Shown here: piece after piece, positions 1 through 64,000 of the stretch | Layout of the letters: each line of letters opens with the position of its first letter | Position numbering within the stretch: the stretch's first letter is position 1 | Source of the DNA: Halorussus salilacus | GTDB lineage: Archaea; Halobacteriota; Halobacteria; Halobacteriales; Haladaptataceae | Assembly: GCF_024138125.1 (NCBI RefSeq) | Contig: NZ_CP099993.1 | Location: 248,001 to 312,000 of the forward strand | DNA: 64,000 bases | Direction of reading: 5' to 3' | The notes under the pieces: generated by a model | The model's database searches: none | What the model was told of the DNA's origin: nothing | What the model saw: only the letters and a program-made list of their open reading frames with translations | Translations under genes and position numbers: made by a program

Positions 1-1278
1 GCTTTCGAGGTTGGTGTGCATCCGGTCGAACGCGGTTCCGAACGTCCCCGGAACGTCCTCGTCGAGCACGTCGGCGTCGAACTCCTCGTTCGCGAGCGCC
101 TCGGCCTGATCGGCGGCCGTGTCGAGGTAGTCGCGCATCTCGCCGAACGCGCCGAACAGCCGACCGAGTTCGTCCTCCCGGCTGCTCTCGGGGACCTCCA
201 CGTCGAGTCGGCCGTCGGCGATGGCGTCTGCCTTCCCGGCGAGAACGTCGAGGGAGTTCGCGGTCACTCGACCGATGGTGAGGCCGATGAACAGGAGCGC
301 GACGACGGACGCGCCCGCGAGCAGCCAGATGTTCGTCGTGACCTGATTCTGGAGCGCGTAGGCCTCGCCCACCGGGACGTGGTAGGTCATGACCCAGTCG
401 GTGCCCAAGATGGGACGGTAGGCGACCACGTAGTCGCCCTCGTCCATACCGACCCTAGCCGAGGACTCGCGGACGCCGCTGTCGCCGTCGAGGCCGCGCT
501 CGACCACGGTCGAGGACCCGTCGTCCCCGCCGTACTGTTCGAGCAGGTCGGCGTTGCGGTTGTCGAGGACGACCGTCCCGTCGCTGTCGACGACCTTGAT
601 GTCGCCGGTCGGAATCGGCGAGTGGAACTCCTTCGAGCGGTCCGGGAGCGACGCCGTCAGGACGAGGACGCCGTCGAGTCCCGCCACTCGCGTGGTGAAT
701 CCGACGACGGGCACCGACCCGCCGACGGATTCGTGTGGGGCCGAGACCCCGACCGAATCGGTCGTGCTGGAGTTGAGGTCCTCCACCCACGGGGCCTCCT
801 CGGAGGACAGTTCCTGACCGGTCAGGTCGTCGTTGGTGCTGGCGACCACGATGTTCGTGTCGGGATTGACGTAGTGGAGCCCCTGCACGTCCTGTGGCAG
901 GTCGATGAGCGTGGCGTCGAGTCGCTCCTGGAAGCCACCGCCGGAGCCGTCGGTGGTCGCGATGGACTCGGCGACGAACGTCGTCGTCGAGCGCTTCGAG
1001 ACGACCCAGTCGTTGACCGACTTGGCCTCGACCTTCGCGATGCCCGAGACCTCCGATTCGGTCTGGGCGGTCACCTGCGACTGGGTGTCGAAGTGGATGT
1101 ACGCGCCGAACCCCGCGATGAGGACCATCACGACGAGCAACCCGAGCCAGAACTTCGCCGCGTAGCTCCGACGAATCCGCGCCGGGAGCAGCGATTCGAG
1201 CCGTCCGAGCAGTCCGTCGAGCTTCTCGCCCGATTTTCGCCGGTCGGACCCGTCGCCCGATTTTCGCCGGTCGGACAT
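1..1278 (-). CDS. Methyl-accepting chemotaxis transducer, N-terminal part (runs off the window)
   Basis: Membrane receptor that passes extracellular stimuli to the CheA/CheY system. The visible 426 residues contain a basic cytoplasmic N-terminus, a first membrane helix at about 43-62, an extracellular dCache-like sensor domain (about 63-315), a second helix at about 316-336, and a HAMP domain (337-390) followed by helical linker. The methylation helices and signalling tip lie beyond position 1. The ATG lies 3 bp after the stop of the binding lipoprotein gene, so the two are almost surely cotranscribed. This matches the binding-protein/transducer pairs BasB-BasT and CosB-CosT of Halobacterium. 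The N-terminus holds a 9-residue direct duplication (SDRRKSG-type), also visible as a 27-bp DNA repeat. The transducer identity is firm; the ligand is unknown. Confidence 0.9.
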   Translation of the reverse strand, partial: MSDRRKSGDGSDRRKSGEKLDGLLGRLESLLPARIRRSYAAKFWLGLLVVMVLIAGFGAYIHFDTQSQVTAQTESEVSGIAKVEAKSVNDWVVSKRSTTTFVAESIATTDGSGGGFQERLDATLIDLPQDVQGLHYVNPDTNIVVASTNDDLTGQELSSEEAPWVEDLNSSTTDSVGVSAPHESVGGSVPVVGFTTRVAGLDGVLVLTASLPDRSKEFHSPIPTGDIKVVDSDGTVVLDNRNADLLEQYGGDDGSSTVVERGLDGDSGVRESSARVGMDEGDYVVAYRPILGTDWVMTYHVPVGEAYALQNQVTTNIWLLAGASVVALLFIGLTIGRVTANSLDVLAGKADAIADGRLDVEVPESSREDELGRLFGAFGEMRDYLDTAADQAEALANEEFDADVLDEDVPGTFGTAFDRMHTNLES

Positions 1279-1281
1279 GGT

Positions 1282-2529
1282 TCACACCGCCCTCCCTTCG
1301 AAGTACGAGGAGTGGACGAGTTCGAGCGGGACCACGTTGCGTCCCTCGACCTGCTCGACCACGTACGGACTCAGCGGTTCGAGGCGCTCGTTGAGGCCGA
1401 CGCTCCCGGCCGCGCCCTGATAGGTGACCTCCCTGCCAGCGCGAAGCAGGGACTTCGCGCGGTCGAACTCCCCGACCGTGACGGTGTGGCCCGGCCCGGC
1501 GGAGACCGCCTCGATGTTCTCGGCGATGGCTTCGGGCGTGGCCTCGCCCGCCCGCTCGACCGCGAGCGCCTGCAGGAAGAGCGCGTCGTAGGCGTTCTCG
1601 GTGAACGGTGCCAGCGGCGCGACGTCCCGGAGTTGCTGGCGCAGCCGAAGCGCGCCGTCGGTCTCCTCGACCCTGATGGACGCGCTGTAGGCGTCCCGGA
1701 AGTAGCCCGCTGGCGAGTCCGAGAGCAACCCGGCGCTCAGCACCCACTCGGCGTCGTACTCGCTGTCGGCCCACTCGGTCATGAGTCCCTCCGTCGTCCC
1801 GGGAGTGGCGACGAGCGCGACCCCGTCCGGGTCGTCGGCGAACGCCTCGTCGAGAACCCCTCCGTACGCGTCGGCGTCGGGGTCGTACGGCACCGTCGCG
1901 GTGACCGTCCCGTCGAACAGCGACTCGATTCGGTCGGCGAGACCCGCCCCGAACGAGTCGTCGACGTGGAGGACCGCGGCCGCGTCGGCACCGACGTACT
2001 TGGCATCTTGGAGTATCTTCACCATCACGACCGCCTGCAGGACGTCGCTGGGGACCGTCCGGGCGAAGTACTTCGTCTCGTCGGCGTAGCCCTTCGACGC
2101 CAGCGACGGGTGGGTGCTCGCGGAGCTGACCTGCATGCACTCGCCGGGGACCTCCTCGACGAGTTCGAGCGACACCTCGCTCAGGAGGCCGCCGACGAAT
2201 CCGATTGTTCCCTCCTCGCGCAACGACTCGTAGGCGTCGAGCGCCCGGTCGGTGTCGGCCCCGCTGTCCTCGGGAAGGAACTCGATTTCCCGGTCGAGCG
2301 GTCCGCCCGCGCGGTTGACGTCGGCGACCGCCTGCTCGATGGCCCTGACTCCGTGACTCCCGACGGTCCCGAGTTCGCCCGAGAGGGAGGTCGGGAGGAT
2401 GGACCCGAACCGGACCGACTCGCTCCCGCCCGTAATCTGCCCGACGCACCCGGAGATTCCTCCAAGCGCGAGGCTCCCACCGGCGGCGAAATGCTTCAGG
2501 AACCGTCGTCTCGATTCACGCACTCCCAT
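1282..2529 (-). CDS. Tat-exported substrate-binding lipoprotein (type 1 periplasmic-binding fold, LivJ-like)
   Basis: 415 residues. The N-terminus has a twin-arginine motif (SRRRFLK) and a lipobox ending GISGC, so the protein should be exported folded and anchored by lipid on the outer face. The body resembles receptor-family ligand-binding proteins of branched-chain amino acid ABC transporters (two-lobed fold, motif GSILPTSLSGELG near the mature start). No ABC permease or ATPase is adjacent. The next gene, 3 bp downstream, is a chemotaxis transducer. By analogy to BasB/CosB it is more likely a chemotaxis co-receptor that presents a bound amino acid or osmolyte than a transporter component. 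Start chosen at the ATG directly preceding the Tat signal. Confidence 0.88.
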   Translation of the reverse strand: MGVRESRRRFLKHFAAGGSLALGGISGCVGQITGGSESVRFGSILPTSLSGELGTVGSHGVRAIEQAVADVNRAGGPLDREIEFLPEDSGADTDRALDAYESLREEGTIGFVGGLLSEVSLELVEEVPGECMQVSSASTHPSLASKGYADETKYFARTVPSDVLQAVVMVKILQDAKYVGADAAAVLHVDDSFGAGLADRIESLFDGTVTATVPYDPDADAYGGVLDEAFADDPDGVALVATPGTTEGLMTEWADSEYDAEWVLSAGLLSDSPAGYFRDAYSASIRVEETDGALRLRQQLRDVAPLAPFTENAYDALFLQALAVERAGEATPEAIAENIEAVSAGPGHTVTVGEFDRAKSLLRAGREVTYQGAAGSVGLNERLEPLSPYVVEQVEGRNVVPLELVHSSYFEGRAV

Positions 2530-2656
2530 CGGGCGGAGTGAGCAGTGAGTATATCATAATACTTATGAACGTTATCACGGATAATAATGTGCGTTCGGCC
2601 GCCGTCCGCCGGTGTTCCGGTGGCCGTCACGGGTCGAACCACCGCGGTTCGGCCGG

Positions 2657-2674
2657 AGGGGGGCGAACCGCCCC
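2657..2674. terminator. Hairpin just downstream of the PfkB gene
   Basis: A GC-rich hairpin with 7-bp arms and an AAC loop lies about 10 bp beyond the stop codon of the minus-strand kinase gene. It could help terminate transcription there. No T-tract follows on the minus strand, so this is a weak call. Confidence 0.3.
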
Positions 2675-2684
2675 CGTCGTCGGC

Positions 2685-3668
2685 CTACCGCGATTCGCGG
2701 AACCGCCGGACCTCCTCGCGGGTCGGCAGGGCCGACATCGCACCGACAGCGGTGGTCGTGACCGCGGCGACCGCGTTGGCGAACGCCAGCGCGTCCGACA
2801 GCGAGGGTCGGCCCTCGCCCCCGATTCGCCCGGCCAGCGCCGCCAGCGCCCCGGCGGTGAAGGCGTCGCCCGCGCCCGTGGTGTCCACCGGGTCGACCTC
2901 GTATCCGGCGTGGGCGGCCGTTTCCGGACCCCACGGCGCGGGCGCGGTCGCCGCGGCGACCGCGCCCGCGCCGCCGAGGGTGAGCAGGGCGGTGTGCGGG
3001 CCGCGCTCGCAGACGGCCTCGGCGAGCGTCTCGGGGTCGTCGGCCTCGAACCCCACGGCGCGGAGGTCCTCGGGCGTTGCCTTGACCACGTCGGCGTAAT
3101 CGAACATCCGACCCACGAGGTCGGCGAACTCGTCGCCGTCCGGCCAGAGTTCCGGCCGGGCGTTGGGGTCGAAGACCACGGTACAGTCGCGTCCACTCGC
3201 GCGCTCCGCGAGGTCGAGGGTCGCCGAACGGCCGGGTTCGGCGGCGAGCATCACGCCGCCGAGACAGACCCACTCGACCGAATCGAGCGTCTCGTCGGAC
3301 ACCCCGCCGGGTTCGAGTCGGGTGTCGGCGGTCCCGTCGCGGTAGAAGGTGAACGCGCGGTCGGCCGACTCGTCGTGGCTCACGAACGCCAGCGCGGTCT
3401 TCGCGTCGGGGTCGCGCTCGACGAACCGGTCGGGGACGCCGTAGCCCGCGAGCGTCTCGGCGAGGTGGCCGCCGAAGGGGTCCTCGCCGACCCGGGTCCA
3501 GAACCACGGGGGTTCGCCGAGCCGCGAGAGCGCGACTGCGACGTTGGCGGGCGCGCCGCCTGCACGGCGCGAGAACCCTTCGACTCCCGAGAGCGGGCCG
3601 GGCGAGTCCGGCAGGAAGTCTATCAGCGTCTCCCCGGCGACGAGAACGTTTGGGTCGGAGTCCGTCAT
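2685..3668 (-). CDS. PfkB-family carbohydrate kinase (fructokinase/ribokinase type)
   Basis: 327 residues, normal length for the family. It carries the N-terminal ribokinase signature (GGAPANVAVALSRLG near residue 38) and the C-terminal signature DTTGAGDAFTAG, whose Asp is the catalytic base that activates the sugar hydroxyl for ATP-dependent phosphorylation. The substrate cannot be read from sequence; fructokinase or 2-keto-3-deoxygluconate kinase are the usual haloarchaeal alternatives. The segment after TLGGAG is an Ala/Pro-rich insertion encoded by a perfect 40-bp palindrome (2934-2973), placed where relatives normally have a short loop. It is transcribed divergently from the halocyanin gene. 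Start is the ATG before TDSDPNVLVAGE; further upstream the frame has no typical kinase sequence. Confidence 0.88.
   Translation of the reverse strand: MTDSDPNVLVAGETLIDFLPDSPGPLSGVEGFSRRAGGAPANVAVALSRLGEPPWFWTRVGEDPFGGHLAETLAGYGVPDRFVERDPDAKTALAFVSHDESADRAFTFYRDGTADTRLEPGGVSDETLDSVEWVCLGGVMLAAEPGRSATLDLAERASGRDCTVVFDPNARPELWPDGDEFADLVGRMFDYADVVKATPEDLRAVGFEADDPETLAEAVCERGPHTALLTLGGAGAVAAATAPAPWGPETAAHAGYEVDPVDTTGAGDAFTAGALAALAGRIGGEGRPSLSDALAFANAVAAVTTTAVGAMSALPTREEVRRFRESR
2934..2973. repeat. Perfect palindrome, 20-nt arms, no loop
   Basis: Lies inside the PfkB gene. Every position pairs from 2934/2973 to 2953/2954. On the coding strand it specifies the Ala-rich stretch AVAAATAPAP. One of about nineteen such hairpins in the window. 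Confidence 0.9.
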
Positions 3669-3773
3669 GGGTATCGTTGGGTGACGGTTCGGCGGTCGGC
3701 CGCGAGCGTGAAAGGGTTTTCCGGGTCGGGAGGCCCGTGGTTTCTTACGTTGGCTCGGTGAATTTGGTCCGGG

Positions 3774-4376
3774 ATGGGAGTGACGGGGGAACCGACCGAA
3801 CACGAGACCGAGAGCACGACCCGCCGGGGATTCCTGCGGGCGGCCGCGGTGGGGGCGGCCGCAGTGGGCGCGAGCGCGGGAGCGACGCGGGGTGCGAGCG
3901 CACAGGACGAACAGGAACCGGCCCAGACCTTCCGGTTCGGCGGGGAGGTGGCGGCGTGGCAGGGCGAGGAACCCTCCGACATCGAGGGCGCGGAGAACCC
4001 CACGCTCGAACTGGAAGCCGGGACGCAGTACGAGGTGGTCTGGGAGAACCTCGACGGCCAACCGCACGACTTCGTCCTTCAGGACGACGGGGGCGGGAAC
4101 CTCGCCGGGACCGAACAGATGAGCGAACAAGGGGCGACGAGGTCGGTGACGTTCGAAGCGACGCCGGAGATGACCACCTACATCTGCACGGTCCATCCGA
4201 CCACGATGGTCGGCGACGTGGAGGTGTCTGGCGGGACCGTCGCCGAACCCGAGGACACGGGGATATCGACGTGGTCCTTGCTGATGGTCGGGGCCGTCGT
4301 CGCGATGTTCCTCTCGCCGGTGGTGTTCGCACTGTTCCTGTTCTCGCGGGGCCGCGAGGCGGCGACAGAGCGATGA
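3774..4376 (+). CDS. Halocyanin-like membrane-anchored blue copper protein
   Basis: 200 residues. A Tat signal (RRGFLRAAAVG, residues 17-27) is followed by a cupredoxin domain (about 50-152) and a C-terminal membrane helix (166-190), so the copper domain faces outward. The type I copper ligands are visible: His98 in PHDF, then Cys138, His141 and Met145 in the loop CTVHPTTM. Halocyanins are small electron carriers, thought to serve respiratory chains. Many carry an N-terminal lipid anchor; here the anchor appears to be the C-terminal helix. The next gene starts 10 bp downstream and probably shares the transcript. Confidence 0.9.
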   Translation: MGVTGEPTEHETESTTRRGFLRAAAVGAAAVGASAGATRGASAQDEQEPAQTFRFGGEVAAWQGEEPSDIEGAENPTLELEAGTQYEVVWENLDGQPHDFVLQDDGGGNLAGTEQMSEQGATRSVTFEATPEMTTYICTVHPTTMVGDVEVSGGTVAEPEDTGISTWSLLMVGAVVAMFLSPVVFALFLFSRGREAATER

Positions 4377-4386
4377 GGGCTGACCC

Positions 4387-6723
4387 GTGAGACCGACCGT
4401 CCTCCTCGTCGTCGCGCTGGTGGTCGCCGCGGGGGTCGGTCCGGCGCTCGGGCAGGACGGGGAGGGAACCGTGGTCGGCCGCCCGAACATCGAACTCTCG
4501 GCGACCGAGAACCGGTTCGGGCCGGGCGAGCGGGTCACCCTCGACGTGTTCGCCTCGAACGACGGCGACCTCGACCGCGGCGGTCCCTCGGAGTACGAAC
4601 AGCGGGTGACGACCGCCCGGAACGTCCGGATGGAGATCGACGAGAGCCGGATGGACCCCGAACTCGCCCGCGGCGTCGAGGTCCGGACCGGGGAGGTGTT
4701 CGCCGGGACCGTCCCCGAGGGCGCTTCCGGACCGTTCTCCTTCGGCCTCGAACTCTCGGAGTCGCTCGCGCCCGGCACCTACCAGATACCCGTCGAGGTC
4801 ACCTACGACTACACCAACTTCGTGCGCTACGCCGAGGGGCGCGCGCCCGAGTACGGCGACGGAACCCGGAGCCAGACCGCGTTCGTGACCGTCGTGGTCG
4901 AGGACCGGCCGCAGTTCGAGGTCGAGACCCGGGACCTCTCGCGCGTGACCGCGGGCGACACCGAGTCCTACCGGCTCAACGTCACCAACACCGGAACCCG
5001 GACCGCGACCGACGCCGAGGTGACGCTGTCGACCGGGAACACCTCGGTGTTCTTCGGCGGCGGCGACCGGCCCAGCCAGCGCACCAGCGTCTTCGTGGGC
5101 GAACTCGGCCCCGGCGAGACGCAGTCGTTCGAGGTCACGGTCGGCGCGAGCGCCGACACCGCGCCCGGAACCTACCTCGCCGACGCGGTGGTGAGCTATC
5201 GAAACCCGAACGGGGTCGCCGAGCGCTCGGACCGGCTCACCTTCGGGGTCGCGGTCGGCGGCGAGCAGACGTTCGGTCTGCGGAACGTCGACAGCAGTCT
5301 GCAGGTCGGCGAGACCGGGGAGGTAACGGGCCGGGTCGTGAACACGGGCGAGACCAACGTCGACGACGCCGTGGTCGTTCTGACCACCGAGAACCCCAAC
5401 TTCCGGCTCAGAGAGACCGAGTACTCGGTGGGGGACCTCTCGCCCGGCCAGTCGGCGAACTTCAGCTTCCGGGTCGACACCGCGAACGCCACCGACCCCG
5501 GACCGCGGCGACTCGACTTCAGCGTGGAGTACCGCAACCCCGACGGCGAGTCCCGGACCAGCGACCCCCTCGGCGCGCGGGTCGCGGTCGCCCGCGAGCA
5601 GGCCTTCGACGTGCGAGCGACCGACAGCAGTCTGCAGGTCGGCGACCGCGGAACCGTCTCGGGCACCGTGGTAAACGGGGGCGACCGCCCGGTCTCGAAC
5701 GCCGTGGTCGTCCTGCAAGCCGAGGGGACCGCGCTCCAGCCCCGCGAGACCGAGTACGCGGTCGGCGACCTCGACCCCGGCGAGTCGGCCGACTTCGACT
5801 TCGAGGTGGACGCGCCCAACGACACCGACCCCGGCGTCCGACAGGTGTCGTTCCGCGTGCGCTACCGGAACGACGCCGACGAAATTCGGTACAGCGACTC
5901 GTTCGATTCGAGCGTCGCGGTCGGCGGCGAGCAGACGTTCGCGGTCGGGAGCGTCGGCGGCGACCTCCGGGTCGGCGAGACGGGCGACCTCCGCGGGGAG
6001 GTCACGAACGCGGGCGACCGCCCGGTCTCGAACGCGGTCGTCGTCCTCCGGACCGGCAATCCGAACCTCGAACCGCGCGAGACCGAGTACGCGGTCGGCG
6101 ACCTCGACCCCGGCGAGTCGGCCGACTTCGAGTTCGCGGTGGACGTGAACGCCGGGGCCGAACCCGGCCCGCGACAGGTGTCGGTGCAGGTGCGCTACCG
6201 GAATCGCGACGGCGACCTGCGGACGAGCGACGACCTCGACGCGCGGGTGGACGTGACCGCCGAGGTCGACGAGTTCTTGGTCGAACCGGTCGACGCGACG
6301 GTCGCGGCCGGGTCGTCGTCGGTGGTCGAGTTCCGGGTCACGAACGCGGCGAACGCGACCCTCCGGGACGTGGAGGCCAAACTGTTCGCGAGCGACCCCC
6401 TGTCGAGCGACAACGACGAGGCGTTCGTCTCCCGACTCGAACCGAACGAGTCGGCGACCCTGAAGTTCGCGGTGAGCGTCGCCGGAGGCGCGATTCCGAA
6501 GGCCTACCCCGTCTCGATGGACTTCGCCTACGAGAACGAACGCGGCGACGACGTCCTCTCGGACACGTATCGAGTCCCGGTCGAGGTGACCGACCCCGAG
6601 CGGCGAGGATGGGGGCTTCCGGCCGACGTTCCCGTCGCGGGACTCGCCGCGCTCGGCGCGGTTGCCCTCGCGCTCGGACTCGGCTGGTGGAAGCGCGACG
6701 CCATCGCTCGTCGCTTCTCGTGA
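4387..6723 (+). CDS. COG1361-like exported protein with repeated NEW3/CARDB-type beta domains
   Basis: 778 residues starting at GTG. A Sec signal peptide (about 1-22, ending LGQ) is followed by at least five tandem beta-sandwich repeats of about 110-125 residues. Each contains a version of SSLQVGETG, ETEYAVGDLDPGESADF and VRYRN, typical of S-layer-domain and CARDB-like proteins. One membrane helix (near residues 750-770) and a short basic tail anchor it, with the repeats outside the cell. Adjacent repeats are nearly identical in stretches (for example ETEYAVGDLDPGESADF occurs twice), which suggests recent internal duplication. It follows the halocyanin by 10 bp. In other archaea such proteins are often linked to exporters, so a surface adhesion or export accessory role is possible but unproven. 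Confidence 0.82.
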   Translation: MRPTVLLVVALVVAAGVGPALGQDGEGTVVGRPNIELSATENRFGPGERVTLDVFASNDGDLDRGGPSEYEQRVTTARNVRMEIDESRMDPELARGVEVRTGEVFAGTVPEGASGPFSFGLELSESLAPGTYQIPVEVTYDYTNFVRYAEGRAPEYGDGTRSQTAFVTVVVEDRPQFEVETRDLSRVTAGDTESYRLNVTNTGTRTATDAEVTLSTGNTSVFFGGGDRPSQRTSVFVGELGPGETQSFEVTVGASADTAPGTYLADAVVSYRNPNGVAERSDRLTFGVAVGGEQTFGLRNVDSSLQVGETGEVTGRVVNTGETNVDDAVVVLTTENPNFRLRETEYSVGDLSPGQSANFSFRVDTANATDPGPRRLDFSVEYRNPDGESRTSDPLGARVAVAREQAFDVRATDSSLQVGDRGTVSGTVVNGGDRPVSNAVVVLQAEGTALQPRETEYAVGDLDPGESADFDFEVDAPNDTDPGVRQVSFRVRYRNDADEIRYSDSFDSSVAVGGEQTFAVGSVGGDLRVGETGDLRGEVTNAGDRPVSNAVVVLRTGNPNLEPRETEYAVGDLDPGESADFEFAVDVNAGAEPGPRQVSVQVRYRNRDGDLRTSDDLDARVDVTAEVDEFLVEPVDATVAAGSSSVVEFRVTNAANATLRDVEAKLFASDPLSSDNDEAFVSRLEPNESATLKFAVSVAGGAIPKAYPVSMDFAYENERGDDVLSDTYRVPVEVTDPERRGWGLPADVPVAGLAALGAVALALGLGWWKRDAIARRFS

Positions 6724-7384
6724 CCTCTTAAGCGTACGCCCGTAACCGGGGCGCTTCGGACGGTCACGTCGGGTTACCGCGAGTAATCCGGAACTGACGC
6801 CGAGTCGGGCGCTCGCATCAGAGAAAATCGTCGGATAACCGCATATAAGTCGGTCCGAGGGCGCGCCGAAGGCGAATCGGTCCCGGACGAGTAAGGTCGC
6901 TGACCTCTCCGTTGGGTTATCCTAACAAGTCAGCTCTACTATAGTTTTGTCGATGATATTTCGGTCGGGACTATCGGCGGCGAAAAACGGCGTAATACGA
7001 CCTTCCCCGTGGCTTGCCGATACCATCCGGGCTTTGAAGCGTCCAGATAGCCGCGCTCACCGAACTGGCAGAATCGCGATGCTACCCCGGGCCTAGTGCG
7101 AGCTACGCCGAGCGACATTCCCGATTAGTGTTGGTATTCTGGATTTCCGGAGAGTCAGGTCCCGATAGACCACGGGTATTAAGCAATACCTAATCGCCGG
7201 AGAGGAAAACGGTCGTCGCTCTTTATACATCACTCCGGTGTTCGATTTGACCGAGGTGAAAACTCGGAACTCGGTGAGGATACGGAGTCGGGTCTGACGC
7301 AGACACCACGGCGGGGGTACAGCTTGGCGAACAGAGATAGGGGGTACCGAAGCTCCGTATCGACAATCGAAACGAAGAATCAGA
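6724..7384. other. Long gene-free region upstream of the surface glycoprotein gene
   Basis: No convincing coding sequence. It is less GC-rich than the flanking genes, with TATA-like strings near 6843 and 7222. The length and composition fit the regulatory region and 5' leader of a highly expressed surface-layer gene. A dyad resembling half of a DtxR-type operator lies at about 6912-6927, but its left arm is imperfect. Confidence 0.5.
7218..7230 (+). promoter_or_regulatory. Candidate TATA element for the surface glycoprotein gene
   Basis: TTTATA at 7222-7227 lies about 160 bp before the ATG at 7385. Initiation some 25 bp downstream would give a leader of roughly 135 nt, unusual for haloarchaea where leaderless mRNAs are common. 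Seen only by pattern. Confidence 0.35.
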
Positions 7385-10264
7385 ATGACACGAAAATCAA
7401 GAAAGAAAGCAAGTGCAATAATCCTCTCGGCACTGATGGTGCTCTCGATAGCGGTCGCGGGAGTAGCACTCGGTGCGGACGTACAACGCGGCGGCGAGGA
7501 CCGCACGTTCAACCCGGGCGTCGGCGGACCCAACGACGTCGTCGTCTCCGAACAGAAACCGGTCGTCTTCCAAGGTGAAGACGACATCAACTTCGTCGGC
7601 GACAACGGTCAGCCGGTCGACCCGTCGACCCTCATCGGGGTCTCGGGTAACGCGGAGGGCGTGCCGCTCGAATCGCCCATCCCGCGCGACCAGGAGCTCG
7701 GCCAGTACGCCGCAAACGGCCGCAGCCAGAATCCCGGCGTGACCGTCCAGCGACCGCGCGTGACCGACCTCGAAGTGTTCAACGAGCGCGCAGTCGACGT
7801 GGAGGGCTCGTCGGTTCAGGAGGACGAGACGCTCCTGATCCGCGGCGAGTGGAACTTCCAGAACGCCGAGGACCTCTCGCTGACCGTCACCGACGAGGAC
7901 GGCAACGAAATTACCGGCGACGTGCTGACCGACACCGAGTCGCTCTCGGACGCCCAGCGCGAGGAGCTCACGGGGGCGTACGCCGAGTACCCCGAGAAGG
8001 TCGCTAACCCCGGCCAGCGCGGGACCGGGACCGGCATCGAGCACCTCCAGGGCGTCGGTCAGTTCGAGGAGGAACAGCTCCAGAACGCCAGCGTCGACGC
8101 CGCCTACTGGGCCATCGACCTGAGCGACCAGGACGCGGGCGACTACACCATCACCATCGACGGCTGGGACAACCTCGACTTCGATTCGGCGACCCGGTCG
8201 AGCGTCGTCTCGCTGACGACCGATAGGGACATCGCGCTCGACCTCGACGCAGACGCCGCCACCCGCGGCGAGAACGTCCGGTACACCGTCCGGGGTTCGA
8301 CCGCGGGTGCGAGCCACTACGTCACCATCGAGGACAACGACTTCCGGAACAACCAGGTCAACGAACAGGTCTTCCGCGACGTGGAGGACGTCGTCGACCG
8401 CGGGTCGGTCGACACCAACGACGACGGCGAGGCCGACTTCGCGTGGGCACAGATCGAGATAGACGAGGACACCGGTCTCGGGGTCGGTCAGATAGACACG
8501 ACGTTCCTCGACGACACGAACGTCGACGTCAACGTCTACGAGGCCGACAGAGAACTCGACGACATCGCCGACGACATCGGCGACACCGAGGACGACCGGA
8601 CGCTCGACGTCCAGCAGGGCACCCTCTCGATAGAGAGTCCCATGGGGACGTACATCGCCGGACAGGAGGTCGACCTGACCGGAACCGCCGCGCCCGGCGT
8701 CGACGACGTCGCCATCTACGTCCGCGACCAGGGCGACTGGGAGCTCGTGGACGTCAACGAGGACGGACAGTTCGACCAGAGCGACCTCATCAACGTCGAC
8801 TCCGACGGCGAGTGGGAGGAGCGCGACGTGACCCTCTCGCAGGCCAACGACATCCTGAGCATCCCCGGTCGATACCGCTTCGGCGTGGTCGAAGCCGAAG
8901 ACGTGGTCGGCCAGAACGACACGGTTCAGGAGACGCTGACCACGTCCGAGTTCAGCAGCGCCACCAGCGAGCAGACGTCCATCATCGTCGGCGAGCCGAC
9001 GCTCGGCGCCGGAAACGCCTCGCTCGCAGCGTCGCTCGGCGGCGCGCCGATGGCGATGCAGGACGACAACAACACCACGCTCGAACAGACCGAAGAGGAG
9101 TCCGAGTGGGTCTTCAGGACCTACAACGAAGAGGTCGCCGTCGAAGACGGCACCGTCGAGGTCGCGGGCGTCGCGCCCGGTCTCGACGAAGTGCTGGTCG
9201 TGATGGTCGACACGCGCGGGCGCGTCGTGACCGAGACCATCAGCGTCGACGACAACGACGTGTTCGAGGAGGACGACATCGAACTCATCACGCAGGAGGG
9301 CCGACAGCTCAACGAGGGCGAGGTCCGCGCCATGGTCATCGGACTCGGCAGGGACACCGTCGTCGGTGACGGCGTCCTTCCGGGCGAGGAGCGAGCCGAC
9401 CTCGCCGGACTCGAGAACTGGATTCAGTCGTTCGGTGCCGGTGGGCTGACACAGGCACAGGTCACCGAGCGCATCACCGACGAGACCACCGACGAGGCGG
9501 GGAGCGACGACCTGATGCTCCAACAGCAGTTCCGCTACGCCGACGCGCGAACCTCCGTCCAGAGCATCGCGCCCGAAGGGGAAGACTCGGACCTGACTCC
9601 GACCTTCCAGCGCCAGATCTCGCCCGTCGAAGCAGACGGGACGATGGTCGTGCAGGGGCTGACGAACCGCCAGCCCGACGACAACACCATCACCGTCGAG
9701 GTCATCGACGGTCCGAGCGCCGACGACTTCGACTCGGCAGCGACCGACGAATGGGACCGCACCGGCGTCTGGTCGGTGAACCTCAGCACCGAGGGCATCG
9801 AACCCGGCACGTACACCCTAGAAGTCGACGACGGCGATAACACCGACGTCGTCCAGTTCGAGGTCGTCGAACCGGGCGAGGCCGAGGAGACGACCCCGGC
9901 CGAGAACGAGACCGCAGACGAGGACAACGAGACGGAGACCGCAGACGAAAACGAGACTGCAGACGAGCTACCCAACACGCTCGAAATCAGTGCGGCCGAC
10001 GAGGACGACACCGTCACCTACACGATGGCGGTCGACGGGAACGTCGAGGTCGTCTCGGGCATCAACGCCACCGCAGCCGAGGAAGAACTCGCGGAGGGGA
10101 GCCTGACGGCCAGAACCTCCGGAACTGACTCGTTCGAGTTCGCGGGCCAGATAACCGAGTTCTCGGTCGAGGGTGACGCGGAAGTCCTCCTCAACGGCGA
10201 GGAGGTCGACCCCGACGAGGTCGCGAACGCGACTGCGGCCAACGACTCGGTCGTCGCTCCGTAG
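7385..10264 (+). CDS. S-layer-type surface glycoprotein lacking the usual PGF-CTERM anchor
   Basis: 959 residues, very acidic. A Sec signal peptide (about 1-31, cleavage near ALG-AD) is followed by the haloarchaeal surface-glycoprotein sequence PVVFQGEDDINFV near the mature start and several beta-sandwich domains. A Thr/Glu/Asn-rich stretch with repeated ETADE units (about 840-865) precedes a final domain of about 85 residues (from LPNTLEIS to LNGEEVDPDEV). That final module resembles one found at the ends of many haloarchaeal secreted proteins. Several NxT/NxS sequons fit N-glycosylation. The chain stops at SVVAP with no PGF motif, membrane helix or basic tail, so anchoring must differ from classic S-layer proteins. 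It may be secreted or held by partners. It ends 54 bp from the convergent RND gene. Confidence 0.85.
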   Translation: MTRKSRKKASAIILSALMVLSIAVAGVALGADVQRGGEDRTFNPGVGGPNDVVVSEQKPVVFQGEDDINFVGDNGQPVDPSTLIGVSGNAEGVPLESPIPRDQELGQYAANGRSQNPGVTVQRPRVTDLEVFNERAVDVEGSSVQEDETLLIRGEWNFQNAEDLSLTVTDEDGNEITGDVLTDTESLSDAQREELTGAYAEYPEKVANPGQRGTGTGIEHLQGVGQFEEEQLQNASVDAAYWAIDLSDQDAGDYTITIDGWDNLDFDSATRSSVVSLTTDRDIALDLDADAATRGENVRYTVRGSTAGASHYVTIEDNDFRNNQVNEQVFRDVEDVVDRGSVDTNDDGEADFAWAQIEIDEDTGLGVGQIDTTFLDDTNVDVNVYEADRELDDIADDIGDTEDDRTLDVQQGTLSIESPMGTYIAGQEVDLTGTAAPGVDDVAIYVRDQGDWELVDVNEDGQFDQSDLINVDSDGEWEERDVTLSQANDILSIPGRYRFGVVEAEDVVGQNDTVQETLTTSEFSSATSEQTSIIVGEPTLGAGNASLAASLGGAPMAMQDDNNTTLEQTEEESEWVFRTYNEEVAVEDGTVEVAGVAPGLDEVLVVMVDTRGRVVTETISVDDNDVFEEDDIELITQEGRQLNEGEVRAMVIGLGRDTVVGDGVLPGEERADLAGLENWIQSFGAGGLTQAQVTERITDETTDEAGSDDLMLQQQFRYADARTSVQSIAPEGEDSDLTPTFQRQISPVEADGTMVVQGLTNRQPDDNTITVEVIDGPSADDFDSAATDEWDRTGVWSVNLSTEGIEPGTYTLEVDDGDNTDVVQFEVVEPGEAEETTPAENETADEDNETETADENETADELPNTLEISAADEDDTVTYTMAVDGNVEVVSGINATAAEEELAEGSLTARTSGTDSFEFAGQITEFSVEGDAEVLLNGEEVDPDEVANATAANDSVVAP

Positions 10265-10318
10265 GACGGCCGGTACAGCCAGCGAACCGACTTTCGGTTT
10301 CGATTTTTCGACCCGCGC
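10265..10318. terminator. Convergent intergenic region with T-rich tract
   Basis: Short spacer between the convergent glycoprotein and RND genes. It contains runs such as TTTCGGTTTCGATTTTTC, suitable for archaeal oligo-T termination on the plus strand. Confidence 0.4.
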
Positions 10319-12982
10319 TCAGCCACCGACCAGTCGGACCCACGTCACGAGCACAGACGGGAGGACCAGAATCGACGCGAGGTAGGCGTAGACCACGCTG
10401 AGCGCCGTGAGCAGTCCGAACTGGCCGATGGCCGGGAACACCGCCAGCACGAGGACGCCGATGCCGAAGACGGTCGTCAGCATGCTCCCCGTCAGCGCGC
10501 CGCCGGTACCGACGAGCGTCCGGTCGAGCGCCGCGAGGGCGCGCGCGCCCTCGCGGCGCGGTCGCTCGGTCCTCGGAGTTCGGCCGGTCGTCGGCACTCC
10601 CGTCCCGGCGTTCGAGACCAGCGCGCCGTCCGGCGCGCTGGTCTCGCCGTCCGAGGCCCAGTCGCCTCTCGGCTCCTGCGCCTCCCTATCCGAGGCCCAG
10701 TCGCCTTTCGGCTCCTGCGCCTCCCTATCCGAGGCCCAGTCGCCTCTCGACTCCTGCGCCTCGCGCTCCTCGAACTCGTCGACGAACCGGTGGACGACGT
10801 GGACCGAGTAATCGATGCCCAGACCGATGGTGATTGCGAGCACCGTCGCGGTGAAGGCGTTGAGCGAGATGCCGACCGCGCGCATCGTCCCCGCGAGCGC
10901 CGCGACGGTGACGACGATTGGGACGAAGTTGGCGACGCCCAGCGAGGGGCGACCGAGGAGGGCCGCGTACACTGCGACGAGGAAGGCCGCGGTTCCGACG
11001 AGCGCGACCGCGAGGCTGACGATTGCCGACTCGAAGATGAGGTCCGAGATGGCCTGAAACACCACGATGTTGCCGGTCGCGGTCGCCTCGTACCGGAACC
11101 GGTCGGCGACCGTCCGGGCGTCGGCGGTGACCTCGCGCTGGTCGGCGTCGCCCCGCACCGAGTAGACCACCCGGGCGCTGCGGCGGTCCTCGGTGAGGTA
11201 CTGGCTCGCCAGCGGGGCGTACTCCGAGTCCAACAGCGCGTCGTAGACGGCGTCGAGGTCGCGGTCCGGGATGCCGTTGCCGTCGCGGTCGTTTCGCGCG
11301 ACGAGTCGCGCGAACTCGGGGTCGGTCGCGGCGAGCGACTCGACGACCGTGAGGATGCTCTGCTCGCTCGCGTGGCGGCCGTCGCGCACGAAGGTCTCCG
11401 GCGGGTCCTCGCCCGCGCGGTGGAGGGCTTCGAGCGCGGTGTCGCGTCCCATCGGCCCCTCGACGTAGACCACCACCTGCTCGTCCTCGCTCGTCTCGAA
11501 GTTGGCTTCGAGGAAATTGATATCGCGAGTGACGGTGTACTCGTCGGGCCTGAACGGTTCGGGGAGCCCGTCGAGGTAGGCGGGCGTCTCCTCGGGCGGC
11601 AGGAACTGCTCGTCGGAGAAGGAGGTGTCCACCCCGGTCGCGTACCCCGCGGCCCCGGCGGTGAGGAGCGCGGTCATCAGGAGGAAGACGAGAGGTGCGC
11701 GACGCGAGATGCCGACGCCGACGGTCAGGGCCGCGGCGAGCGACGACCCCTCGGAACCGAGCGGCGACTGGCTGAGCGTGGGAATCGGATACCGCTCGCG
11801 GGCCCGGTCGAGCAGGACCTTCGCGGCGGGGAGGAACACCCCGAACACGAGCGCGGTGAACACGATGCCGACGCTGGCGACCAGCCCGAAGTCCCGGATG
11901 GGAATCAGTTGGCTCGTGAGGTTCGACGCGAAGCCGATGACCGACGTGGCGGTCACGATGAAGAACGCGACCAGTAGCTGGTCGGTCGCCCTGCGCATCG
12001 CCGCGCCCGGCAGGTCGGTCCCGCCGAAGACGGCGGGGCCGCGGTCGGCCGACTCGCCGAGGAGGTCCCGGCGGTCCTCGCGGTAGCGATTCACCGCGTG
12101 GATGCCGAAGTCGATGCCGACCGCGAGCAGGAGCGGCGGCACCGCGATGAGGATCTGGTTGAACGCGACGCCAGCGAACCCCATGAAGCCGAAGGTCCAG
12201 ATTATCGCCATGACGAGCGCGACGACCCCGAGAAGGAGGTCGGCGAGGTCGCGGTAGGCGACGACGAGGAAGGCGACGATGAGGACCGCCGCCGCGGGCA
12301 CGACGACGAGCAGGGTGTCTCCGATGACGTTCTCGAACTCCGCGGCGATGATTCCCGCGCCGAACACCCGGACGTCGCCCCCGACGGACGCGGCGACCGA
12401 CTGCATCTCGCGCTGGATGGCGGTGAGGGGGTCGGTTCCGGCCGTCTGTTCGCCCGCGTCGAATTCCGGGACGGCGTGCTCGACGACCGTGATGCTCGCG
12501 CTCGCGGAGGCGGCGCGGGGATTGAAGTCCTCGCTCAGCAGGCGCTCGAACGACGGATTCTCGCTCGCGGCCGTCCGGACCGCGGCCTCGATTCGGGCGG
12601 GACTCGCGCGCTCGACCGCCCGGAGTTGCTCCTCGGCCGTGGTCGCCTCGGGGTCGAGCGTGGTGGCGACGACGTTCGCCGGGCCGGTCGTCTCGACGAT
12701 TCGGAGGCCGGGGCGTCGTTCGAGCCGATGCTGGAGCGTGAGCATCCGGACCAGCGCGGGCTTCGAGACGACGTTCTCGCCGGTGTGGATGAGCTGAGTC
12801 GAGGTGGCTCCCGGCGCGAAAGCGGGGTCGAACTCGCGGTTGACGGCGTCGAGCGCGGTCTGCTCGGGCACGTCCTCTCCGAACTGCTCGGTGCCCGACT
12901 CGGTGGAGACGCTCCCCGTGCCGACCGCGAAGACCGCGGTCAGGAGCAGGAACGCGGCGACGACCCGGCCCGGCCGGTTCAC
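10319..12982 (-). CDS. RND-superfamily (MMPL-type) membrane exporter
   Basis: About 887 residues. It is built as two halves, each with one N-terminal helix, a large extracellular domain and five clustered helices, the standard RND layout. The first half carries the SSD-like helices (TLLVVVPAAAVLIVAFLVV onward), the second ends with VVYAYLASILVLPSVLVTW. Substrate unknown; related proteins export lipids or polyketides by proton exchange. A cytoplasmic linker in the second half is expanded by three 13-residue repeats (EAQEPKGDWAS type; 39-bp DNA repeats) and two perfect palindromes. The start is odd: upstream of the chosen GTG (12980-12982) the frame continues as LDYQRVIDRLDGYIV, which looks like genuine family N-terminus, but no start codon is found before a stop. 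A short frameshift or non-standard start is possible. Confidence 0.85.
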   Translation of the reverse strand: MNRPGRVVAAFLLLTAVFAVGTGSVSTESGTEQFGEDVPEQTALDAVNREFDPAFAPGATSTQLIHTGENVVSKPALVRMLTLQHRLERRPGLRIVETTGPANVVATTLDPEATTAEEQLRAVERASPARIEAAVRTAASENPSFERLLSEDFNPRAASASASITVVEHAVPEFDAGEQTAGTDPLTAIQREMQSVAASVGGDVRVFGAGIIAAEFENVIGDTLLVVVPAAAVLIVAFLVVAYRDLADLLLGVVALVMAIIWTFGFMGFAGVAFNQILIAVPPLLLAVGIDFGIHAVNRYREDRRDLLGESADRGPAVFGGTDLPGAAMRRATDQLLVAFFIVTATSVIGFASNLTSQLIPIRDFGLVASVGIVFTALVFGVFLPAAKVLLDRARERYPIPTLSQSPLGSEGSSLAAALTVGVGISRRAPLVFLLMTALLTAGAAGYATGVDTSFSDEQFLPPEETPAYLDGLPEPFRPDEYTVTRDINFLEANFETSEDEQVVVYVEGPMGRDTALEALHRAGEDPPETFVRDGRHASEQSILTVVESLAATDPEFARLVARNDRDGNGIPDRDLDAVYDALLDSEYAPLASQYLTEDRRSARVVYSVRGDADQREVTADARTVADRFRYEATATGNIVVFQAISDLIFESAIVSLAVALVGTAAFLVAVYAALLGRPSLGVANFVPIVVTVAALAGTMRAVGISLNAFTATVLAITIGLGIDYSVHVVHRFVDEFEEREAQESRGDWASDREAQEPKGDWASDREAQEPRGDWASDGETSAPDGALVSNAGTGVPTTGRTPRTERPRREGARALAALDRTLVGTGGALTGSMLTTVFGIGVLVLAVFPAIGQFGLLTALSVVYAYLASILVLPSVLVTWVRLVGG
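10528..10559. repeat. Perfect palindrome, 16-nt arms, no loop
   Basis: Inside the RND gene; encodes part of the linker REGARALAALDR on the minus strand. Confidence 0.9.
10613..10646. repeat. Perfect hairpin, 16-nt arms, 2-nt loop
   Basis: Inside the RND gene linker, 54 bp from the previous palindrome; encodes ETSAPDGALVS on the minus strand. Confidence 0.9.
10648..10762. repeat. Three 39-bp tandem repeats in the RND gene
   Basis: Each unit encodes 13 residues of the type REAQEPKGDWASD; the units differ by only a few bases. They expand the same linker that carries the two palindromes. Confidence 0.85.
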
Positions 12983-13190
12983 GATGTAGCCGTCGAGTCG
13001 GTCGATGACGCGCTGGTAGTCGAGTCGCAGAGTTCCACCCCCGATTCGGATTGGCTACTACGGCGACCGTGAAAGGTGCGCGGGTGATATGTAATTCGGG
13101 TGTGGGTTCGGAGAATCGGACCGGCTGTGTTCGAGTTAGCGAGTAGTACGAATTTACAGAACTCCGTGAACTGCGCTCGCACGTCACAAA

Positions 13191-13405
13191 TGAGGACCGC
13201 AGGCCACGCCCTCCCCAACCGATTCCGTCGCTCACGCCTTCGGCGTTCGCTCGGTCATCCCTCGCGCGGAGTAGGCGCGGCACAAGGCCGCGCCAGCGCG
13301 CGCCGTGACTCACGGACGAGGGTTCGCGAAATTCGACGTGTTTCGTGGCGCGTGGCCTGCGGTCGCGGTGCGGTTTCATAGGTACCGAGAGCAGCTAGCT
13401 TCTGC
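13191..13405. repeat. Long inverted-repeat element, copy 1
   Basis: Left arm at 13195-13209 and right arm at 13350-13364 pair perfectly over 15 nt (core GACCGCAGGCCACGC) with about 140 nt between. The right border continues into GCGGTGCGGT, then CATAGGTACC and AGCTAGCT. The same borders recur near 56.84 and 57.3 kb. No transposase is encoded. The gap from 12983 to 13550 is otherwise gene-free. Confidence 0.7.
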
Positions 13406-13500
13406 TCGAATCGTCTGGTCCAAATGTTGCGAAGCGAGCGCCGACCAGATATCCCGCAGAGCAACCGCGAGCGTCCGGAGGCTTTCGAGGACTTCCCAGT
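13395..13500. repeat. Partial third copy of the structured GGCTTTC element
   Basis: The 3' half is clearly related to the full copies at 22.5 and 60.6 kb: AGATATCCCGC, then GCAACCGCGAGCG, then GGAGGCTTTCGAGGAC. The inner stem is kept (TCTGGTC near 13420 pairs with GACCAGA near 13445). The outer 5' arm is missing and replaced by the border of the long inverted-repeat element. Confidence 0.55.
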
Positions 13501-13550
13501 AACGAGTGCGCTGACGAACACTACAGAACGGAACGACCCTCGAAACGCGT

Positions 13551-14765
13551 CTAGATGTAGTCCTTCACGCTGGTGTGGACGCCCATCGACTCGAAGGTCT
13601 CCTCCAGAGCGTCGAGCACCACCGCGAGGTCCTGCTGGAGGTCGTACTCCCGGTACTTCCCGCCCGCAGACCCCTCGTTGATCTCGGTGACGTTCAGGAT
13701 GCCCAGCATCGCGAGGTCGTCCAGATGCTCGCGGAGCCACCGGGCGGTCAGGGGGTCGCGCTGGGCGGCCTCGGACAGCGACTTGTAACGAGTGTAGATT
13801 TCGCGCGAGCGAGCGGGCGTGTCGTTCTCGGCTTCGAGGGTGGCCAGCGCGTAGACCACGAGGCGCTCGTGGTCGTTGAGGTCGGCGATGCCCCGGGCGA
13901 CCTGCTCGCGTTCGAGGAGCTCCCGGCCCCGGCGGACGTGCTGTTCGGTGACCCGCTTCTCGTTCTCCTCGCGGGCGAGGTCCCCGGCCTTGAGCAGGAG
14001 GTCGAGCGCCTTGCGGGCGTCGCCCGACTCCTGCGCGCCGAACGCGGCGCAGAGCGGGACCACGTCGTCGGTCAGGACGCCCTCCTTGAACGCCACGTTC
14101 TTGCGCTGTTCGAGGACAGCGCGGAGTTCGTTGGCGTCGTAGGTCGAGAAGGAGATGGCGCGTTCACAGAGCGACGAGCGGACCTTCGGGGAGAGCGAAT
14201 CGCGGAAGGTGAGGTCGTTGGAGATGCCGATGAGGCCGATTCGTGCCTCGGTGAGGTTCTCGTTCTCTCGGGCGCGCGAGAGCTGATAGAGGATTGAGTC
14301 GTCCTTGAGGTGGTCGATCTCGTCGAGCACGACGAGGACGATGCCCCCGTGGGAGTCGAGTTCCTCCCACATGAGGTCGTACACCTGCGAGCGGGAGTAG
14401 CCCGTCTCGCTGATGTGGCTCGACGGGGGTCGCATCGCGTTGACGAGGTGGCTCGCGACCCGGTAGGAGGAGTTGAGGCCGTCGCAGTTGACGATCTCGG
14501 TCCGGACCTCGAGGTCCTCGTACTCGTCGGCGTTGTCTTCGAGCTTGTTCAGCAGGAACCGCGTGGCGGCGGTCTTGCCCACCCCGGCCTTGCCGTAGAG
14601 GAAGATGTTGTCGGGTTGCTCGCCGTAGATGGCGGGCTGGAGCGCCCCGTGGTACTCCTCCAGTTCGTCGTCGCGCCCGACGAGCGTGTCGGGCGTGTAG
14701 TCGTCCAGCAAGGCTTCGCGGTTGGTGTAGGGAGAGTACTCGCGGACGAAGTCGAACGAACCCAT
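13551..14765 (-). CDS. cdc6: Orc1/Cdc6-family replication initiator
   Basis: 404 residues from the ATG that begins MGSFDFVREY, which fits family starts better than an ATG 45 bp further upstream. An AAA+ ATPase domain carries Walker A GKAGVGKT (58-65), Walker B VLVVLDEID (143-151) and sensor regions. A C-terminal winged helix follows (about 300-404). These proteins bind origin recognition boxes and load the MCM helicase. The gene lies directly beside a region with inverted ORB-like repeats and an AT-rich core, the usual arrangement of an initiator with its own origin. Haloarchaea carry many paralogues, so this may be a secondary origin. Confidence 0.93.
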   Translation of the reverse strand: MGSFDFVREYSPYTNREALLDDYTPDTLVGRDDELEEYHGALQPAIYGEQPDNIFLYGKAGVGKTAATRFLLNKLEDNADEYEDLEVRTEIVNCDGLNSSYRVASHLVNAMRPPSSHISETGYSRSQVYDLMWEELDSHGGIVLVVLDEIDHLKDDSILYQLSRARENENLTEARIGLIGISNDLTFRDSLSPKVRSSLCERAISFSTYDANELRAVLEQRKNVAFKEGVLTDDVVPLCAAFGAQESGDARKALDLLLKAGDLAREENEKRVTEQHVRRGRELLEREQVARGIADLNDHERLVVYALATLEAENDTPARSREIYTRYKSLSEAAQRDPLTARWLREHLDDLAMLGILNVTEINEGSAGGKYREYDLQQDLAVVLDALEETFESMGVHTSVKDYI

Positions 14766-14857
14766 TACTCGCCGGATTTCGCGGGGCGGCCTTGAAGGTG
14801 TCGAAACCACCCGTTCCGCTGATTCCGCTGATTCGTCTGAGTCGTTTATTTAAAAAT

Positions 14858-14881
14858 GACCCCCACCCCATCGTTCCGCTG
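14858..14881 (-). promoter_or_regulatory. ORB-like element 1
   Basis: On the minus strand reads CAGCGGAACGA, then T, then GGGGTGGGGG. It matches element 2 at 22 of 24 positions in opposite orientation. The layout (CAGYGGAAC followed by a G-run) resembles haloarchaeal origin recognition boxes. Confidence 0.75.
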
Positions 14882-14929
14882 TAGGTGGCGCGAGAGGGTG
14901 GGGTGGGGGGTGCGGTGGACGGGCGGTCT

Positions 14930-15010
14930 CTAGAAATAGGAACCTTCTTGTCCTAGACGAGATAACCATACCCGTAAACTAGTCAAAAAAGACTATTTCG
15001 ACTACATCGC
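14930..15010. other. AT-rich candidate unwinding element
   Basis: The most AT-rich stretch between the two ORB-like boxes. It includes AGTCAAAAAAGACT, a small dyad around an A-run. Position and composition fit a duplex unwinding element. Confidence 0.55.
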
Positions 15011-15072
15011 CGCGGAAATAACTCCGAAACGCCCGGCACGCACCGACCCCCACCCCCCTCCCACGAGGAATT

Positions 15073-15096
15073 CAGCGGAACGACGGGGTGGGGGAC
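15073..15096 (+). promoter_or_regulatory. ORB-like element 2
   Basis: CAGCGGAACGAC followed by GGGGTGGGGG; inverted relative to element 1, with 191 bp between them. The inward-facing pair brackets the AT-rich core. Confidence 0.75.
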
Positions 15097-15149
15097 TTTA
15101 TAAACGAACTCCGACAGACGAAACACCGGAAATGGCGGTTACTCGTGAC

Positions 15150-15216
15150 ACACCCACATCACTCCCACGATACACCCACATCACCCCCCACGATACACCC
15201 ACATCACCCCCACGAT
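15150..15216. repeat. Three tandem 22-23 bp repeats beside the origin
   Basis: Units begin ACACCCACATCAC and end CCACGAT, with only one or two changes. Iteron-like, on the far side of ORB-like element 2 from the initiator gene. Confidence 0.8.
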
Positions 15217-15540
15217 GAGTCCACGACTCTCACGATTCGGGAGGGTACACCTATCGCACCAGAAGCCACGCAGTTCCGCCGAAAGGCGGCAGTGGGAAAG
15301 GCCTGCCGGATAAGCAGTCTTGACGTGATTTGCCGCCACGTACGATTATTCAAACAGTTATTATAAATATCGGGGTTTATTACTGAACCCTGGCACTACT
15401 TCCGACGCGAATAGCGACCCCCGAGAACCGCACATCGGGTCGAGAGGCCGAAATCGAGAGACCGAAATCGGAGGTCGAACCCGAGGGGTCGAACCCGAGA
15501 GGTCGAAATCGAGAGACCGAAACGACGACTCATCCCCGGT

Positions 15541-16971
15541 TCAGAGCACGATGCTCTTCTCGCGAGTCATCTCCTTTATCGTCGTGTGGAGGCCCTGACG
15601 CCCGATACCGGAGGCCTTGTTGCCGCCGAAGGGGATGTCGCCAAGCCCGTGGCTCGGCGCGCCGTTGATCCGGACCGCACCGGCGTCGAGTTCGTCGGCC
15701 AACTCCATCGCGCGGTCGTAGTCACCGGTGAACACCGAGGCGTCGAGCGCGAGGTCCCCCCGATTGGCGATCTCGACGGCCTCGGCCTCGGTCTCGAACG
15801 TGGTCACCGCCGCGACGGGACCGAACTGCTCCTCGTGGACGATTCGGGCGTCGTGGGGGACGTTCGCGAGTAGCGTGGGTTCGAACTCCCGGCCGCCGCG
15901 CTCGCCGCCCCGGACCAACTTCGCGCCCTTCCCGACCGCGTCATCGACGAGTTCCTCGACCCACTCGGCCTGCCCCTCGTCGATGAGCGGACCCATGGTG
16001 GTGTCCTCCTCGAAGAGGTCGCCGGGCTGCCAGCTATCCATCTCGGCCTCCAGCAGGTCGACCACCTCGTCGTGGACCGACTCGTGGGCCAGCACGCGGC
16101 TCACGGCCGAACACCGCTGGCCCGCGTACTTGAACGACCCCTTCGCGCACTCGCCCGCCACCTTCGAGAGGTCGGCGTCGGGGAACACGACCGCGGGCGC
16201 GTTGCCGCCCAGTTCCATGTGGAGGTTGACCATGCCGCTCTCCTTGGCGACGTGTCTGCCCGCGGCGCTCGACCCGGTCATCGAGATCATGTTGATTCGG
16301 TCGTCGCCCGCGAGCACGTCGCCGATGTCGCTCCCTCGGCCGGAGACGAGGTTGAACGCGCCGTCGGGCAGGTCCAACTCCGAGATCACCTCGGCCAGAA
16401 TCGCGGCGCTGACCGGCGTGTCGCTCGCGGGCTTGAGGATGACGCTGTTCCCGGCCGCGAGCGCAGGCGCGACCGACAGCGCGGTGGTCGAGACCGGGTA
16501 GTTGTAGGGCGTGATGGCCAGCACGGTGCCGATGGGTTCGTGCTTGACGATGGCCTCCCACCCCTCGTGGCCCGCGGTGGTTCCCTCGCGGAAGTCGCCC
16601 TTCAGCGCGCGGGCCTCCTCCTTCGCCCGGCGGAACCGCTCGGCGGCCGACTCGACCTCGCCGCGCGCCGAGGAGATGGGCTTGCCCGCCTCGCGGACGA
16701 CGACCTCGGCGAGCTCCTCCTTGCGTTCGAGGAGGCCGTCGGCGATGTCGTCCATCCAGTCGGCGCGCTCGGGAATCGTCGTCTCGCGCATCGCCGACTG
16801 GGCGCGCTGGGCCGCGGCCAAGGCGTCGTCGGCCTGCTCGGGACTCGCGGCCGCGACCTGCGCGAAGGTGCCGCCGTCGGCGAGGTCGGTGACTTCGAGC
16901 ACGTCGTCGGCGTCGTGCCAGTCGCCGTCGATGTAGAGGCGTTCTCGGCGCTGGAGTGGTCGTTGTGACAT
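15541..16971 (-). CDS. NAD(P)-dependent aldehyde dehydrogenase (GapN/lactaldehyde dehydrogenase-like)
   Basis: 476 residues, full length. Catalytic motifs are present: MELGGNAPAVVF with the general-base Glu near residue 250, and the nucleophilic Cys in GQRCSAVSRVL near residue 285. The GQRC form of the Cys motif is shared with non-phosphorylating glyceraldehyde-3-phosphate dehydrogenase (GapN) and archaeal lactaldehyde dehydrogenase, rather than betaine aldehyde dehydrogenases. It oxidises an aldehyde to an acid in the cytoplasm. The exact substrate is uncertain; GapN activity would bypass ATP formation in lower glycolysis. It is transcribed alone, divergent from the nitrilase-family gene. 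Confidence 0.85.
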   Translation of the reverse strand: MSQRPLQRRERLYIDGDWHDADDVLEVTDLADGGTFAQVAAASPEQADDALAAAQRAQSAMRETTIPERADWMDDIADGLLERKEELAEVVVREAGKPISSARGEVESAAERFRRAKEEARALKGDFREGTTAGHEGWEAIVKHEPIGTVLAITPYNYPVSTTALSVAPALAAGNSVILKPASDTPVSAAILAEVISELDLPDGAFNLVSGRGSDIGDVLAGDDRINMISMTGSSAAGRHVAKESGMVNLHMELGGNAPAVVFPDADLSKVAGECAKGSFKYAGQRCSAVSRVLAHESVHDEVVDLLEAEMDSWQPGDLFEEDTTMGPLIDEGQAEWVEELVDDAVGKGAKLVRGGERGGREFEPTLLANVPHDARIVHEEQFGPVAAVTTFETEAEAVEIANRGDLALDASVFTGDYDRAMELADELDAGAVRINGAPSHGLGDIPFGGNKASGIGRQGLHTTIKEMTREKSIVL

Positions 16972-17143
16972 GAACCGACCTTGGCGCTCCGCGGGTAAAA
17001 TATTTACTCAAGAGCGGATTAACGTAGGCGGCCGAAACGCTCCCGGTTCTCGGCTCCGAGGTCACCATCTCTTCTCGTCGGCCGTCGACTGCCACCGCCA
17101 CGAATCCAGACGGCTTTTGCCCCGCGACTCGGACCGACCACGC

Positions 17144-18016
17144 ATGGACGATTCGGACCGCGATACGGACGCCAGACCGTCCGACGCGCCGATTTCAGAC
17201 GCCAGACCGTCCGACGCGCCGACGGTCGCGGCCTGCCAGACGACGGTCGCCGACCTCGACGTCGACGCGAACCTCGCGACGGTCCGCGAGCGCGTGGCCG
17301 ACCTTCCTCCCGAGGTCGAAGTCGCCGTCTTCCCCGAGTACGCGCTGACCGGGTTCGTCGGCGACGAGCGCATCGGGGCCGTCGCGCTCGCGCGCGACGG
17401 CCCCGCGCTGGCCCGCCTCCGCGAGGCCGCGACCGCCGCCGACTGCGCGCTCCTCGTCGGCTTCGTCGAGGAGACGGGAGACGCCTACCACAACGCCGTC
17501 GCCTACCTCGACCCCGACGGCGGGACGACCGTCTACCGGAAGCGCCACCTCTGGGCCAACGAGCGCGAGGTTCTGACCCCCGGAGAAGACCGCGTCACCG
17601 TCGAGACGCCCGTCGGCACCGCGGGCCTGCTGACATGCTACGACCTCAACTTCGTCGGCGAGAGCGCGGCGCTCGCCCGCCCAGAGGTGGACGCGCTGTT
17701 CGTCATCGGCGCGTGGCCCGACGCCCACCATCGGAACTGGGAACTCCTCGTGCGCGCTCGCGCGCTCGACGGCGTCCGGTGGGTGGTCGCGGCGGGCCGG
17801 ACCGGTCGCAAGTCGGTCCCGAGCCCGGGCCCGGACCGAAGCGAGTCGGACGACGAACCGACCACGTACGCCGGGCGCTCGCGAGTGGTCCGACCCGACG
17901 GGCGCGTGCAGGCCGGACTCGACCGCGGGGAGCGCGACCTCGTGGCGAATCTGGACCCCGCGGTGCTGGCGAGGTGTCGGGAGACGATTCCGGTTCACGA
18001 GGACGCCCGTCGGTGA
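17144..18016 (+). CDS. Carbon-nitrogen hydrolase (nitrilase superfamily amidase)
   Basis: 290 residues. The catalytic triad of the superfamily is visible: Glu65 (PEYALTG), Lys133 (YRKRHLW) and Cys165 (LLTCYDLNF). The enzyme should hydrolyse an amide or nitrile through a thioester. The substrate is not identifiable, with omega-amidase or N-carbamoyl hydrolase among the options. The first 26 residues contain a duplicated SDARPSDAP unit, encoded by a direct DNA repeat of about 25 bp. This non-conserved tail could be an expansion, and the conserved fold begins near TVAACQTTV. Start is the ATG giving MDDSDRD. Confidence 0.85.
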   Translation: MDDSDRDTDARPSDAPISDARPSDAPTVAACQTTVADLDVDANLATVRERVADLPPEVEVAVFPEYALTGFVGDERIGAVALARDGPALARLREAATAADCALLVGFVEETGDAYHNAVAYLDPDGGTTVYRKRHLWANEREVLTPGEDRVTVETPVGTAGLLTCYDLNFVGESAALARPEVDALFVIGAWPDAHHRNWELLVRARALDGVRWVVAAGRTGRKSVPSPGPDRSESDDEPTTYAGRSRVVRPDGRVQAGLDRGERDLVANLDPAVLARCRETIPVHEDARR

Positions 18017-18087
18017 GTCAGTCCCGATGGCGACTTCGCACCCACGCTTAAGCGCTCTCGGGTCGTTCCCCCGTCGGGGGAGAACAC

Positions 18088-18624
18088 ATGAGCAAACAGC
18101 AACGACAGATACGTCAGCAGGCGGGCACCGTCGAGGAGAACCCGGTCCGACTCGACCGCGGCAAGGCCGAACAGGTCGTGGAGGCGCTGAACGCCGACCT
18201 CGCGGCGAGCTACGTCCTCTACCACCAGCTCCGAAAGCATCACTGGAACGTCGCGGGCGCGCAGTACCGCGAGCTACACCTCTTCTGGGGCGAGGCCGCC
18301 GAGGACGCCGAGGAGAACGCCGACGAGCTCGCGGAGCGAGTTCAGGCGCTCGGCGGCGTCCCCGTGAGCGGTCCGGCCGCGCTCGAACGCCACAGCCCGA
18401 TTCCGTTCGAGGGCGAGGACGTCTACGACGTGCGGACCTCGCTGGAGAACGACCTCGACGCCTACGGCGACGTCATCGAGAGCGTGAGCAGTCACATCGA
18501 ACTCGCCGAGAGCCTCGGCGACCACGCGACCGCGGAAATCCTGCGCGAGCAACTGGTCGGAATCGAGGAGTACGCTCACGAGGTAGACCACTTCCTCGCA
18601 CACGACTCGCTGACGCTCTGGTGA
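18088..18624 (+). CDS. dpsA: DpsA, DNA-protecting ferritin-like protein
   Basis: 178 residues. The Dps/ferroxidase signature is present: LYHQLRKHHWNVAG (about 48-61), followed by FWGEAAEDAEENADELAERV. These residues form the intersubunit iron site of the 12-mer. The protein stores iron and protects DNA against peroxide, as shown for Halobacterium DpsA. The N-terminal 25 residues are Gln-rich and basic, suitable for DNA contact. A TATA-like CTTAAG lies about 40 bp upstream and a small CCCCCGTCGGGGG hairpin is in the leader. It is monocistronic, with the next gene 112 bp downstream. Confidence 0.93.
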   Translation: MSKQQRQIRQQAGTVEENPVRLDRGKAEQVVEALNADLAASYVLYHQLRKHHWNVAGAQYRELHLFWGEAAEDAEENADELAERVQALGGVPVSGPAALERHSPIPFEGEDVYDVRTSLENDLDAYGDVIESVSSHIELAESLGDHATAEILREQLVGIEEYAHEVDHFLAHDSLTLW

Positions 18625-18736
18625 GAGAAACCCCTCTCTCGGGGGTTCGCGCCCCGAACGCCTTCGTTCTCGCGGCTGATAATCCACAGGATACTTATTA
18701 CGGTCGGGCGAATCGTACGAAACGAAAGAGGGTCGC

Positions 18737-19507
18737 ATGGTCTCGAAGGCGTTCTTCACCGGGTCGAAGTACCTCGTCGAGGACAACGACGGGCGAAACG
18801 ACTACCTCCGGTACGACGACGAGCGATTCCTCGCGGTGCTGTCGACCGCGGGTCGAAAGCTACTCCAAGCGCCGTTCGAGGCAGACGACCGGAAGGCCGC
18901 CTACCTCAAGTCGCTGGTTCGGCTCAACGAGGCCTACTTCTCGGCGCGCGAGTACGAGAACGACGCCAAGGGACGGTACTACAAGCACGACGACCGCTCC
19001 GAGCGACGCTTCCGGATACGGACCGCCGAGCGGTTCAGCGACCTCCGAGACGACCTGCGGACGCTCCTCGCGGCCCACGACGCGCTCGTCGAGGCCGCGG
19101 CCGACTACGTCGACCGGACCTACGACGGCGCGGAACGCAGGCGGGCGCGCTCGGCGGTCCGCTCGACCCTGCTGGCCTGCACCGACCCCGCGGTGAGCGA
19201 GGCGTGGTATCCGACGTTCGAGGCGTACTACTACAGCCTCAGCCCGGGCGAACTCGTCGCCGAGGACCGCGAGCGCCGGAAACAGCGCATCGAGGGCACC
19301 GAGAACTCCCGGGGCATCGCGGAACTGCTCGACAAGCCCGGCTTCCGGAAACTGACCGAGCGCGACCTGCGCCGGATCCGCCAAATCAACCGCGAGTCGC
19401 CCGGTTCCGACGCCCGCGTCTGGAAGCGACTGCTCGAGGACTACGGCTGGTATCTCACTCACGAGCGCGAACGCGAGCGAGCGGCCCCCGGCGACGAGGC
19501 CGGGTGA
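18737..19507 (+). CDS. Conserved haloarchaeal protein of unknown function
   Basis: 256 residues, mostly helical, with many Arg, Glu and Tyr residues. No signal peptide or membrane helix is visible. Recognisable blocks are KYLVEDNDGRNDY at the start, KGRYYKHDDRSERRFRIRTAERF in the middle and RRIRQINRESPGSDARVWKRL near the end. I do not recognise a catalytic motif. A TATA-like ATACTTATTA lies about 45 bp upstream, so it probably has its own promoter. It is convergent with the next gene. Confidence 0.75.
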   Translation: MVSKAFFTGSKYLVEDNDGRNDYLRYDDERFLAVLSTAGRKLLQAPFEADDRKAAYLKSLVRLNEAYFSAREYENDAKGRYYKHDDRSERRFRIRTAERFSDLRDDLRTLLAAHDALVEAAADYVDRTYDGAERRRARSAVRSTLLACTDPAVSEAWYPTFEAYYYSLSPGELVAEDRERRKQRIEGTENSRGIAELLDKPGFRKLTERDLRRIRQINRESPGSDARVWKRLLEDYGWYLTHERERERAAPGDEAG

Positions 19508-19519
19508 GCGGCCGGAAGA

Positions 19520-19545
19520 AGGTCGGCGCGACTCCGCGCCGACCT
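19520..19545. terminator. Hairpin between convergent genes
   Basis: 11-bp arms (AGGTCGGCGCG) with a 4-nt loop, spanning the end of the convergent pair at 19507 and 19544. It may act as a bidirectional terminator, or belong to the general hairpin population. Confidence 0.4.
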
Positions 19546-20356
19546 ACAGCGCGAGCCAGTCGGTCGCGATGTCGGGGTCCGAGAGGTGCCACCGTTGCTG
19601 AATCTCGCCGTCAGCCCGCCGCACCTCGACCACGGCGTCGAACAGCGGCGAGAGCGAGCCGACGACCTCGGAGTCGTACCTCGCGGGCAGGTGGTAGTGG
19701 CCCATGCCGTCGACGCGCTCGACGGTCTCGGTCACGCCGAGCAGGAACCGGCGCACGTCGCGGTCCCCGTAGTCCTCGACGAGCGGCGTGAGCGAGTCGA
19801 AGCACACCCGGAGCTCCGCGGGCGAGATGCGCGCGCCCCCCTCCTCGAACCCCTCGATGGCGTCCTCGACCGCGACCCCGAGGTCCCGGAGGTCGTCGCC
19901 CTCGACCGCTACCTCCCGGAGCGTCGGCCCGCCGTCCGATTTTGGTCCGTCGTCCGGTTTCGGCCCGCCGTCCGACGGCGAACCGCCGTCGGACGGCGGG
20001 CCGCCCCGGGACGGGCCCGGGGAATCGCGGTCGCTGGCGGTCACGTCCGCGTCGTCGCTGGCGGTCGCGCCGCCGCGGACGTCGGTCCCCCAGTTCACCA
20101 CCGCGGCAGCGTCGCGGTCGGGACGCGGCCCCACAGCGTCCAGTTTGGCCCTCGCGGTGTCGGGACCGGCGTCGGCCGTGACGAACAGCCGATACCGGGG
20201 TCCGGCGTCCGACTCCCCGAGCAGGCGCTCGCAGGCGGCGGCCAGCGCGTCGGTCCCGACGAGCAGGATGTTGCTCCCGTTCCGCTTGAGGTCGGCCAGC
20301 CGACGTCTGAACCGGACGGTCGCCTCCGGACTCCCCCTTCGTTCCTCCCCCGACAT
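19544..20356 (-). CDS. Conserved haloarchaeal protein (possibly DUF7504/RecA-like regulator family)
   Basis: 270 residues from the ATG giving MSGEERRG. The first third (RLADLKRNGSNILLVGTDALAAACERLLG) resembles the start of haloarchaeal HTR-like or KaiC-like proteins that handle nucleotide or signalling inputs, but a clean Walker A is not present. The end has an FLLGVTETVERVDGMGHYHLPARYD segment typical of that group. A Gly/Pro/Ser/Asp-rich linker (residues about 125-150) separates the halves. It is encoded by near repeats of GGCCCGCCGTCCG and a perfect 20-nt-arm hairpin. Family name given from memory, with moderate certainty. Confidence 0.7.
   Translation of the reverse strand: MSGEERRGSPEATVRFRRRLADLKRNGSNILLVGTDALAAACERLLGESDAGPRYRLFVTADAGPDTARAKLDAVGPRPDRDAAAVVNWGTDVRGGATASDDADVTASDRDSPGPSRGGPPSDGGSPSDGGPKPDDGPKSDGGPTLREVAVEGDDLRDLGVAVEDAIEGFEEGGARISPAELRVCFDSLTPLVEDYGDRDVRRFLLGVTETVERVDGMGHYHLPARYDSEVVGSLSPLFDAVVEVRRADGEIQQRWHLSDPDIATDWLAL
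19961..20003. repeat. Perfect hairpin, 20-nt arms, 3-nt loop (AAC)
   Basis: Inside the DUF7504-like gene; encodes the linker GGPPSDGGSPSDGGP on the minus strand. Confidence 0.92.
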
Positions 20357-20483
20357 TGATTCACCAATAACGCTAATGGCTACAATAAGTGTTTCGGGGG
20401 GTCGAGCGGCGTCTCCGGCCATCTTTCGGCAAAATCGGGGGAGAGCCGAGGGCTTTCGAGTCGGGAGCCCCGAGTGTGGGCCG

Positions 20484-21575
20484 ATGAACGACGACCTGTT
20501 CACGCCGCTGTCGATTCGCGGGACGACGATTCGAAACCGCGTGATGGTCTCCCCGATGTGTCAGTACTCCTGCGAGGACGACGGACTCGCCACCGACTGG
20601 CACGAGGTCCACCTCGGCAGTCGCGCCACCGGCGGGGCCGGAATCGTGATGGCCGAGGCCACCGCGGTCGAGCCCCGCGGGCGCATCTCGCCCAACGACC
20701 TCGGCATCTGGAGCGACGACCACGCCGAGGCGCTCGCGCCGGTCGCCGAGTTCGTCGCCGACCGCGGGGCGACCCCCGCCATCCAGCTCGCCCACGCCGG
20801 GCGCAAGGCGAGCAAGACCCGACCGTGGGAGGGAAGCGAACCCCTCCAACCGGACGAGGGCGGCTGGGAGACGCTCGCGCCGAGCGCGATTCCCTACCCC
20901 TACGACGACGACCCGCCCGAGACCCGGGAGATGGACCGCGACGACATCGCGGCGTTCGTCGACGACTTCCGGACAGCGGCCGAGCGCGCACTCGACGCTG
21001 GCTTCGAGATAGCAGAGGTCCACGCCGCCCACGGCTACCTGCTCCACGAATTCCTGTCGCCCGTCACCAACCGCCGCGAGGACGCCTACGGCGGCGACTT
21101 CGAGGGCCGGACCCGCCTCGCCCGGGAGGTCACCGCGGCGGTCCGGGAGGTGTGGCCCGACGACCTGCCCGTGTTCGTCAGGGTCTCGGCCAGCGACTGG
21201 CTCGACGACCGCGAGTCGTGGACCGTCGAGGACACCGCGCGGCTCGCCCCGCTTCTCGCCGACGCGGGTGCCGACCTGATAGACGTGAGTTCGGGCGGCA
21301 TCCACCCCGATCAGGAGATTCCGAGCGCGGGGCCGAACTACCAGGTGCCCTACGCCGAGCGCGTGGGCGAGAACACCGACGCGCTCGTCGGCGCGGTCGG
21401 GGGCATCACCGAACCCGCGCAGGCAGACGCCCTCATCCGGAACGGCCGGGCCGACCTCGCCATCGTCGGCCGCGAGCACCTCCGGGACCCCTACTTCGCG
21501 CTCCACGCCGCCGAGGCGCTGGGGGCGCTCGACCGCGTGGACGTGCCGGTCCAGTACCGGCGCGCGTTCGAGTAG
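20484..21575 (+). CDS. NADH:flavin oxidoreductase, Old Yellow Enzyme family (YqjM-like)
   Basis: 363 residues. TIM-barrel flavoenzyme that reduces activated C=C bonds with NAD(P)H. Visible family features: NRVMVSPMCQYS at the start (flavin contact), QLAHAGRKAS (about 101-110), HAAHGYLLHEFLSPVTNRR (about 178-196, with active-site residues), and the phosphate-binding C-terminal segment AIVGREHLRDP. The active-site Cys in MCQYS is typical of the YqjM subclass. It is divergent from the DUF7504-like gene; the 127-bp spacer holds TATA-like sequence near 20385. Confidence 0.9.
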   Translation: MNDDLFTPLSIRGTTIRNRVMVSPMCQYSCEDDGLATDWHEVHLGSRATGGAGIVMAEATAVEPRGRISPNDLGIWSDDHAEALAPVAEFVADRGATPAIQLAHAGRKASKTRPWEGSEPLQPDEGGWETLAPSAIPYPYDDDPPETREMDRDDIAAFVDDFRTAAERALDAGFEIAEVHAAHGYLLHEFLSPVTNRREDAYGGDFEGRTRLAREVTAAVREVWPDDLPVFVRVSASDWLDDRESWTVEDTARLAPLLADAGADLIDVSSGGIHPDQEIPSAGPNYQVPYAERVGENTDALVGAVGGITEPAQADALIRNGRADLAIVGREHLRDPYFALHAAEALGALDRVDVPVQYRRAFE

Positions 21576-21646
21576 TCGGCGAACTCCGCGCTACCGGATA
21601 TCACACCACGGGAAGCTATCTGCCCGTTCCGAACCCCCGCTACTCC

Positions 21647-22388
21647 ATGGAGTACCGCCCGCTTCCCGACGACCGGGAGCAGAAGTTTCAGGACTTCCTC
21701 CAGTACGCCTTCGAGCCCGAGTCGGGACCCCGGGACGACCACGACTGGGAGATGGCCGAACAGCCCGGCGACCCCCGGGGACTTCCTCACAGCGCTGTGG
21801 CCGTTCGAGTACCCCTTCTACGAGCGACAGGGCTGGGGTCTCACCTGCAAGTGGGTCGAGTACGACTGCCCACCGGAGGCGCTGTCGTTCGCCCGCGAGG
21901 CCCGCCTGAACCTCCTGCGATTTCTCGCCGACCACGACTCGCAGGTCGAGGCGGTCACCCTCCGCGGCCCGCCGGACACCCGACTCCTCGACGAGGTCGA
22001 GGACCCCGCCATGGTGACCTGCGAGGTGAAGCCCGGGCCGATGGTCCGACTCGTGGACGTTCCGGCCGCCGTGACCGCGCTCGACTATCCCGACCGGACG
22101 AACGCCGCGTCGGCGGCGTTCGTCCTCTCGGTCTCGGACCCCCTCGCGGAGTGGAACGACCGGACCTTCCGCATCGCGGTCGCCGACGGACGCGCGACCT
22201 GCGAACCCACCGACGCCGACCCGGACGCGGAAGTCGGGGTTTCGACGCTCTCGCAACTGTTCGTGGGCTACCACTCGGTCGCCGACGCCGAGACGCTGGG
22301 CGACCTCGAACTCCGGGACTCGACTGCCCGCGAGACCCTCGAAGCGATGTTCCCCCCGACGGATGTCTTCCTCCGCGAGGGATTCTGA
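21647..22388 (+). pseudogene. Broken Eis-like GNAT acetyltransferase
   Basis: The first 45 codons (MEYRPLPDDREQKFQDFLQ onward) match the N-terminus of haloarchaeal Eis-type acetyltransferases. After GDPRG near 21778 the homologous sequence resumes in another frame as DFLTALWPFEYPFYERQGWG and continues to FLREGF, stop at 22388. The region between (about 80 residues in intact relatives, holding the acetyl-CoA loop) is missing. A deletion at a CCCCGGGG-like junction with a frameshift explains this. The C-terminal SCP2-like sterol-carrier domain is intact, and an internal ATG at 22011 could still express part of it. Probably no active acetyltransferase. Confidence 0.75.
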
Positions 22389-22771
22389 GGCCGGGGTTCG
22401 CAGCGCGGTGGCCGACCGGCCATTCGCCGCGAATCGCCCGGCGAATCATCCAGCGTGGAATCGCCCGGCGAATCATCCGCCACGGGCGGGACTGAAAGGG
22501 GCCGCCCGCTCGCGCACCGTTTAGTCGCCTGCGCGACCCCTATCTGGGCCGGGCGGTGCTGAGAGGCCCAGATATGTCGCGTCAGCGACCGCGAGCGGGC
22601 GGGGGCTTTCTGACGGTTCACGGTGCAGGTGACTCCGGTCCGTAGCGAGCGGGCGGGGGCTTTCGAGGCGTTCTTGGTTACGGCACCTACGTTTCGGACG
22701 ACGACCGAGAAATCACACGAACTCGTTCCTGGGCGGCCAAACTCTTTACCGCTCGACACGAAACCCCACAC
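22389..22771. other. Gene-free region holding a repeated structured element
   Basis: Begins with two direct copies of GAATCGCCCGGCGAATCATCC (about 22430-22478), then the structured element at 22484-22663. No ORF here looks real. Confidence 0.6.
22484..22663 (+). ncRNA. Candidate structured RNA element, copy A
   Basis: 5' arm: GAAAG (22494-22498), GGG, CCGCCCGCTCGC. 3' arm: GCGAGCGGGCGG, GGG, CTTTC (ending 22610). The arms pair on both sides of a symmetric GGG/GGG internal loop. Inside are two further stems, CGCGAC/GTCGCG and ATCTGGGCC/GGCCCAGAT. A second 3' arm with the same sequence (GCGAGCGGGCGGGGGCTTTC) follows at about 22644-22663 and could compete for the 5' arm. The copy at 60.6 kb has the same architecture with a compensatory change. 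No transcription evidence is available. Confidence 0.5.
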
Positions 22772-23668
22772 ATGGACGACCGCGACGAGAGCGACCGCGG
22801 AGACGCCGACGACCGACGCGACTCGGACGACCGACGCGACCCCGAGGACCTCGACGAGCGGGTCGCCGAACTCGAAGCGCGGGTTCGCGAACTCCGGACC
22901 GAACTCGGCGACCCGCCCCGCGGCCCGCTCGGCCTGCCCCGACCGCCGACCCCGCGCGAAGTCCTGTCGTTCACGGGCGAGTACGCGATTCCGACCGCCA
23001 TCGCGGTGCTTGAGGCCAACCTCCGCGCGCTGGAGGCGCTCCAGCAGGTGATTCGGGTCCTCGACCCCGACCGAAGCGTCGTGGACGAGGAGCGCGGCCG
23101 CCTCGAACGCCGGGCGGCCGACGCGAGCAGGGCGACCCTCGACCGACTGGAGGACGCGCTGGGCGAGGTCGAGACCGCGGTGCGCGAGAGCGACCTCCCC
23201 CGCGAGGACGAGGCCCGCGACATCCTCGAAGACGCCCGGCGAATCAACCGCGAGATACGCGACCGGGTCGAACGGAGTCGCAGGGAGGCCGACGAGGCCC
23301 GCGGTCGCGAGCGGAACCGAGACCGCGACTTCGAGGAGCGAAGCACCACCATCGAACTCGGCGACGCCGACGAGAACGGAGCCGACCGAGACGCCGAGGG
23401 CGACGCTGACGACGGGGACGACGGAGGTGACCGAGACGACGAGGACGACCCGGTCCGGGTCGACGTGGACGCCGAACTCGAATCCATCAAGGACGAGATT
23501 CACGACCGCGAGGAGAACCCGGACGATACGGCCGGACGCGAGGAGAGCGGGGGTGACGACGGGAGCGATTCGGACGAGGACGAGACCGGGGACCGACGCG
23601 GGGAACCCGCGGAGGGCGACGGTCCGACCGACGAATCGAACGGGTCGGACGACCCGGACGGCTCCTGA
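22772..23668 (+). CDS. Acidic coiled-coil protein, conserved in haloarchaea
   Basis: 298 residues. An N-terminal coiled coil (about 28-50, DERVAELEARVRELRTEL) precedes a conserved core with PPTPREVLSFTGEYAIPTAIAVLEANLRALEALQQVIRVL (about 63-103). Then comes a long helical region of heptads (to about 180) and a very acidic, low-complexity tail of about 110 residues rich in Asp, Glu, Gly and Arg. No signal peptide. Function unknown; the conserved PREVLSFTGE block marks a haloarchaeal family (perhaps DUF7547, name uncertain). It ends immediately before a convergent gene, with stop codons abutting at 23668/23669. Confidence 0.75.
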   Translation: MDDRDESDRGDADDRRDSDDRRDPEDLDERVAELEARVRELRTELGDPPRGPLGLPRPPTPREVLSFTGEYAIPTAIAVLEANLRALEALQQVIRVLDPDRSVVDEERGRLERRAADASRATLDRLEDALGEVETAVRESDLPREDEARDILEDARRINREIRDRVERSRREADEARGRERNRDRDFEERSTTIELGDADENGADRDAEGDADDGDDGGDRDDEDDPVRVDVDAELESIKDEIHDREENPDDTAGREESGGDDGSDSDEDETGDRRGEPAEGDGPTDESNGSDDPDGS

Positions 23669-24223
23669 TCACTCGGTGGCCTGCTCGCGACCCCGGAGTC
23701 GGCGGTAGGCCCGAACCGGAAGCGAGCGCCCGGGTCGTGTGGGTCGGCCCGCCGTCCACGCGACTCCGACCGCGAGCGCTCCCGCGGCGAACAGCGCGTA
23801 GTTGGCCGCGTCGTTCCCGGCGTACACGAGGTCCAGCGTGTAGAGCGCGGGGGTCGCGGGGTACAGCGGCATGACGCCCCACGGGGTCAGCACGTCGGCG
23901 AGGAGGTGGGCGACCATCGATGACGACCCGAGGAAGAACGCCCACGCGCCGCCCCGGACCGCGTCGCGCCGGGGGAGACGCCGCAGGTCGTTCGTCACCA
24001 CGAACAGGCAGACGAGTCCGGCCGCGAGCGCGAACCACGCCGTGTGGGTCACCCCCCGGTGGACCACGAAGTCGAGTTCGGTGTCGAGGTCCGGGAGTCG
24101 GGTGTACACCAGCACGATGGCACCGCCGAACACCGCGTCCCGGGTGTATCCCCGCCGCAGGAGGGCGTATCCGGCGACAGCGTACAAGAGGAGCGCCATC
24201 CCGTAGTGACCCGGTGCGAACAT
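23669..24223 (-). CDS. YdjM/DUF457-type membrane-bound metal-dependent hydrolase
   Basis: 184 residues, four to five membrane helices. The family signature is present: an N-terminal GHYGMALLLY segment, then DLDTELDFVVHRGVTHTAW (about 45-63) and a later MVAHLLADVLTPWGV (about 103-117). His and Asp residues in these blocks form the putative metal site. Members are inner-membrane proteins of uncertain substrate, sometimes induced by DNA damage in bacteria. The start ATG follows an AT-rich spacer. Confidence 0.85.
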   Translation of the reverse strand: MFAPGHYGMALLLYAVAGYALLRRGYTRDAVFGGAIVLVYTRLPDLDTELDFVVHRGVTHTAWFALAAGLVCLFVVTNDLRRLPRRDAVRGGAWAFFLGSSSMVAHLLADVLTPWGVMPLYPATPALYTLDLVYAGNDAANYALFAAGALAVGVAWTAGRPTRPGRSLPVRAYRRLRGREQATE

Positions 24224-24280
24224 ACGACGAACCGGCCGCTATTTCAATGTTAATCTATCGATTCAAATAGTATCGACCGG

Positions 24281-24400
24281 ATGTCACGCGGGATGGAGAT
24301 GCGGGTCATCCTGCTCACCGCGGTCCTGCTGTTCGGCGCTGACAGACTGCCGACGCCACGTCGCGCGCGCGACGTGGCGTCGGACGACGAGTCCGAAAAC
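24281..24400 (+). pseudogene. Possible tatA-derived fragment ending in a palindrome
   Basis: From the ATG at 24281 the reading frame gives MEMRVILLTAVLLFGADRLP after four residues. This closely resembles the hinge of TatA (hydrophobic helix, then FGxxxLP). The amphipathic helix expected next (LARSLG-type) is replaced by TPRRARDVASDDE, encoded across a perfect 34-bp palindrome (24350-24383). The frame then runs on antisense through the MaoC gene, so a normal end is lacking. Best read as a truncated, non-functional tatA relic; a chance hydrophobic ORF is the alternative. Confidence 0.4.
24350..24383. repeat. Perfect palindrome, 17-nt arms, no loop
   Basis: Lies between the tatA-like fragment and the end of the MaoC gene (stop at 24416 on the minus strand). 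Could also serve as a terminator for the thiolase operon. Confidence 0.92.
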
Positions 24401-24415
24401 GACCGCGCTGTCGGC

Positions 24416-24796
24416 TCACTTCCGAACGAGACCCTCGACGGTCCCCCGCATCGCCACCCCTCCGCCCTCCTTCTCGCAGACGACCGACGCCGCGAGGTCG
24501 TAGCGATTGTCCCGCTCCTCGACGCGCTCGATTTCTATCCGACAGACCACCGTCTCGCCGGTGTAGACCGGTCGGACGAACTCGAACGCCATCGACCGAC
24601 CGAGGACTTCGAGGTCGCCGCCGATTTTCGTGGGCATCGTGGCCGTGAGCAGGCCGTGGACCAGCAGGCGTCCCTCCTCGTCGGGGTCGAGGTGGCGCGG
24701 TTGCTCGTCGCCGGAGAGGTCGGCGAACCGACGCACGTCCTCGGGCGTGAAAGTGCGTTCGAAGGTTCGAGTGTCGCCCTCCGAGGGTGGCGTCAT
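24416..24796 (-). CDS. MaoC-like hot-dog (R)-enoyl hydratase
   Basis: 126 residues, a single hot-dog domain. Motif ADLSGDEQPRHLD (about 25-37) holds the Asp and His positions that act in hydration of enoyl-CoA, followed by LLVHGLLTATMPTKI, typical of MaoC dehydratases. It is last in a thiolase, DUF35 and MaoC operon, 12 bp after the DUF35 stop. This combination suggests a CoA-thioester pathway such as fatty acid or steroid-like degradation or PHA precursor supply. Substrate unknown. Confidence 0.85.
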   Translation of the reverse strand: MTPPSEGDTRTFERTFTPEDVRRFADLSGDEQPRHLDPDEEGRLLVHGLLTATMPTKIGGDLEVLGRSMAFEFVRPVYTGETVVCRIEIERVEERDNRYDLAASVVCEKEGGGVAMRGTVEGLVRK

Positions 24797-24808
24797 CGGG
24801 ATTCCCGT

Positions 24809-25216
24809 TCACACCGGTTCGAACCGGTAGCCGTCCCAGTCCTGACTCTCCTTCTCCCGGATTCCGGCCTCGGGGTCGCGCAGTTCCTCGGCGTACACCG
24901 GCCGGACCTCGTCGCCGATTTCGACCTCCGAATCCTCGACGACCTGCCCGATGGCGCGCACCGTCTCGGCTCCGTCGGACTCCGCCCCGCTCGACGAGGC
25001 GCTCTGCGCCTCGTCGAGCGAGAACTCCACGATTGCGAGCGTGTTGGGCTGACGGACCCCCGGCGGGGTCGCGGTGCTGGTCGTCCACGTCACGACCTCG
25101 CCGATTTCCTCGGCGAGTTCGACGGCCGATTCCTGTGGCTCTCCGCACTCCGGGCAGAGCTCGTGACCGGGGTACGTGAGGTGGCCGTTCGGACAGCGGT
25201 GTGCTTGCAGTGTCAT
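24809..25216 (-). CDS. DUF35 protein: zinc ribbon plus OB-fold acyl-CoA binding partner of thiolase
   Basis: 135 residues. An N-terminal zinc ribbon (CPNGHLTYPGHELCPECG; ligands Cys, Cys, Cys with a His) is followed by an OB fold. In archaea such proteins bridge thiolase and HMG-CoA synthase and channel acetoacetyl-CoA. Here the partner is the thiolase encoded 1 bp upstream, and no HMG-CoA synthase is adjacent. A Ser/Ala/Gly-rich insert DEAQSASSSGAESDGAE sits inside the OB fold and is encoded by a 15-nt-arm hairpin (24988-25020). Confidence 0.85.
   Translation of the reverse strand: MTLQAHRCPNGHLTYPGHELCPECGEPQESAVELAEEIGEVVTWTTSTATPPGVRQPNTLAIVEFSLDEAQSASSSGAESDGAETVRAIGQVVEDSEVEIGDEVRPVYAEELRDPEAGIREKESQDWDGYRFEPV
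24988..25020. repeat. Perfect hairpin, 15-nt arms, 3-nt loop (TCT)
   Basis: Inside the DUF35 gene; encodes LDEAQSASSSG on the minus strand. Confidence 0.92.
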
Positions 25217-25217
25217 C

Positions 25218-26375
25218 TCAGGGTTCCTCCAGAATGGTGGTGGTCACGCAGTTGCCGAATCCGCCGACGTTGCAGGCCAGACCGACCTCGGCCTCGACCT
25301 GCCGCGCCCCGGCGTCCCCGAGCAACTGCCGGTGGAGTTCGTACGCCTGTGCGACCCCGCTCGCGCCGAGGGGGTGGCCCTTCGACTTGAGGCCGCCGGA
25401 GGTGTTTATCGGGAGGTCGCCGTCGCGGTCGGTGACGCCCTCCTCGACCGCCTTCCAGCCCTCGCCCTGCTCGAAGAAGCCCACGGCCTCGCTCTGGAGG
25501 AATTCGAGGATGGTGAACATGTCGTGTAGCTCCGCCACGTCCACGTCGTCGGGACCCCTCCCGGCCATCTCGTAGGCCTGCTCGGAGCTCTCGACCGCGC
25601 CGCCCATCACCGTTGGGTCCTCGCGCTCGTGGACGACGTGGGTGTCGGTCGCGCCGCCGATGCCCGAGACGACGGTGTACTCGCCCTCGCCGACGTACTC
25701 TCTCGCCACCGACTCGGGACAGAACAGCAGGCCCGCGCTCCCGTCCGTGATGGGGCAGAAGTCGTAGAGTCGAAGCGGGTCGGCCACGATGGGCGAGTCC
25801 ATCACCGTCTCCAAGTCCACTTCCTTGCGGAACTGGGCGTGAGGGTTGTCGAGACCGTTCTTGTGGTTCTTGACCGCCACCTTCGCCAGACTCTCGCGCG
25901 GGGCGTCGTACTCGTGGAGGTACCGTCGAGCCGTCAGGCCCGCGAAACTCGGGAGCGTCACGCCGTGCTTGTACTCGGCGGGATGCGTGAGCGAGGCGAT
26001 TACGTCGGTGGCCTCCGCGGTGGTCCGGTGGGTCATCTTCTCGCCGCCGACCAGCAGGGTCATCTCGGAGGCCCCGGAAGCGACCGACTGCCACGCGGCG
26101 TAGATGCCCGCGCCGCCCGACGCGCTCGTCTGGTCGACGCGCTGGGTGTAGGCCGGGAGTGCGCCGAGGTCGTGGGCCAGGGCGTTGGGCACGCCGGTCT
26201 GGCCCTCGAACTCGCCGCTCGCCATGTTCGAGACGTACAGGTGTTCGACATCGTCGGGAGCCACGTCGGCGTCGGCGAGGCACTCGCGCCCGGCCTGCGC
26301 GAGGAGTTCGCGCACCCAGGCGTCGCGCTCGCCGAACTTCGTCATCGAGGCTCCGATGATCGCGACACGGTCCAT
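25218..26375 (-). CDS. Thiolase-family acyl-CoA acetyltransferase (SCP-x/archaeal type)
   Basis: 385 residues, starting MDRVAIIGASMTKFGERD. The nucleophilic Cys expected near residue 85-90 is replaced in this region by DQTSASGGAGIYAAW, where Ser-Ala-Ser-Gly-Gly stands in the usual Cys-x-Ser-Gly position. The other active-site elements are present: NTSGGLKSKGHPLGASG with catalytic His near 335, and LACNVGGFGNC with the second Cys. Loss of the first Cys is known in non-thiolytic SCP2-thiolase-like proteins, so this may be an aldolase or condensing partner rather than a classical thiolase. It heads the operon with DUF35 and MaoC, with 1 bp between genes. Confidence 0.85.
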   Translation of the reverse strand: MDRVAIIGASMTKFGERDAWVRELLAQAGRECLADADVAPDDVEHLYVSNMASGEFEGQTGVPNALAHDLGALPAYTQRVDQTSASGGAGIYAAWQSVASGASEMTLLVGGEKMTHRTTAEATDVIASLTHPAEYKHGVTLPSFAGLTARRYLHEYDAPRESLAKVAVKNHKNGLDNPHAQFRKEVDLETVMDSPIVADPLRLYDFCPITDGSAGLLFCPESVAREYVGEGEYTVVSGIGGATDTHVVHEREDPTVMGGAVESSEQAYEMAGRGPDDVDVAELHDMFTILEFLQSEAVGFFEQGEGWKAVEEGVTDRDGDLPINTSGGLKSKGHPLGASGVAQAYELHRQLLGDAGARQVEAEVGLACNVGGFGNCVTTTILEEP

Positions 26376-26476
26376 ACCCTTCCGATGACGAAGAAGGGGT
26401 TTATAATTCGGGGGTCGGCCTGCGTCGTCCCGGGAGGGGGAATTAAGCCCGCGCGGTCACATCGAACCGACCAGAG

Positions 26477-26776
26477 ATGACGCGCGCGAACCCCGACGAG
26501 ACGGTGACGGTCGAACTCCGGTTCTACGCGCCGTTCCGGGACGCGGTGGGCGAGAAGACGGTCGCGCTCGACCTCCCCGCGGGCGCGACGCTCGGCGACG
26601 CGCTCGCGCGCGTCGCCGAGCGCCACCCGGAAGTAGAGGGGAAGCTACTGGACGACGAAGGGGAAGTTCGCCGCGGCGTCCGGGCGCTCCGGAACGGAAA
26701 CGAGCGCGCCGAGGCCGACGACCGACTCGACGACGGCGACGAGGTGAGCTTCACGACGCCGATTCACGGCGGATGA
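26477..26776 (+). CDS. MoaD/SAMP-like ubiquitin-fold small modifier or sulfur carrier
   Basis: 99 residues with a beta-grasp fold: VTVELRFYAPFRDAVGEKTV at the start and a C-terminal Gly-Gly (TPIHGG) that can be adenylated by an E1-like UbaA enzyme. Haloarchaeal relatives act as SAMP protein modifiers or as MoaD in molybdopterin synthesis. Which role applies cannot be told here, as no moaE neighbour is visible. An aldehyde:ferredoxin oxidoreductase that needs molybdopterin or tungstopterin lies about 2.3 kb downstream, across a low-GC island. Confidence 0.88.
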   Translation: MTRANPDETVTVELRFYAPFRDAVGEKTVALDLPAGATLGDALARVAERHPEVEGKLLDDEGEVRRGVRALRNGNERAEADDRLDDGDEVSFTTPIHGG

Positions 26777-26934
26777 GAGCACCGGAAAATACAGTAGATA
26801 AATGGATAGACCACAATTCGATAGCACAATAGTAACATCTAATCCATGCCCCCATTTCGTGATATAATATCCAAATAAAAAATAGAAGTGATTGGACACA
26901 AAACAGATAAACGAATAGGAGATGTGTTAGGATA

Positions 26935-27471
26935 ATGGATAGACGTATACCTTCAGCGACTCTCGGAATATTCGGGATAGTAGCATTACTCGCTCCGTCA
27001 GCCATAGACGGACTAATGTCTAACACCATTCCTTTCTTTCTCGGATTTGGGCCGGACTTCGTTCAACGGCTAGGAGCTACGTTCGTCATTTTGATAGCGA
27101 CGAACGAACTCATCGTCGTCAGTAAAGTTCGACTCGAGGTGGCTCACGGGGTTTTGTCGATAGTTATGTTATCACTGCTCAGCCTTACCCTTCTCGGAAC
27201 CGATATTCTCACCGAGGAGGGTACGCTACTGATTGTAAGTCATACGCTTCCGTATCTGTTCGCAATTGCCCGTACACGTCGACAGCGACTAAATAGTTCA
27301 TTTCTATTCGTTGTCTTACCAATTGTTGGGTACATCGCCCTCGAAACATTCGACGGCGCTCCCCCAACCAGAGAAGCGGTCGTTATACCATTTATCGGGC
27401 TTCTATTCGGTTTACCACTCGCCGCAGTCGGCTGGGTCACGAGAAAACAAAGCAAATATAGTTCCGACTGA
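26935..27471 (+). CDS. Small multi-pass membrane protein in a low-GC island
   Basis: 178 residues with five or six predicted membrane helices and a short polar C-terminus (RKQSKYSSD). No signature was recognised. Its base composition is clearly poorer in GC than the neighbours, with codons such as ATA, TTA and AGA, which the surrounding genes avoid. This suggests acquisition from elsewhere. It reads toward the two island genes on the other strand. Its promoter region (26777-26934) is AT-rich. Confidence 0.65.
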   Translation: MDRRIPSATLGIFGIVALLAPSAIDGLMSNTIPFFLGFGPDFVQRLGATFVILIATNELIVVSKVRLEVAHGVLSIVMLSLLSLTLLGTDILTEEGTLLIVSHTLPYLFAIARTRRQRLNSSFLFVVLPIVGYIALETFDGAPPTREAVVIPFIGLLFGLPLAAVGWVTRKQSKYSSD

Positions 27472-27505
27472 ACTCAAACGTGCGCCTCAAAAAAGAGTGA
27501 GAATA

Positions 27506-28249
27506 TTAGGGAGTTGAAAGTTCAGAGACCGATACGTTCCCGTGATTTCGGATGGCAAGTCCTTTCCTAACTGTTGCGGTCATCGTTGTGCGGGTATCTT
27601 TGATTTCTCCGTCTTTCTTTTCGACTCGGCGAGCTAGGATCTCTGCGTTCGTTTCTCCAACTTCAATCACGGTGCGTTCACCGTCTGGGATAGTATGGGA
27701 CTTATTTGCGACCTCTGCTGTCACTGTAGCCGACCCCGCCTCCGGTCGGGTTTCTATGTTTGTGCTCGGGCGAGTAACAGCACTCTCAAGCATGACAGCA
27801 CTTTTTGGTCGCATGTCCTCTTCAATCTGGGTTGTCAGTGAAGACGTTCGCTCGGATGGAATAGTGACCTCCGAGGCACTATCTTTTGGCTGTTTCCCGC
27901 CCGGAGCGACACCAGGGAACCGAATTACGTTTTCACTGCGTCCGTGAGATGCGACGACGGCGTTCGCTGACAGAATCCCATCTTTAAATTCGGGAAGAGA
28001 GTTCTCCATGAGGTAAAGGACCCCGTCTTCTACGTGGTAATCCTTCGGTGTACAGACGACACCATTTCGGGTACGGAGTCCACACTTGCTGGTATCTGTG
28101 ATTTCTGCGACTGGTGTCGTTTCTACGAACCGTATCGTTTTACCGGTTTTTCGGGCAAGAACCTCGCTGGTAGACACACTACTAGTAAGGCCAGCCGCGA
28201 CCGCGGCTTGAAGCACCGACCGTCGAGTTACAGTATTTTCTTCACTCAT
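27506..28249 (-). CDS. Tat-exported protein of unknown function, low-GC island
   Basis: 247 residues from the ATG giving MSEENTVTRRSVLQ. A Tat signal (TRRSVLQAAVAAGL, residues 7-20) leads to a mature protein with no membrane helix or lipobox. The mature part is beta-rich with two Cys (SKCGLRTRNGVVC) that could pair, and contains ASHGRSENVIRFPGVAPGG in the middle. No family recognised. The gene starts 1 bp after the stop of the zincin-like gene, so the two form an operon. Codon use is much less GC-rich than the rest of the window. Confidence 0.7.
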   Translation of the reverse strand: MSEENTVTRRSVLQAAVAAGLTSSVSTSEVLARKTGKTIRFVETTPVAEITDTSKCGLRTRNGVVCTPKDYHVEDGVLYLMENSLPEFKDGILSANAVVASHGRSENVIRFPGVAPGGKQPKDSASEVTIPSERTSSLTTQIEEDMRPKSAVMLESAVTRPSTNIETRPEAGSATVTAEVANKSHTIPDGERTVIEVGETNAEILARRVEKKDGEIKDTRTTMTATVRKGLAIRNHGNVSVSELSTP

Positions 28250-28250
28250 G

Positions 28251-28997
28251 TTAGTTTTCAGATTTTTTTGCCGAGTACAGGTACGACTGTAACGCACAGT
28301 GTGACAGTTCTTTCACATGACCACTCTTACTTTCTGAATGATTACACGCTCCCCACTCTTTCTGGGCTTTCGGATATCCACTTCCCATGATTGTAATTTT
28401 CCCATCTGTTTGTCGAGTACCGAGGCTATGTTCTTGATCCGGGTGTTCGTTCTTGACTTCTTTATCAGGAAACTGCTCAACGTAATCTTGGAGGTTTTCG
28501 TTCTCCATGTCGAGGAAACTGTGCCCGGGCTCGTGAAGCGGCCAGTTCTCTGCATAGTCCGTATCGTAGGATCTCCAACCTACAACACCGTTAGCACTTA
28601 CTTTCCACCCAAAGTACTCCGGATTGTCTGATGGACCGGGGTCTGGGTTACAGTTATCAATATTGTACGATTCAGCCATGCCACCGTAGTCCGGACTCGT
28701 AACGAGAAGATGGAATCCGGCAACACTATTTTTGTTATTTTCCCCGTCTTTTTTTATCCAATTACAGAGAACGTCTTTTATTCCAACTCCACTTACATTT
28801 GGATGCTCGTCACTTCGTTCAATTCTGGCAACGTGTATCGCATCGTAATCAATGAGTTGGTCGCACAATTTCTTGAGATTCTCGATGTGTCTCGTAGCGA
28901 GCTTGTCTTGGTCTGACGTGTTCGGGTACACGTGGATGGCCAGTTCGGCACTACGGTCGTTGTCTTTGACCTTGTAGTATTTATTATCGTATGACAC
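28251..28997 (-). CDS. Putative zincin-type metallopeptidase, low-GC island
   Basis: 248 residues rich in Asn, Lys and Tyr. The sequence WPLHEPGHSFLDMEN places an HExxH zinc motif at residues 155-159, where the two His would bind zinc and the Glu would be the catalytic base. A third ligand is not certain; the C-terminal Cys- and His-rich part (GACNHSESKSGHVKELSHCAL) offers candidates. There is no signal peptide, although its operon partner has one. It resembles uncharacterised archaeal proteins more than any named peptidase family. Upstream is a very AT-rich 133-bp spacer. Confidence 0.65.
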   Translation of the reverse strand: MSYDNKYYKVKDNDRSAELAIHVYPNTSDQDKLATRHIENLKKLCDQLIDYDAIHVARIERSDEHPNVSGVGIKDVLCNWIKKDGENNKNSVAGFHLLVTSPDYGGMAESYNIDNCNPDPGPSDNPEYFGWKVSANGVVGWRSYDTDYAENWPLHEPGHSFLDMENENLQDYVEQFPDKEVKNEHPDQEHSLGTRQTDGKITIMGSGYPKAQKEWGACNHSESKSGHVKELSHCALQSYLYSAKKSEN

Positions 28998-29130
28998 AAA
29001 GCGGTATAATTACCATAGAAATATAAACATAACTAAATTAAATAAGTATAATTCATACAAGTAATATATTTGTTGTATTATTATATTAGTATATTTTGAA
29101 TAGATTCAATTTGACGTGCTAAATATAGTA
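28998..29130. other. Very AT-rich spacer at the island boundary
   Basis: Mostly A and T, with TATA-like strings. It serves as promoter for the zincin-like gene and marks the abrupt return to high-GC sequence at about 29130. Confidence 0.5.
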
Positions 29131-30771
29131 CTAGATGCGGCTCTCGGGCACCGTCCCGTCGTCGTTCCAGCCCCGGACCTGGTAGTACTTCGAGAGCGCG
29201 TCCTCGAAGTCCGGCAGGTCGTACGGGAGGGTGTCGTCGCTCCGGTCGAAGCCGCGCTGATTGTTGAAGTGGCGTTCGAGTTCGACGGTCCGCGCCCCGA
29301 CCGCGAGCAGGTCCTCGTGGTCGGCGTCGAACAGGGCTTCGAGGCGCTCGGGGGTGACGTAGTCGCTGGAGAACGCACAGACGATGCCGCTGTCCTTGAA
29401 CGCCGCGGCGTTCTCCGACTCGACGAGGTGGGCGGGCTTGCCCTCCAGCCCCTCGGGGTCGAGTTCGCCCGAGTACTCGTCGCCCAGAATCTCGGAGTAC
29501 ATGTGGTCGGCCCCGCTGTTGGAGGTGGCGTAGGAGAGGCCCTGTCCGTGGATGACCCGGCCGTCGTGGGCCGCGAACTCAAGCCCCTTCGACGACCAGT
29601 TCTCGACGCCGAGTTCGTCGTGGGCGCGGTCGACCCCCTCCGCGAGCAGGTCACCGACGCCCTCCCGGACCGCGATCTTCCGGACGAGGTCGTGGACCAA
29701 CTCGGCGTTCCCGAACTCGTCTTCGGCCTTGAGGTACGCCGAGACGGTCACGCCGCAGGAGATGGTGTCGAGGCCGAACTCGTCGCAGAGGTCGTTGGAC
29801 TTCATCACGTCCACGATATCGCCGACGCCCGCACAGGAGCCGAACGCCATCACGGTCTCGAACTCCGGCCCCTCGGTTTCGAGACCGGTCTCCTCGTCGC
29901 GGGTCGGGAGCTTACAGCCGTAGGCGCACTGCGAGCAGGTGCCCCGCTTGTACTTCTTGCCCTCGACCGCGTCGCCGCCGATCTTGTCGGCGTGCTCGAA
30001 CGTGAACTCCGTGAAGTACCGGGTGGGGAGCGAGAACTCGTCGTTGATGAACTCCGTGCCGCCGGTCGTCCCCTGTCGCTTCATCAGGTCGTCGCTCTGG
30101 GCGGCCTCGCGGTGGACCTCCATCTGCACGTCGGGGACCTCGACCGCGGGCGCGGAGTCGCCCGCGAAGCTCACCGTCTTGACGCCCTTCGCGCCCAGCA
30201 CCGCCCCGAGGCCCCCGCGGCCGAACGCCCGGGTGTCGGAGGTCATCAGGCAGGCGAACCGGACCTCGTTCTCGCCCGCCGGGCCGACGGTGACGAGGTT
30301 CTCGGCGTCGAGGCCGCGCTCGTCTCGCAGCCGGTCGGTGGTCGCCGAGACGGTCGCGCCTTCGAGGTCGGGCACCGCCTCGAACTCGACGCCCTCGTCG
30401 GTGACGTGGACCGCGAGCAGTTCGTCGCTCTCGCCGACGAACTCCACGACCGAGTGGCCGGTCTCGACGAAGTTCCGCGAGAGGTACCCGCCCGCGTTGG
30501 TCGAGCGGATGCCGCCGGTCAGCGGCGAGACCGACGTGGCGTTCATCCGGCCGGTGAAGCTCATCCGGGACTGCTGGAGCGGCCCCGACGAGAGGTACAG
30601 GCGGTTCTCCGGCCCGAGCGGGTCGGCGTCGAACGGAATCCGGTCGTGGGCCAGTTTGGTGGCGGCCCCCCGACCCCCGACGAACGAGTCGAGGACGTCG
30701 TCGATGGCCTCGGTGCGCGCCTCGCGTTCGCTCAGGTCGACGGTCAGCAGGGTGCCCTTCGCGCGTAGCAT
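29131..30771 (-). CDS. Aldehyde:ferredoxin oxidoreductase (AOR family)
   Basis: 546 residues, slightly short of the usual 600. The tungsto- or molybdopterin motif GRGGLGAVLGAKGVK (about 185-199) and the cluster cysteines C279-x2-C282-x3-C286 are present, with a later Cys near 339. The enzyme oxidises an aldehyde to a carboxylate and reduces ferredoxin in the cytoplasm. Haloarchaea have several paralogues of unknown preference. Start set at the ATG giving MLRAKGTLLTVDL, which begins the conserved domain. Codons upstream of it are GC-rich but not family-like. It appears to stand alone. Confidence 0.9.
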   Translation of the reverse strand: MLRAKGTLLTVDLSEREARTEAIDDVLDSFVGGRGAATKLAHDRIPFDADPLGPENRLYLSSGPLQQSRMSFTGRMNATSVSPLTGGIRSTNAGGYLSRNFVETGHSVVEFVGESDELLAVHVTDEGVEFEAVPDLEGATVSATTDRLRDERGLDAENLVTVGPAGENEVRFACLMTSDTRAFGRGGLGAVLGAKGVKTVSFAGDSAPAVEVPDVQMEVHREAAQSDDLMKRQGTTGGTEFINDEFSLPTRYFTEFTFEHADKIGGDAVEGKKYKRGTCSQCAYGCKLPTRDEETGLETEGPEFETVMAFGSCAGVGDIVDVMKSNDLCDEFGLDTISCGVTVSAYLKAEDEFGNAELVHDLVRKIAVREGVGDLLAEGVDRAHDELGVENWSSKGLEFAAHDGRVIHGQGLSYATSNSGADHMYSEILGDEYSGELDPEGLEGKPAHLVESENAAAFKDSGIVCAFSSDYVTPERLEALFDADHEDLLAVGARTVELERHFNNQRGFDRSDDTLPYDLPDFEDALSKYYQVRGWNDDGTVPESRI

Positions 30772-30864
30772 ACGTGTAAAGAATCCGCACGGGACCGTAA
30801 AACCGGGGGTAGCGGTAGCCGGAACGGCGGGGTAGTTCGGGGTCGCCGGAACGGAGGGGAGTTC

Positions 30865-30895
30865 GGGTCGCCGGGGCCAGCGGCCCCGGCGACCC
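30865..30895. repeat. Perfect hairpin, 14-nt arms, 3-nt loop (AGC)
   Basis: Intergenic, upstream of the AOR and SUI1 genes. Preceded by near-duplicates of GTTCGGGTCGCCGG. Confidence 0.9.
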
Positions 30896-30976
30896 CCGTG
30901 AGACTCCGAATCCCGAGAAGCTATCAGCTTCCGGACCCGGGGAAGCCTGATGGTCGCGCGCCCGCTACGGTGGACC

Positions 30977-31282
30977 ATGGGGGAAGACGAAGACATCGGC
31001 TCCGTCTCGGGGCTTCCGGACGAACTGGGAATCGACGAGGACCTCGGCCGGGCCGAACAGCGACTGTCGGTCCGGGTCGAGAAGCGAACCTACGGCAAGG
31101 CCGTCACCATCGTGGAGGGGTTCGACGACGCGTCGACCGACGTGTCGGAGCTGTCCTCGGACCTCAAGAGCAGGCTCGCGACCGGCGGCACGGTCGACGA
31201 GGGCCGCATCGAGTTGCAGGGCGACCACCGCGAGCGCGCGGCCGAGACCCTGCGCGAGAAGGGGTTCGCGGTCGAGGAGTAG
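30977..31282 (+). CDS. Translation initiation factor SUI1/eIF1
   Basis: 101 residues. The SUI1 fold is recognised by RVEKRTYGKAVTIVEGFD (about 34-51), LKSRLATGGTVDEGRIELQGDH (67-88) and the ending LREKGFAVEE. It binds the small ribosomal subunit and supports start-codon selection. Start chosen at the ATG giving MGEDEDIG, because an ATG 27 bp upstream would add an unlike segment. The last codons and stop (GCGGTCGAGGAGTAGGT) are repeated 37 bp downstream at about 31306, a small tandem duplication. Confidence 0.9.
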   Translation: MGEDEDIGSVSGLPDELGIDEDLGRAEQRLSVRVEKRTYGKAVTIVEGFDDASTDVSELSSDLKSRLATGGTVDEGRIELQGDHRERAAETLREKGFAVEE

Positions 31283-31338
31283 GTCGGGGGAAAGAGCGCC
31301 GGGCTGCGGTCGAGGAGTAGGTGGCGGGCGAAGGCGAG

Positions 31339-31371
31339 CGCGGCGAACGCGGCGACGCCGCGTTCGCCGCG
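31339..31371. repeat. Perfect hairpin, 15-nt arms, 3-nt loop (GAC)
   Basis: Intergenic between the SUI1 and asparaginase genes. Confidence 0.92.
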
Positions 31372-31410
31372 ACCCCGACGTATTTGGTCCTCCCGCGCGC
31401 GACTCGAACC

Positions 31411-32388
31411 ATGCTCCCGCGCGTCCACGTAATAGCGACCGGCGGCACCATCGCGAGCACGCCCGACGAGGACGGGGCGGCCCCCAGCCTCTCGGGCGAG
31501 GACCTCCTCGAATCCGTTCCGGACCTCTCGACCCACGCCGACCTGAGCGTCGAGTCGGTCTCGAAGGTACCCGGATTCGACGTAAATTTCGAGACGATGG
31601 CCCGCGCGGGCGAGCGCGCGAGCGCGGCGGTCGAGGACGGGGCCGACGCCGTCGTCGTCACCCACGGCACCGACACGATGGCCGAGACCGCCTACTTCCT
31701 CGACCTGACGCGCTCGCTCCCGGTTCCGGTCGTGGTCACCGGCGCACAGCGAAGACTCGACGAGCCGAGTTCCGACGCCCCGGCGAACCTGCTCGCGGCG
31801 GTCCGGGCCGCCACCCACCGCCGGGTCGAGGAGGGCGTCTACGTCGCCTTCGACGACGAACTCCACGCCGCCCGCGACGTGCGGAAGGTCCACACCCACG
31901 AGCTATCTGCGTTCAAATCGCCCAACGACGGCCCGGTCGCCACCCTGACCCGCGCCGGAATTCGGTTCCACCGCGAACCCCAAAGCGAGTCGGTGTACGT
32001 CCCCGCGCAGCGAACCGACGCCCGCGTCGAGATGGTCGTCTCGGCGGCGGGCGTCGACGGCGCGGGGGTCGAGCGCGCCGTGGCCGACGGCGCGGACGGC
32101 CTCGTAGTGGCCGGGACCGGCCTCGGAAACGCGACGAGCGAACTCGGCGAGGCGATAGTCGATGCGATGGACTCGGGCGTCCCGGTCGTCCTGACCTCTC
32201 GCTGTGGCGCGGGGTCCACGGGCGCGGTGTACGGCACCCCGGGCGGCGGAAAGACCCTGCAGGACGCGGGCGCTATCGCGGGCGGCGACCTCGCGCCGTG
32301 GAAGGCGCGGGTGAAGCTGGCGCTCGCGCTGGAGGCAGCGGAGCGTACCGAGGACGTGCCGCGGTACTTCCCCGACCCCGCCGAGTAG
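31411..32388 (+). CDS. ansA: L-asparaginase, type I
   Basis: 325 residues. Both threonine motifs of the family are present: ATGGTIAS (Thr13) near the N-terminus and THGTDTM (Thr87-Asp88). The enzyme deamidates asparagine to aspartate and ammonia. No signal peptide, so it is cytoplasmic. The C-terminal domain contains GTGLGNATSELGEAI and the family-typical TSRCGAGSTGAVYG. The ATG at 31411 is the first that starts the conserved beta strand RVHVIATGG. Confidence 0.92.
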   Translation: MLPRVHVIATGGTIASTPDEDGAAPSLSGEDLLESVPDLSTHADLSVESVSKVPGFDVNFETMARAGERASAAVEDGADAVVVTHGTDTMAETAYFLDLTRSLPVPVVVTGAQRRLDEPSSDAPANLLAAVRAATHRRVEEGVYVAFDDELHAARDVRKVHTHELSAFKSPNDGPVATLTRAGIRFHREPQSESVYVPAQRTDARVEMVVSAAGVDGAGVERAVADGADGLVVAGTGLGNATSELGEAIVDAMDSGVPVVLTSRCGAGSTGAVYGTPGGGKTLQDAGAIAGGDLAPWKARVKLALALEAAERTEDVPRYFPDPAE

Positions 32389-32416
32389 CCGTAACGGAAA
32401 TTCGAGGGAGAACGGG

Positions 32417-32449
32417 GCGCGGTCGCGGCGAGGACCGCCGCGACCGCGC
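32417..32449. repeat. Perfect hairpin, 14-nt arms, 5-nt loop
   Basis: Intergenic, 29 bp past the asparaginase stop, where it could also aid termination. Confidence 0.88.
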
Positions 32450-32581
32450 GTAATCGAGATTTCGAGCGACACGAAGACGCGATACCCGGCGGAATCGTCG
32501 CGTTACTCGGTTTCCTTCCGGATTACCGGCGTGAAGGGTCGGGGCCATTTAGGTCGGTCTGCGCCCATCTTCGGACGTAGT

Positions 32582-33415
32582 ATGAAAACAAACAGCAATG
32601 TACGACAGCGGATGGTAGCCATCGGTCTCGTCCTGATAACCGTGGTCGGACTGGGGGTCGGCGTTGGCGCGTCCGGCGCGTTCCAGGACGATGGGGACGG
32701 CCAGGTCCGCATCGCGCACCTCTCGCCGGACGCTCCCGCAGTCGACGTGCTGGTCGACGGCGAGCCAGTCCTCGAAGGGGCCGAATACGGTGACGTGGGC
32801 GACTACACGAACCTCTCGGCTGGCGAGCACGACGTGACGATACAGACCAGCGAGAACGAGTCGGTCGTCTTCGAGGGGAACGTGACGGTCGAGTCCGACA
32901 CGCAGTACACCGTCGCGGCCATCGGCGAGGTCAGCGAGGAGACATTCGACGTTGCGGTGTACGAGGACGACTTCGAGACCCCCGAGGAGGGTGACTCGTC
33001 GGTCCGACTCGTCCACGCCTCGCCCGACGCGCCCGCGGTGGACGTGACGGTCGCCGAGTCGGGCGACACGCTGTTCGACAACGCGTCGTTCGGCAACGCG
33101 ACCGACTACGAGACCGTTCCGGCGGGCGAGTACACGCTCGAAATCCGTCCCGCGTCCGAGGACGACACCGAGGACCCCGTGACCACGGTCGACGTGACGC
33201 TCGAAAACGAGACGGTGTACTCGGCCATCGCGGCGGGCTACCTCTCGCCCGACGAGGCGGCGGCCGACCAGCCGTTCGAGGTCCTGCTCGTGACCGACTC
33301 GGGAGCCGAGATGGTGGATGAGGAGACGACGGAGGAGATGGACGAAGAGGAGACCGACGAGGAAGAGACGACCGAAGAGATGGACGAGGAGACCGAGACG
33401 ACTACGGAAGCGTAA
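32582..33415 (+). CDS. Secreted DUF4397 protein with two repeats and an acidic tail
   Basis: 277 residues. A signal peptide (about 1-33) leads into two DUF4397 beta domains, each starting with VRxxHxSPDAPAVDV (near residues 40 and 140). A Thr/Glu/Asp tail follows, made of repeated EETTEEMDEEE units. No membrane helix or lipobox at the end. Function of DUF4397 is unknown; in haloarchaea it is common in secreted, cell-surface proteins. The upstream ATG at 32531 would add a non-signal segment, so 32582 is preferred. It is convergent with the acyl-CoA synthetase, stop codons abutting. Confidence 0.85.
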   Translation: MKTNSNVRQRMVAIGLVLITVVGLGVGVGASGAFQDDGDGQVRIAHLSPDAPAVDVLVDGEPVLEGAEYGDVGDYTNLSAGEHDVTIQTSENESVVFEGNVTVESDTQYTVAAIGEVSEETFDVAVYEDDFETPEEGDSSVRLVHASPDAPAVDVTVAESGDTLFDNASFGNATDYETVPAGEYTLEIRPASEDDTEDPVTTVDVTLENETVYSAIAAGYLSPDEAAADQPFEVLLVTDSGAEMVDEETTEEMDEEETDEEETTEEMDEETETTTEA

Positions 33416-35062
33416 TCACTCGCCGAACTTTTCGCGCTCCTCCTTCCGTAGCTCTATCCGCCGGATTTTCCCGCTGGAGGTCTTGGGAAGCTCTTCGACG
33501 TACTCGATTCTCCGGGGGTACTTGTACGGGGCCGTCTCCTCCTTCATGTACGACTGGAGTTCCTCGGTGAGGTCCTCGTCCCCGTCGTAGCCGTCGGCGA
33601 GGACGACGTAGGTCTTGACGACGTTGCCGCGCTCGTCGTGGGGGCTGGCGACCGCGGCGGCCTCCGCGACCGCCTCGTGGCCGACCAATGCGTCCTCGAC
33701 CTCGAAGGGGCCGATGCGGTAGCCCGACGAGATGATGATGTCGTCGGCGCGACCCTCGAAAAAGAAATAGCCATCCTCGTCCTTCCGGGCGAGGTCGCCG
33801 GTCCGGTAGTAGTCGCCGTGGAACGTCCGTTCGTCCAACTCGGGCTTCTCGAAGTAGCCGTCGAAGATGGCGGGCGAATCGACCGGGACCGCGATTTCGC
33901 CGGTCTCGCCCGCGTCGACCTCCTCCTCGTCGGTCGTGTCGAGCAGGGTCACGTCGATGCCCGGCACGGGCTTGCCCATGCTTCCCGGCTTCACGTCGAT
34001 GCCGGGGTAGTTGGTGACGAGCGCGACCGTCTCGGTCTGGCCGTAGCCGTCCCGCGGAGTGACGCCGAAGGCGTCCTCGAAGGCCTGAATCGGCTCGCGG
34101 TTGAGCGGTTCGCCCGCCGAGACGGCCTCGGTCAGCGCGAGGTCGTAGTCGTCGAGGTCGTCCTGCTGGGTGAACATCCGGTACTGGGTCGGCACCGCAC
34201 AGAGGCGCGTGACCGCCTCCTCTTCGAGCAGGTCGAGGAAGGCGGCGGGCTCGAAATCGCCCTCGTAGACGAACTGGGGCGCGCCCGTGGTGAGCGCCAC
34301 CCCGACCGGGCTCCAGAACCACTTCGCCCACCCGGTGCCGGTGGTCGCCCAGAGGAGTTCCCCGGAGAAGTCGGTGTCGCGGTCGACGCCCCACCAGTAC
34401 CGGCCGTTGATGCGCTCGAAGCAGTGCATCCACCGGTGGCGGTGGAGGACGGGCTTGGGCTGGCCGGTCGTCCCGCTGGTGTAGTTGATGGACATCGGGT
34501 CCCCCGCGCCGAGTTCCGGCCCGTCGTGGTCGGGGTCCCCGCGGTCCAGCAGGTCCCCGAAGGCGTGCCAGTTCTCGCGGTCGAGAGTCGCCTCCTCGTC
34601 CTCCGCGTCCAGCACGACGACGCGTTCGAGGGGCGTCTCGTCCAGCACCGGCTCGACCATGTCGGTCAGGCTCGCGTGGACCACCATCGTCTCGGCCTCG
34701 CAGTCGCTCGCCCGGAAGGCGAGGTCCTTGGGCTTGAGCATCGCCGAGCAGGGCACCAGGATGGCCCCGCGGGTCAGCGCGCCCAGCTGAATCGCGAATG
34801 CCTCGGGGTGCCGGGGAAACAGGTGCATCACGCGGTCGCCCGTCCCCACGCCGAGGTCGGCCAGCGCCGACGCGAACCGGTTCGCGTCGGCGTGTATCTC
34901 GGCGAAGGTCCGCTCGGCCTCGGTGCCGTCCTCGTGGCGGAACCGGACCGCGAGTCGGTCGCCGAACGACTCGGCGTGGTCGGCGATTACGTCGGGGAGG
35001 TTGAAGTCCTCGGGGATGTCCCACTCGAACGTCTCTCGCTCGTGGTCGTAGTCGAGCGCCAT
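33416..35062 (-). CDS. AMP-forming acyl-CoA synthetase (medium-chain/ACSM-like)
   Basis: 548 residues, full length for the ANL superfamily. Motifs: the P-loop-like SINYTSGTTGQPKPV (about 190-204), DGYGQTETV (about 339-347), YRTGDLARKDEDGYFFFEGRADD (about 425-447) and the C-terminal lysine in PKTSSGKIRR, which completes adenylation. It activates a fatty or aromatic acid to its CoA thioester at the cost of ATP to AMP. The sequence between motifs (ATGTGWAKWFWSP) is typical of ACSM-type enzymes. Confidence 0.9.
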   Translation of the reverse strand: MALDYDHERETFEWDIPEDFNLPDVIADHAESFGDRLAVRFRHEDGTEAERTFAEIHADANRFASALADLGVGTGDRVMHLFPRHPEAFAIQLGALTRGAILVPCSAMLKPKDLAFRASDCEAETMVVHASLTDMVEPVLDETPLERVVVLDAEDEEATLDRENWHAFGDLLDRGDPDHDGPELGAGDPMSINYTSGTTGQPKPVLHRHRWMHCFERINGRYWWGVDRDTDFSGELLWATTGTGWAKWFWSPVGVALTTGAPQFVYEGDFEPAAFLDLLEEEAVTRLCAVPTQYRMFTQQDDLDDYDLALTEAVSAGEPLNREPIQAFEDAFGVTPRDGYGQTETVALVTNYPGIDVKPGSMGKPVPGIDVTLLDTTDEEEVDAGETGEIAVPVDSPAIFDGYFEKPELDERTFHGDYYRTGDLARKDEDGYFFFEGRADDIIISSGYRIGPFEVEDALVGHEAVAEAAAVASPHDERGNVVKTYVVLADGYDGDEDLTEELQSYMKEETAPYKYPRRIEYVEELPKTSSGKIRRIELRKEEREKFGE

Positions 35063-35127
35063 GTGGCGAACATGGTCCAGCCATCACTTGGACCTATCGC
35101 CGCCGAGGGGTTCTCGGCGGACCCGAC

Positions 35128-35160
35128 GCGCGGGCGGGCGGTCAGACCGCCCGCCCGCGC
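35128..35160. repeat. Perfect hairpin, 15-nt arms, 3-nt loop (CAG)
   Basis: Spans the stop codon of the small membrane protein; one arm encodes its Arg-rich end (RRGRAV) and the other lies outside. Confidence 0.92.
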
Positions 35161-35324
35161 CGCGAGAGGCCGACCAGGAGCGCGCCAGCCGCCAGTAACA
35201 GCACCCCGACAGCGAGCAACACCACGGTGTACTCGACCGCGGCGACCAGCGGCGCGAACAGCAGAATCCCGCCGAGCGCGATGAGAACGGCCCCGCCCCA
35301 GAACTCCGCGTCGTCGCGGTCCAT
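35142..35324 (-). CDS. Small two-helix membrane protein
   Basis: 60 residues. Two membrane helices (about 9-28 and 31-53) are joined by a tight turn, with a basic tail RRGRAV. No family assigned; similar tiny proteins are common in haloarchaea. The ATG gives MDRDDAEFWGG. It is 79 bp upstream of the acyl-CoA synthetase on the opposite side of its promoter, both on the minus strand. The end of the gene is overlapped by a 15-nt-arm hairpin. Confidence 0.7.
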   Translation of the reverse strand: MDRDDAEFWGGAVLIALGGILLFAPLVAAVEYTVVLLAVGVLLLAAGALLVGLSRRGRAV

Positions 35325-35422
35325 GATACAGACCTATCGACGCGAAGCCACTTAGCTCCGATTGCCGGAGTCCCCCGGTCGGGCGAGTCGCGGTTCTCGG
35401 CCCGTCGCGAATGGACACTCTT

Positions 35423-35436
35423 TTAGGCCTACCTAA
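35423..35436 (+). promoter_or_regulatory. DtxR-type iron operator upstream of the RGP-like gene
   Basis: TTAGGCCTACCTAA, a perfect TTAGG/CCTAA dyad with 4-bp spacer, 18 bp before the ATG at 35455. It overlaps the likely TATA region, so binding of an Fe-loaded DtxR/SirR/Idr-type repressor would block initiation. A near-identical dyad precedes the iron-binding lipoprotein gene. Confidence 0.75.
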
Positions 35437-35454
35437 ACCACTTCGGGGTAACGC

Positions 35455-36618
35455 ATGAGCACAGACGCCGACATCTGCGTTGTCGTCCCGACGATTCGAG
35501 AGTACGACTGCATGCGGGCGTACTTCCAGAACGCCCGCGACCACGGCTTCGACCTCGACCGTCTCCACGTCGTCCTCGTGACCGAGGACTTCTGCGACAC
35601 CGAGGCGATGGCCGCGATGCTCGACGAGGAGGGCGTCTCGGGCGAGGTCTTCGACGGGACCGCGCGCGAGGAGTGGTACGACGAGCACGGCATCGCCGAG
35701 TACTCCCACGTCGTGCCCGCCGCGAGCCACGCCGAGACGAGTTTCGGCCTGCTGTACCTCTGGGCCAACGACTTCGAGTACGGCTTCTTCATCGACGACG
35801 ACACCCTGCCCCACGACGAGGACGACTTCTTCGGTCGCCACATGCGTAACCTCGACTACGAGGGCGAGATCGAGGAGGTCTCCTCGGACGAGCAGTGGGT
35901 CAACGTCCTCTACCAGAACTTCGAGGACCACGGCCTCTACCCCCGGGGGTACCCCTACTCGGCGATGGACGAGACGGTCGAGACCGACACCACCGAGATA
36001 TCGGACGTCGTCGCTTCGCAGGGCCTCTGGACCAACGTCCCGGACCTCGATGCCGTGCGCATCCTGATGGACGGCGACCTGCAGGGGCAGGCCCAGACGC
36101 GCACGAGCGCCGACGACTACGACCGCGACTTCGTGGCCGCCCGCGGGAACTACCTCACGGTCTGCTCGATGAACCTCGCGTTCCGCAGGGAAATCGTCCC
36201 GGCGTTCTACCAGCTTCCGATGGACGAGAACCGCTGGGACGTCGGCCGGTTCGACGACATCTGGTCGGGCGTGTTCCTCAAGCGCGCCTGCGACCTGCTC
36301 GGCAAGCGCATCTACAACGGCCGACCGCTCTGCGAGCACAACAAGGCCCCGCGCTCGACGTTCGACGACCTCAACAACGAGGTGCCGGGCCTCGAACTCA
36401 ACGAACACCTCTGGGAGGTCGTCGACGAGGCGGGCGACGACGCCGACTCCTACGCGGGCGTCTTCGAAGCCATGGCGACCGAACTCGCAGAGGGCGACTT
36501 CGAGGAGTACAACAACGGCGCGTTCTTCAACTACGTCGGCGAGTACATGCTCGACTGGCTCGCCGCGCTCGACCAACTCCAGAGCCCGCGAGCGACCCCC
36601 GCGCCCGCAGACGACTGA
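35455..36618 (+). CDS. Reversibly glycosylated polypeptide (RGP)-like alpha-1,4-glucan-protein synthase family
   Basis: 387 residues, cytoplasmic, with a nucleotide-sugar glycosyltransferase fold. Visible blocks: VVVPTIREYDCMRAYFQNA at the start, YGFFIDDDTLP (about 107-117; a DxD-like metal site), RGNYLTVCSMNLAFRRE and WDVGRFDDIWSG. Plant relatives are UDP-arabinopyranose mutases that become self-glycosylated. Archaeal function is untested. It has its own iron-type operator and sits 50 bp before an iron ABC transporter operon carrying the same operator, so iron-responsive expression is inferred. A role in surface glycans or a glycosylated iron chelator is possible. Confidence 0.8.
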   Translation: MSTDADICVVVPTIREYDCMRAYFQNARDHGFDLDRLHVVLVTEDFCDTEAMAAMLDEEGVSGEVFDGTAREEWYDEHGIAEYSHVVPAASHAETSFGLLYLWANDFEYGFFIDDDTLPHDEDDFFGRHMRNLDYEGEIEEVSSDEQWVNVLYQNFEDHGLYPRGYPYSAMDETVETDTTEISDVVASQGLWTNVPDLDAVRILMDGDLQGQAQTRTSADDYDRDFVAARGNYLTVCSMNLAFRREIVPAFYQLPMDENRWDVGRFDDIWSGVFLKRACDLLGKRIYNGRPLCEHNKAPRSTFDDLNNEVPGLELNEHLWEVVDEAGDDADSYAGVFEAMATELAEGDFEEYNNGAFFNYVGEYMLDWLAALDQLQSPRATPAPADD

Positions 36619-36646
36619 GAGAGCGGAACCGGTAGGTATAAGAGTT

Positions 36647-36660
36647 TTAGGCCAGCCTAA
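36647..36660 (+). promoter_or_regulatory. DtxR-type iron operator upstream of the iron ABC operon
   Basis: TTAGGCCAGCCTAA, TTAGG/CCTAA with a 4-bp spacer, ending 8 bp before the ATG at 36669. TATAAG lies just upstream at about 36637. The arrangement fits a leaderless, iron-repressed promoter. Confidence 0.8.
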
Positions 36661-36668
36661 TTCTAAAC

Positions 36669-37820
36669 ATGAGCGAGCGACGCAGATGGACTCGACGTCG
36701 ATTCCTCGCGACGAGTAGTCTCGCAGGCACAGCAGGTCTCGCCGGTTGCATGGAGGGGCTGCCCTTCGGTGGCCAAGAGGAGAGTACCAGCGCGCTCTCG
36801 CTGGACGACTTCCGCGGTTCGGGTCCGATGGTCGAGAGTCGCCCCGAACCGGGCGGCACCTCGATGGACGACCTCCCGGACCTCGAGGGCGAACTGAACC
36901 TCTATCTCGGCGGCGGCGAGGGCGGCCTCTACCAGAATCTCGTCGACCTCCTCGAACAGAAGTACCCCGACTTCGACGTGCAGCTCAAGATGGACGGCTC
37001 GTCGACGCTGGCCAACACCATCATCGAGGAGAAGAAAGGCGGGGAGAGCCCCGCAGACGTGTTCTGGTCGATAGACAGCACCTCGCTGGGCGTGGCAGTC
37101 GACGCTGGCGTGACCACGCCCCTGCCCGACCGCGTGCTCGACGAGGTCCCGGAGGGCTTCCGGGAGAGCGACGGCAACTGGGTCGGCGTGGCCGGACGGG
37201 CCCGAGCCATCTCGTACAACACCGACGAGCTCTCGGAGTCGGACATCCCCAACGACGTCCACGAGTTCCCCGAGACGGCGGCTCTGGAGGACGCGGTGGG
37301 GTGGGCACCGACCTACGGCGCGTTCAAGTCGTTCGTCACCGCGATGCGACTCATCTCGGACGAGGACGACACCCGCGAGTGGCTCGAAGGGATGATAGAC
37401 CACGGCACGACCGAGTACCAGAGCGAATTCCTCGCGTCGAACGCGGTCGCCGACGGGGAGATTTCGGCCGCCTTCGCCAACCACTACTACGCCATCCGCG
37501 TGATGGCGTCCCGGCCCGACGCCCCCATCGACCTCGCGTTCACCGAGAACGACGCGGGCGCGCTGGTCAACGTCTCCGGTGTCGAGATGATCGAGGGCAC
37601 CGACAAGTCCGAACTCGTCGGTGACTTCGCACGCCACCTCCTGTCCTCGGAGGCCCAGGAGTTCTTCGTCACCCGGGCGTTCGCGTACCCGATGATTTCG
37701 GGCGTCGAGCCCGTTGGCGGTCTGCCGACGGTCGACGAACTGTCGCCGCCCGACGTCGACCTCTCGGAGCTGTCGGACCTCGACCCGACGAACGAACTCC
37801 TAGACGAAGTCGGGCTGTAG
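36669..37820 (+). CDS. Ferric iron ABC transporter, binding lipoprotein (FbpA-like)
   Basis: 383 residues. Tat motif RRRFLAT and lipobox AGC (near residues 10-26) give a lipid-anchored extracellular protein. The body is a type 2 periplasmic-binding fold: LNLYLGGGEGGLYQNLVDLLEQKYP early, and AFANHYYAIRVM (about 262-273) with the adjacent tyrosines that bind Fe(III) in FbpA proteins. It captures ferric iron or a ferric chelate for the permease encoded immediately downstream (stop abuts next ATG). Preceded by a DtxR-type operator. Confidence 0.9.
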   Translation: MSERRRWTRRRFLATSSLAGTAGLAGCMEGLPFGGQEESTSALSLDDFRGSGPMVESRPEPGGTSMDDLPDLEGELNLYLGGGEGGLYQNLVDLLEQKYPDFDVQLKMDGSSTLANTIIEEKKGGESPADVFWSIDSTSLGVAVDAGVTTPLPDRVLDEVPEGFRESDGNWVGVAGRARAISYNTDELSESDIPNDVHEFPETAALEDAVGWAPTYGAFKSFVTAMRLISDEDDTREWLEGMIDHGTTEYQSEFLASNAVADGEISAAFANHYYAIRVMASRPDAPIDLAFTENDAGALVNVSGVEMIEGTDKSELVGDFARHLLSSEAQEFFVTRAFAYPMISGVEPVGGLPTVDELSPPDVDLSELSDLDPTNELLDEVGL

Positions 37821-39455
37821 ATGACTGCGAGCGACCGGGTCCGAGCGTTCGTCGGGGACGTCGGCGACGACGAGTCGCCGCCTCGGGTCGCGCTGGTGCT
37901 GTTGGCGGGAGCCGTCGCCGCAGCCGTCACCTTCCCGGTCGCGTGGCTCGTCCTCCGGTCGCTCGAAATCGGGACCCAACAGGCGCTCGACCTGCTCGTC
38001 CAGTCCTCCACCGTCGAGATCGTCACCAACAGCATCGCGCTCGTCGCGGCGGTCACCGCGGGGTCGGTGGTCGTCGGCGTCCCGCTCGCGGTGCTGACCG
38101 TCCAGACCGACCTGCCGTTCCGGCGCTTCTGGACCATCGTCTCGGCGCTCCCGCTGGTGGTGCCGAGCTACATCGGTGCGTTCGCGTTCGTCTCGGCGTT
38201 CGGGCCGCGGGGTCAGCTCACCGACCTGCTCGCGCCGCTCGGCGTGACCGAGATTCCGCCGATTTACGGCTTCCACGGGGCAGTGCTGGTGTTGACGCTG
38301 TTCACCTACCCGTACGTGTTCCTCACGACGCGGGCCGCGCTCATCTCGTTCGACGGGACCCTCGTCGAGGCCGCTCGCACCCTCAATCACGGCCGGTGGG
38401 CCGCCTTCCGGACGGTGACCCTGCCCCGAATCGCGCCGGGCATCGCGGCCGGGAGCCTGCTGGTGGCGCTGTACGCGCTCTCGGACTTCGGGACGCCCGC
38501 CATCATGCAGTTCCCGGTGTTCACGCGCGAGATCTACGTCAGCCAGTGGGACCGCAACTTCGCGGCCCTGCTTTCGCTCCAACTGCTCGCGCTCGCGGCG
38601 GTCATCCTCGCGCTCGAAAAGCGGGTCACGGACGACGAGCGCGGCGCACACGCATCCCGGGGGTCCGGGTCGGTCCGGTACTCGCTCGGCGTCTGGAAGC
38701 TTCCCGCGCTCGCGTTCTGCGCGCTGGTCGCCGCGCTCTGTCTGGTCGTCCCGGTCGGCGTCCTCTTCGTGTGGCTGACCCGGAGCGGTCCGGGCTACGC
38801 TGGCGGGGGCTTCGACTTCACTTGGGTCTACGGCCTCAACTCGGTGTACGTCGCCCTGCTCGCGGCGGGGGTCGCGACGCTCGCCGCGCTCCCGGTCGCC
38901 TACCTCTCGGGTCGGTCTTCCTCCCGGCTGGCCTCGCTGTTCGAGCGTGCGAGCTACGTCGGCTACGCGACCCCCGGCGTCGTGCTCGGACTCGCGCTGG
39001 TCTACTTCGCCTCCGCGAGCGCCCCGGCGTTCTACCAGACCATCCCCCTGCTGGTGTTCGCCTACGTGGTCCGGTTCATCCCGCAGGCGGTCGGGTCGGT
39101 CCGGTCGTCGGTGCTGCAGGTCGACCCCAAACTCACGGAGGCCGCCCGGACGCTCGGCGAGTCGCCGGGTCGGACGTTCCGTCGGGTGACCCTCCCGCTC
39201 ATCGCGCCGGGCGTGGTGGCGGGCGCGGCGCTCGTCTTCCTGACGACGATGAAGGAACTGCCCGCGACCCTCTTGCTTCGTCCGACAGGTTTTGAAACCC
39301 TCGTCACGTACATCTGGCGCGTGCAGGAGGCTGGCTACTACGGACAGGCGGCGGTGCCCGCGCTCGTCCTCGTGGGCGTCTCCGCGCTCTCGATGCTCGT
39401 CCTGCTCAATCAGGACGGGAGTCTCGTCGGACAGGACGGAGGAAACGATGGCTAA
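37821..39455 (+). CDS. Ferric iron ABC transporter permease (FbpB-like)
   Basis: 544 residues with about twelve helices, two fused permease units. Each contains the EAA loop that contacts the ATPase: EAARTLNHGRWAAFRTVTLP (about 178-197) and EAARTLGESPGRTFRRVTLP (about 440-459). It forms the membrane channel for iron uptake. It starts directly after the binding-protein stop, and its last 8 bp overlap the ATPase gene, which signals translational coupling. Confidence 0.92.
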   Translation: MTASDRVRAFVGDVGDDESPPRVALVLLAGAVAAAVTFPVAWLVLRSLEIGTQQALDLLVQSSTVEIVTNSIALVAAVTAGSVVVGVPLAVLTVQTDLPFRRFWTIVSALPLVVPSYIGAFAFVSAFGPRGQLTDLLAPLGVTEIPPIYGFHGAVLVLTLFTYPYVFLTTRAALISFDGTLVEAARTLNHGRWAAFRTVTLPRIAPGIAAGSLLVALYALSDFGTPAIMQFPVFTREIYVSQWDRNFAALLSLQLLALAAVILALEKRVTDDERGAHASRGSGSVRYSLGVWKLPALAFCALVAALCLVVPVGVLFVWLTRSGPGYAGGGFDFTWVYGLNSVYVALLAAGVATLAALPVAYLSGRSSSRLASLFERASYVGYATPGVVLGLALVYFASASAPAFYQTIPLLVFAYVVRFIPQAVGSVRSSVLQVDPKLTEAARTLGESPGRTFRRVTLPLIAPGVVAGAALVFLTTMKELPATLLLRPTGFETLVTYIWRVQEAGYYGQAAVPALVLVGVSALSMLVLLNQDGSLVGQDGGNDG

Positions 39456-40635
39456 GGAAGCGACCCAGAACACCCAGAACATGACGCCGAGTCAGGAATC
39501 CGAACCACCGTCGAGCGCCCCGGCGGAGACCGACGACGCCGACCGAGTGCTCGAACTCGACGGCGTCCTCAAGGAGTACGGTCCCGAGACCGCGGTCGAT
39601 TCGCTGTCGCTGTCGGTCCGGGAGGGCGAACTCCTCACCCTGCTCGGGCCCTCGGGCTGTGGGAAGACCACCACCCTCCGGATGATGGCGGGGCTCGAAC
39701 GCCCCGACGCGGGGACCGTCACCCTCGCGGGCGAGACGGTCGCCGACGGCTCCCGGCACGTCTCGCCCGAGAACCGCGACGTCGGACTCGTCTTTCAGGA
39801 CTTCGCGCTGTTCCCTCACCTCACGGTGGCCGAGAACGTCGCGTTCGGACTGACCGACGCGACCGACGGGGAGGTCGACGAGCGCGTGACCGAACTGCTC
39901 GATCTCGTGGACCTCTCGGGCCACCGCGAGGCCACGCCCGACGAGCTGTCGGGCGGCCAGCAACAGCGGGTCGCGCTCGCGCGGTCGCTCGCGCCCGAAC
40001 CCGCGATCCTGTTGCTCGACGAACCCTTCTCGAACCTCGACGTTCGCCTCCGGGTCGAGATGCGCGAGGAAGTTCGCTCCATTTTGAAGGAGGCGGGCGT
40101 CACCGCGGTCTCGGTCACCCACGACCAGGAGGAGGCCCTCTCCATCTCGGACCGCGTGGCGGTGATGAACGACGGCCACCTCGAACAGGTCGGCCGTCCC
40201 GAGAGCGTCTTCGAACACCCCGAATCGCGGTTCGTCGCCTCCTTCCTCGGTCAGGCCGGGTTCCTCTCGGCGTGGCACGAGGACGGCGCGGTCGTGACCC
40301 CCATCGGGACGTTCGCCCCGCAGCGACTCAACGGCCTGACCGCCGAGTACGCCGGGACCGACCTCGACGTGCTGGTCCGGCCCGACGACCTCCGGGCGAC
40401 CGTGGTCGACGAGGAGGAGGCCGACGGCCACATCATCCACCGCCAGTACACCGGTCCCTCGTTCGTCTACCGGGTCGAACTCGACAACGGCGACGTGGTC
40501 CACTGCCAGCACAACCATGTGAAGGAACTCGACATCGGCAAGCCCGTCCGGGTCGACCTCGACGCCGACCACACGCTGGCGTGGTACCCGACGCGCGAGG
40601 ACTCCCCGACCGCCGAAGCGCCGCAGTCCCGATGA
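39448..40635 (+). CDS. Ferric iron ABC transporter ATPase (FbpC-like)
   Basis: 395 residues. Walker A GPSGCGKTTT, Q-loop in VFQDFALFPHLT, signature LSGGQQQRVALARSL and Walker B ILLLDEPFSNLD are all present. The C-terminal third is a TOBE-like regulatory domain, with LDVLVRPDDLRATV and YTGPSFVYRVEL. It overlaps the permease gene by 8 bp and the next gene by 4 bp (ATGA). A poorly conserved N-terminal extension of about 30 residues precedes the ABC domain, so an internal start such as MTPSQES is also possible. Confidence 0.92.
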   Translation: MAKEATQNTQNMTPSQESEPPSSAPAETDDADRVLELDGVLKEYGPETAVDSLSLSVREGELLTLLGPSGCGKTTTLRMMAGLERPDAGTVTLAGETVADGSRHVSPENRDVGLVFQDFALFPHLTVAENVAFGLTDATDGEVDERVTELLDLVDLSGHREATPDELSGGQQQRVALARSLAPEPAILLLDEPFSNLDVRLRVEMREEVRSILKEAGVTAVSVTHDQEEALSISDRVAVMNDGHLEQVGRPESVFEHPESRFVASFLGQAGFLSAWHEDGAVVTPIGTFAPQRLNGLTAEYAGTDLDVLVRPDDLRATVVDEEEADGHIIHRQYTGPSFVYRVELDNGDVVHCQHNHVKELDIGKPVRVDLDADHTLAWYPTREDSPTAEAPQSR

Positions 40636-42815
40636 ACCGACGCAGATTCCGACTTCTCACCGGCGCGCTCGCCCTGCTCGCGGGCGTCGTCGTCTTCGTC
40701 ACCGCCCACGAACTGTTTCCGTACCACACTCCCAACCACGACGAGGGCGTCTACCTCCAGCAGGCCGCGATGTTGCTGGAGGGGCGACTCTTTCTGGAAC
40801 CGCCGGTCGCCGACGCGTTCCGGCCGTGGTTCTTCGTCGACGACGGCGGGCGACTCTATCCGAAGTACGCGCCCGTCCCCGCCGGGATGTTCGCGGTCGG
40901 CGAACTCCTCGGGGGCTACCGCGTCGCGCTCGCGCTGGTCGCCGCTGGCAACGTCGGACTGGCGACCCTGCTGGTCGCCGAGGCGTTCGACCGCCGGACC
41001 GGCCTGCTCGCCGGTGCCCTCCTGCTGGCGTCGCCGCTGTTCCTCGTCGATTCGTCGGTGTTCCTCCCCTACGCGCCGACCACGTTCTGGAACCTCCTGT
41101 TCGCGGTGGCGTACGTGAAGGCCGCCCGCGCGGGGGCCAAACGCGAGGAGCGCCGGGACGAGACCGAACGCCCGACCGGAACCGCCTCGCGCGGGCGAGC
41201 GCCTGCGGCGCTCGCCCGCGCGACGTACGGCTACGCCGCGCTCGCGGGCCTCGCGGTCGGAATCGCGTTCTTCTCGCGGCCCTACACCGCGGTCCTGTTC
41301 GCGGCCCCGTTCATCGCTCACGCGCTGTACTCGCTCGGAACCGCGCTTGGGCGAGAGCGCCGCGCCGTGCGCGGCGCTCTCGCCCGCCTCGCGCCCACCG
41401 CCGCCCTCGGACTCGCTGGCGTGGGGGTCACGCTGGCGTACAACGCCGCGGTCACCGGGTCGCCCTTGCTCTTCCCCTACGAGGCGTTCGCACCTCAGGA
41501 CGGCCTCGGGTTCGGCTACCGCGAGATTCTGGGCTACGGTCGGGACTACACCCCGGAACTCGCGCTCGAAGCGAACGCGAAGGTGGTCGCGATGTTGTTC
41601 GACCAGTGGGTCGTCGCCGGACCGCTCGGAACCGCGCTCGCGGTAGTCGGAGTCGGGGCGTTCCTGTGGCGCGCGCGGACTCGCACCTCGTGGCGCGACC
41701 GGAGCGCCGACCTCACCGACGCGCAGGTCGGGGCGGTCCTCGCCGGGCTGTTCGTCTCGGTTATCGCGGGCAACGTCTACTTCTGGGGCAACCTCAACAT
41801 CCTCGGGGACCTCGCCGACCCGAACGACGGCCTCATCGACACCCTCGGGCCGTACTACCACTTCGACCTGCTGGTCCCGACCGCGGCGTTCGCCGCGCAC
41901 GCGACCCTCCTCGGGTTCGACCGCGCACGCGCGCGGGTCGCTCGCGCTGGCGGCGCGCGCCGCCAGCGCGCAGCCCTCGCGGCCGTCGCGCTCGTCGGCA
42001 CCCTCCTGCTCGCGGGCGCGGCCGGGGCGGCGCTCGCGGGCCCCGTCTCGGAGACCGCCGAGATAACCGACTCCTACGAGGTGGCCTACGAGCCGTTCGA
42101 GGAGCGCGACCTCTCGAACGCTGTCGTCTTCGTCCCGACGCCGTACGGCGACTGGCTCAACCACCCGTTCCAGCACCTCCGCAACGACCCCGGCTTCGAC
42201 GGCGAGGTGGTCTACGCGCTCGACGGCGGCCCCGACTCCCTCGAAGTCGTCGAGGCCTACCCCGACCGCACCTACTACCGCTACGTCTATCGCGGCGAGT
42301 GGACGCCCTTCCTCGGGCAGACGGTGGACCCGGCGCTCCGCGAGATTCGCGCGGTCCGCAGCGACGCGGTGGGAGTGGACGCCGCGGTCGGTATCCCGAG
42401 CCACGCCGACCGGGTCTCGGTCCGGCTCTCGACCCACGCGGGCACGACCTACTACGCGGTGAACGGAACGCCCGAGCGCCTTCCGCTCGACCTCCGGGTG
42501 AGCGACGACTCGGCCCGAATCGCGGGACCGGGCGTCGAACCGACCGGCGAGAACCGTACGGTCCCGGTCGAGGACGCCGACGAGGTCGTCGCGGAGGTAC
42601 TCGTCAGCGACGCCGCTGGCGGCGGGTTCTCGTACCGACTCGAACTCCCGATCCGCCACGAGGACGGGGCGGTCGTCGCGCTCTCGCCCTACCAGGAGGC
42701 CTGCTTGGTCCCCGACGAGTGCGGCGGCGAGGCCGCGTACGTCGACGGTGCGGTGTCCCCGAGCGTGTTCGTGGAGTCGGAACTATACGATCCGACCAAC
42801 GAGTCCGAACCGTGA
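40632..42815 (+). CDS. Multi-pass membrane glycosyltransferase-like protein (GT39/ArnT type)
   Basis: 727 residues. About ten membrane helices occupy the first two thirds, then an extracytoplasmic beta domain of about 230 residues. NHDEGVYLQQAAMLLEGRLF (about 35-54) matches the first loop of dolichyl-phosphate mannose-type transferases, where the acidic residues bind the lipid-linked sugar donor. It probably transfers a sugar to a surface acceptor. It overlaps the iron ATPase gene (ATGA) and the Nudix gene (GTGA), so it belongs to the iron-regulated operon. Three perfect hairpins encode Arg/Ala-rich loops between helices. Confidence 0.82.
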   Translation: MNRRRFRLLTGALALLAGVVVFVTAHELFPYHTPNHDEGVYLQQAAMLLEGRLFLEPPVADAFRPWFFVDDGGRLYPKYAPVPAGMFAVGELLGGYRVALALVAAGNVGLATLLVAEAFDRRTGLLAGALLLASPLFLVDSSVFLPYAPTTFWNLLFAVAYVKAARAGAKREERRDETERPTGTASRGRAPAALARATYGYAALAGLAVGIAFFSRPYTAVLFAAPFIAHALYSLGTALGRERRAVRGALARLAPTAALGLAGVGVTLAYNAAVTGSPLLFPYEAFAPQDGLGFGYREILGYGRDYTPELALEANAKVVAMLFDQWVVAGPLGTALAVVGVGAFLWRARTRTSWRDRSADLTDAQVGAVLAGLFVSVIAGNVYFWGNLNILGDLADPNDGLIDTLGPYYHFDLLVPTAAFAAHATLLGFDRARARVARAGGARRQRAALAAVALVGTLLLAGAAGAALAGPVSETAEITDSYEVAYEPFEERDLSNAVVFVPTPYGDWLNHPFQHLRNDPGFDGEVVYALDGGPDSLEVVEAYPDRTYYRYVYRGEWTPFLGQTVDPALREIRAVRSDAVGVDAAVGIPSHADRVSVRLSTHAGTTYYAVNGTPERLPLDLRVSDDSARIAGPGVEPTGENRTVPVEDADEVVAEVLVSDAAGGGFSYRLELPIRHEDGAVVALSPYQEACLVPDECGGEAAYVDGAVSPSVFVESELYDPTNESEP
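41187..41223. repeat. Perfect hairpin, 17-nt arms, 3-nt loop (TGC)
   Basis: In the ArnT-like gene; encodes loop TASRGRAPAALARA. Confidence 0.93.
41349..41385. repeat. Perfect hairpin, 17-nt arms, 3-nt loop (CGT)
   Basis: In the ArnT-like gene; encodes loop GRERRAVRGALAR. Confidence 0.93.
41943..41970. repeat. Perfect palindrome, 14-nt arms, no loop
   Basis: In the ArnT-like gene; encodes loop RAGGARRQRA between two helices. Confidence 0.88.
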
Positions 42816-43315
42816 CCGACCTCGACGCGATTCTGGCTGGCGAGGAGATTCCGAAACGCGAGGAGACCATCCGCCTCGACCCATCGGAGTTCGAGACCGT
42901 CGCCGAGAACGTCCACGCGGGCTTCGACCGGTGGGTCGGCGCGCTCGTCCGCGACGGCGAGGGACGCGTCGCGATGGTGCGCAATCGGTGGAGCGACGGC
43001 TGGGTGCTTCCCGGCGGGAACGTCGAATCGGGCGAGACGCTACGGGAGGCGGCCGTCCGCGAGGTCCGCGAGGAGACCGGTCTCGCGGTCCGAGTCGAGC
43101 GGCCGCTGGAGGTGGTCGAACAGACGTTCGTCTGCGACGGCGACTCGGTCTGGGGTCACTTCGCGGTGTTCGAGGCGCTCGCGGCGGGCACGCCGCGACC
43201 CGAGTTCGGCGACGACCTCGGCGTGGACGAGACCGAAATCGAGGCCGCGGCGTGGTTCGAGTCGGTTCCCGACGACTGCGAGTACGCGCCGCTGTTGGAA
43301 CGCCACTTCGGGTGA
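42812..43315 (+). CDS. Nudix hydrolase
   Basis: 167 residues starting at GTG inside the GTGA overlap with the previous gene. The Nudix box is complete at residues 69-91 (G-x5-E-x7-REVREETGL). It hydrolyses a nucleoside diphosphate linked to another group. Specificity is unknown; in this operon a nucleotide-sugar or dinucleotide substrate is conceivable. It is the last gene of the transcript beginning at 36669. Confidence 0.9.
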   Translation: MTDLDAILAGEEIPKREETIRLDPSEFETVAENVHAGFDRWVGALVRDGEGRVAMVRNRWSDGWVLPGGNVESGETLREAAVREVREETGLAVRVERPLEVVEQTFVCDGDSVWGHFAVFEALAAGTPRPEFGDDLGVDETEIEAAAWFESVPDDCEYAPLLERHFG

Positions 43316-43425
43316 GGGCTCGGCCCTCTCGGGCTACGCGGACTGTCGGTCCCGGAGGATGGCGACCGACCCGGTGAGGTGCGCCCGCGAGAAGGTGGTC
43401 CCGGCTTCGTACTTGAAGGTTCGCC

Positions 43426-44358
43426 TCAACCCTGCGTCTGGAGGTCCGGGAGCCCAGCCTCTATCTCGTCGCGTCGGTCCTCCAGCCACTCGGGTAGTAC
43501 CAGTCGCTCGCCGAGCGCATCGATGTCCTCGTCGACCGTGTAGCCGGGCGACTCGGTGGCGAACTCGAAGAGGACGCCGCCCTCCGTGCGGGCGTACACC
43601 GACTCGAACCACTTGCGGTCGATTATCTCGGTCGGGCGGAGTCCGTGTTCCATCAGCACGTCTCGCCACTCGGACTGGTCGTCCTCGGTCACCCGGAACG
43701 CGACGTGGTGGACGGTGCCAGCACCGGGTCGCCCCCGCGGAGCCTGCGGGTCTTCGAGGAGGTCGACCACGTAGCCGAGGTCACCGCTCGACTCGTATCG
43801 ACTCCGGCCGCGCTCGCTCTCGGTTTCCCGATAGCCCATCGCCTTCAGGAGGGTCGCGGTCGGTCCGGCCGACGCCAGCGAAAGCGTGACCCCGAAGAAC
43901 CCCCGAATCGCGTGCTCGTCGGGGACCGACCCCTTGGGTGGGTCACCGGACGCTGCGTCCTCGCGGGCCACCAGTTCGAGCGGGAGGCCGTCGGGGTCCC
44001 GGAACGGAACGACCGCGTCGCCGAACCGCTCGCGGGGTTCGTCGGCGTCGACGCCTCGCTCGTCGAATCTGTCGACCCAGTAGTCGAGCGATTCTTCGGG
44101 AATCAGGAACGAGACCGTACTGACCTGCCCCGTCCCGACCCGGCCGCGCCGAGCCCCGGTGTACGGGAAGAGCGTCATGCTCGTTCCGGGACTGCCGCTC
44201 CGGTCGCCGTAGAACAGGTGGTACACCGAGACATCGTCCTGATTCACGCTCCGCTTCACGAGTCGGAGGCCGAGCGTCTCCGTGAAGAATTCGAGATTGG
44301 GCCCCGGGTCGCTTGCGATGGCGGTGACGTGGTGGATGCCGGGAACGTCGGTGGGCAT
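43426..44358 (-). CDS. VOC-superfamily ring-cleaving dioxygenase (LinE/MhqO-like)
   Basis: 310 residues in two VOC modules. The first starts GIHHVTAIASDPGPNLEFFTETLGLRLVKR (about 7-36) and the second has GTVHHVAFRV (about 214-223), with metal ligands His and a late Glu in GGVLFEFATESPG. The family includes hydroquinone dioxygenases (MhqO, LinE) that open quinol rings using Fe(II). Physiological substrate unknown; detoxification of quinones is the usual idea. Confidence 0.88.
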   Translation of the reverse strand: MPTDVPGIHHVTAIASDPGPNLEFFTETLGLRLVKRSVNQDDVSVYHLFYGDRSGSPGTSMTLFPYTGARRGRVGTGQVSTVSFLIPEESLDYWVDRFDERGVDADEPRERFGDAVVPFRDPDGLPLELVAREDAASGDPPKGSVPDEHAIRGFFGVTLSLASAGPTATLLKAMGYRETESERGRSRYESSGDLGYVVDLLEDPQAPRGRPGAGTVHHVAFRVTEDDQSEWRDVLMEHGLRPTEIIDRKWFESVYARTEGGVLFEFATESPGYTVDEDIDALGERLVLPEWLEDRRDEIEAGLPDLQTQG

Positions 44359-44410
44359 GCTCCACCGTACCGCGTTGTGTCGAATAACTCTGGGGGCCTC
44401 GGTCGTCGGT

Positions 44411-45133
44411 TCAGTCTTGCCGTCGCTCTTCGAGACACACCTTCACGATGGACTTCGCGATTGCCAGTCCCCCTTTCAGGGGGTCGAGCTTCGTCTCGCC
44501 CGCGCGCTCGTCGTACTCGATGGGGACCTCGCGCACGTCGTAGCCCCGCATCAGCGGCCGAATCAGGAGTTCGGCCGAGAGGCCGGTGTTCTCCGTCCAC
44601 GCGATGTCCTCGATAACGTTCCGGCGATAGGCCCGCATTCCGGTGGTGGTGTCGTGGACGCGCTCGCCCATCAGGAGGCTCGCCAGCACGGCGAACGCCT
44701 GATTCCCCCGGCGGTTCAGGTCGGGCATCGCGTCGGCTCCCCAGTAGAGGCGGTCGCCGCTGACCACGTCGTAGCCCCGGTTCACCCAGTCGAGGAACTC
44801 CGGCAGTTGCTCCATCGGATAGGTGTCGTCGCAGTCGGTCGTCACGACCACGGGCCGGTCGGCCGCGAGCACGGCCTCTCGGACCGCGACGCCGTATCCC
44901 TGTGGTTCCTGGCGGATGACCCGCGCGCCGTGGTCGCGGGCGATCTCGGGCGTCCGGTCGGAAGAGCCGTCCACGCAGACGACCTCCGCGCGGCCCTCGG
45001 TCACTCGGTCGATATCCGACAGAACCGACTCGATTGCGGCCTCCTCGTTGTACGTGCCCATGACGACGCTGAGGTCGTCGAACGTGTACTCGTCAGTTCC
45101 GTCAGCGTCAGCGACTGCGGCGTCCGAATTCAT
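44411..45133 (-). CDS. GT2-family glycosyltransferase (dolichyl-phosphate sugar synthase, AglJ/DPM1-like)
   Basis: 240 residues, no C-terminal membrane helices. The GT2 start LSVVMGTYNEEAAIESVLSDI (about 21-41), nucleotide-sugar Asp in VVCVDGSSDRTPEIA and metal-binding DCDDTYP (near 99-105) are clear. ERVHDTTTGMRAYRRNVI and VREVPIEYDERAGETKL follow the DPM1 pattern. Such enzymes charge dolichyl phosphate with a hexose at the inner face of the membrane, and AglJ starts the N-glycan of the haloarchaeal S-layer. The AT-rich upstream spacer (45134-45421) shows no gene. Confidence 0.88.
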   Translation of the reverse strand: MNSDAAVADADGTDEYTFDDLSVVMGTYNEEAAIESVLSDIDRVTEGRAEVVCVDGSSDRTPEIARDHGARVIRQEPQGYGVAVREAVLAADRPVVVTTDCDDTYPMEQLPEFLDWVNRGYDVVSGDRLYWGADAMPDLNRRGNQAFAVLASLLMGERVHDTTTGMRAYRRNVIEDIAWTENTGLSAELLIRPLMRGYDVREVPIEYDERAGETKLDPLKGGLAIAKSIVKVCLEERRQD

Positions 45134-45421
45134 GCTATCCGGTGTTTGTGGCGGCGCGTATTTGTAGTTTTAGGTTCGCCAAAAATATGTTAGAATGGAT
45201 GACATTTTGTGTTCAGAACGGTTCGGAGTAATCCGTTTCGCTCTCCACCTTCTGCTCGGAGGACGAGGAGTGTACGGCCTCGAACCCCCGATATCTGCTG
45301 ATTCGGCCAACGATTCGTTCTCGTCTCGACACCCAGATTTTGTATATCGTTATACGATTTACCAGTACGGGACGGAACACCGCCGGATACTCGGACCGTG
45401 TCGAGTCGAGAAAAAAGCGAT

Positions 45422-46480
45422 TCAGACCAACGAGTAGACGTTCTCCTCGTACACCTCGCGCACTCTGTCGCCCCAGTTGTGGGTGTAGGTGTCGATGATG
45501 TCCTCGGCGACGTCCCCGCGGAGATACTTCACGATGCCCCGGTCGCCCGTCCGGTCCCGGAGGTGGGTCGTGAAGAAGTGCCGGAAGTAGTGGGGCGTGA
45601 CGTTCTCCTCCGCGCCGCCGCCGGTCCGGTACCATCCGGCCTCGCGAGCGTGGGTCTCCACCGCGTTCCGGACCATCTGGGGCGTGAGTCGCCGCCCCCA
45701 CTCGCGGCTGGTGGAGACGAACAGCGGGTCGGCGGGAGAGACCGGGTCGGGTCGGATCGCCAGCCATCGGGTGAGCACCGCGGCGAGTCCCTCGTCGACC
45801 GGAATCACGGTCGCGCGCTTGCGCTTGTTCGCGGCCGTCCGCTGCTCGCCGTCGACGACATCGCCACGGGCGATGTCGCTGGCGACGAACACTGACTCCC
45901 CCCGGCCGTCGAGCTGGGGGCGGGTGCCCAGACGGTACGCTTCCGCGGGCTCTCCCGAGAGCCGGAGGTCCCGGAGGTCGAGGTTGCAGAGCTCGCCCAC
46001 CCGCATCCCCGTCTTCAACAGGGTGACGACCACCGCCTTCTCCAGCGGATGGGAGACGCCCGCGACGAACTCCCGCATCTGCGGAATCGAAATCTCCCGC
46101 CGGGTCGGGTCCTTGTCGATGGACTCGGTCATCTCCTCGACGACGAGCGCCATCGGGTTCGAGTCGAAGGCACCGACCTGTGTCATGTAGGCGTAGAACC
46201 GGTGGAGGTAGGAGGCGTAGGTCGCGACCGTGCTCGACGCGAGGTCCCCGCGGAGGCCGTGGACCCACGCCATGCACTCGCGCTGGGTCGCCTCGCCGGG
46301 GTCGAGCGACGCTCCGGCGGGGTTGCGCTCCGAATCGGAGAGGAACGCCTCGAACTCCCGGAGGACGCGCTCGTAGGCCTCGCGGGTACGCTCGCTCTTG
46401 CCGTGAAAGCGGAGGTCTTCGAGGAAGTAGCCGACCGGGTCGTCGGGGTCGGTCTCGCCCGTGGTCCGACTACTCGCCAT
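45422..46480 (-). CDS. Tyrosine recombinase/integrase, XerC/D-like
   Basis: 352 residues. An N-terminal SAM-like core-binding domain (about 14-110) precedes the catalytic domain with Arg160 (TGMRVGEL), the HxxR motif His297-Arg300 (TPHYFRH) and nucleophile Tyr332 (DTYTHNW). It cuts and rejoins DNA at specific sites. The gene starts 11 bp inside the end of the preceding small gene, an overlap that implies coupling. No att site, phage genes or tRNA are adjacent. A housekeeping or regulatory recombinase is more likely than a recent provirus, but this is inference. Confidence 0.9.
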   Translation of the reverse strand: MASSRTTGETDPDDPVGYFLEDLRFHGKSERTREAYERVLREFEAFLSDSERNPAGASLDPGEATQRECMAWVHGLRGDLASSTVATYASYLHRFYAYMTQVGAFDSNPMALVVEEMTESIDKDPTRREISIPQMREFVAGVSHPLEKAVVVTLLKTGMRVGELCNLDLRDLRLSGEPAEAYRLGTRPQLDGRGESVFVASDIARGDVVDGEQRTAANKRKRATVIPVDEGLAAVLTRWLAIRPDPVSPADPLFVSTSREWGRRLTPQMVRNAVETHAREAGWYRTGGGAEENVTPHYFRHFFTTHLRDRTGDRGIVKYLRGDVAEDIIDTYTHNWGDRVREVYEENVYSLV

Positions 46481-46874
46481 CGTCCACCACCGTGTACCCG
46501 CCCCGACGGCCGCTGTACTGGACCCGGTTCTCGTTCTGGAGTCGCCCGAGCGTCTCTTCGAGTCGGTCCTCGAAGTCGCCCGCGAGTTCCTCGACCAGTC
46601 GGTCCCACGACAGATGGCCCTCCGAACGAAGGAGGTCGAGGAGCCGTGTTTCGAGGCCGTCACCCCTGGGGTTCGACCCTCCGGAACCACCTTCCTCGAC
46701 GCTCGCCGCCGGACCGTCGTCGAGGTCGAACCCGCGTCTCCCGGCCTGTACCATCGTTTTGACGAACTCGCTCTGAGTCATATCGAGTTCGTCGGCGTCG
46801 CGCTTCCACTTCTCTTTCTGGTAGGTCGGCACGAAGGTCTTCACGACCGCCCGGTCGGTGTCAGCGTCGCTCAT
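46470..46874 (-). CDS. Small haloarchaeal protein upstream of the integrase (DUF5805-like)
   Basis: 134 residues. The first 45 residues form a ribbon or helix segment, VVKTFVPTYQKEKWKRDADELDMTQSEFVKTMVQAGRRGF cut by a turn, reminiscent of ribbon-helix-helix DNA-binding proteins. The last 60 residues form a winged-helix-like block (RLLDLLRSEGHLSWDRLVEELA to GRLQNENRVQYSGRRGGYTVV). It overlaps the integrase gene by 11 bp, so it may regulate or help that recombinase. Family name from memory. Confidence 0.78.
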   Translation of the reverse strand: MSDADTDRAVVKTFVPTYQKEKWKRDADELDMTQSEFVKTMVQAGRRGFDLDDGPAASVEEGGSGGSNPRGDGLETRLLDLLRSEGHLSWDRLVEELAGDFEDRLEETLGRLQNENRVQYSGRRGGYTVVDDGE

Positions 46875-47459
46875 CTCTCCTCTGGGTCGTCTCACCCCCG
46901 GTATATCAATTTGTCCCACTAGTAGTGATAAGGAACTTTATCTTCTGGAGAAGGACCACAATTGCCGGGAAGTAGAGTATTATTTAGAGAGATTTGTATT
47001 ATAAAGGCCCATATAGAGAGATTCAAAAGAGTCGATTGCAGGTACTACGTAGAGAGATATAATATCTGGTGGAGGGGGGAGGACAGTCTCTCGGCGAACG
47101 GGCGTTTTCCTCGGTTCGTCGTCTCCGCGACGATTGGTCGACCGCTGGTGCGTTCGCGGGCAAAGTCGGGCGAACTCCTCTCGGCGAGCAGGACGTATCC
47201 GTGAATTCGCATTCCCAGTCGGGTCTACGCTCTTGCGAGTCTCCCGGCGCCGACGTGCCGAGTTACTCGGCCCTCTCACTCCCCCGAGTTACTCGGATCA
47301 CCGACTCCGCCGAGTCCGAAGTACCCTCACCCATGAACGGTCGTTTCGGGACGAAGTATCGTCTACAGAGGGGCGCTCGAAGCACCGAACGAACGACGTG
47401 GCAAAAATACATCCTATATCGCTATATTCGAGAGGGTGCCGAACACCACCGCGGAAGCC
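46875..47459. other. Gene-free region upstream of the recombinase pair
   Basis: AT-rich from about 46920 to 47080, with TATA-like strings usable for the minus-strand pair. The string CGAGTTACTCGG occurs twice (47259-47270 and 47285-47296). No convincing ORF. Confidence 0.5.
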
Positions 47460-48359
47460 TCAGTAAATCGCCATCTCGCTCTCGGTCTCGGCCCGGACGA
47501 AGACCTCCTTGGCGCGTTCGACGCCCGCGCTCGCCTCCGAACAGTTCTCCATCAGCACCGTCTCGCTCGGGAACAGTTCCTCGCCCACCACGAGCCCGTG
47601 CTCGCGCGCGGTCGAACCCGTGACCGTCAGGTAGACGCCCACGCCCGCATCGGCTATCGCGGCTTCCTCCTCCTCGTGCTCGCCGGGGTACTCGAAGCGG
47701 AGCGAGTCGGCGTTCCGAGTTCCGAGGACCGCCTCCACGAGGCGCTCGTAGCGCGGCGAGATGCAGAGGCTCCCCTCGTAGTCGGTGAGAAACTCCCTGG
47801 TCGGTTGCTCGCCCTGCGGGAGTGTCTCGGGGGTCGCCATCAGCGTGTGGTAGACCGTGTCGCCCATGCCGGAGACGACCCGGACGTCGGTGTCGTGGGG
47901 GTCGATGCGGGCGTTCACGTCGGCGATACGGGTCAGCGGGTCGGGTCGTAGCTCGACGACCTCCTCCAGCACGAGGTCGGCGCTGTCGAACCCCAGCGCG
48001 AACTCGTGCTTGCGGAGCGCGCGGAACGGCTCCTCGCGGCCCACCAGTCGGAGGTTCGCGTCGCCGACCGGGACCGTGACGCTGTCGAACACGATGCGGC
48101 GGGGCTTGCCCGCCCGGTCGTCTCGGAGGAGGGTGTAGTCGGGACGGGTCGGTTCGCCGAGGTGACTGTAGTCGGCGAGTCGGTCGTAGGCTCCCCGGTC
48201 GGGGGTCTGGTCGCCCTTCGTGACCGCCTTCTCGTAGCGGAGCGTCGAGATAATTGCATCGGCCACCTCCTGAGCGTCGGCTTCCGCCGCGACCCGCTGG
48301 AGGACCGCCTCCAGCGGTCGCCCCTTCCGCGGGACTGCGACGGGAATCGTCTCGGTCAT
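47460..48359 (-). CDS. HisG-like protein (ATP phosphoribosyltransferase fold), function uncertain
   Basis: 299 residues. The start IPVAVPRKGRPLEAVLQRV resembles HisG openings (AVPNKGRL type). A later block, VGVYLTVTGSTAREHGLVVGEELFPSETVLMEN (cut by normal variation), parallels the phosphate-binding TG-T-L-x-x-N/H-G-L loop of HisG. Between them, however, is a long unlike section with FDSVTVPVGDANLRLVGREEPFRALRKHEFALGFDSADLVLEE, so it is probably not the histidine enzyme itself. It may be a divergent paralogue or a binding protein sharing the fold. No his genes are nearby. Confidence 0.6.
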   Translation of the reverse strand: MTETIPVAVPRKGRPLEAVLQRVAAEADAQEVADAIISTLRYEKAVTKGDQTPDRGAYDRLADYSHLGEPTRPDYTLLRDDRAGKPRRIVFDSVTVPVGDANLRLVGREEPFRALRKHEFALGFDSADLVLEEVVELRPDPLTRIADVNARIDPHDTDVRVVSGMGDTVYHTLMATPETLPQGEQPTREFLTDYEGSLCISPRYERLVEAVLGTRNADSLRFEYPGEHEEEEAAIADAGVGVYLTVTGSTAREHGLVVGEELFPSETVLMENCSEASAGVERAKEVFVRAETESEMAIY

Positions 48360-48403
48360 TATCCCGAAGATGGGAGGGCGCGAGTAAACCCGTTGCGCTT
48401 TGG

Positions 48404-49465
48404 CTACTCGTCGCCCGCGTCGACGAACTCGAAGCGCGCGCCGCCCGATTGGCTCTCGGTGACCCGAATCCGCCAGTCGTGGGCCTCCGCGATGCGGCGC
48501 ACGATGGCGAGTCCGAATCCGGTGCCGTCGGTTCGGGTCGAGTATCCGCCCTCGAAGATTCGCTCGCGGTCATCGGCCGGGATTCCCGGCCCGTCGTCGG
48601 CCACGTAGAAGCCCTTCGAATCGGGGGCGGACTCGCCACTGAGCGACCCGACCGTGACCTCGTCGCCGCCGTGTTCGGCCGCGTTGCGAAAGAGGTTCTC
48701 GAACAGCGCGCGGAGTCGCCTGCCGTCGGAGACGACCGTCGCATCGACCTCGGTGTGGAGGACCATCCCCGGCGTCTCGACGGTCGCCCACGCCTCGCGG
48801 GCGACCGCGTCGAGGTCCACGGGCGTCGGGTCCTCGACCGTTTCGCCGCGCCGCGACAGCGCGGGCACCTCGTCGACGAGTCGCTCCATGCGCTCGTGTG
48901 CGCCCTCGACCGCCTCGAAGTGGCGCTCCTCGCCGGTCTCCCTGGCGAGTTCGAGGTGGCCCTGCGCCACGTTCATCGGGTTCCGGAGGTCGTGGCTCAC
49001 GATGCTGGCGAACTCGTCGAGCCGGTTGCGCTGTTCGGCCAACTGCTCGGTGCGTTGCCGGACGCGACCGTAGTACACCCCGAGTAACCCCCCGCCGACC
49101 GCGCCGAGTCCGACCTCCGTCAGGACGATGTACGCTGGCTGGAGCATCGGTCGGCCCTGCATCGACTGCAACAGCGACACCCACCCCGCGATCAGGCCCA
49201 TCACGACCGCACCAGCGACGCTCCAGACCGCGACCACGTCCGACGGGATTCCGGTCGCTCGCACCCAGACGCCGAGCGCGACGAGGAACAGCGAGAGGGC
49301 TATCGGGACGCTCAGGCGGACGAACTCCGACGCGAGCGAGTCGCTCCCGGCGACGAGATAGCTGACCGAGACGGCGAGCAGGCTGGCTCCGAGTCCGACG
49401 ACCAGCCACTCCCGGAGGGCGAGCGCGTCCTCCGAGGCCGACGATGCGTCCAATCGTGATACCAT
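48404..49465 (-). CDS. Membrane sensor histidine kinase
   Basis: 353 residues. Four membrane helices (about 20-135) lead to a dimerisation domain with the phospho-accepting His158 (SHDLRNPM) and an ATPase domain with N box (ENLFRNAAEHG), G1 (DDGPGIP) and G2 (GTGFGLA). It senses an unknown signal at the membrane. No response regulator is encoded next to it, so the partner is elsewhere. It is 15 bp downstream of the coiled-coil gene on the same strand. Confidence 0.9.
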   Translation of the reverse strand: MVSRLDASSASEDALALREWLVVGLGASLLAVSVSYLVAGSDSLASEFVRLSVPIALSLFLVALGVWVRATGIPSDVVAVWSVAGAVVMGLIAGWVSLLQSMQGRPMLQPAYIVLTEVGLGAVGGGLLGVYYGRVRQRTEQLAEQRNRLDEFASIVSHDLRNPMNVAQGHLELARETGEERHFEAVEGAHERMERLVDEVPALSRRGETVEDPTPVDLDAVAREAWATVETPGMVLHTEVDATVVSDGRRLRALFENLFRNAAEHGGDEVTVGSLSGESAPDSKGFYVADDGPGIPADDRERIFEGGYSTRTDGTGFGLAIVRRIAEAHDWRIRVTESQSGGARFEFVDAGDE

Positions 49466-49480
49466 ACGAGTAGCCGGAAT

Positions 49481-51346
49481 CTAGTTACCGAACACGTCGC
49501 TGATCCGGTCGCGCCACTCCTGAATCCCCTCGATCTCGTCGCGGATGTCGGTGATGTCGGTCTCGACGCTCTCGACGCGCGCCGTGAGGTTCTCCTCCAG
49601 CGCGTCGAGGTCCGACGACAGCGAGTCGACGCTCTCGGCGACCGATTCGACCTCGTCGCCCACGTCGGCCACGTCGTCGAGTTCCGACCGGACGGCCTCG
49701 ATGTCCGACCGAACCTCGTCGAGTTCGCCGGTGACCTCCTCGACCTCTTGGTCGACGGCCGTCACGTCGTCGGTGTTCGCGCCCACCAGCTCTTCGAGGT
49801 CGTCGAAGCGCGTTTCGAGGGACTCCATCTCCTCGCCGAAGTCGCCGACGCCGTCGAGTTCGTCTTCGAGCGCCCGCACGTCCTCGCGGAGGTCGCCGAC
49901 CGCGTCCAGTTCGGATTCGAGGTCCTCGACTTCCTCGCGGAGGTCGTCCACGTCGGCGAGTTCGGATTCGAGGTCCTCGACCTCCTCGCGGAGGCCGCTC
50001 ACGTCGGCGAGTTCCGACTCGACCTCCGAGAGGGTGGCTTCGACATCCGAGACGTCGCCCTCGATCTCCGAGAGGTCGGCGTCGATGTCGGCGACCCGGT
50101 CGTCGGTCTCGTCGGCTTCGGTCCGGATTGCCTGCACCTCGTCCTCGAACGCCTCGACGTCGGCCCGGACCTGCGCGATCTCGTCCTCGAAGTCGGCGAT
50201 GATGTCTCCCGCCGTGCCGTTCTCGTCGATGAACTCTTCGAGCGCCTCGGTGTACGCCGAGAGGTCTTCGACCCGCGACTGGAGGTGGCGGATGCGGACG
50301 TTCGTGCTCTCGGGGGTATCGATGTCGAGTTCCTTCTGGATGGCTCGCAGGTCCTCGTCGGCCACCTCTCCAGCGCGGATTTCCTCGGCGAGCGTTGCGG
50401 CCACGCTACCGGGGGTCGGCGGCGAGCGAGCCGTCGGCTCGCTCGCCGCGTCGGCCGCTCGGTCCGACGAGGGAGCCGTTTGGGTCTCGTCGGCGGGACC
50501 CTCGTCGTCGAGTGCTCCGGATTCCCCGTCGGCGAGGTCGGGACCGTCGTCCTCCGCGACCGCGTCGTCGGCGTCCTCGCTCACCTCGGAGCCGGAGTCG
50601 TCGCCCTCGGGTTCGAGGATGTCGGTTTCGTCGACGCCGAGCGACTCCTCCGAGTCGGCTTCGGCGTCCGAAGCCGACTCGTCGCCCGCAAGCGGGTCGT
50701 CAGCGGCCAGCGGGTCGTCAGCGGCCAGCGGGTCGTCAGCGGCCAGCGGGTCGTCGGCGTCGAGGGGGTCGTCGGCCTCCGCGTCGACTTCGTCGTCGAG
50801 GGCCAGTTCCTCGTCGCCCGCGACCACGTCGCGGACGAGCTGGCTGTCCTCCTCGGAGACGATGTCGGTGATGGTGTTGCCGTCGGGTCCGCCGACTTCG
50901 CCGCCGAGCGCGTCGGCCTCGGGGGTCGCCTGCGGCGACCCCGAGGCCGACTCGGCCGCGTCCGTCGCTCCGGCGTCGACCGTGACGGGCGCGACCTCCT
51001 CGATTGCTGGCGCGCCGAGGAAGCTCTCGGCGTCGTCGTCGTCGCCGAGACGGACGCCGTAGACCGTGACCAGTTCCTCCCCGGCGTCGAGTTCGCGCTC
51101 GAACTGGACCCGGTGGTCCTTGTACGCGGTCCAGTTGTCGTTCTCGTAGTCCGGGTGGAAGCCGACGTTGTCCATCGGGAACTCCTCGGGAACGTCGTCG
51201 GCGAGTCGGAACGAGGTCGGCTCGTCGCGCTCGCTTCGTATCACGAACTTGATGGCCGGGACCGCGAACTCGTCGCCCTCGAAGGACTTCTCGACGACGA
51301 CGCCGCTCTCCTCGGTCGTCACGACCTCGGTCATGCTGTCACTCAT
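49481..51346 (-). CDS. Large acidic coiled-coil protein
   Basis: 621 residues from the ATG giving MSDSMTEVV (an upstream GTG is possible). An N-terminal globular domain (about 1-110) has EKSFEGDEFAVPAIKFVIRS and WTAYKDHRVQFERELDAGEELVTVYGVRL. It is followed by a long Asp/Glu/Ala/Ser-rich disordered stretch with DDPLAA repeated three to four times, and about 280 residues of continuous heptads (LREEVEDLESELADV and similar), a long coiled coil. No signal peptide. Function unknown; a chromosome-organising or scaffold role is only a guess. Two perfect hairpins and one imperfect one lie in the disordered region. Confidence 0.75.
   Translation of the reverse strand: MSDSMTEVVTTEESGVVVEKSFEGDEFAVPAIKFVIRSERDEPTSFRLADDVPEEFPMDNVGFHPDYENDNWTAYKDHRVQFERELDAGEELVTVYGVRLGDDDDAESFLGAPAIEEVAPVTVDAGATDAAESASGSPQATPEADALGGEVGGPDGNTITDIVSEEDSQLVRDVVAGDEELALDDEVDAEADDPLDADDPLAADDPLAADDPLAADDPLAGDESASDAEADSEESLGVDETDILEPEGDDSGSEVSEDADDAVAEDDGPDLADGESGALDDEGPADETQTAPSSDRAADAASEPTARSPPTPGSVAATLAEEIRAGEVADEDLRAIQKELDIDTPESTNVRIRHLQSRVEDLSAYTEALEEFIDENGTAGDIIADFEDEIAQVRADVEAFEDEVQAIRTEADETDDRVADIDADLSEIEGDVSDVEATLSEVESELADVSGLREEVEDLESELADVDDLREEVEDLESELDAVGDLREDVRALEDELDGVGDFGEEMESLETRFDDLEELVGANTDDVTAVDQEVEEVTGELDEVRSDIEAVRSELDDVADVGDEVESVAESVDSLSSDLDALEENLTARVESVETDITDIRDEIEGIQEWRDRISDVFGN
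50419..50449. repeat. Perfect hairpin, 14-nt arms, 3-nt loop (GTC)
   Basis: In the coiled-coil gene; encodes ASEPTARSPP on the minus strand. Confidence 0.9.
50651..50681. repeat. Perfect hairpin, 14-nt arms, 3-nt loop (CGT)
   Basis: In the coiled-coil gene; encodes DESASDAEADSE on the minus strand. Confidence 0.9.
50690..50757. repeat. 18-bp tandem repeats encoding DDPLAA
   Basis: Three to four nearly identical units of AGCGGGTCGTCAGCGGCC in the disordered part of the coiled-coil gene. Confidence 0.9.
50913..50950. repeat. Hairpin with one bulged base, 17-bp stem, 3-nt loop (TGC)
   Basis: In the coiled-coil gene; encodes ESASGSPQATPEAD. The left arm has five G where the right has four C, so this one has begun to decay or slipped by one base. 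Confidence 0.8.
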
Positions 51347-51473
51347 ACGATGCACATCCCAGAACGGCCATATAAATCACACGCCCGCGAGGAGCGAAAC
51401 CACGCCGAACCGCGACCGGCGTGGCGCTGGCTCGGAACCCACCTTTAGGGTCTCGGGGCCCGTAGTCCCGCGC

Positions 51474-52427
51474 ATGCTACTCGCGGGAACCTACGACGGC
51501 GTGTACCGCGCGGGCGGGCCGCGGTTCGACTCGGCGCGGAAGGTGCTGGACTCGGGCCGAGTACTTCGCGTCCGGCGGTTCGAAGGCTGGGACGGGACCT
51601 TCGCCGCGACCAAGACTGGCCTGTATCGGACGACCGACGGCGGCGACTCGTGGACGAATCTGGGCGTTCCCCGCGAGGAGGTGTACTCGGTAGTCGGCGA
51701 CACGCGGGGCGAGCGCCTCTACGCTGGCACACACCCGGCGCACCTGTACGTCTCCGAGGACGGGGGCGATTCGTGGCGCGAGCTGGAGGGGTTTCAGGAC
51801 CTCCCCTCGCGCGAGGAGTGGTACACGCCCCGCCACCGCGACGAGGCCCACGTTCGGAGCCTCGGCGTCCATCCCGACGCGCCCGACCGCGTAATCGCGG
51901 GCGTCGAGGTCGGCGGCGTCCACGTCAGCGACGACCGCGGCGAGACGTGGACCGAGCGCGAGGCGGGACTCCACGACGACGTACATCACGTCCTGATTCT
52001 CGGTCCCGACGAGTACGTCGCCTCCTGCGGCGGCGGCCTCTACCGGACCCGCGACGCTGGCGAGACGTGGACGCGGCTCGACGAGGCCCTCGACCACACC
52101 TACTTCCGGGAGGCCTTCTTCCACGAGGCCGACGCCGACTCCGGGGACGGCGTGCTGTACGCCGCGGCGGCGCGCTCCTCGCCCGGGACGTGGAGCGGCG
52201 CGAACGGTGCCGACGCGGCGCTGTTCGAGTCCCGCGACGGTGGGGACTCCTTCGAGGCGCTCGCGTACCCGGGCCGACCCGAGGAGGTCGTGCTGGCGTG
52301 GACGACCCACGACGGGGAGGTCCTCGCGGGCACCAACGACGGCCGAATCGTCGTGCGCGACCTCGACGGCTGGGTCGGCGGCGGGCAGTTGCCCGCGGGC
52401 GTCTCGTCGCTACTCGGAAGCCCGTGA
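51474..52427 (+). CDS. BNR-repeat beta-propeller protein (sialidase/Ycf48-like repeats)
   Basis: 317 residues, no signal peptide. At least four BNR/Asp-box repeats are visible: TTDGGDSWTNL, SEDGGDSWREL, SDDRGETWTER and TRDAGETWTRL. Asp boxes sit in tight turns of propeller blades and are not catalytic. The sialidase catalytic residues cannot be made out, so this is a propeller of unknown binding function. Start at the ATG giving MLLAGTYDGVYRAG; transcribed divergently from the coiled-coil gene. Confidence 0.82.
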   Translation: MLLAGTYDGVYRAGGPRFDSARKVLDSGRVLRVRRFEGWDGTFAATKTGLYRTTDGGDSWTNLGVPREEVYSVVGDTRGERLYAGTHPAHLYVSEDGGDSWRELEGFQDLPSREEWYTPRHRDEAHVRSLGVHPDAPDRVIAGVEVGGVHVSDDRGETWTEREAGLHDDVHHVLILGPDEYVASCGGGLYRTRDAGETWTRLDEALDHTYFREAFFHEADADSGDGVLYAAAARSSPGTWSGANGADAALFESRDGGDSFEALAYPGRPEEVVLAWTTHDGEVLAGTNDGRIVVRDLDGWVGGGQLPAGVSSLLGSP

Positions 52428-52483
52428 TTTCGAGAGTTGGCTCAGCCGTTTCCGGTTAGTCGGACTGGCAGTCACGAGGTGGT

Positions 52484-52520
52484 GCGGGGGCGTCGCCCGC
52501 GCCGCGGGCGACGCCCCCGC
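52484..52520. repeat. Perfect hairpin, 17-nt arms, 3-nt loop (GCC)
   Basis: Intergenic, 57 bp after the propeller gene, between convergent genes. Could also act as a terminator. Confidence 0.93.
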
Positions 52521-52642
52521 CTGCTCGACACTGCTGGCCTAGGTGCCAGCTATCTGCCCGCAACTGCGCGAGGCGTCCACTCAGGGATGGTCCCGTCCTC
52601 GTACTTGAACGTTCGCGTGAGCCCTCCAGAACGACGTCCCTA

Positions 52643-53722
52643 TCACTCGCCGGAGGCGGCCGACTCGGCCGAGTCGGCCGCCTCCGGCGTCGCTCGCTGG
52701 CGACCGAAGACGTAGCCGTAGACGAGGGGGACGACCCCCGCGAGGAGTCCGACGAGGAGCGCGAGGGCCCCGAGGAACGCGCCGACGACGCCGAGCGCGA
52801 GCGCGCTCGCACCGACCGTGAGCGTCGCGACGAGTCCCGTGAACCCGACGAGTCGGAGCCAGCGGCGCTGGTAGACGAGCACCCCGGCGACAGTGCCGGA
52901 AGCGACGACGAGCGCGCTCGCGGGGCCGGTGACGAACCGCGACGCGGAACCGGACTCGAACAGGGCGGTCCCGACCAGCGCGACCGGGACCGCGAGCGCC
53001 GCCACCGCGAGCGCGCGGCGGGCCGTCAGGAGGCGGTCGACGGACGGCTCCCGATACCGGTAGGCGAGCAGACCCAGCGCGACCGCGACGTAGCCCCGGC
53101 CCACGGGCGTGAGGACGTAGCCGACGAACCCGCCGAGGATGTTCGCGGCGACCGCGGCGTCGTTCTCGGGCGCGACCGCGTAGTACGTCCCCTCGTGGCG
53201 GTAGACCCCTCGCTCGACCGTCCAACCGGACGTTTCGCCCGAGTCGATGGCGGTCCGAACCTCCGATGGCGCGCTGTCGTACGGCGAGGAGACGCTTTCG
53301 AGGACCGTCTCGGCGTCGGTCGGGGTCATCCGAATTCGAACGAACGTCGACTCCTCGTCGCCGGTCGCGTTCCAGCGGTAGTACGAGCCGTCGTAGACGA
53401 CGTATCTGGTCCGCTCGCCCGGGAGCGAGATGTGGAGTTCGGGGGTGACGTTCCCCGCGAACGACCCGTTCTCGGCCGCGCGCTCGACGGGTCGGCCGAC
53501 CGACTCGTTCCCCTCCGGTAGTTCGTCGTCGAGGTTCGCGACCCGCGGGGCCGCGTCGGCGACCCGGTCCGGAGCCTCGCCCGGGTCGACCGTCGTCGCG
53601 GTGTAGGTCACGTCCATCCCGCTCGTTCCGGCGTGGAACGCGAAGCTACAGGCGACGCCGACGACGAGGAGGGCGAAGATCGCGAGCGTTCGGGCGGAGG
53701 GAATTTGCATGGAGGGGGACAT
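52643..53722 (-). CDS. Haloarchaeal membrane protein with extracellular domain
   Basis: 359 residues (a second ATG 12 bp inside gives MQIPSARTL). One helix near the N-terminus (about 12-30), an extracellular domain of about 170 residues with several NxT/NxS sequons, then five helices from about 190 to 340. The domain includes TYTATTVDPGEAPDRVADAAPRVANLDD cut by turns and YDGSYYRWNATGDEE. No known family. The last 13 residues (EAADSAESAASGE) are encoded by a perfect 42-bp palindrome, the longest in the window. Confidence 0.75.
   Translation of the reverse strand: MSPSMQIPSARTLAIFALLVVGVACSFAFHAGTSGMDVTYTATTVDPGEAPDRVADAAPRVANLDDELPEGNESVGRPVERAAENGSFAGNVTPELHISLPGERTRYVVYDGSYYRWNATGDEESTFVRIRMTPTDAETVLESVSSPYDSAPSEVRTAIDSGETSGWTVERGVYRHEGTYYAVAPENDAAVAANILGGFVGYVLTPVGRGYVAVALGLLAYRYREPSVDRLLTARRALAVAALAVPVALVGTALFESGSASRFVTGPASALVVASGTVAGVLVYQRRWLRLVGFTGLVATLTVGASALALGVVGAFLGALALLVGLLAGVVPLVYGYVFGRQRATPEAADSAESAASGE
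52648..52689. repeat. Perfect palindrome, 21-nt arms, no loop
   Basis: Covers the final codons of the membrane protein gene. All 21 pairs match, from 52648/52689 inward. Confidence 0.95.
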
Positions 53723-53769
53723 ATTCTCGGCCGTATCTTTCGGCGAAGACAGTTAAACGCCCCCGATTT

Positions 53770-53800
53770 CCGAGAGCGCGGCGTCCCGCCGCGCTCTCGG
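53770..53800. repeat. Perfect hairpin, 14-nt arms, 3-nt loop (TCC)
   Basis: Intergenic, upstream of the membrane protein gene and downstream of the MBL hydrolase gene. Confidence 0.9.
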
Positions 53801-53852
53801 GAGCGCGACCGCGCGTCGAATCCGTAGAATCGCCCGCGGGAACTCGACCTCG

Positions 53853-54686
53853 CTACACGTCGACCCGGTCGCCGATCTCGACGATTTCGAGTCGCTCGGG
53901 GTACTCGAAGCTGCTGGCGTGGTGGTGGAGCGCCTTCGGGTCGGCGGTCAGGCCCTTCCACATGTCCCAGTGGCTCGGCAGGAGCCGCTCGATTTGGAGG
54001 TCGCTGGCGGCCTCGATTGCCTGATTCTCGTCGTTGTACCACCGCGTTCGCTTGGGCTCGCGGGTCTCCTTGTCGGGGATGTTGCCCACGGTTCCGAACG
54101 CCAGCACGCCCAGATCGATGTCGTACTCCTCGCCGATGCGCTCGAACTCCTCGGCGGGCTTGGTGTCGCCGCCGTGGAACACGGTGGCGTCCTCGTACTC
54201 GAAGACGTAGCTCACGGGGTGGGTCGCGTCGGGGTCGTTGGCGGGTTCGACGTGGACCGTGAACGCGCCGACCTCGAAGGTGTCTCCTTCGGCGACCTCC
54301 TCGAACTGGTCGTCGCTCACGTCCCACTCGTCGGTCCACACCTCCTCCTCGCGGGCGACCGCGAGGCTGTCGTCGGGCGCGTGGAAGGTCGCCCCCGTCG
54401 ATTCGAGGATGGGGGCCTGACTCGGCCCGTGGACGTGGTCGGTGTGCTCGTGGGTGGCCAGAATCGCGTCGGCCTCGGTCACGTCGGCGGGGTCGAAGGG
54501 GACCGGCACCATCCGAATCGTTCTGGGCGGGTCGCCGGTCCCGAGGTACGGGTCGACGAAGACGGTCGTCTCCTCGGCCTTGAGGACGAAGCCGTTACAG
54601 CCGAGGTACCAGACCGCGATGCCCTCGGGGTCGGCGTCGGCGACCGCGCGCGGGAGCCAGTCTCCCCAGTCTGAGTGTATCGTCAT
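53853..54686 (-). CDS. MBL-fold metal-dependent hydrolase (UlaG/UPF0173-like)
   Basis: 277 residues. The metallo-beta-lactamase motif reads ATHEHTDHVHG (about 79-89), with further ligands in FHGGDTKPAEEF and LLPSHWDMW. The overall layout, starting WYLGCNGFVLKAEETTVFVDPYLG, is that of UlaG-type lactonases and related phosphodiesterases. It hydrolyses an ester or phosphoester bond in the cytoplasm; the substrate is not predictable. A GTG 9 bp upstream is an alternative start. Confidence 0.88.
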   Translation of the reverse strand: MTIHSDWGDWLPRAVADADPEGIAVWYLGCNGFVLKAEETTVFVDPYLGTGDPPRTIRMVPVPFDPADVTEADAILATHEHTDHVHGPSQAPILESTGATFHAPDDSLAVAREEEVWTDEWDVSDDQFEEVAEGDTFEVGAFTVHVEPANDPDATHPVSYVFEYEDATVFHGGDTKPAEEFERIGEEYDIDLGVLAFGTVGNIPDKETREPKRTRWYNDENQAIEAASDLQIERLLPSHWDMWKGLTADPKALHHHASSFEYPERLEIVEIGDRVDV

Positions 54687-54731
54687 GTGACTCACTCGGC
54701 CGAGAGGAGAGGTAAGTGTTGTCTTCCGCGC

Positions 54732-56150
54732 TCAGAGGCTCCTGAGTCGGACTTCGTCGCCGGTGACCTCCTCGATGCGGTCGGGTTCGACGGTGTAGTC
54801 GTCGTCGTCGTGACCCTCCCAGCCGAGTCGCGTCCGGATGCGCTTGGCGAGACCGGGATGCGGGTCGACGTACACCCGGTCGGTGTCCTCGTCCACCTCG
54901 CTGATGACGCCGACGTCCTCGCCGTTGGCGTCGATGACCGTCTTGCCCACGTCGTCGTCGTCCAGCGTGACCGCCTCCGCGGTTGCGGGTTCGGCCCCGG
55001 TCTCGTCGCCCATCGCGGTCGTCTCGTCGGCGGGTGGCTCGTCGCCCATCGAGGCCGTTCCCTCGGTCGTCCCGGCCTCCGTCGTCTCTGTGGTCGTCTC
55101 CGTCGTCGTGGTCGTCTCGGTCGTCGTCGTCCCCTCGACCCCGACGATTTCGGTGACCTCGTCGGTCTCGACCAGTTCGCTCTCGACGATTCGGCTGTCG
55201 ATGGTCTCGGAGCTGACGACCTCCTCGCTCACGAGTTCGAACCGGAGTCGCGTCCGGTCGAGGACCTCGTCCTCGATGGTCCGACGCTCGTAGAGTTCGG
55301 TCAGGACGGCCTGGTCCTCGGTGAACTCGCTCTCCATGTGCCCGCTCTCCACGACGTCGATGTCCTCGGTCACGACCTCGCCGCCGAGCAGGTCGCTCTC
55401 GACGATGGTCCGCTGGACGCCTTCGAGGTCGACGTGGCCCTCCAGCGTGTCGGATTCGACGGTCTCGGTCCCCTCGACCTCGTGGTCGACGACCCGGCTC
55501 TCGACCGTCTTGCGCTCGATCACCTCGCGGGTCACCTCCCGGGTCTCGTCCACGTCGACCGTGATGACCTCCTGCTCGACCTCCATCGTCTCGTCGTCCC
55601 AGCCGACGGTCTCGTCGTCCTCGACGACCGCGATGCGGCTTCCCTCCTCGCCGAGGTGGATTCCGGCGATCTCGCGCCGGACGAGGCGGCTGTCGATGAC
55701 CTCGTCGCGTACCACCTCGCTACCGATTATCTCGCTCTCGATGGTGTCTATCTCCCGGACCGTCCGCTCGACGACCGTGGTGTCGACGATCTCGCTCGTG
55801 ACGACCTCGCCTTCGAGCAGGGCGCGCTCGACCTCCTCGTCGTCGAGGGTCGCCCGCTCCATCGCCTCGGTCCGAGTGACCAGTTCGAACTGGTCGGCTC
55901 CCTCGCTGGGTCGGTCGGCGTGGCGGACCAGCACCATCTCGTCGTCCTCGAAGCGCTCGAAGAACTCGTCCCACGTTGTCTCCTCGACCGATTCCGTGGT
56001 CGTGCCCTGCTCGGGGTGATGGACGTAAAGCCGCCGCTCGTCGCTCTCGTCGGTCATGTACGCGGGCTTCGCGCCGCTGTCCTCGACCCACGTCCGTATC
56101 GTTTCGCGATCTGTCGTAATCTCGGTCTCTGTTGTCGTATTATCGGACAT
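54732..56150 (-). CDS. Repetitive beta-rich protein with C-terminal PRC-barrel
   Basis: 472 residues. The N-terminal 60 residues contain a small domain (IRTWVEDSGAKPAYMTD). The middle (about 100-350) is a run of short units of the type E-V-V-x-S-E-I-V, alternating hydrophobic and charged residues, which looks like a beta-solenoid or a long beta-sheet stack. A Thr-rich linker (TTTTETTTTTE) follows, and the last 90 residues are a PRC-barrel (DVGKTVIDANGEDVGVISEVDED). PRC-barrels bind RNA or protein partners. No signal peptide. The function of the repetitive part is unknown. Confidence 0.75.
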   Translation of the reverse strand: MSDNTTTETEITTDRETIRTWVEDSGAKPAYMTDESDERRLYVHHPEQGTTTESVEETTWDEFFERFEDDEMVLVRHADRPSEGADQFELVTRTEAMERATLDDEEVERALLEGEVVTSEIVDTTVVERTVREIDTIESEIIGSEVVRDEVIDSRLVRREIAGIHLGEEGSRIAVVEDDETVGWDDETMEVEQEVITVDVDETREVTREVIERKTVESRVVDHEVEGTETVESDTLEGHVDLEGVQRTIVESDLLGGEVVTEDIDVVESGHMESEFTEDQAVLTELYERRTIEDEVLDRTRLRFELVSEEVVSSETIDSRIVESELVETDEVTEIVGVEGTTTTETTTTTETTTETTEAGTTEGTASMGDEPPADETTAMGDETGAEPATAEAVTLDDDDVGKTVIDANGEDVGVISEVDEDTDRVYVDPHPGLAKRIRTRLGWEGHDDDDYTVEPDRIEEVTGDEVRLRSL

Positions 56151-56272
56151 TTCCCCCACCATGGACCTAGTCGGGGGGTGTTGCCTTAGGTGTAGTTGCC
56201 ACTCGCGTATGTGACTTTTCCCAAGAAGGTAGGCGGTCGGAACGTGGTCGAATCGAACGGATTCCGCCGACG

Positions 56273-56677
56273 TCAGTCCTCGCAACAGCCGCCGCCCTGC
56301 TGGCCGAAGTCGACCGCGAGCGGCTCGGAGATGGCGTCGTTGACTGCTTCGAGTTTGGCTTCGAGTTCCTCCTGGGCGTCGAGGTACTCCTCCATCACCG
56401 GGAGGCTGTGGAGTTCGTTCTGGGCCCGCTGGACCTTCTGAACGTCCTCCTGCGTCGCCTCGCCGGTCTGGCGCGCGAGCATGAACTCCTGGCGGAGTTG
56501 TTCGAACTCCTTGACCTTCTCTTGGGCTTGCTCGTCCTCTTCGACGGCGGCTTTGGTCTCCTCAAACCGCTGGTAGACGGGCGTCTCGGCGATGGCCTCG
56601 CCGAGTTCCGCGCCGAGTGCTTCGACGTGTGAGAGGTCCGCGGTCTCGTCGGCGTCCGCTTCGGTGTCGACGCTCAT
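56273..56677 (-). CDS. YlbF/YmcA-family protein
   Basis: 134 residues, nearly all helical: an N-terminal acidic stretch, then ALGAELGEAIAETPVYQRFEETKAAVEEDE cut by a turn, KVKEFEQLRQEFMLARQTGE and a conserved end. In Bacillus, YlbF and YmcA with YaaT act on RNase Y. In haloarchaea the role is unknown, though a link to RNA turnover is plausible. The C-terminus GQQGGGCCED has a Cys pair that may bind metal or a lipid. Confidence 0.85.
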   Translation of the reverse strand: MSVDTEADADETADLSHVEALGAELGEAIAETPVYQRFEETKAAVEEDEQAQEKVKEFEQLRQEFMLARQTGEATQEDVQKVQRAQNELHSLPVMEEYLDAQEELEAKLEAVNDAISEPLAVDFGQQGGGCCED

Positions 56678-56840
56678 GTATCCGAAGTTGGGACTGCGAC
56701 GTTTTAGGCCTGCCGATGACGGTAGACGTGGGTGGAGATTTTGTGTGAGTTTGGCGTGGAGACGGCGTGAAAAATACGTAGAGATTCAGTTCGGAAACGG
56801 CCTCACGCAGGCGAGAGCGAGCTACTGCCGTCACCGATGA

Positions 56841-57330
56841 GAACCGCACCGCACCCGCAGGCCACATCCCTCCCCAACCGACTGCGCTTCTCGGCTCCTC
56901 GTTCCACTCGTCGCCTGTGATGTCTGCGAACTGCGTTCACAGATCAGCGAGACGCGAAGCGTCTCGCAAGCCTCGTCCCTCGCGCACGTCGGCGCGACCA
57001 CTTACGGGTCGCGCCGGAAGACAAACCGCATCTTCCGAGCAATCGCGCCGTCGGCGCGATGACGCCAGCGCGCGCCACCGCACGAGGGCGAGCGAACGAG
57101 GGCAGGCGAACGAGGGCGGGCGCACGAGAGCCGAGAAACCGCCTTTTCCGATACTCGTCGAAAGCGGTGGCGCGTGCGGGCGAATCCCTCGTGGATTCGC
57201 CCATCCGCGCGAGGGATGAGGACCACAGACTGCGAACGGAGTGAGCAGTCGAGGACCGCAATCGGCTGGGGAGGGTCGTGGCCTGCGGTCGCGGTGCGGT
57301 CTTCATAGGTACCGGGAGTAGCTAGCTACT
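56841..57330. repeat. Long inverted-repeat element, copy 2
   Basis: Left arm 56841-56879 and right arm about 57266-57303 pair over about 38 nt with a few mismatches (core GGCCTGCGG with CTCCCCA/TGGGGAG). About 390 nt lie between. The right border runs on as CATAGGTACCGGGAGTAG, then CTAGCTACTC, almost as in copy 1. Shorter dyads inside include GCGAGACGC/GCGTCTCGC. No protein is encoded. Confidence 0.7.
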
Positions 57331-57515
57331 CGCAGTAGACTTCGGTATCGTGAGCGGATAGTTGCTCGCAGTAGACTTCGGTATCGTGAGCGGATAGTTG
57401 CTCGCAGTAGACTTCGGTATCGTGAGCGGATAGTTGCTCGCAGTAGACTTCGGTATCGTGAGCGGATAGTTGCTCGCAGTAGACTTCGATATCCTGAGCG
57501 GATCGTTGCTCGCGG
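57330..57515. repeat. Tandem array of 36-bp repeats upstream of dph2
   Basis: About five units of the type TTGCTCGCAGTAGACTTCGG followed by TATCGTGAGCGGATAG. The first four are nearly identical; the fifth has drifted (CGATATCC, GATCG). There is no spacer between units, so it is not a CRISPR array. It ends about 110 bp before the dph2 ATG. Confidence 0.92.
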
Positions 57516-57627
57516 CTGACTCCAGTATCGCTGTTAGAGCTGCAGTAGAACTCGCCGTCGTCACTGGGTCGCGCTACTCCACGCGAGAACATCGCGCTTA
57601 AACGTCCTCGCCGACAAAACGCCTTCA

Positions 57628-58677
57628 ATGAGCCAAGAGAACGAGTACAGCGAAGGGGACCTCCGGAACACCGGCATGTCCCTCAAACACGACCGGGAGT
57701 GGGACTACGAACTCGACCGCATCGTCGAGGCGGTCGAGGAGCGCGACGCCACGAAGGTCGGCCTCCAGTTCCCCGAGGGGCTGAAGCGCCGGGGTCCGAA
57801 GGTCGCCGACGACATCCGCGAACTCGTCTCGGACGACGTGACCATCATGCTGTCGGGCCAGCCCTGTTACGGGGCCTGCGACCTCGACACCTACCTGATG
57901 AAGCGCACCGACGTGTTCGTCCACTTCGGCCACTCGCCGATGAAGAACACGGACAAGGTCATCTACGTCCCCCTGTTCTCGAACGTCGACGTGTTCCCCA
58001 TCATGGAGGAGTCGCTGGCCGAACTCGCCGACCCCGCGGAGGACCCCGACGTGGGGCTGGTCACCACCGCCCAGCACATGAACCGCTTCGAGGAGATGAA
58101 GTCGTGGCTCGACGAGCGCGGCTTCGAGGTCCACACCCGGCGGGGCGACGACCGACTCACCCACGAGGGGCAGGTCCTCGGTTGCAACTACGCCTCCGCC
58201 GACATCGACGCCGACCAGGTGCTGTACGTCGGCGGCGGGAAGTTCCACCCCCTCGGCCTCGCGATGGAGCACCCCGACAAGAACGTCGTCATCGCCGACC
58301 CCGTGAACAACGTCGTGACGGTCGCCGACACCGAGAAGTTCCTCAAACAGCGCTACGCGTCGGTCCACAAGGCGATGGACGCCGAGAAGTGGGGCGTCAT
58401 CTTCTGCACGAAGATCGGACAGGGTCGCTGGGAGCAGGCCCAGGAGATACTGGCGGACAACGACGACGCCTACCTCATCACGATGGACGAGGTCACGCCC
58501 GACCGCCTCCGGAACTTCGACATGGACGCGTTCGTGAATACGGGGTGTCCCCGCATCACGACCGACGACGGCCCGCAGTTCCACAAGCCGATGCTCACCC
58601 CCGGCGAGTACGAGATAGCTGTGGGGAACAAGCCGCTGGACGAACTCTCGTTCGACACCTTCCACGGTACGTGGTAG
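57628..58677 (+). CDS. dph2: Diphthamide synthase Dph2 (radical-SAM-like Fe-S enzyme)
   Basis: 349 residues. The three cysteines that hold the [4Fe-4S] cluster are visible: CYGACD (near residue 82), GCNYAS (near 190) and NTGCPRITTDD (near 308). Dph2 uses SAM to transfer a 3-amino-3-carboxypropyl group to a His of elongation factor 2, the first step in diphthamide formation. Archaea use a homodimer. Start is the ATG giving MSQENEYSEGD. The 36-bp tandem array lies just upstream. Confidence 0.93.
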   Translation: MSQENEYSEGDLRNTGMSLKHDREWDYELDRIVEAVEERDATKVGLQFPEGLKRRGPKVADDIRELVSDDVTIMLSGQPCYGACDLDTYLMKRTDVFVHFGHSPMKNTDKVIYVPLFSNVDVFPIMEESLAELADPAEDPDVGLVTTAQHMNRFEEMKSWLDERGFEVHTRRGDDRLTHEGQVLGCNYASADIDADQVLYVGGGKFHPLGLAMEHPDKNVVIADPVNNVVTVADTEKFLKQRYASVHKAMDAEKWGVIFCTKIGQGRWEQAQEILADNDDAYLITMDEVTPDRLRNFDMDAFVNTGCPRITTDDGPQFHKPMLTPGEYEIAVGNKPLDELSFDTFHGTW

Positions 58678-58724
58678 GCCCGGACGACGGTACCCTTTTG
58701 TAGTCCTTCTGTCTCGTTTCGGGC

Positions 58725-58784
58725 ATGGCCCTCCAGAGCATTTTCCTCCACCGGACCGTCGCCGACGGGAGGTGGTGCGAGTGA
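58725..58784 (+). CDS. Possible 19-codon upstream ORF overlapping the PQQ-repeat gene
   Basis: ATG at 58725 gives MALQSIFLHRTVADGRWCE, and its TGA overlaps a GTG start at 58781 by 4 bp (GTGA). This is the overlap seen between coupled genes elsewhere in the window. It could be a leader peptide, the end of a lost gene, or chance. Confidence 0.3.
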   Translation: MALQSIFLHRTVADGRWCE

Positions 58785-60037
58785 GTCGACCGAATCGCTC
58801 CCGGGCGAACCGGCCCCGGACGAACGCCGCCGACTCTAGCCCTGCGCCCGACCCCACCGCCGCGACCCGCCGCCGGTTCCTCGCCGGGGTCGCGGCGGTC
58901 GGTCTCGGCGCGACCGCCGGATGCCTCGGTGCGCCGGAACCCCACTACGCCGGGCAGGACGACCCCGACACGGAGTGGTGGCCCCAATCCCGATTCGACC
59001 GCCTCGGGTCGTGCTACAATCCGAACCCGGTGGGACCGCGGGACGGCGTGAGCGAGCGCTGGAGCGTCGACATCTCCGCGCCCTCGGCCCGTCCGGTCGT
59101 CGCCGACGGGACCGCTTTCCTGCCGACCGCGACCGCGATTCGCGCGGTGGACGCCGTCACGGGCGAGGAGCGCTGGCGAGAGGAGGCCGACGACGCCGGG
59201 ACGTGGCCCCAGCAGGTCGCCTACCACGACGGGACGGTGTACGTCGCCAGACTGGCCGACGAAGGTGTCCTCGCGCTCGACGCCGAGACCGGCGAGCGCG
59301 AGTGGGGCTTCCGACAGGAGGGTCACGGCGTCTACGCGTTGCTGCTCGACCCCGACCGGCCGAGTCTGTTCGTCGGCGACGCCGAGGGAAACGTCTACGC
59401 AGTCGACCTCGAAACGGGAGACGCGCGGTGGCACCGCCGCGTGTTCGGGAGTGTGACCGGGTTCGCCCGGGGCATCCCCGAACTTCTCGTGGCGACCGAG
59501 GCGGGCGAGGTGTACGGCCTCTACTCCACCACCGGGGAGGCGCTGTGGCGTCGGAAACTCCCGGGACACGTCACCGCGCTCGCGACCAGCAACGGCGGGG
59601 GCGCGTTCGTCAGCACGTTCGGCGGGCCGACCGTCGAACTCGACACCGGTCGGACCGGCGCGACCGCGTGGCGGACCGACGTCTGGAGCGCGGACTCGTT
59701 CGTGGTCACGAGCAAGACGGCGTTCGCGGCGGGCCATCGCCTCGTCGCGCTCGACACCCGCTCGGGCGACCGCCGGTGGACCGGCGGGGAGACAGCCCAG
59801 TGCGGCCCCGCCGCGGCGGGCGAGACCGTCTACGCCGCCGATGAGGACGGCGTCACCGCGTACGATTTCGACGGCGGGGTCGGGGTCCGCCACCTTCGAA
59901 TCGGCGCGGAGCGGTGGTCGCACTCGGTCGAAGGCAGTCCGACGAGGGGACTCGCGGTGGCCGACGACGCGGTCTTCCTGTTGACTCAGGGGGGCGAGGA
60001 CACGTCTGCGAAGGCGTACGCGCTCGAATCGGCGTAG
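58781..60037 (+). CDS. Tat-exported lipoprotein with PQQ-type beta-propeller repeats
   Basis: 418 residues from GTG at 58781 (a GTG 9 bp upstream is also in frame). Tat motif TRRRFLAGV and lipobox TAGC lead to a mature protein with seven or eight propeller repeats of the type ALDAETGEREWGF, AVDLETGDARWHR and ALDTRSGDRRWTG, as in BamB-like and PQQ-binding-like proteins. It is lipid-anchored on the cell exterior. Such haloarchaeal proteins lack evidence for bound PQQ and may act as scaffolds. Start choice is guided by the overlap with the small upstream ORF. Confidence 0.82.
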   Translation: MSRPNRSRANRPRTNAADSSPAPDPTAATRRRFLAGVAAVGLGATAGCLGAPEPHYAGQDDPDTEWWPQSRFDRLGSCYNPNPVGPRDGVSERWSVDISAPSARPVVADGTAFLPTATAIRAVDAVTGEERWREEADDAGTWPQQVAYHDGTVYVARLADEGVLALDAETGEREWGFRQEGHGVYALLLDPDRPSLFVGDAEGNVYAVDLETGDARWHRRVFGSVTGFARGIPELLVATEAGEVYGLYSTTGEALWRRKLPGHVTALATSNGGGAFVSTFGGPTVELDTGRTGATAWRTDVWSADSFVVTSKTAFAAGHRLVALDTRSGDRRWTGGETAQCGPAAAGETVYAADEDGVTAYDFDGGVGVRHLRIGAERWSHSVEGSPTRGLAVADDAVFLLTQGGEDTSAKAYALESA

Positions 60038-60087
60038 AACGTCGCTCCCGGCACGTATTACTATCGCGCATTCACAAACCTTTTTGT

Positions 60088-60516
60088 ATGAGTAACGGGT
60101 ATGCAGTGGTAACGATGAGCGCCACCCGTTCCGCCGACGTTCGAACTGCCATCGACTGTTGTCGCGTCGAGGACGCCACCCCCGTCTCGCTCGACGCCGA
60201 GACAATCCCCTCGACCGCTCCGGCCCGCCTGCGCGACCTGAAGCGGGAACTCGTCGCCGACGACCTCGTACCCGCCCGCGTGGTCGTCGAGGCCTGCTTC
60301 GGCGAGGACTGCTCGTTCGCCACGCAGGAGGAGGCCGACCGAATCCGCGAGTTCGTCCGGGCCGCCGCCTTCCTCGGCGCGAGCACGGTCACCGTCGAGT
60401 TCGACGCCGTGGCCGACGAGTCGAAGGTCCGGCCCGCGCTCGCGGCGGTCGCCGAGCGCGCCCACCGCGAGGGCGTCGAACTCGACGTGGCGGGTCCCAT
60501 CACGCTCGACGACTGA
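60088..60516 (+). CDS. Conserved small haloarchaeal protein of unknown function
   Basis: 142 residues, soluble. It has an alpha/beta pattern with TIPSTAPARLRDLKRELVADDL (about 41-62), then VVVEACFGEDCSFATQEEADRIREFVRAAAFLGA cut by a turn, and VTVEFDAVADESKVRPALAAVAERA. Two Cys in ACFGEDC could bind metal. The ATG gives MSNGYAVVT; an internal ATG 27 bp later (MSATRSAD) is also plausible. A TTTTTGT tract precedes the start. No function assigned. Confidence 0.7.
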   Translation: MSNGYAVVTMSATRSADVRTAIDCCRVEDATPVSLDAETIPSTAPARLRDLKRELVADDLVPARVVVEACFGEDCSFATQEEADRIREFVRAAAFLGASTVTVEFDAVADESKVRPALAAVAERAHREGVELDVAGPITLDD

Positions 60517-60896
60517 GCCGAATCCGATGCGCTCGGTGACGCTTTCCACGCGAATCGGCCGGTGACGGATTCCTCGGGGTGGGAATGAAAGGGGCCGCCC
60601 GGTCGCGTCCGAAGGACTTGGTCGTCTCCGCGGGCAACTATTTCCGCGCCGATGCAGTGCGTTGCGGTGAGGCGCGGAAATATCCCGCGGAGCGACCGCG
60701 ACCGGGCGGGGGCTTTCGAGGACGAAATCATGGCTCCTTCTGAGTAGTCGTATAGCGGGCGGGGGCTTTCTGGCCCTTCACGGCTCTGTTACCTGCAATT
60801 CGAGGACGATTATCTGAAATTCCAAGCGAACCACCCACTCCACCGACCGACGAGCGAATCCCAACGTTCTCGTTCGCCCGCTCCCTCCACACTCCT
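60517..60896. other. Gene-free region holding the second full structured element
   Basis: Only the element at 60582-60775 is recognised here; the rest is promoter sequence for the methyltransferase gene. Confidence 0.6.
60582..60775 (+). ncRNA. Candidate structured RNA element, copy B
   Basis: 5' arm GAAAG, GGG, CCGCCCGGTCGCG (from 60586) pairs with 3' arm CGCGACCGGGCGG, GGG, CTTTC (ending 60717). The inner stems are CTCCGCGGG/CCCGCGGAG and ATTTCCGCGCC/GGCGCGGAAAT. Relative to copy A, one stem pair changed from C-G to G-C on both sides, a compensatory change. A second shorter 3' arm, AGCGGGCGGGGGCTTTC, follows near 60752-60769. The downstream strings (CGAGG and TGGCCCTTCACGG) occur in swapped order compared with copy A. 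Confidence 0.5.
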
Positions 60897-61532
60897 ATGA
60901 GCAGGGCCGCGCTCGAACGTCGCCTCTCCCGAGTCGCGGGATTCGACGACCCCCGCGTCGAGTTCGAGCAGTACCCCACGCCCGCCGGTCTGGCGGCCCA
61001 CCTCGTCCACCTCGCCGACGTGCAGGGCGACCTCGCCGGACGGACGGTCCTCGATTTGGGCACCGGAACCGGGATGCTCGCGCTCGGGGCGGCCACGCGG
61101 TCGCCCGCCCGCGTCCTCGCGCTCGACCGCGACCCCGACGCGCTCGGAGTCGCCCGCGAGAACGAGCGTCGAATCGCGCCCGAGTCGGAGGCCGCAACCG
61201 AGACCGAGGTCGAGTGGCTCCTCGCCGACGCGACCCGCCACCCGATCTGCGCCTCGGACGCAACCGTGCTGATGAACCCGCCGTTCGGCGCACAGCGGGG
61301 CAACGAACACGCCGACCGCGCGTTCCTCGCGACCGCGGCCGAGGTCGGGTCGGTCTCCTACTCCGTCCACAACGCCGGGAGCCGCGAGTTCGTCGAGGCG
61401 TTCGCGGCCGACGAGGGCGGCGAGGTGACCCACGCCTTCCGGGCGGAACTCGCGCTCGACAGGCAGTTCGACCACCAGACCAGCGAGCGGGAGGTCATCG
61501 ACGCCGAGGTTTTCCGGGTCGTGTGGTCCTGA
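60897..61532 (+). CDS. METTL5-like N6-adenine rRNA methyltransferase
   Basis: 211 residues. SAM-binding motif VLDLGTGTGMLALGA (about 50-64) and catalytic NPPFG (near 126-130) define an adenine-N6 methyltransferase. The opening EQYPTPAGLAAHLVHLA is characteristic of the METTL5 family. METTL5 methylates an adenine in small-subunit rRNA in eukaryotes, and archaeal members are thought to do the same. It stands alone, with the structured element about 120 bp upstream. Confidence 0.88.
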   Translation: MSRAALERRLSRVAGFDDPRVEFEQYPTPAGLAAHLVHLADVQGDLAGRTVLDLGTGTGMLALGAATRSPARVLALDRDPDALGVARENERRIAPESEAATETEVEWLLADATRHPICASDATVLMNPPFGAQRGNEHADRAFLATAAEVGSVSYSVHNAGSREFVEAFAADEGGEVTHAFRAELALDRQFDHQTSEREVIDAEVFRVVWS

Positions 61533-61538
61533 CGGGGC

Positions 61539-63185
61539 TCAGTTGTACGTCTCCTTCGACGCCACGCGGACGCGGGTGCCGTCGACTTCGGCGAACAGGT
61601 CGTCGTCCTCGCGCTCGAATCGGACGTCGTCGAGGGTCATGTTGCCGTCGGTCGCCGGAACCGGTCCCTCCGCGACAGTGGAGTCGTTCGCCGAGAGCCG
61701 AACCCGGAAGTCGCCGTCCTCGGGGACCACGCTCACGTTCTTTTCGGCGAGCGTCGGTCCGGCGGTCGCGGGGTCGGAGGCGAACGTCTGGGTCCAGCCC
61801 TCGTCGTCGGGACCCCGGAGCCAGACCTGATACGCGGTCGGGCCGTCGGCGGCCGACCACCCCCGTCGCTGGACCGAGACGACCTCCGACCACCCGAGGC
61901 CGCCCACGCGGACGTTCGCCCGGCCCGAGAACGCGAGTCTCCCCTTCGAGACCTGCTGAGTCCATATCTCGCGGTCCTCGTTGACCACGACGACGCCGCT
62001 GGTCCGCACGTCGGTCGACTCGCCCAGCAGTTCCACGTCCACGACCGAGACCTTCTCGTTGCTCACGTTCTCGGCGTAGGTCACGGTGTAGCCGCCGACC
62101 TCGACCGCGGGGCCGCCGCCGGGCGCGCCCGCGTCGGTCACGGTTCCGAGGTTGACCGGGATGGCGACCCCGGCCATCGCGGCCAGCGGCAGGAGGAGCG
62201 CGAGCAAGCCGACCTGCTGGCGCGAGACGTTCCCGAACAGGGGTCGGCGGTCGGCGGTCGCCGCGAGGGTCGTCACCGCCGCGAGCGCGACGACGAAGAC
62301 GACGCCGAGCCCGCGGTAGAGGACGTAACTGCTCTCGCCGCGGTACCACCAGAGCGCCCAGAGGGTCATCGTGGTCCCGAGGACGACCGCGCCGGTCCAG
62401 AGCCGGAGCGCGCTCGGACGCTCGCGACGACGGTAGAGGACCGCGACTCCGAGAATCGCACCGAGCAGGAGGCCGAGCGCGTGGCCCTGGACCGCGACGC
62501 CGTACCACCACGGTTCGCTGAAGCCGGGGCCTGCCGACCCGACGACGACGGGGTCCCGGAGCGCGTTGTAGACGGTCCCGACGACCTCCTGGCCCGACAC
62601 CGCCACCACGGTCAGCAGGGGGTAGCGCACCAGCGCGAAGCCGACGAACGCGAACACGACCCCCGAGAATCCGATGATGGGTCCCCACGAGAACAGGCTG
62701 GTAGCGAGTCCCACGACGAGCACCCCGGCCGGGAAGACCACGAACGCCCTGACGTAGGGGTCGGTCGACCACGACGAGAAGGGGTTCTCGCCGCGCTCCG
62801 CCCGGAAGTGGCCGAAGAAGTACTCCGCGAGGGGCGCGACCGCGAGCGCGGTGGTCAGATTGCCTAGCAGGTGGCCCGACCCCGCGTGGGAGAACGCCGC
62901 GAACACCCACCCGGTCGGGTAGAGGTACGACCACGACGAGAACGGAAGCGTCAGGGGCGCGTGCCATCGCTGTGCGCCCTGCTGGGCGAACAGGTACACC
63001 GCGAGGACGACGCCGAGCGACACGAGGCTCCCCCACGGCACGCCGAGGACGAACCGCGTCCGGAGTCGCTGGCCCCACCGCCCTCGCGGCCGGTCGAGTC
63101 GCCACACCAGCGCGAACGACAGCAGGAACGCGAGCGGGATGGCGACCTGCTCGGGCGCGGGGAGCCACGGCGGAACGTCGAGCAT
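61539..63185 (-). CDS. Rhomboid-family intramembrane serine protease with C-terminal beta domain
   Basis: 548 residues from the ATG giving MLDVPPWLP. A rhomboid core includes HAGSGHLLGN (about 100-109, the oxyanion Asn region), catalytic Ser174 in GFSG and His235 in QGHALG. Ten or so helices extend to about 350. The last 180 residues form an extracytoplasmic beta-rich domain (EVGGYTVTYAENVSNEKVSVVDVEL cut by a turn, VWLRGPDDEGWTQTF). Such proteases cut substrates within the membrane. The large C-terminal domain is common in haloarchaeal forms and may recruit substrates. Confidence 0.88.
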   Translation of the reverse strand: MLDVPPWLPAPEQVAIPLAFLLSFALVWRLDRPRGRWGQRLRTRFVLGVPWGSLVSLGVVLAVYLFAQQGAQRWHAPLTLPFSSWSYLYPTGWVFAAFSHAGSGHLLGNLTTALAVAPLAEYFFGHFRAERGENPFSSWSTDPYVRAFVVFPAGVLVVGLATSLFSWGPIIGFSGVVFAFVGFALVRYPLLTVVAVSGQEVVGTVYNALRDPVVVGSAGPGFSEPWWYGVAVQGHALGLLLGAILGVAVLYRRRERPSALRLWTGAVVLGTTMTLWALWWYRGESSYVLYRGLGVVFVVALAAVTTLAATADRRPLFGNVSRQQVGLLALLLPLAAMAGVAIPVNLGTVTDAGAPGGGPAVEVGGYTVTYAENVSNEKVSVVDVELLGESTDVRTSGVVVVNEDREIWTQQVSKGRLAFSGRANVRVGGLGWSEVVSVQRRGWSAADGPTAYQVWLRGPDDEGWTQTFASDPATAGPTLAEKNVSVVPEDGDFRVRLSANDSTVAEGPVPATDGNMTLDDVRFEREDDDLFAEVDGTRVRVASKETYN

Positions 63186-63304
63186 GTCCCAGCGTTTCGA
63201 CCGAGACGGTATAAATTCGGGGCGAATCGCTCCGATTGGCGTCGCGTGCCCGACGGAACCGAGCTTTCGCAATATTGAAACGGCCGACGACAGAACAGAG
63301 GTGT

Positions 63305-63589
63305 ATGGAACTCCGGGTCATCGAGAAGGCCGAGGACGAGATCTCTATCGAAATCGCCGGGGAGGACCACACCTTCATGAACGTGCTGAAGGGCACCCTC
63401 CTCGAACGCGAGGGCGTCGCCGCCGCGACGTACGACGTGAACCCCGAGCAGTCGGGCGGACAGACCGAGCCCATCCTGACCATCAAGACCGAGGACGGCA
63501 CCGACCCCCTCGACGCGCTGGAGGCGGCCGCGAACGACATCAAGGACAAGACGACCGCGTTCCGGGACGCCTACGAGAGCGCGGCCTGA
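63305..63589 (+). CDS. rpoL: DNA-directed RNA polymerase subunit L (Rpo11)
   Basis: 94 residues. [36 protein letters not shown] (cut in the middle by normal helices) is the signature of the Rpo11/RPB11 subunit, which pairs with Rpo3 to start assembly of RNA polymerase. The ATG lies 4 bp into the short leader after a TTGAAACG-like AT-rich element. It is divergent from the rhomboid gene. Confidence 0.94.
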
Positions 63590-63931
63590 TTCTCCCGGAC
63601 CGCTCACGCCGTTCAGACGGCCGAATGGCGGTTCAGATTGTCGAATCGCGGTTCAGACGGTGGAATCGACGTTCGCGCTCCCGAGCGGCGGCGCTCGCGG
63701 CCGACCGCGAGCGCCGCCGCCCGTCTCGAACCGCCTGAATCGCCTCGACCTGCCAGAATCGCCTCGACCGTCCAGAACCGCCCCGGCCGTCGGTCGCGCC
63801 GTCGCGCCGACGAACCGCCGGACTGCGCTCGGTCGCCCGCGCGGTAAGCGGTCCGTAACGGCCGTAATCGGCCACGGAAGGTCGAAACGGTGAGCGCCGT
63901 TTATTGACGCGGTCGGTGAGCCACAGAGCGC
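63590..63931. other. Gene-free region with facing repeats around a hairpin
   Basis: Three 20-bp direct repeats of GTTCAGACGGTCGAATCG type (63611-63671) precede the hairpin at 63685-63720. Roughly complementary repeats (GAATCGCCTCGACC type) follow at about 63730-63780. No gene. Confidence 0.6.
63685..63720. repeat. Perfect hairpin, 16-nt arms, 4-nt loop
   Basis: Intergenic, about 95 bp downstream of rpoL, at the centre of a larger region of imperfect inverted repeats. Confidence 0.92.
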
Positions 63932-64000
63932 ATGAGAACCAACGCAGTAGTCGTAGCTACGCTCGTCCTGCTCGCTGGCGCGTCGTCGGCGGTGGCGGCG
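63932..64000 (+). CDS. Exported protein, signal peptide only (cut by window end)
   Basis: 23 residues visible, MRTNAVVVATLVLLAGASSA then VAA: a Sec signal peptide with a cleavable end. The remainder of the gene lies outside the window, so the product cannot be named. A TATA-like TTTATTG lies about 35 bp upstream. Confidence 0.7.
   Translation, partial: MRTNAVVVATLVLLAGASSAVAA

Follow-up and report, generated by a model that had tools for sequence, protein, structure and literature searches.

A dispersed, covarying palindromic repeat with repeated 3' arms in Halorussus salilacus and other Halobacteria

The sole close precedent that was found in the literature for the repeat described here is the PATE and SMR elements of Haloquadratum. 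PATEs (palindrome-associated transposable elements) of Haloquadratum walsbyi are palindromic elements with no transposase gene that reach up to hundreds of copies, are heterogeneous in sequence and tied to IS605-type ends, and carry two near-terminal palindromes (PMC3119063). The SMR-A elements of Haloquadratum are about 110 bp long with prominent inverted repeats and are present in tens of copies that, within a type, generally exceed 95% identity; they are nested with other elements, and their mobilisation is enigmatic (PMC3119063). REP/REPIN sequences are 20–40 bp long, bear GTAG/CGTC tags and have a RAYT (Y1) partner (PMC3116915, PMC3733652).

The repeat under study lies in a stretch of 64,000 nucleotides from Halorussus salilacus (contig NZ_CP099993.1, positions 248,001 to 312,000; hereafter the window). 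It resembles the PATEs in being haloarchaeal, palindromic, heterogeneous and without a transposase gene, and in the longer distance of the palindrome from one end. Unlike them, it has a short resemblance to IS605 ends, consists of one long multi-stem hairpin and repeats its 3' arms at multiples of three. With SMR-A, compared by description, it shares size (a 117-nt hairpin), inverted terminal repeats, copy number, nesting and puzzling movement, whereas its hairpin heads covary and differ widely, the mean column identity of 37 heads being 75% rather than above 95%. Like REP/REPIN sequences it is a non-autonomous, dispersed extragenic palindrome, but the 117-nt multi-stem hairpin, the different ends and the lack of a consistent Y1 partner set it outside that group. 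Given the 75% mean column identity and a relation to IS605 ends that is suggestive in nature, the repeat is therefore filed as a non-autonomous palindromic mobile repeat outside the PATE and SMR-A groups, in the case of SMR-A by description.

Integron attC sites are single-strand hairpins whose extrahelical features are conserved while the terminal structure varies, and are accompanied by cassette genes and an integrase. By analogy, the repeat appears to share with them the single-strand hairpin, its conserved extrahelical features and the varying terminal structure, but seemingly has neither cassette genes nor an integrase associated with it. The family combines clear structural selection, probably at the DNA level, with the absence of an evident transposase.

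The hairpin of copy A spans 22494–22610 and comprises a GAAAG/CTTTC stem, a GGG/GGG internal loop, a 13-bp stem and two inner stems (Table 1). Its arms, 22494–22514 and 22590–22610, are inverted repeats with 86% complementarity and pair around the symmetric GGG/GGG loop as the preliminary description had proposed, the loop being the sole departure from pairing; the two further inner stems that it had placed within the hairpin were likewise found. The second 3' arm that it had noted some 35 nt on is a 20-mer identical to the first (22645–22664 and 22591–22610, offset by 54 nt with 34 nt between). Of the extent that had been given, 22484–22663, the left end stands, but on the 3' side the tail reaches about 22698. 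The 3' arm has six matches in the window with at most three mismatches, against 0.08 expected by chance. Folding of copy A (185 nt) gave z = -2.5 on the + strand and -4.4 on the - strand. With the 5' arm forced onto the first versus the second 3' arm, the energies were -109.9 versus -108.3 kcal/mol for RNA and -55.8 versus -53.4 kcal/mol for DNA, and the two alternative pairings are thus predicted to be almost equal in energy.

Table 1. Positions of copy A, copy B and related features in the window
Feature	Position	Strand	Basis
Relic, 3' half of head (CCAGATATCCCGCAGAGCAACCGCGAGCGTCCGGAGGCTTTC)	13444..13486	+	arm matches in window
Upstream 27-nt unit, two copies (GAATCGCCCGGCGAATCATCC...), accessory module upstream of many heads	22431..22478	+	sequence
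Left end of element, GGGCGGGACT; family consensus GGGYGGGACT	22484..22493	+	abrupt start of conservation, -10 from GAAAG
5' arm: GAAAG (stem 1), GGG loop side (22499-22501), CCGCCCGCTCGCG (stem 2, 22502-22514)	22494..22514	+	sequence, covariation
Hairpin interior: 9-nt 5'-side bulge (22515-22523), stems 3 and 4, terminal loop	22515..22589	+	sequence, covariation
Stem 3, hairpin interior	22524-22537 with 22576-22589	+	covariation
CCC/T internal loop, hairpin interior	22538-22540 / 22575	+	sequence
Stem 4, hairpin interior	22541-22550 with 22565-22574	+	covariation
Terminal loop, hairpin interior	22551-22564	+	sequence
First 3' arm: CGCGAGCGGGCGG (stem 2), GGG, CTTTC (stem 1)	22590..22610	+	sequence, covariation
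First tail/spacer, 34 nt	22611..22644	+	unit and tail statistics
Second 3' arm, identical to 22591-22610, 54 nt downstream	22645..22664	+	sequence; arm-unit family
Last tail, about 34 nt; the family-wide period-3 pyrimidine rhythm stops here	22665..22698	+	family statistics; end approximate in copy A
Copy B: left end 60577-60586, head 60587-60717, damaged second 3' arm ending 60770	60577..60770	+	

A BLAST search with the 185-nt query found 70 places in the 3.6-Mb Halorussus genome, and a covariance model (R1) built from 37 heads returned about 70 heads; the two copies of the preliminary description, A and B, are both present and belong to this much larger set. There are 81 occurrences of ACTGAAAGGG in the genome and two of its reversed control; among those that lie outside canonical heads are minimal, truncated and nested forms in which the ends are unchanged. 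Conservation begins abruptly at -10 (GGGYGGGACT) in own, related and distant copies alike. Among 18 congeners the copy number by covariance model ranges from 0 (G008) and 1 (G013) up to at least 62 (G010 and G002, each). The search of haloarchaeal genomes that had been suggested as a check was run with the covariance model, and at E ≤1e-5 there was a match in 67 of 294 genomes of Halobacteria and 27 of 78 genera. This distribution is patchy and includes plasmid-borne copies in Halorussus, Haladaptatus and Haloarcula, and what began as one odd hairpin thereby becomes a large repeat family of haloarchaea, present in about one in four of the sampled genomes. No phage match was obtained for the repeat, nor any match in viral contigs for one exact pattern of it, and carriage by phages or viruses was rejected on these grounds.

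The alignment of 37 heads has 97.8% of its helix cells paired, and 19 of the 40 pairs have changed on both sides. While the preliminary description had reckoned with alignments that might show no covariation beyond that of inverted DNA repeats, covariation proved very strong, with 0 of 500 shuffles comparable and no slid version near the observed value. The compensatory changes lie mostly in stems 3 and 4, and stem 1 also changes in step across families (GGAAG/CTTCC in L166, L173 and L067). Nearly all copies retain the GGG/GGG loop, the 5'-side bulge and the CCC/T asymmetry, and other haloarchaeal families, with a different stem 2, keep the unpaired features unchanged; in one copy (L189) the GGG loop is closed, leaving a perfect palindrome. 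Strong covariation together with fixed unpaired features demonstrates that the folded hairpin is selected. Over 99 anchored heads, 41 of about 3985 helix cells are non-Watson-Crick (17 G-T, 5 A-C and 19 others). So few wobble pairs favour a DNA fold, and selection probably acts on DNA rather than RNA. The ratio of G-T to A-C (17:5) gives a mild hint that the + strand folds as a single strand, and selection of a single + strand, which would be expected of RNA too, counts against a reading in DNA only.

Occupancy of sites is variable. Both genes flanking copy A were found at the locus in 16 of 17 congeners and the downstream gene alone in one, and none of the 17 loci carries a head. When the heads of the genome were compared with 57 heads of related species, using one genome per species, 10 pairs matched on both flanks, so that most head positions are unshared within this sample. 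Copy B is matched at the orthologous site by a head of H. halobius (L076). At shared sites (L030/L062/L088/L089 and copy B/L076) whole inner stems differ and are still self-complementary, a pattern more suggestive of modules exchanged among copies than of gradual point substitution. Across the congeners no exact empty site was seen and no target duplication was established; each relative is a separate species with different intergenic sequence, and for this reason no precise empty site can be defined. From the pattern of occupancy we infer that the repeat is mobilised. The orthologous copy A gaps of five relatives (L104, L105, L109, L113 and L114) contain other dispersed modules instead, namely GGTTGGGGAGG...GCGGTCGCGGTGC... 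and repeats of the GCTAGCTTC/GAAGCTAGC type.

The arrangement of one donor and two acceptors that was first noted holds for copy A, but across the family the number of acceptors is one to seven. Heads have 0–6 extra 3' arms; at least one is present in 53 of 159 heads, counting arms similar to the head's own arm, and about two thirds of heads have one 3' arm and no competing arm. Several haloarchaeal families share this plan of a single 5' arm followed by repeated 3' arms, the extra arms resemble the arm of the local head, and distant lineages with a different stem 2 repeat their own arm (L067, L184, L186 and L199). Multiples of three (48, 51, 54, 57, 60, 63, 66, 72 and 75) account for 56 of the 63 locus-distinct arm spacings; of the remaining seven (53, 55, 56, 58 and 71), four by inspection involve arms with small indels. 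Since spacings within the genome share ancestry, the nine different lengths are the fairer count, and the probability that all nine share a residue class is about (1/3)^8, with the seven off-multiple cases excluded. The longest clean array (L022/L041, G000:C1:1889829-1890280) has six identical 54-nt units following a damaged head, and this identity would imply recent expansion or homogenisation. Spacers are often repeated within arrays and are common to different loci, and the spacer of copy A has no second match in its own genome with at most three mismatches. A reading as a CRISPR array or guide was rejected because units are often identical and the copy A spacer matches nowhere else in the genome. 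The tandem units of 26–27 nt that precede heads have a short hairpin of their own (CACCGG...CCGGTG) and occur in runs of up to about seven; in contrast to the 3' units, they are not restricted to multiples of three, and before some heads their place is taken by another dispersed module.

We regard copy A, at a probability of roughly 0.68, as a non-autonomous palindromic mobile DNA repeat that is selected as a folded single DNA strand or cruciform, served by a trans-acting factor and extended in its arms by recombination. The element, about 160 bp without extra units, would consist of the left end, the long imperfect hairpin and the 34-nt tail. A mobilising factor acting in trans would recognise the fixed unpaired GGG/GGG loop, the 5'-side bulge, the CCC/T loop and TATC/GATA, leaving the paired sequence free to change. 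Copies would be gained and lost through insertion and deletion, and recombination would swap stems and loops between them. The extra 3' arms would arise by local duplication of a unit of tail plus 3' arm and would mostly stay complementary to the 5' arm, offering it as many as seven possible partners.

A switch, an attenuator and a mobile unit with a repeated end had all been envisaged at the outset, and the last is favoured here. A structured RNA, whether a small RNA or a leader attenuator or switch in which the 5' arm chooses among alternative 3' arms, would agree with the strong covariation, the conserved unpaired motifs, the preponderance of G-T over A-C, the near-equal energies of the two copy A pairings and the position of most heads upstream of a gene reading away. 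Against this, G-T makes up about 0.4% of helix cells, which is low for a selected RNA, and a TATA-like, promoter-like hexamer within 60 nt upstream was found for 0 of 68 heads; with 17 G-T in about 3985 cells and no such box, the data do not support an RNA gene or an attenuator. The repeat also has no constant gene partner, its copies number from 0 to at least 62 in close relatives, and the single 3' arm of about two thirds of heads leaves no competitor. An Rfam scan of the window gave no match at the gathering threshold, in agreement with the earlier statement that no named RNA family has these features. Because G-U pairs are very rare and both a promoter and an Rfam match are lacking, the mobile repeat is favoured over the RNA switch, which we consider unlikely. 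Replication template-switching alone, which would perfect the arms of a palindrome with no factor recognising the fold, is consistent with the almost perfect Watson-Crick pairing and with the GGG loop of L189, converted to a perfect match. Blind correction of palindromes should, however, erase loops, and the persistence of the GGG/GGG loop, 5' bulge and CCC/T asymmetry in nearly all copies, in other families too, makes this account very unlikely.

We also lean against, while holding it possible, the explanation that the repeat is a terminal-only IS605-type element (a PATE) that a Y1 transposase mobilises and whose palindrome has received SMR-A-like hairpins. This has a published parallel in Haloquadratum (PMC3119063), and as in PATEs the palindrome is far from one end and near the other; a genomic IS605-type end CTGAAGGGGTGGGCTTTC (reverse strand) is close to CTGAAAGGGG...GGGCTTTC, and head L128 has an IS605-type end just downstream. 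The left palindrome GAAAGCCCACCCCTTCAGGGGTGGG of an IS605-type tnpA-tnpB element (L165:1345-1845; G000:C1 ~1223549-1224049), read on the other strand, is similar to the minimal form of the repeat. The apparent resemblance is nevertheless short, the genome has two to three near-exact IS605-type palindromes, and IS605 ends near heads are rare, the heads standing among other palindromic modules. The Y1 (TnpA) transposase by which PATEs would be mobilised does not consistently accompany the repeat in the congeners: Y1 genes (PF01797) are present in 10 of 18, unrelated to copy number, and are missing in eight, including the copy-rich G010 and G002. A resident Y1 transposase was rejected as helper since its presence does not track copy number.

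An all-against-all comparison of head-flanking ORFs returned just orthologous loci and the repeats themselves and no recurrent gene family, and a recurrent neighbour gene was rejected as helper on this basis; neither the flanking ORFs nor the search for PF01797 in 18 congeners yielded a transposase or other gene that would serve as helper. By gene calls that are rough (acidic ORFs; in copy B the upstream gene was probably called wrongly), 36 of 50 heads are followed by a gene that points away from them, with 21 flanking pairs (+,+), 15 divergent, 8 (-,-) and 6 convergent, and orientation towards the downstream gene could reflect a regulatory role. On two plasmids, Haloarcula marismortui pNG500 (L118:4360-6117) and one of Haladaptatus salinisoli (L119:4747-11046), a divergent gene has a head just upstream of it, and the two genes encode related OB-fold/SOSS-B-type DNA-binding proteins (BLASTP 1e-15). 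In the Haladaptatus salinisoli plasmid the OB-fold gene is followed by genes for an Mre11-like exonuclease and a Rad50-like ATPase. Such neighbours may be there by chance, as plasmid context, or may include a functional partner.

Over the 34 nt that follow the last CTTTC, a pyrimidine is favoured at every third base, a rhythm that is flat from position 35 and absent upstream. In Halorussus and relatives the favoured phase has 72–75% pyrimidine versus 45–55% in the others, and in distant families 61% versus 51 and 40%; in each of three sets, 0 of 2000 permutations reached this. G+T is raised in the tail alone (0.50–0.53 versus 0.41–0.45). A protein-coding tandem repeat was rejected as the cause of the multiple-of-three spacing, since each reading frame is interrupted by stops in 15 or more of 67 units and similar tails differ to much the same extent in the three phases (81/81/70), with transitions favoured at the pyrimidine phase. 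Tail positions 1–16 have a weak consensus, and remote common ancestry may contribute to the rhythm there; further on no base dominates, yet the phase persists. As far as we know, a non-coding tail rhythm of this kind and the multiple-of-three arm spacing are new and undescribed.

A natural candidate for the cause would be a machine that reads nucleic acid in threes, and the specific question posed is which protein reads DNA in this way. RecA-family recombinases bind DNA in base triplets, and RadA is our suggestion for the tail, although a literature search on RecA/RadA triplet phasing found no directly applicable paper. In the fullest form of this suggestion, which we think improbable, RadA or another triplet-reading protein would assemble on the tail of a transposase-free repeat in register with the 3' arms, and its filaments would pair an arm with other copies, so that copies spread, stems are swapped and arrays grow. 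If recombination did move the element, this would constitute a transposase-free route for the spread of a repeat.

Other hairpin modules are inserted in heads L135, L143 and L149. A second hairpin module (CTCGTGAGCGAAGCGAACGAGGGCTC...GGTGG) is found at these three loci and at L134, L037, L127 and L036, where it lies within the tip or the 3' side of heads, or directly abuts the left end at GG|ACTGAAAG; judged from these junctions, its nesting apparently has precise ends.

Follow-up and report, generated by a model that had tools for sequence, protein, structure and literature searches.

Copy B, a nested hairpin element of Halorussus salilacus, is best read as one member of a dispersed, non-coding, mobile-type family of repeats of the Halobacteria, the plus strand of which would work as a folded single-stranded DNA (ssDNA) hairpin. 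We give this reading, at about 0.55, a little better than an even chance. The stems of the hairpin turn over as blocks by concerted evolution, and are not mended base by base. In the openly accessible literature, we found no earlier description of the repeat sequence, and this class-wide haloarchaeal repeat is apparently previously undescribed.

Organization of copies A and B

The window, i.e., the whole stretch of 64,000 nt that was analyzed, contains copy B in an intergenic region, with both flanking genes in the plus direction. The element is made up of repeats of about 27 nt, a nested hairpin (the head), one tail unit of 53 nt, and then a partial unit. Copy A, which extends from 22430 to about 22700, has the same organization. 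The features of the two copies are as follows.

60530-60586 (+): copy B 5' module, two degenerate repeat units of about 27 nt, terminus TTCCTCGGGGTGGGAAT (from the sequence)
60587-60717 (+): copy B head, 131 nt, nested hairpin GAAAGGGG...GGGGGCTTTC (sequence, fold and alignment)
60587-60591 (+): copy B terminal arm GAAAG; partner CTTTC at 60713-60717 (fold)
60592-60594 with 60710-60712 (+): copy B GGG/GGG internal loop, invariant, next to the terminal arm
60595-60607 (+): copy B 5' arm of the outer stem P1; partner 60697-60709 (alignment)
60602/60702: swapped pair within P1, G-C in copy B and C-G in copy A
60608-60616 (+): copy B optional mini-hairpin P2 with a GAA triloop, TCC-GAA-GGA (sequence)
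60621-60634 (+): copy B 5' arm of P3, where covariation is strongest; partner 60684-60696
60639-60650 (+): copy B 5' arm of P4, with a conserved TAT at its start; partner 60671-60682 (..ATA)
60718-60770 (+): copy B tail unit 1, 53 nt, a repeat of the head's 3' end (AGCGGGCGGGGGCTTTC) (sequence)
60771-60812 (+), 3' limit approximate: copy B last tail unit, partial (TGGCCCTTCACGG...) (sequence)
22430-22493 (+): copy A 5' module, two repeat units (sequence)
22494-22610 (+): copy A head, 117 nt (sequence and alignment)
22611-22664 (+): copy A tail unit 1, 54 nt; a partial unit starts at 22665 (sequence)

The original prediction placed copy B at 60582-60775; this interval cuts the element at both ends, leaving out the conserved 5' part, which starts near 60530, and the end of the partial tail unit, which extends to about 60812. 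Its description of the two copies is borne out: the same architecture with different inner stems is seen directly (heads of 117 and 131 nt), the C-G/G-C difference in the outer stem exists, at pair 60602/60702, and the tails stand in opposite order, TGACGG... before GAGGCG... in copy A and GAGGAC... before TGGCCC... in copy B, the second tail being partial in both. The predicted fold of copy B has an energy of -105.7 kcal/mol on the plus strand (z = -4.7 versus shuffles), and a z of -5.7 versus shuffles was obtained for the minus strand.

Two other repetitive features are present in the window. A 36-nt tandem repeat of six copies (57308-57523) lies immediately 5' of the gene starting at 57628, and a long open reading frame on the minus strand (54732-56285) has acidic, repetitive EVVxxEVIDS-like units and probably encodes a repeat protein of the PRC-barrel/stress type.

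A dispersed family of intergenic copies

The 14-nt end GGGCGGGGGCTTTC occurs in four exact copies in the window, where 0.03 would be expected by chance even with one mismatch allowed, and in 125 exact copies in the 3.6-Mb genome, in which the reversed control pattern gave none. We collected about 65 heads from the genome. They are about 104-135 nt long and end in GAAAG/CTTTC, a terminal pair that is invariant among the aligned heads, and randomly paired heads have a mean identity of 0.80. Most are preceded by tandem units of about 27 nt like those of the copy B 5' module, which are copies of GGTGACACAATCCACCGGGAATCGGCC and are locally homogeneous. Each head is followed by 0-5 further full tail units, mostly spaced by 54 or 57 nt. 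These tails form a tandem array in which the 3' arm of the head itself is copied, and they were seen to be shuffled among copies, as had been predicted. Nearly all copies are intergenic and every gene orientation is represented; according to a home-made gene caller, the downstream gene is co-directional with the element for 47 of the 67 scored copies, and the flanking arrangement is (+,+) in 20 cases versus (-,-) in 8. Copy number within the one genus varies between 0 and more than 100.

Small hairpins of the GCGAGCGAAGCGAGC or CTCGTGAGCGGAGCGAACGAG kind are inserted within head stems at six loci, with pairing kept. We also noted type II heads, which have the GAAAG...CTTTC ends and an interior GCAAGCACCGCAG...GAGGAGCGCAGCGAG, both dispersed and at the loci of the RPA-like gene described below. 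A separate dispersed repeat family of Halorussus, GCGCGCCAGCGCGCG...GGTTGGGGAGGCGTGAGGCCYGCGGTCGCGGTGC (four loci in this genome and four others), lies directly 5' of some heads and, in other species, is the repeat found where copy A stands here.

The fold is conserved more widely than the sequence

Alignment of 52 heads from this genome showed that 98.3% of the cells form a standard pair. Double changes occur at 23 of the 40 pairs, and 201 cells are changed on both sides versus 6 on one side only; this count of compensatory against non-compensatory changes is the one that had been proposed as a check. All shuffled and slid controls fell far below the observed covariation, which marks the element as a hairpin of conserved fold, be it RNA or ssDNA.

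A covariance model built from these aligned heads was then run on 242 haloarchaeal genomes. It found full-length matches in 77 of them, belonging to 39 of 74 genera. Among the class-wide heads, 95.4% of the cells are paired and double changes are present at 28 of 40 pairs, values obtained from an alignment that leans towards the structure of the model. P1, P3 and P4 vary freely, and conserved unpaired islands are found at GAAAGGGGC, CGCG-YTTR-..GTGGTCGTCTC, CTATC, GATATG, GAGCGACCGC and GGGGCTTTC. Thus, maintenance of the stems through sequence change, as originally predicted, is far above chance both in the 52 own copies and across the class. Since the exact 14-mer is almost restricted to the genus Halorussus while the fold is class-wide, the fold has spread further than its letters.

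A search of Rfam gave no credible match to the element at gathering or at permissive thresholds. The phage records contained no DNA match to the element and no match to the RPA-like protein, and the 16 motif matches in viral contigs included none that fits the covariance model; a stricter pattern had no match there.

Stems are replaced as blocks

We compared the heads with those of the nearest congener (G001), which has many copies; 61 heads were taken from it, 16 of them at a site in common with a head of this genome. The swapped pair of P1 is C-G in 53, G-C in 5 and G-G in 6 heads of this genome, and C-G in 2, G-C in 43 and G-G in 4 heads of the congener. This pair is therefore a species marker, and copy B has the majority state of the congener. 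The original prediction had seen a local compensatory event in the change from C-G to G-C, which is not borne out by these numbers.

Comparison of the two genomes at 11 shared insertion sites gave 69 differing paired positions: both sides have changed in 57 of these, one side in 3, and pairing is broken in 9. Head identity at shared sites is 0.82, versus 0.79 +/- 0.05 for random cross-species pairs. Because the stems differ on both arms and a shared site makes two heads hardly more similar than a random pairing does, copies at the same place have been rewritten and their stems replaced as blocks. The argument that pairing kept through sequence change reveals selection on structure holds as far as the pairing goes; the change came about by block replacement, and RNA specifically is not indicated. 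Replacement at shared sites also comes close to the gene conversion that the original prediction had named as its possible refutation, in the form of a single event.

Pairing of the tails with the 5' arm of the head was considered as a cause of the bases that they have in common and was rejected: in each of the 56 cases with both bases scored, the tail has the base of the 3' arm of the head, and this includes the 4 cases in which the 5' arm is mismatched.

The copies are also present or absent from site to site, variable in number, and homogenized within species. The copy A site is empty in the nearest congener, and the congeners that could be read have no family member there, G005 with its probable remnant (GGTGGGCTGAACGGGCGAGGGCTTTC) being the one exception; in several congeners a different repeat is present at this site. 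The copy B site is filled in this genome, G001, G014 and H. halobius (L094), reduced in G004 and G013, and empty in G007 and G010. Empty sites thus exist in Halorussus, with congener flanks that are too diverged for reading exact borders or target-site duplications. The flanks of the Halobacterium site are likewise too diverged for exact borders. In four Halobacterium-like genomes (G051, G247, G110 and G083; L371-L381), type I and type II heads stand paired head to head, and the sides of the two types are swapped between species, as if the pair had been inverted.

Single-stranded DNA or RNA

Of the standard pairs, 0.5% in the heads of Halorussus and 2.5% across the class are of the G-T type, compared with 7.8% G-U in a control of only five haloarchaeal tRNAs. 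Wobble pairs are scarce in GC-rich helices generally. The P2 triloops, read on the plus strand, are GNA in 35 cases, TNC (the complement type) in 3, and other in 2. GNA loops are exceptionally stable in DNA mini-hairpins (Yoshizawa 1997, as cited in PMC6479982). None of the 117 heads has, in the 60 nt upstream, the TATA-like hexamer that would be expected of an independent ncRNA gene with its own promoter. The scarcity of G-U, the strand-specific GNA triloops and the lack of promoters together favor a plus strand that acts as folded ssDNA rather than as RNA; no single one of these sequence features is proof.

Linkage to an RPA-like gene on plasmids

The RPA-like gene is one for a single-stranded-DNA-binding protein. 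In a plain pattern count over 21 loci of this gene, 12 have the hairpin on the upstream side, at a distance of 387-609 nt and facing away in every case; the other three configurations were found at none of them. In Haloarcula, genome G197 left out, all copies located are on plasmids and are found some 500 nt 5' of a gene of the RPA/SOSS-B type; on the Haladaptatus plasmid, a homologous OB-fold gene takes the corresponding place beside the copy. Searches with the Haladaptatus protein gave matches in 192 plasmid records, among them pNRC100, pNRC200 and pHME132, and in most of the genomes tested, where they lie on plasmid-like contigs; the match in this genome is at G000:C3:150587-151480. The arrangement of hairpin and gene is the same in pNRC100, pHME132 and the Haladaptatus plasmid, and the hairpin is absent beside the gene of pNRC200.

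Divergently upstream of the RPA-like OB-fold gene, many haloarchaeal genera have a conserved noncoding stretch of roughly 450 nt that is rich in inverted repeats (L411-L434, including L415, and L441-L443) and has no Rfam match. At its far end there is a head of type I, or one of the sister type II with its different interior, and the approximately 35 nt 5' of the plasmid hairpin resemble the 5' repeats of the dispersed copies. Part of the stretch carries the GGGCGGTGCGGAGAG motif of the heads' P4. The RPA-like protein, or a plasmid process that it serves, is the best available candidate for a partner of the hairpin, a link that is genetic only. More tentatively, and on balance doubtfully, the hairpin may be the recognition end of an undescribed ssDNA-based system of haloarchaea, plasmid-borne class-wide and consisting of the OB-fold protein, the noncoding region of about 450 nt and the hairpin, in which case the approximately 100 chromosomal copies of Halorussus would be its non-autonomous, self-homogenizing offspring.

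Proposed mechanism and alternative explanations

The best single account, held with the confidence given at the outset, is a mobile repeat of BOX/REP-like kind that forms a folded ssDNA hairpin and is homogenized by repeated copying. A trans-acting, ssDNA-handling machine would recognize the hairpin by its terminal GAAAG/CTTTC pair, GGG/GGG loop and TATC/GATA islands, and would insert or rewrite copies. Stem letters would be replaced as blocks, through re-copying or conversion from other copies, so that the fold would be kept while the letters change. Exchange between 3' arms, which are repeated and 15-19 nt long, may lengthen and shorten the tails.

An alternative, which we consider unlikely, is a structured RNA element, in which read-through transcripts, or leaders or trailers, are selected as RNA, for instance for protein binding or modulation of neighboring genes. 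The strong covariation, in own heads and class-wide, the invariant unpaired islands on one strand and the excess of co-directional downstream genes obtained with our gene caller would all fit such an element, whereas the near absence of wobble pairs and of promoters 5' of the heads, the occurrence of all gene orientations, the wide range of copy number in one genus, the block swaps of stems at orthologous sites and the lack of an Rfam relative argue against it. Alternatively, the palindrome might be kept up neutrally: the arms would stay complementary through correction on a template, by template switching or by repair of hairpins as the DNA is replicated, while a functionless fold spreads passively. 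Nearly all stem changes are indeed double and Watson-Crick, the one-step outcome of a templated mechanism, and the local tandem repeats on both sides resemble products of slippage. Such upkeep, however, leaves unexplained the unpaired islands common to many genera, the one-strand bias towards GNA loops and the fixed place next to RPA-like genes, and we regard it as quite unlikely.

That fixed place bears on a further explanation, in which the dispersed copies are solo ends, remnants of MITE-like kind, and the autonomous unit from which they derive is plasmid-borne and comprises the hairpin, the noncoding region and the RPA-like gene. An arrangement that is fixed in several genera agrees with this, as does the similarity of the sequence before the plasmid hairpin to the dispersed 5' repeats. 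At the dispersed copies, however, there is no sign of the far end of the unit, the one past the RPA gene, and mobility of the unit itself remains putative. We consider this origin very unlikely.

The family appears to be one of the clearer cases of a fold preserved through block replacement. It is also a warning that covariation, commonly taken as proof of RNA, can arise from concerted turnover of hairpin DNA. The link to the RPA-like gene in plasmids such as pNRC100 makes the mover of the repeats testable in Halobacterium and Haloferax.

Comparison with known repeats

PATEs are non-coding haloarchaeal repeats with palindromes and an ssDNA route, which have no terminal inverted repeats and have ends in common with IS605 (PMC3119063). 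The family studied here is likewise haloarchaeal, non-coding and palindromic, with a proposed ssDNA route; it is set apart from PATEs and IS605-derived elements by the invariant terminal GAAAG/CTTTC pair, and the TnpA loci of the genome lack the motif. SMR-A of Haloquadratum, of about 110 bp and tens of copies, has terminal inverted repeats unrelated to known transposons and an enigmatic mobility; identity between SMR copies commonly exceeds 95%, and PATEs and IS605 elements serve as their insertion sites (PMC3119063). The heads are similar to SMRs in size and in having terminal inverted repeats, but their copies are only about 80% identical and are intergenic.

REP/BIME elements are imperfect intergenic palindromes with a mismatched bulge that are handled as ssDNA by RAYT (Y1) transposases. 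Our family has such palindromes, as well as head-to-head pairs in one genus, but its hairpin is far larger and nested. The two Y1_Tnp genes of the genome have no GAAAGGGG or GGGGCTTTC ends within 1.5 kb.

The BOX elements of Streptococcus pneumoniae are dispersed, intergenic, foldable and modular repeats of 67-637 bp with variable tandem inner modules and >100 copies; they are mobilized in trans by an unknown enzyme and are almost restricted to a few streptococci (PMC3049150). The haloarchaeal family is of this kind, having dispersed intergenic copies that are modular, foldable and variable in the number of tandem modules. The likeness is one of organization; phylum and composition differ, and no homology to boxA, boxB or boxC is claimed. 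In contrast to BOX, the family belongs to another domain of life, in which it reaches 39 of the 74 genera sampled, its tandem modules are located 3' of the hairpin and copy the hairpin's own 3' arm, and the hairpin has a conserved place by a plasmid RPA-like gene.
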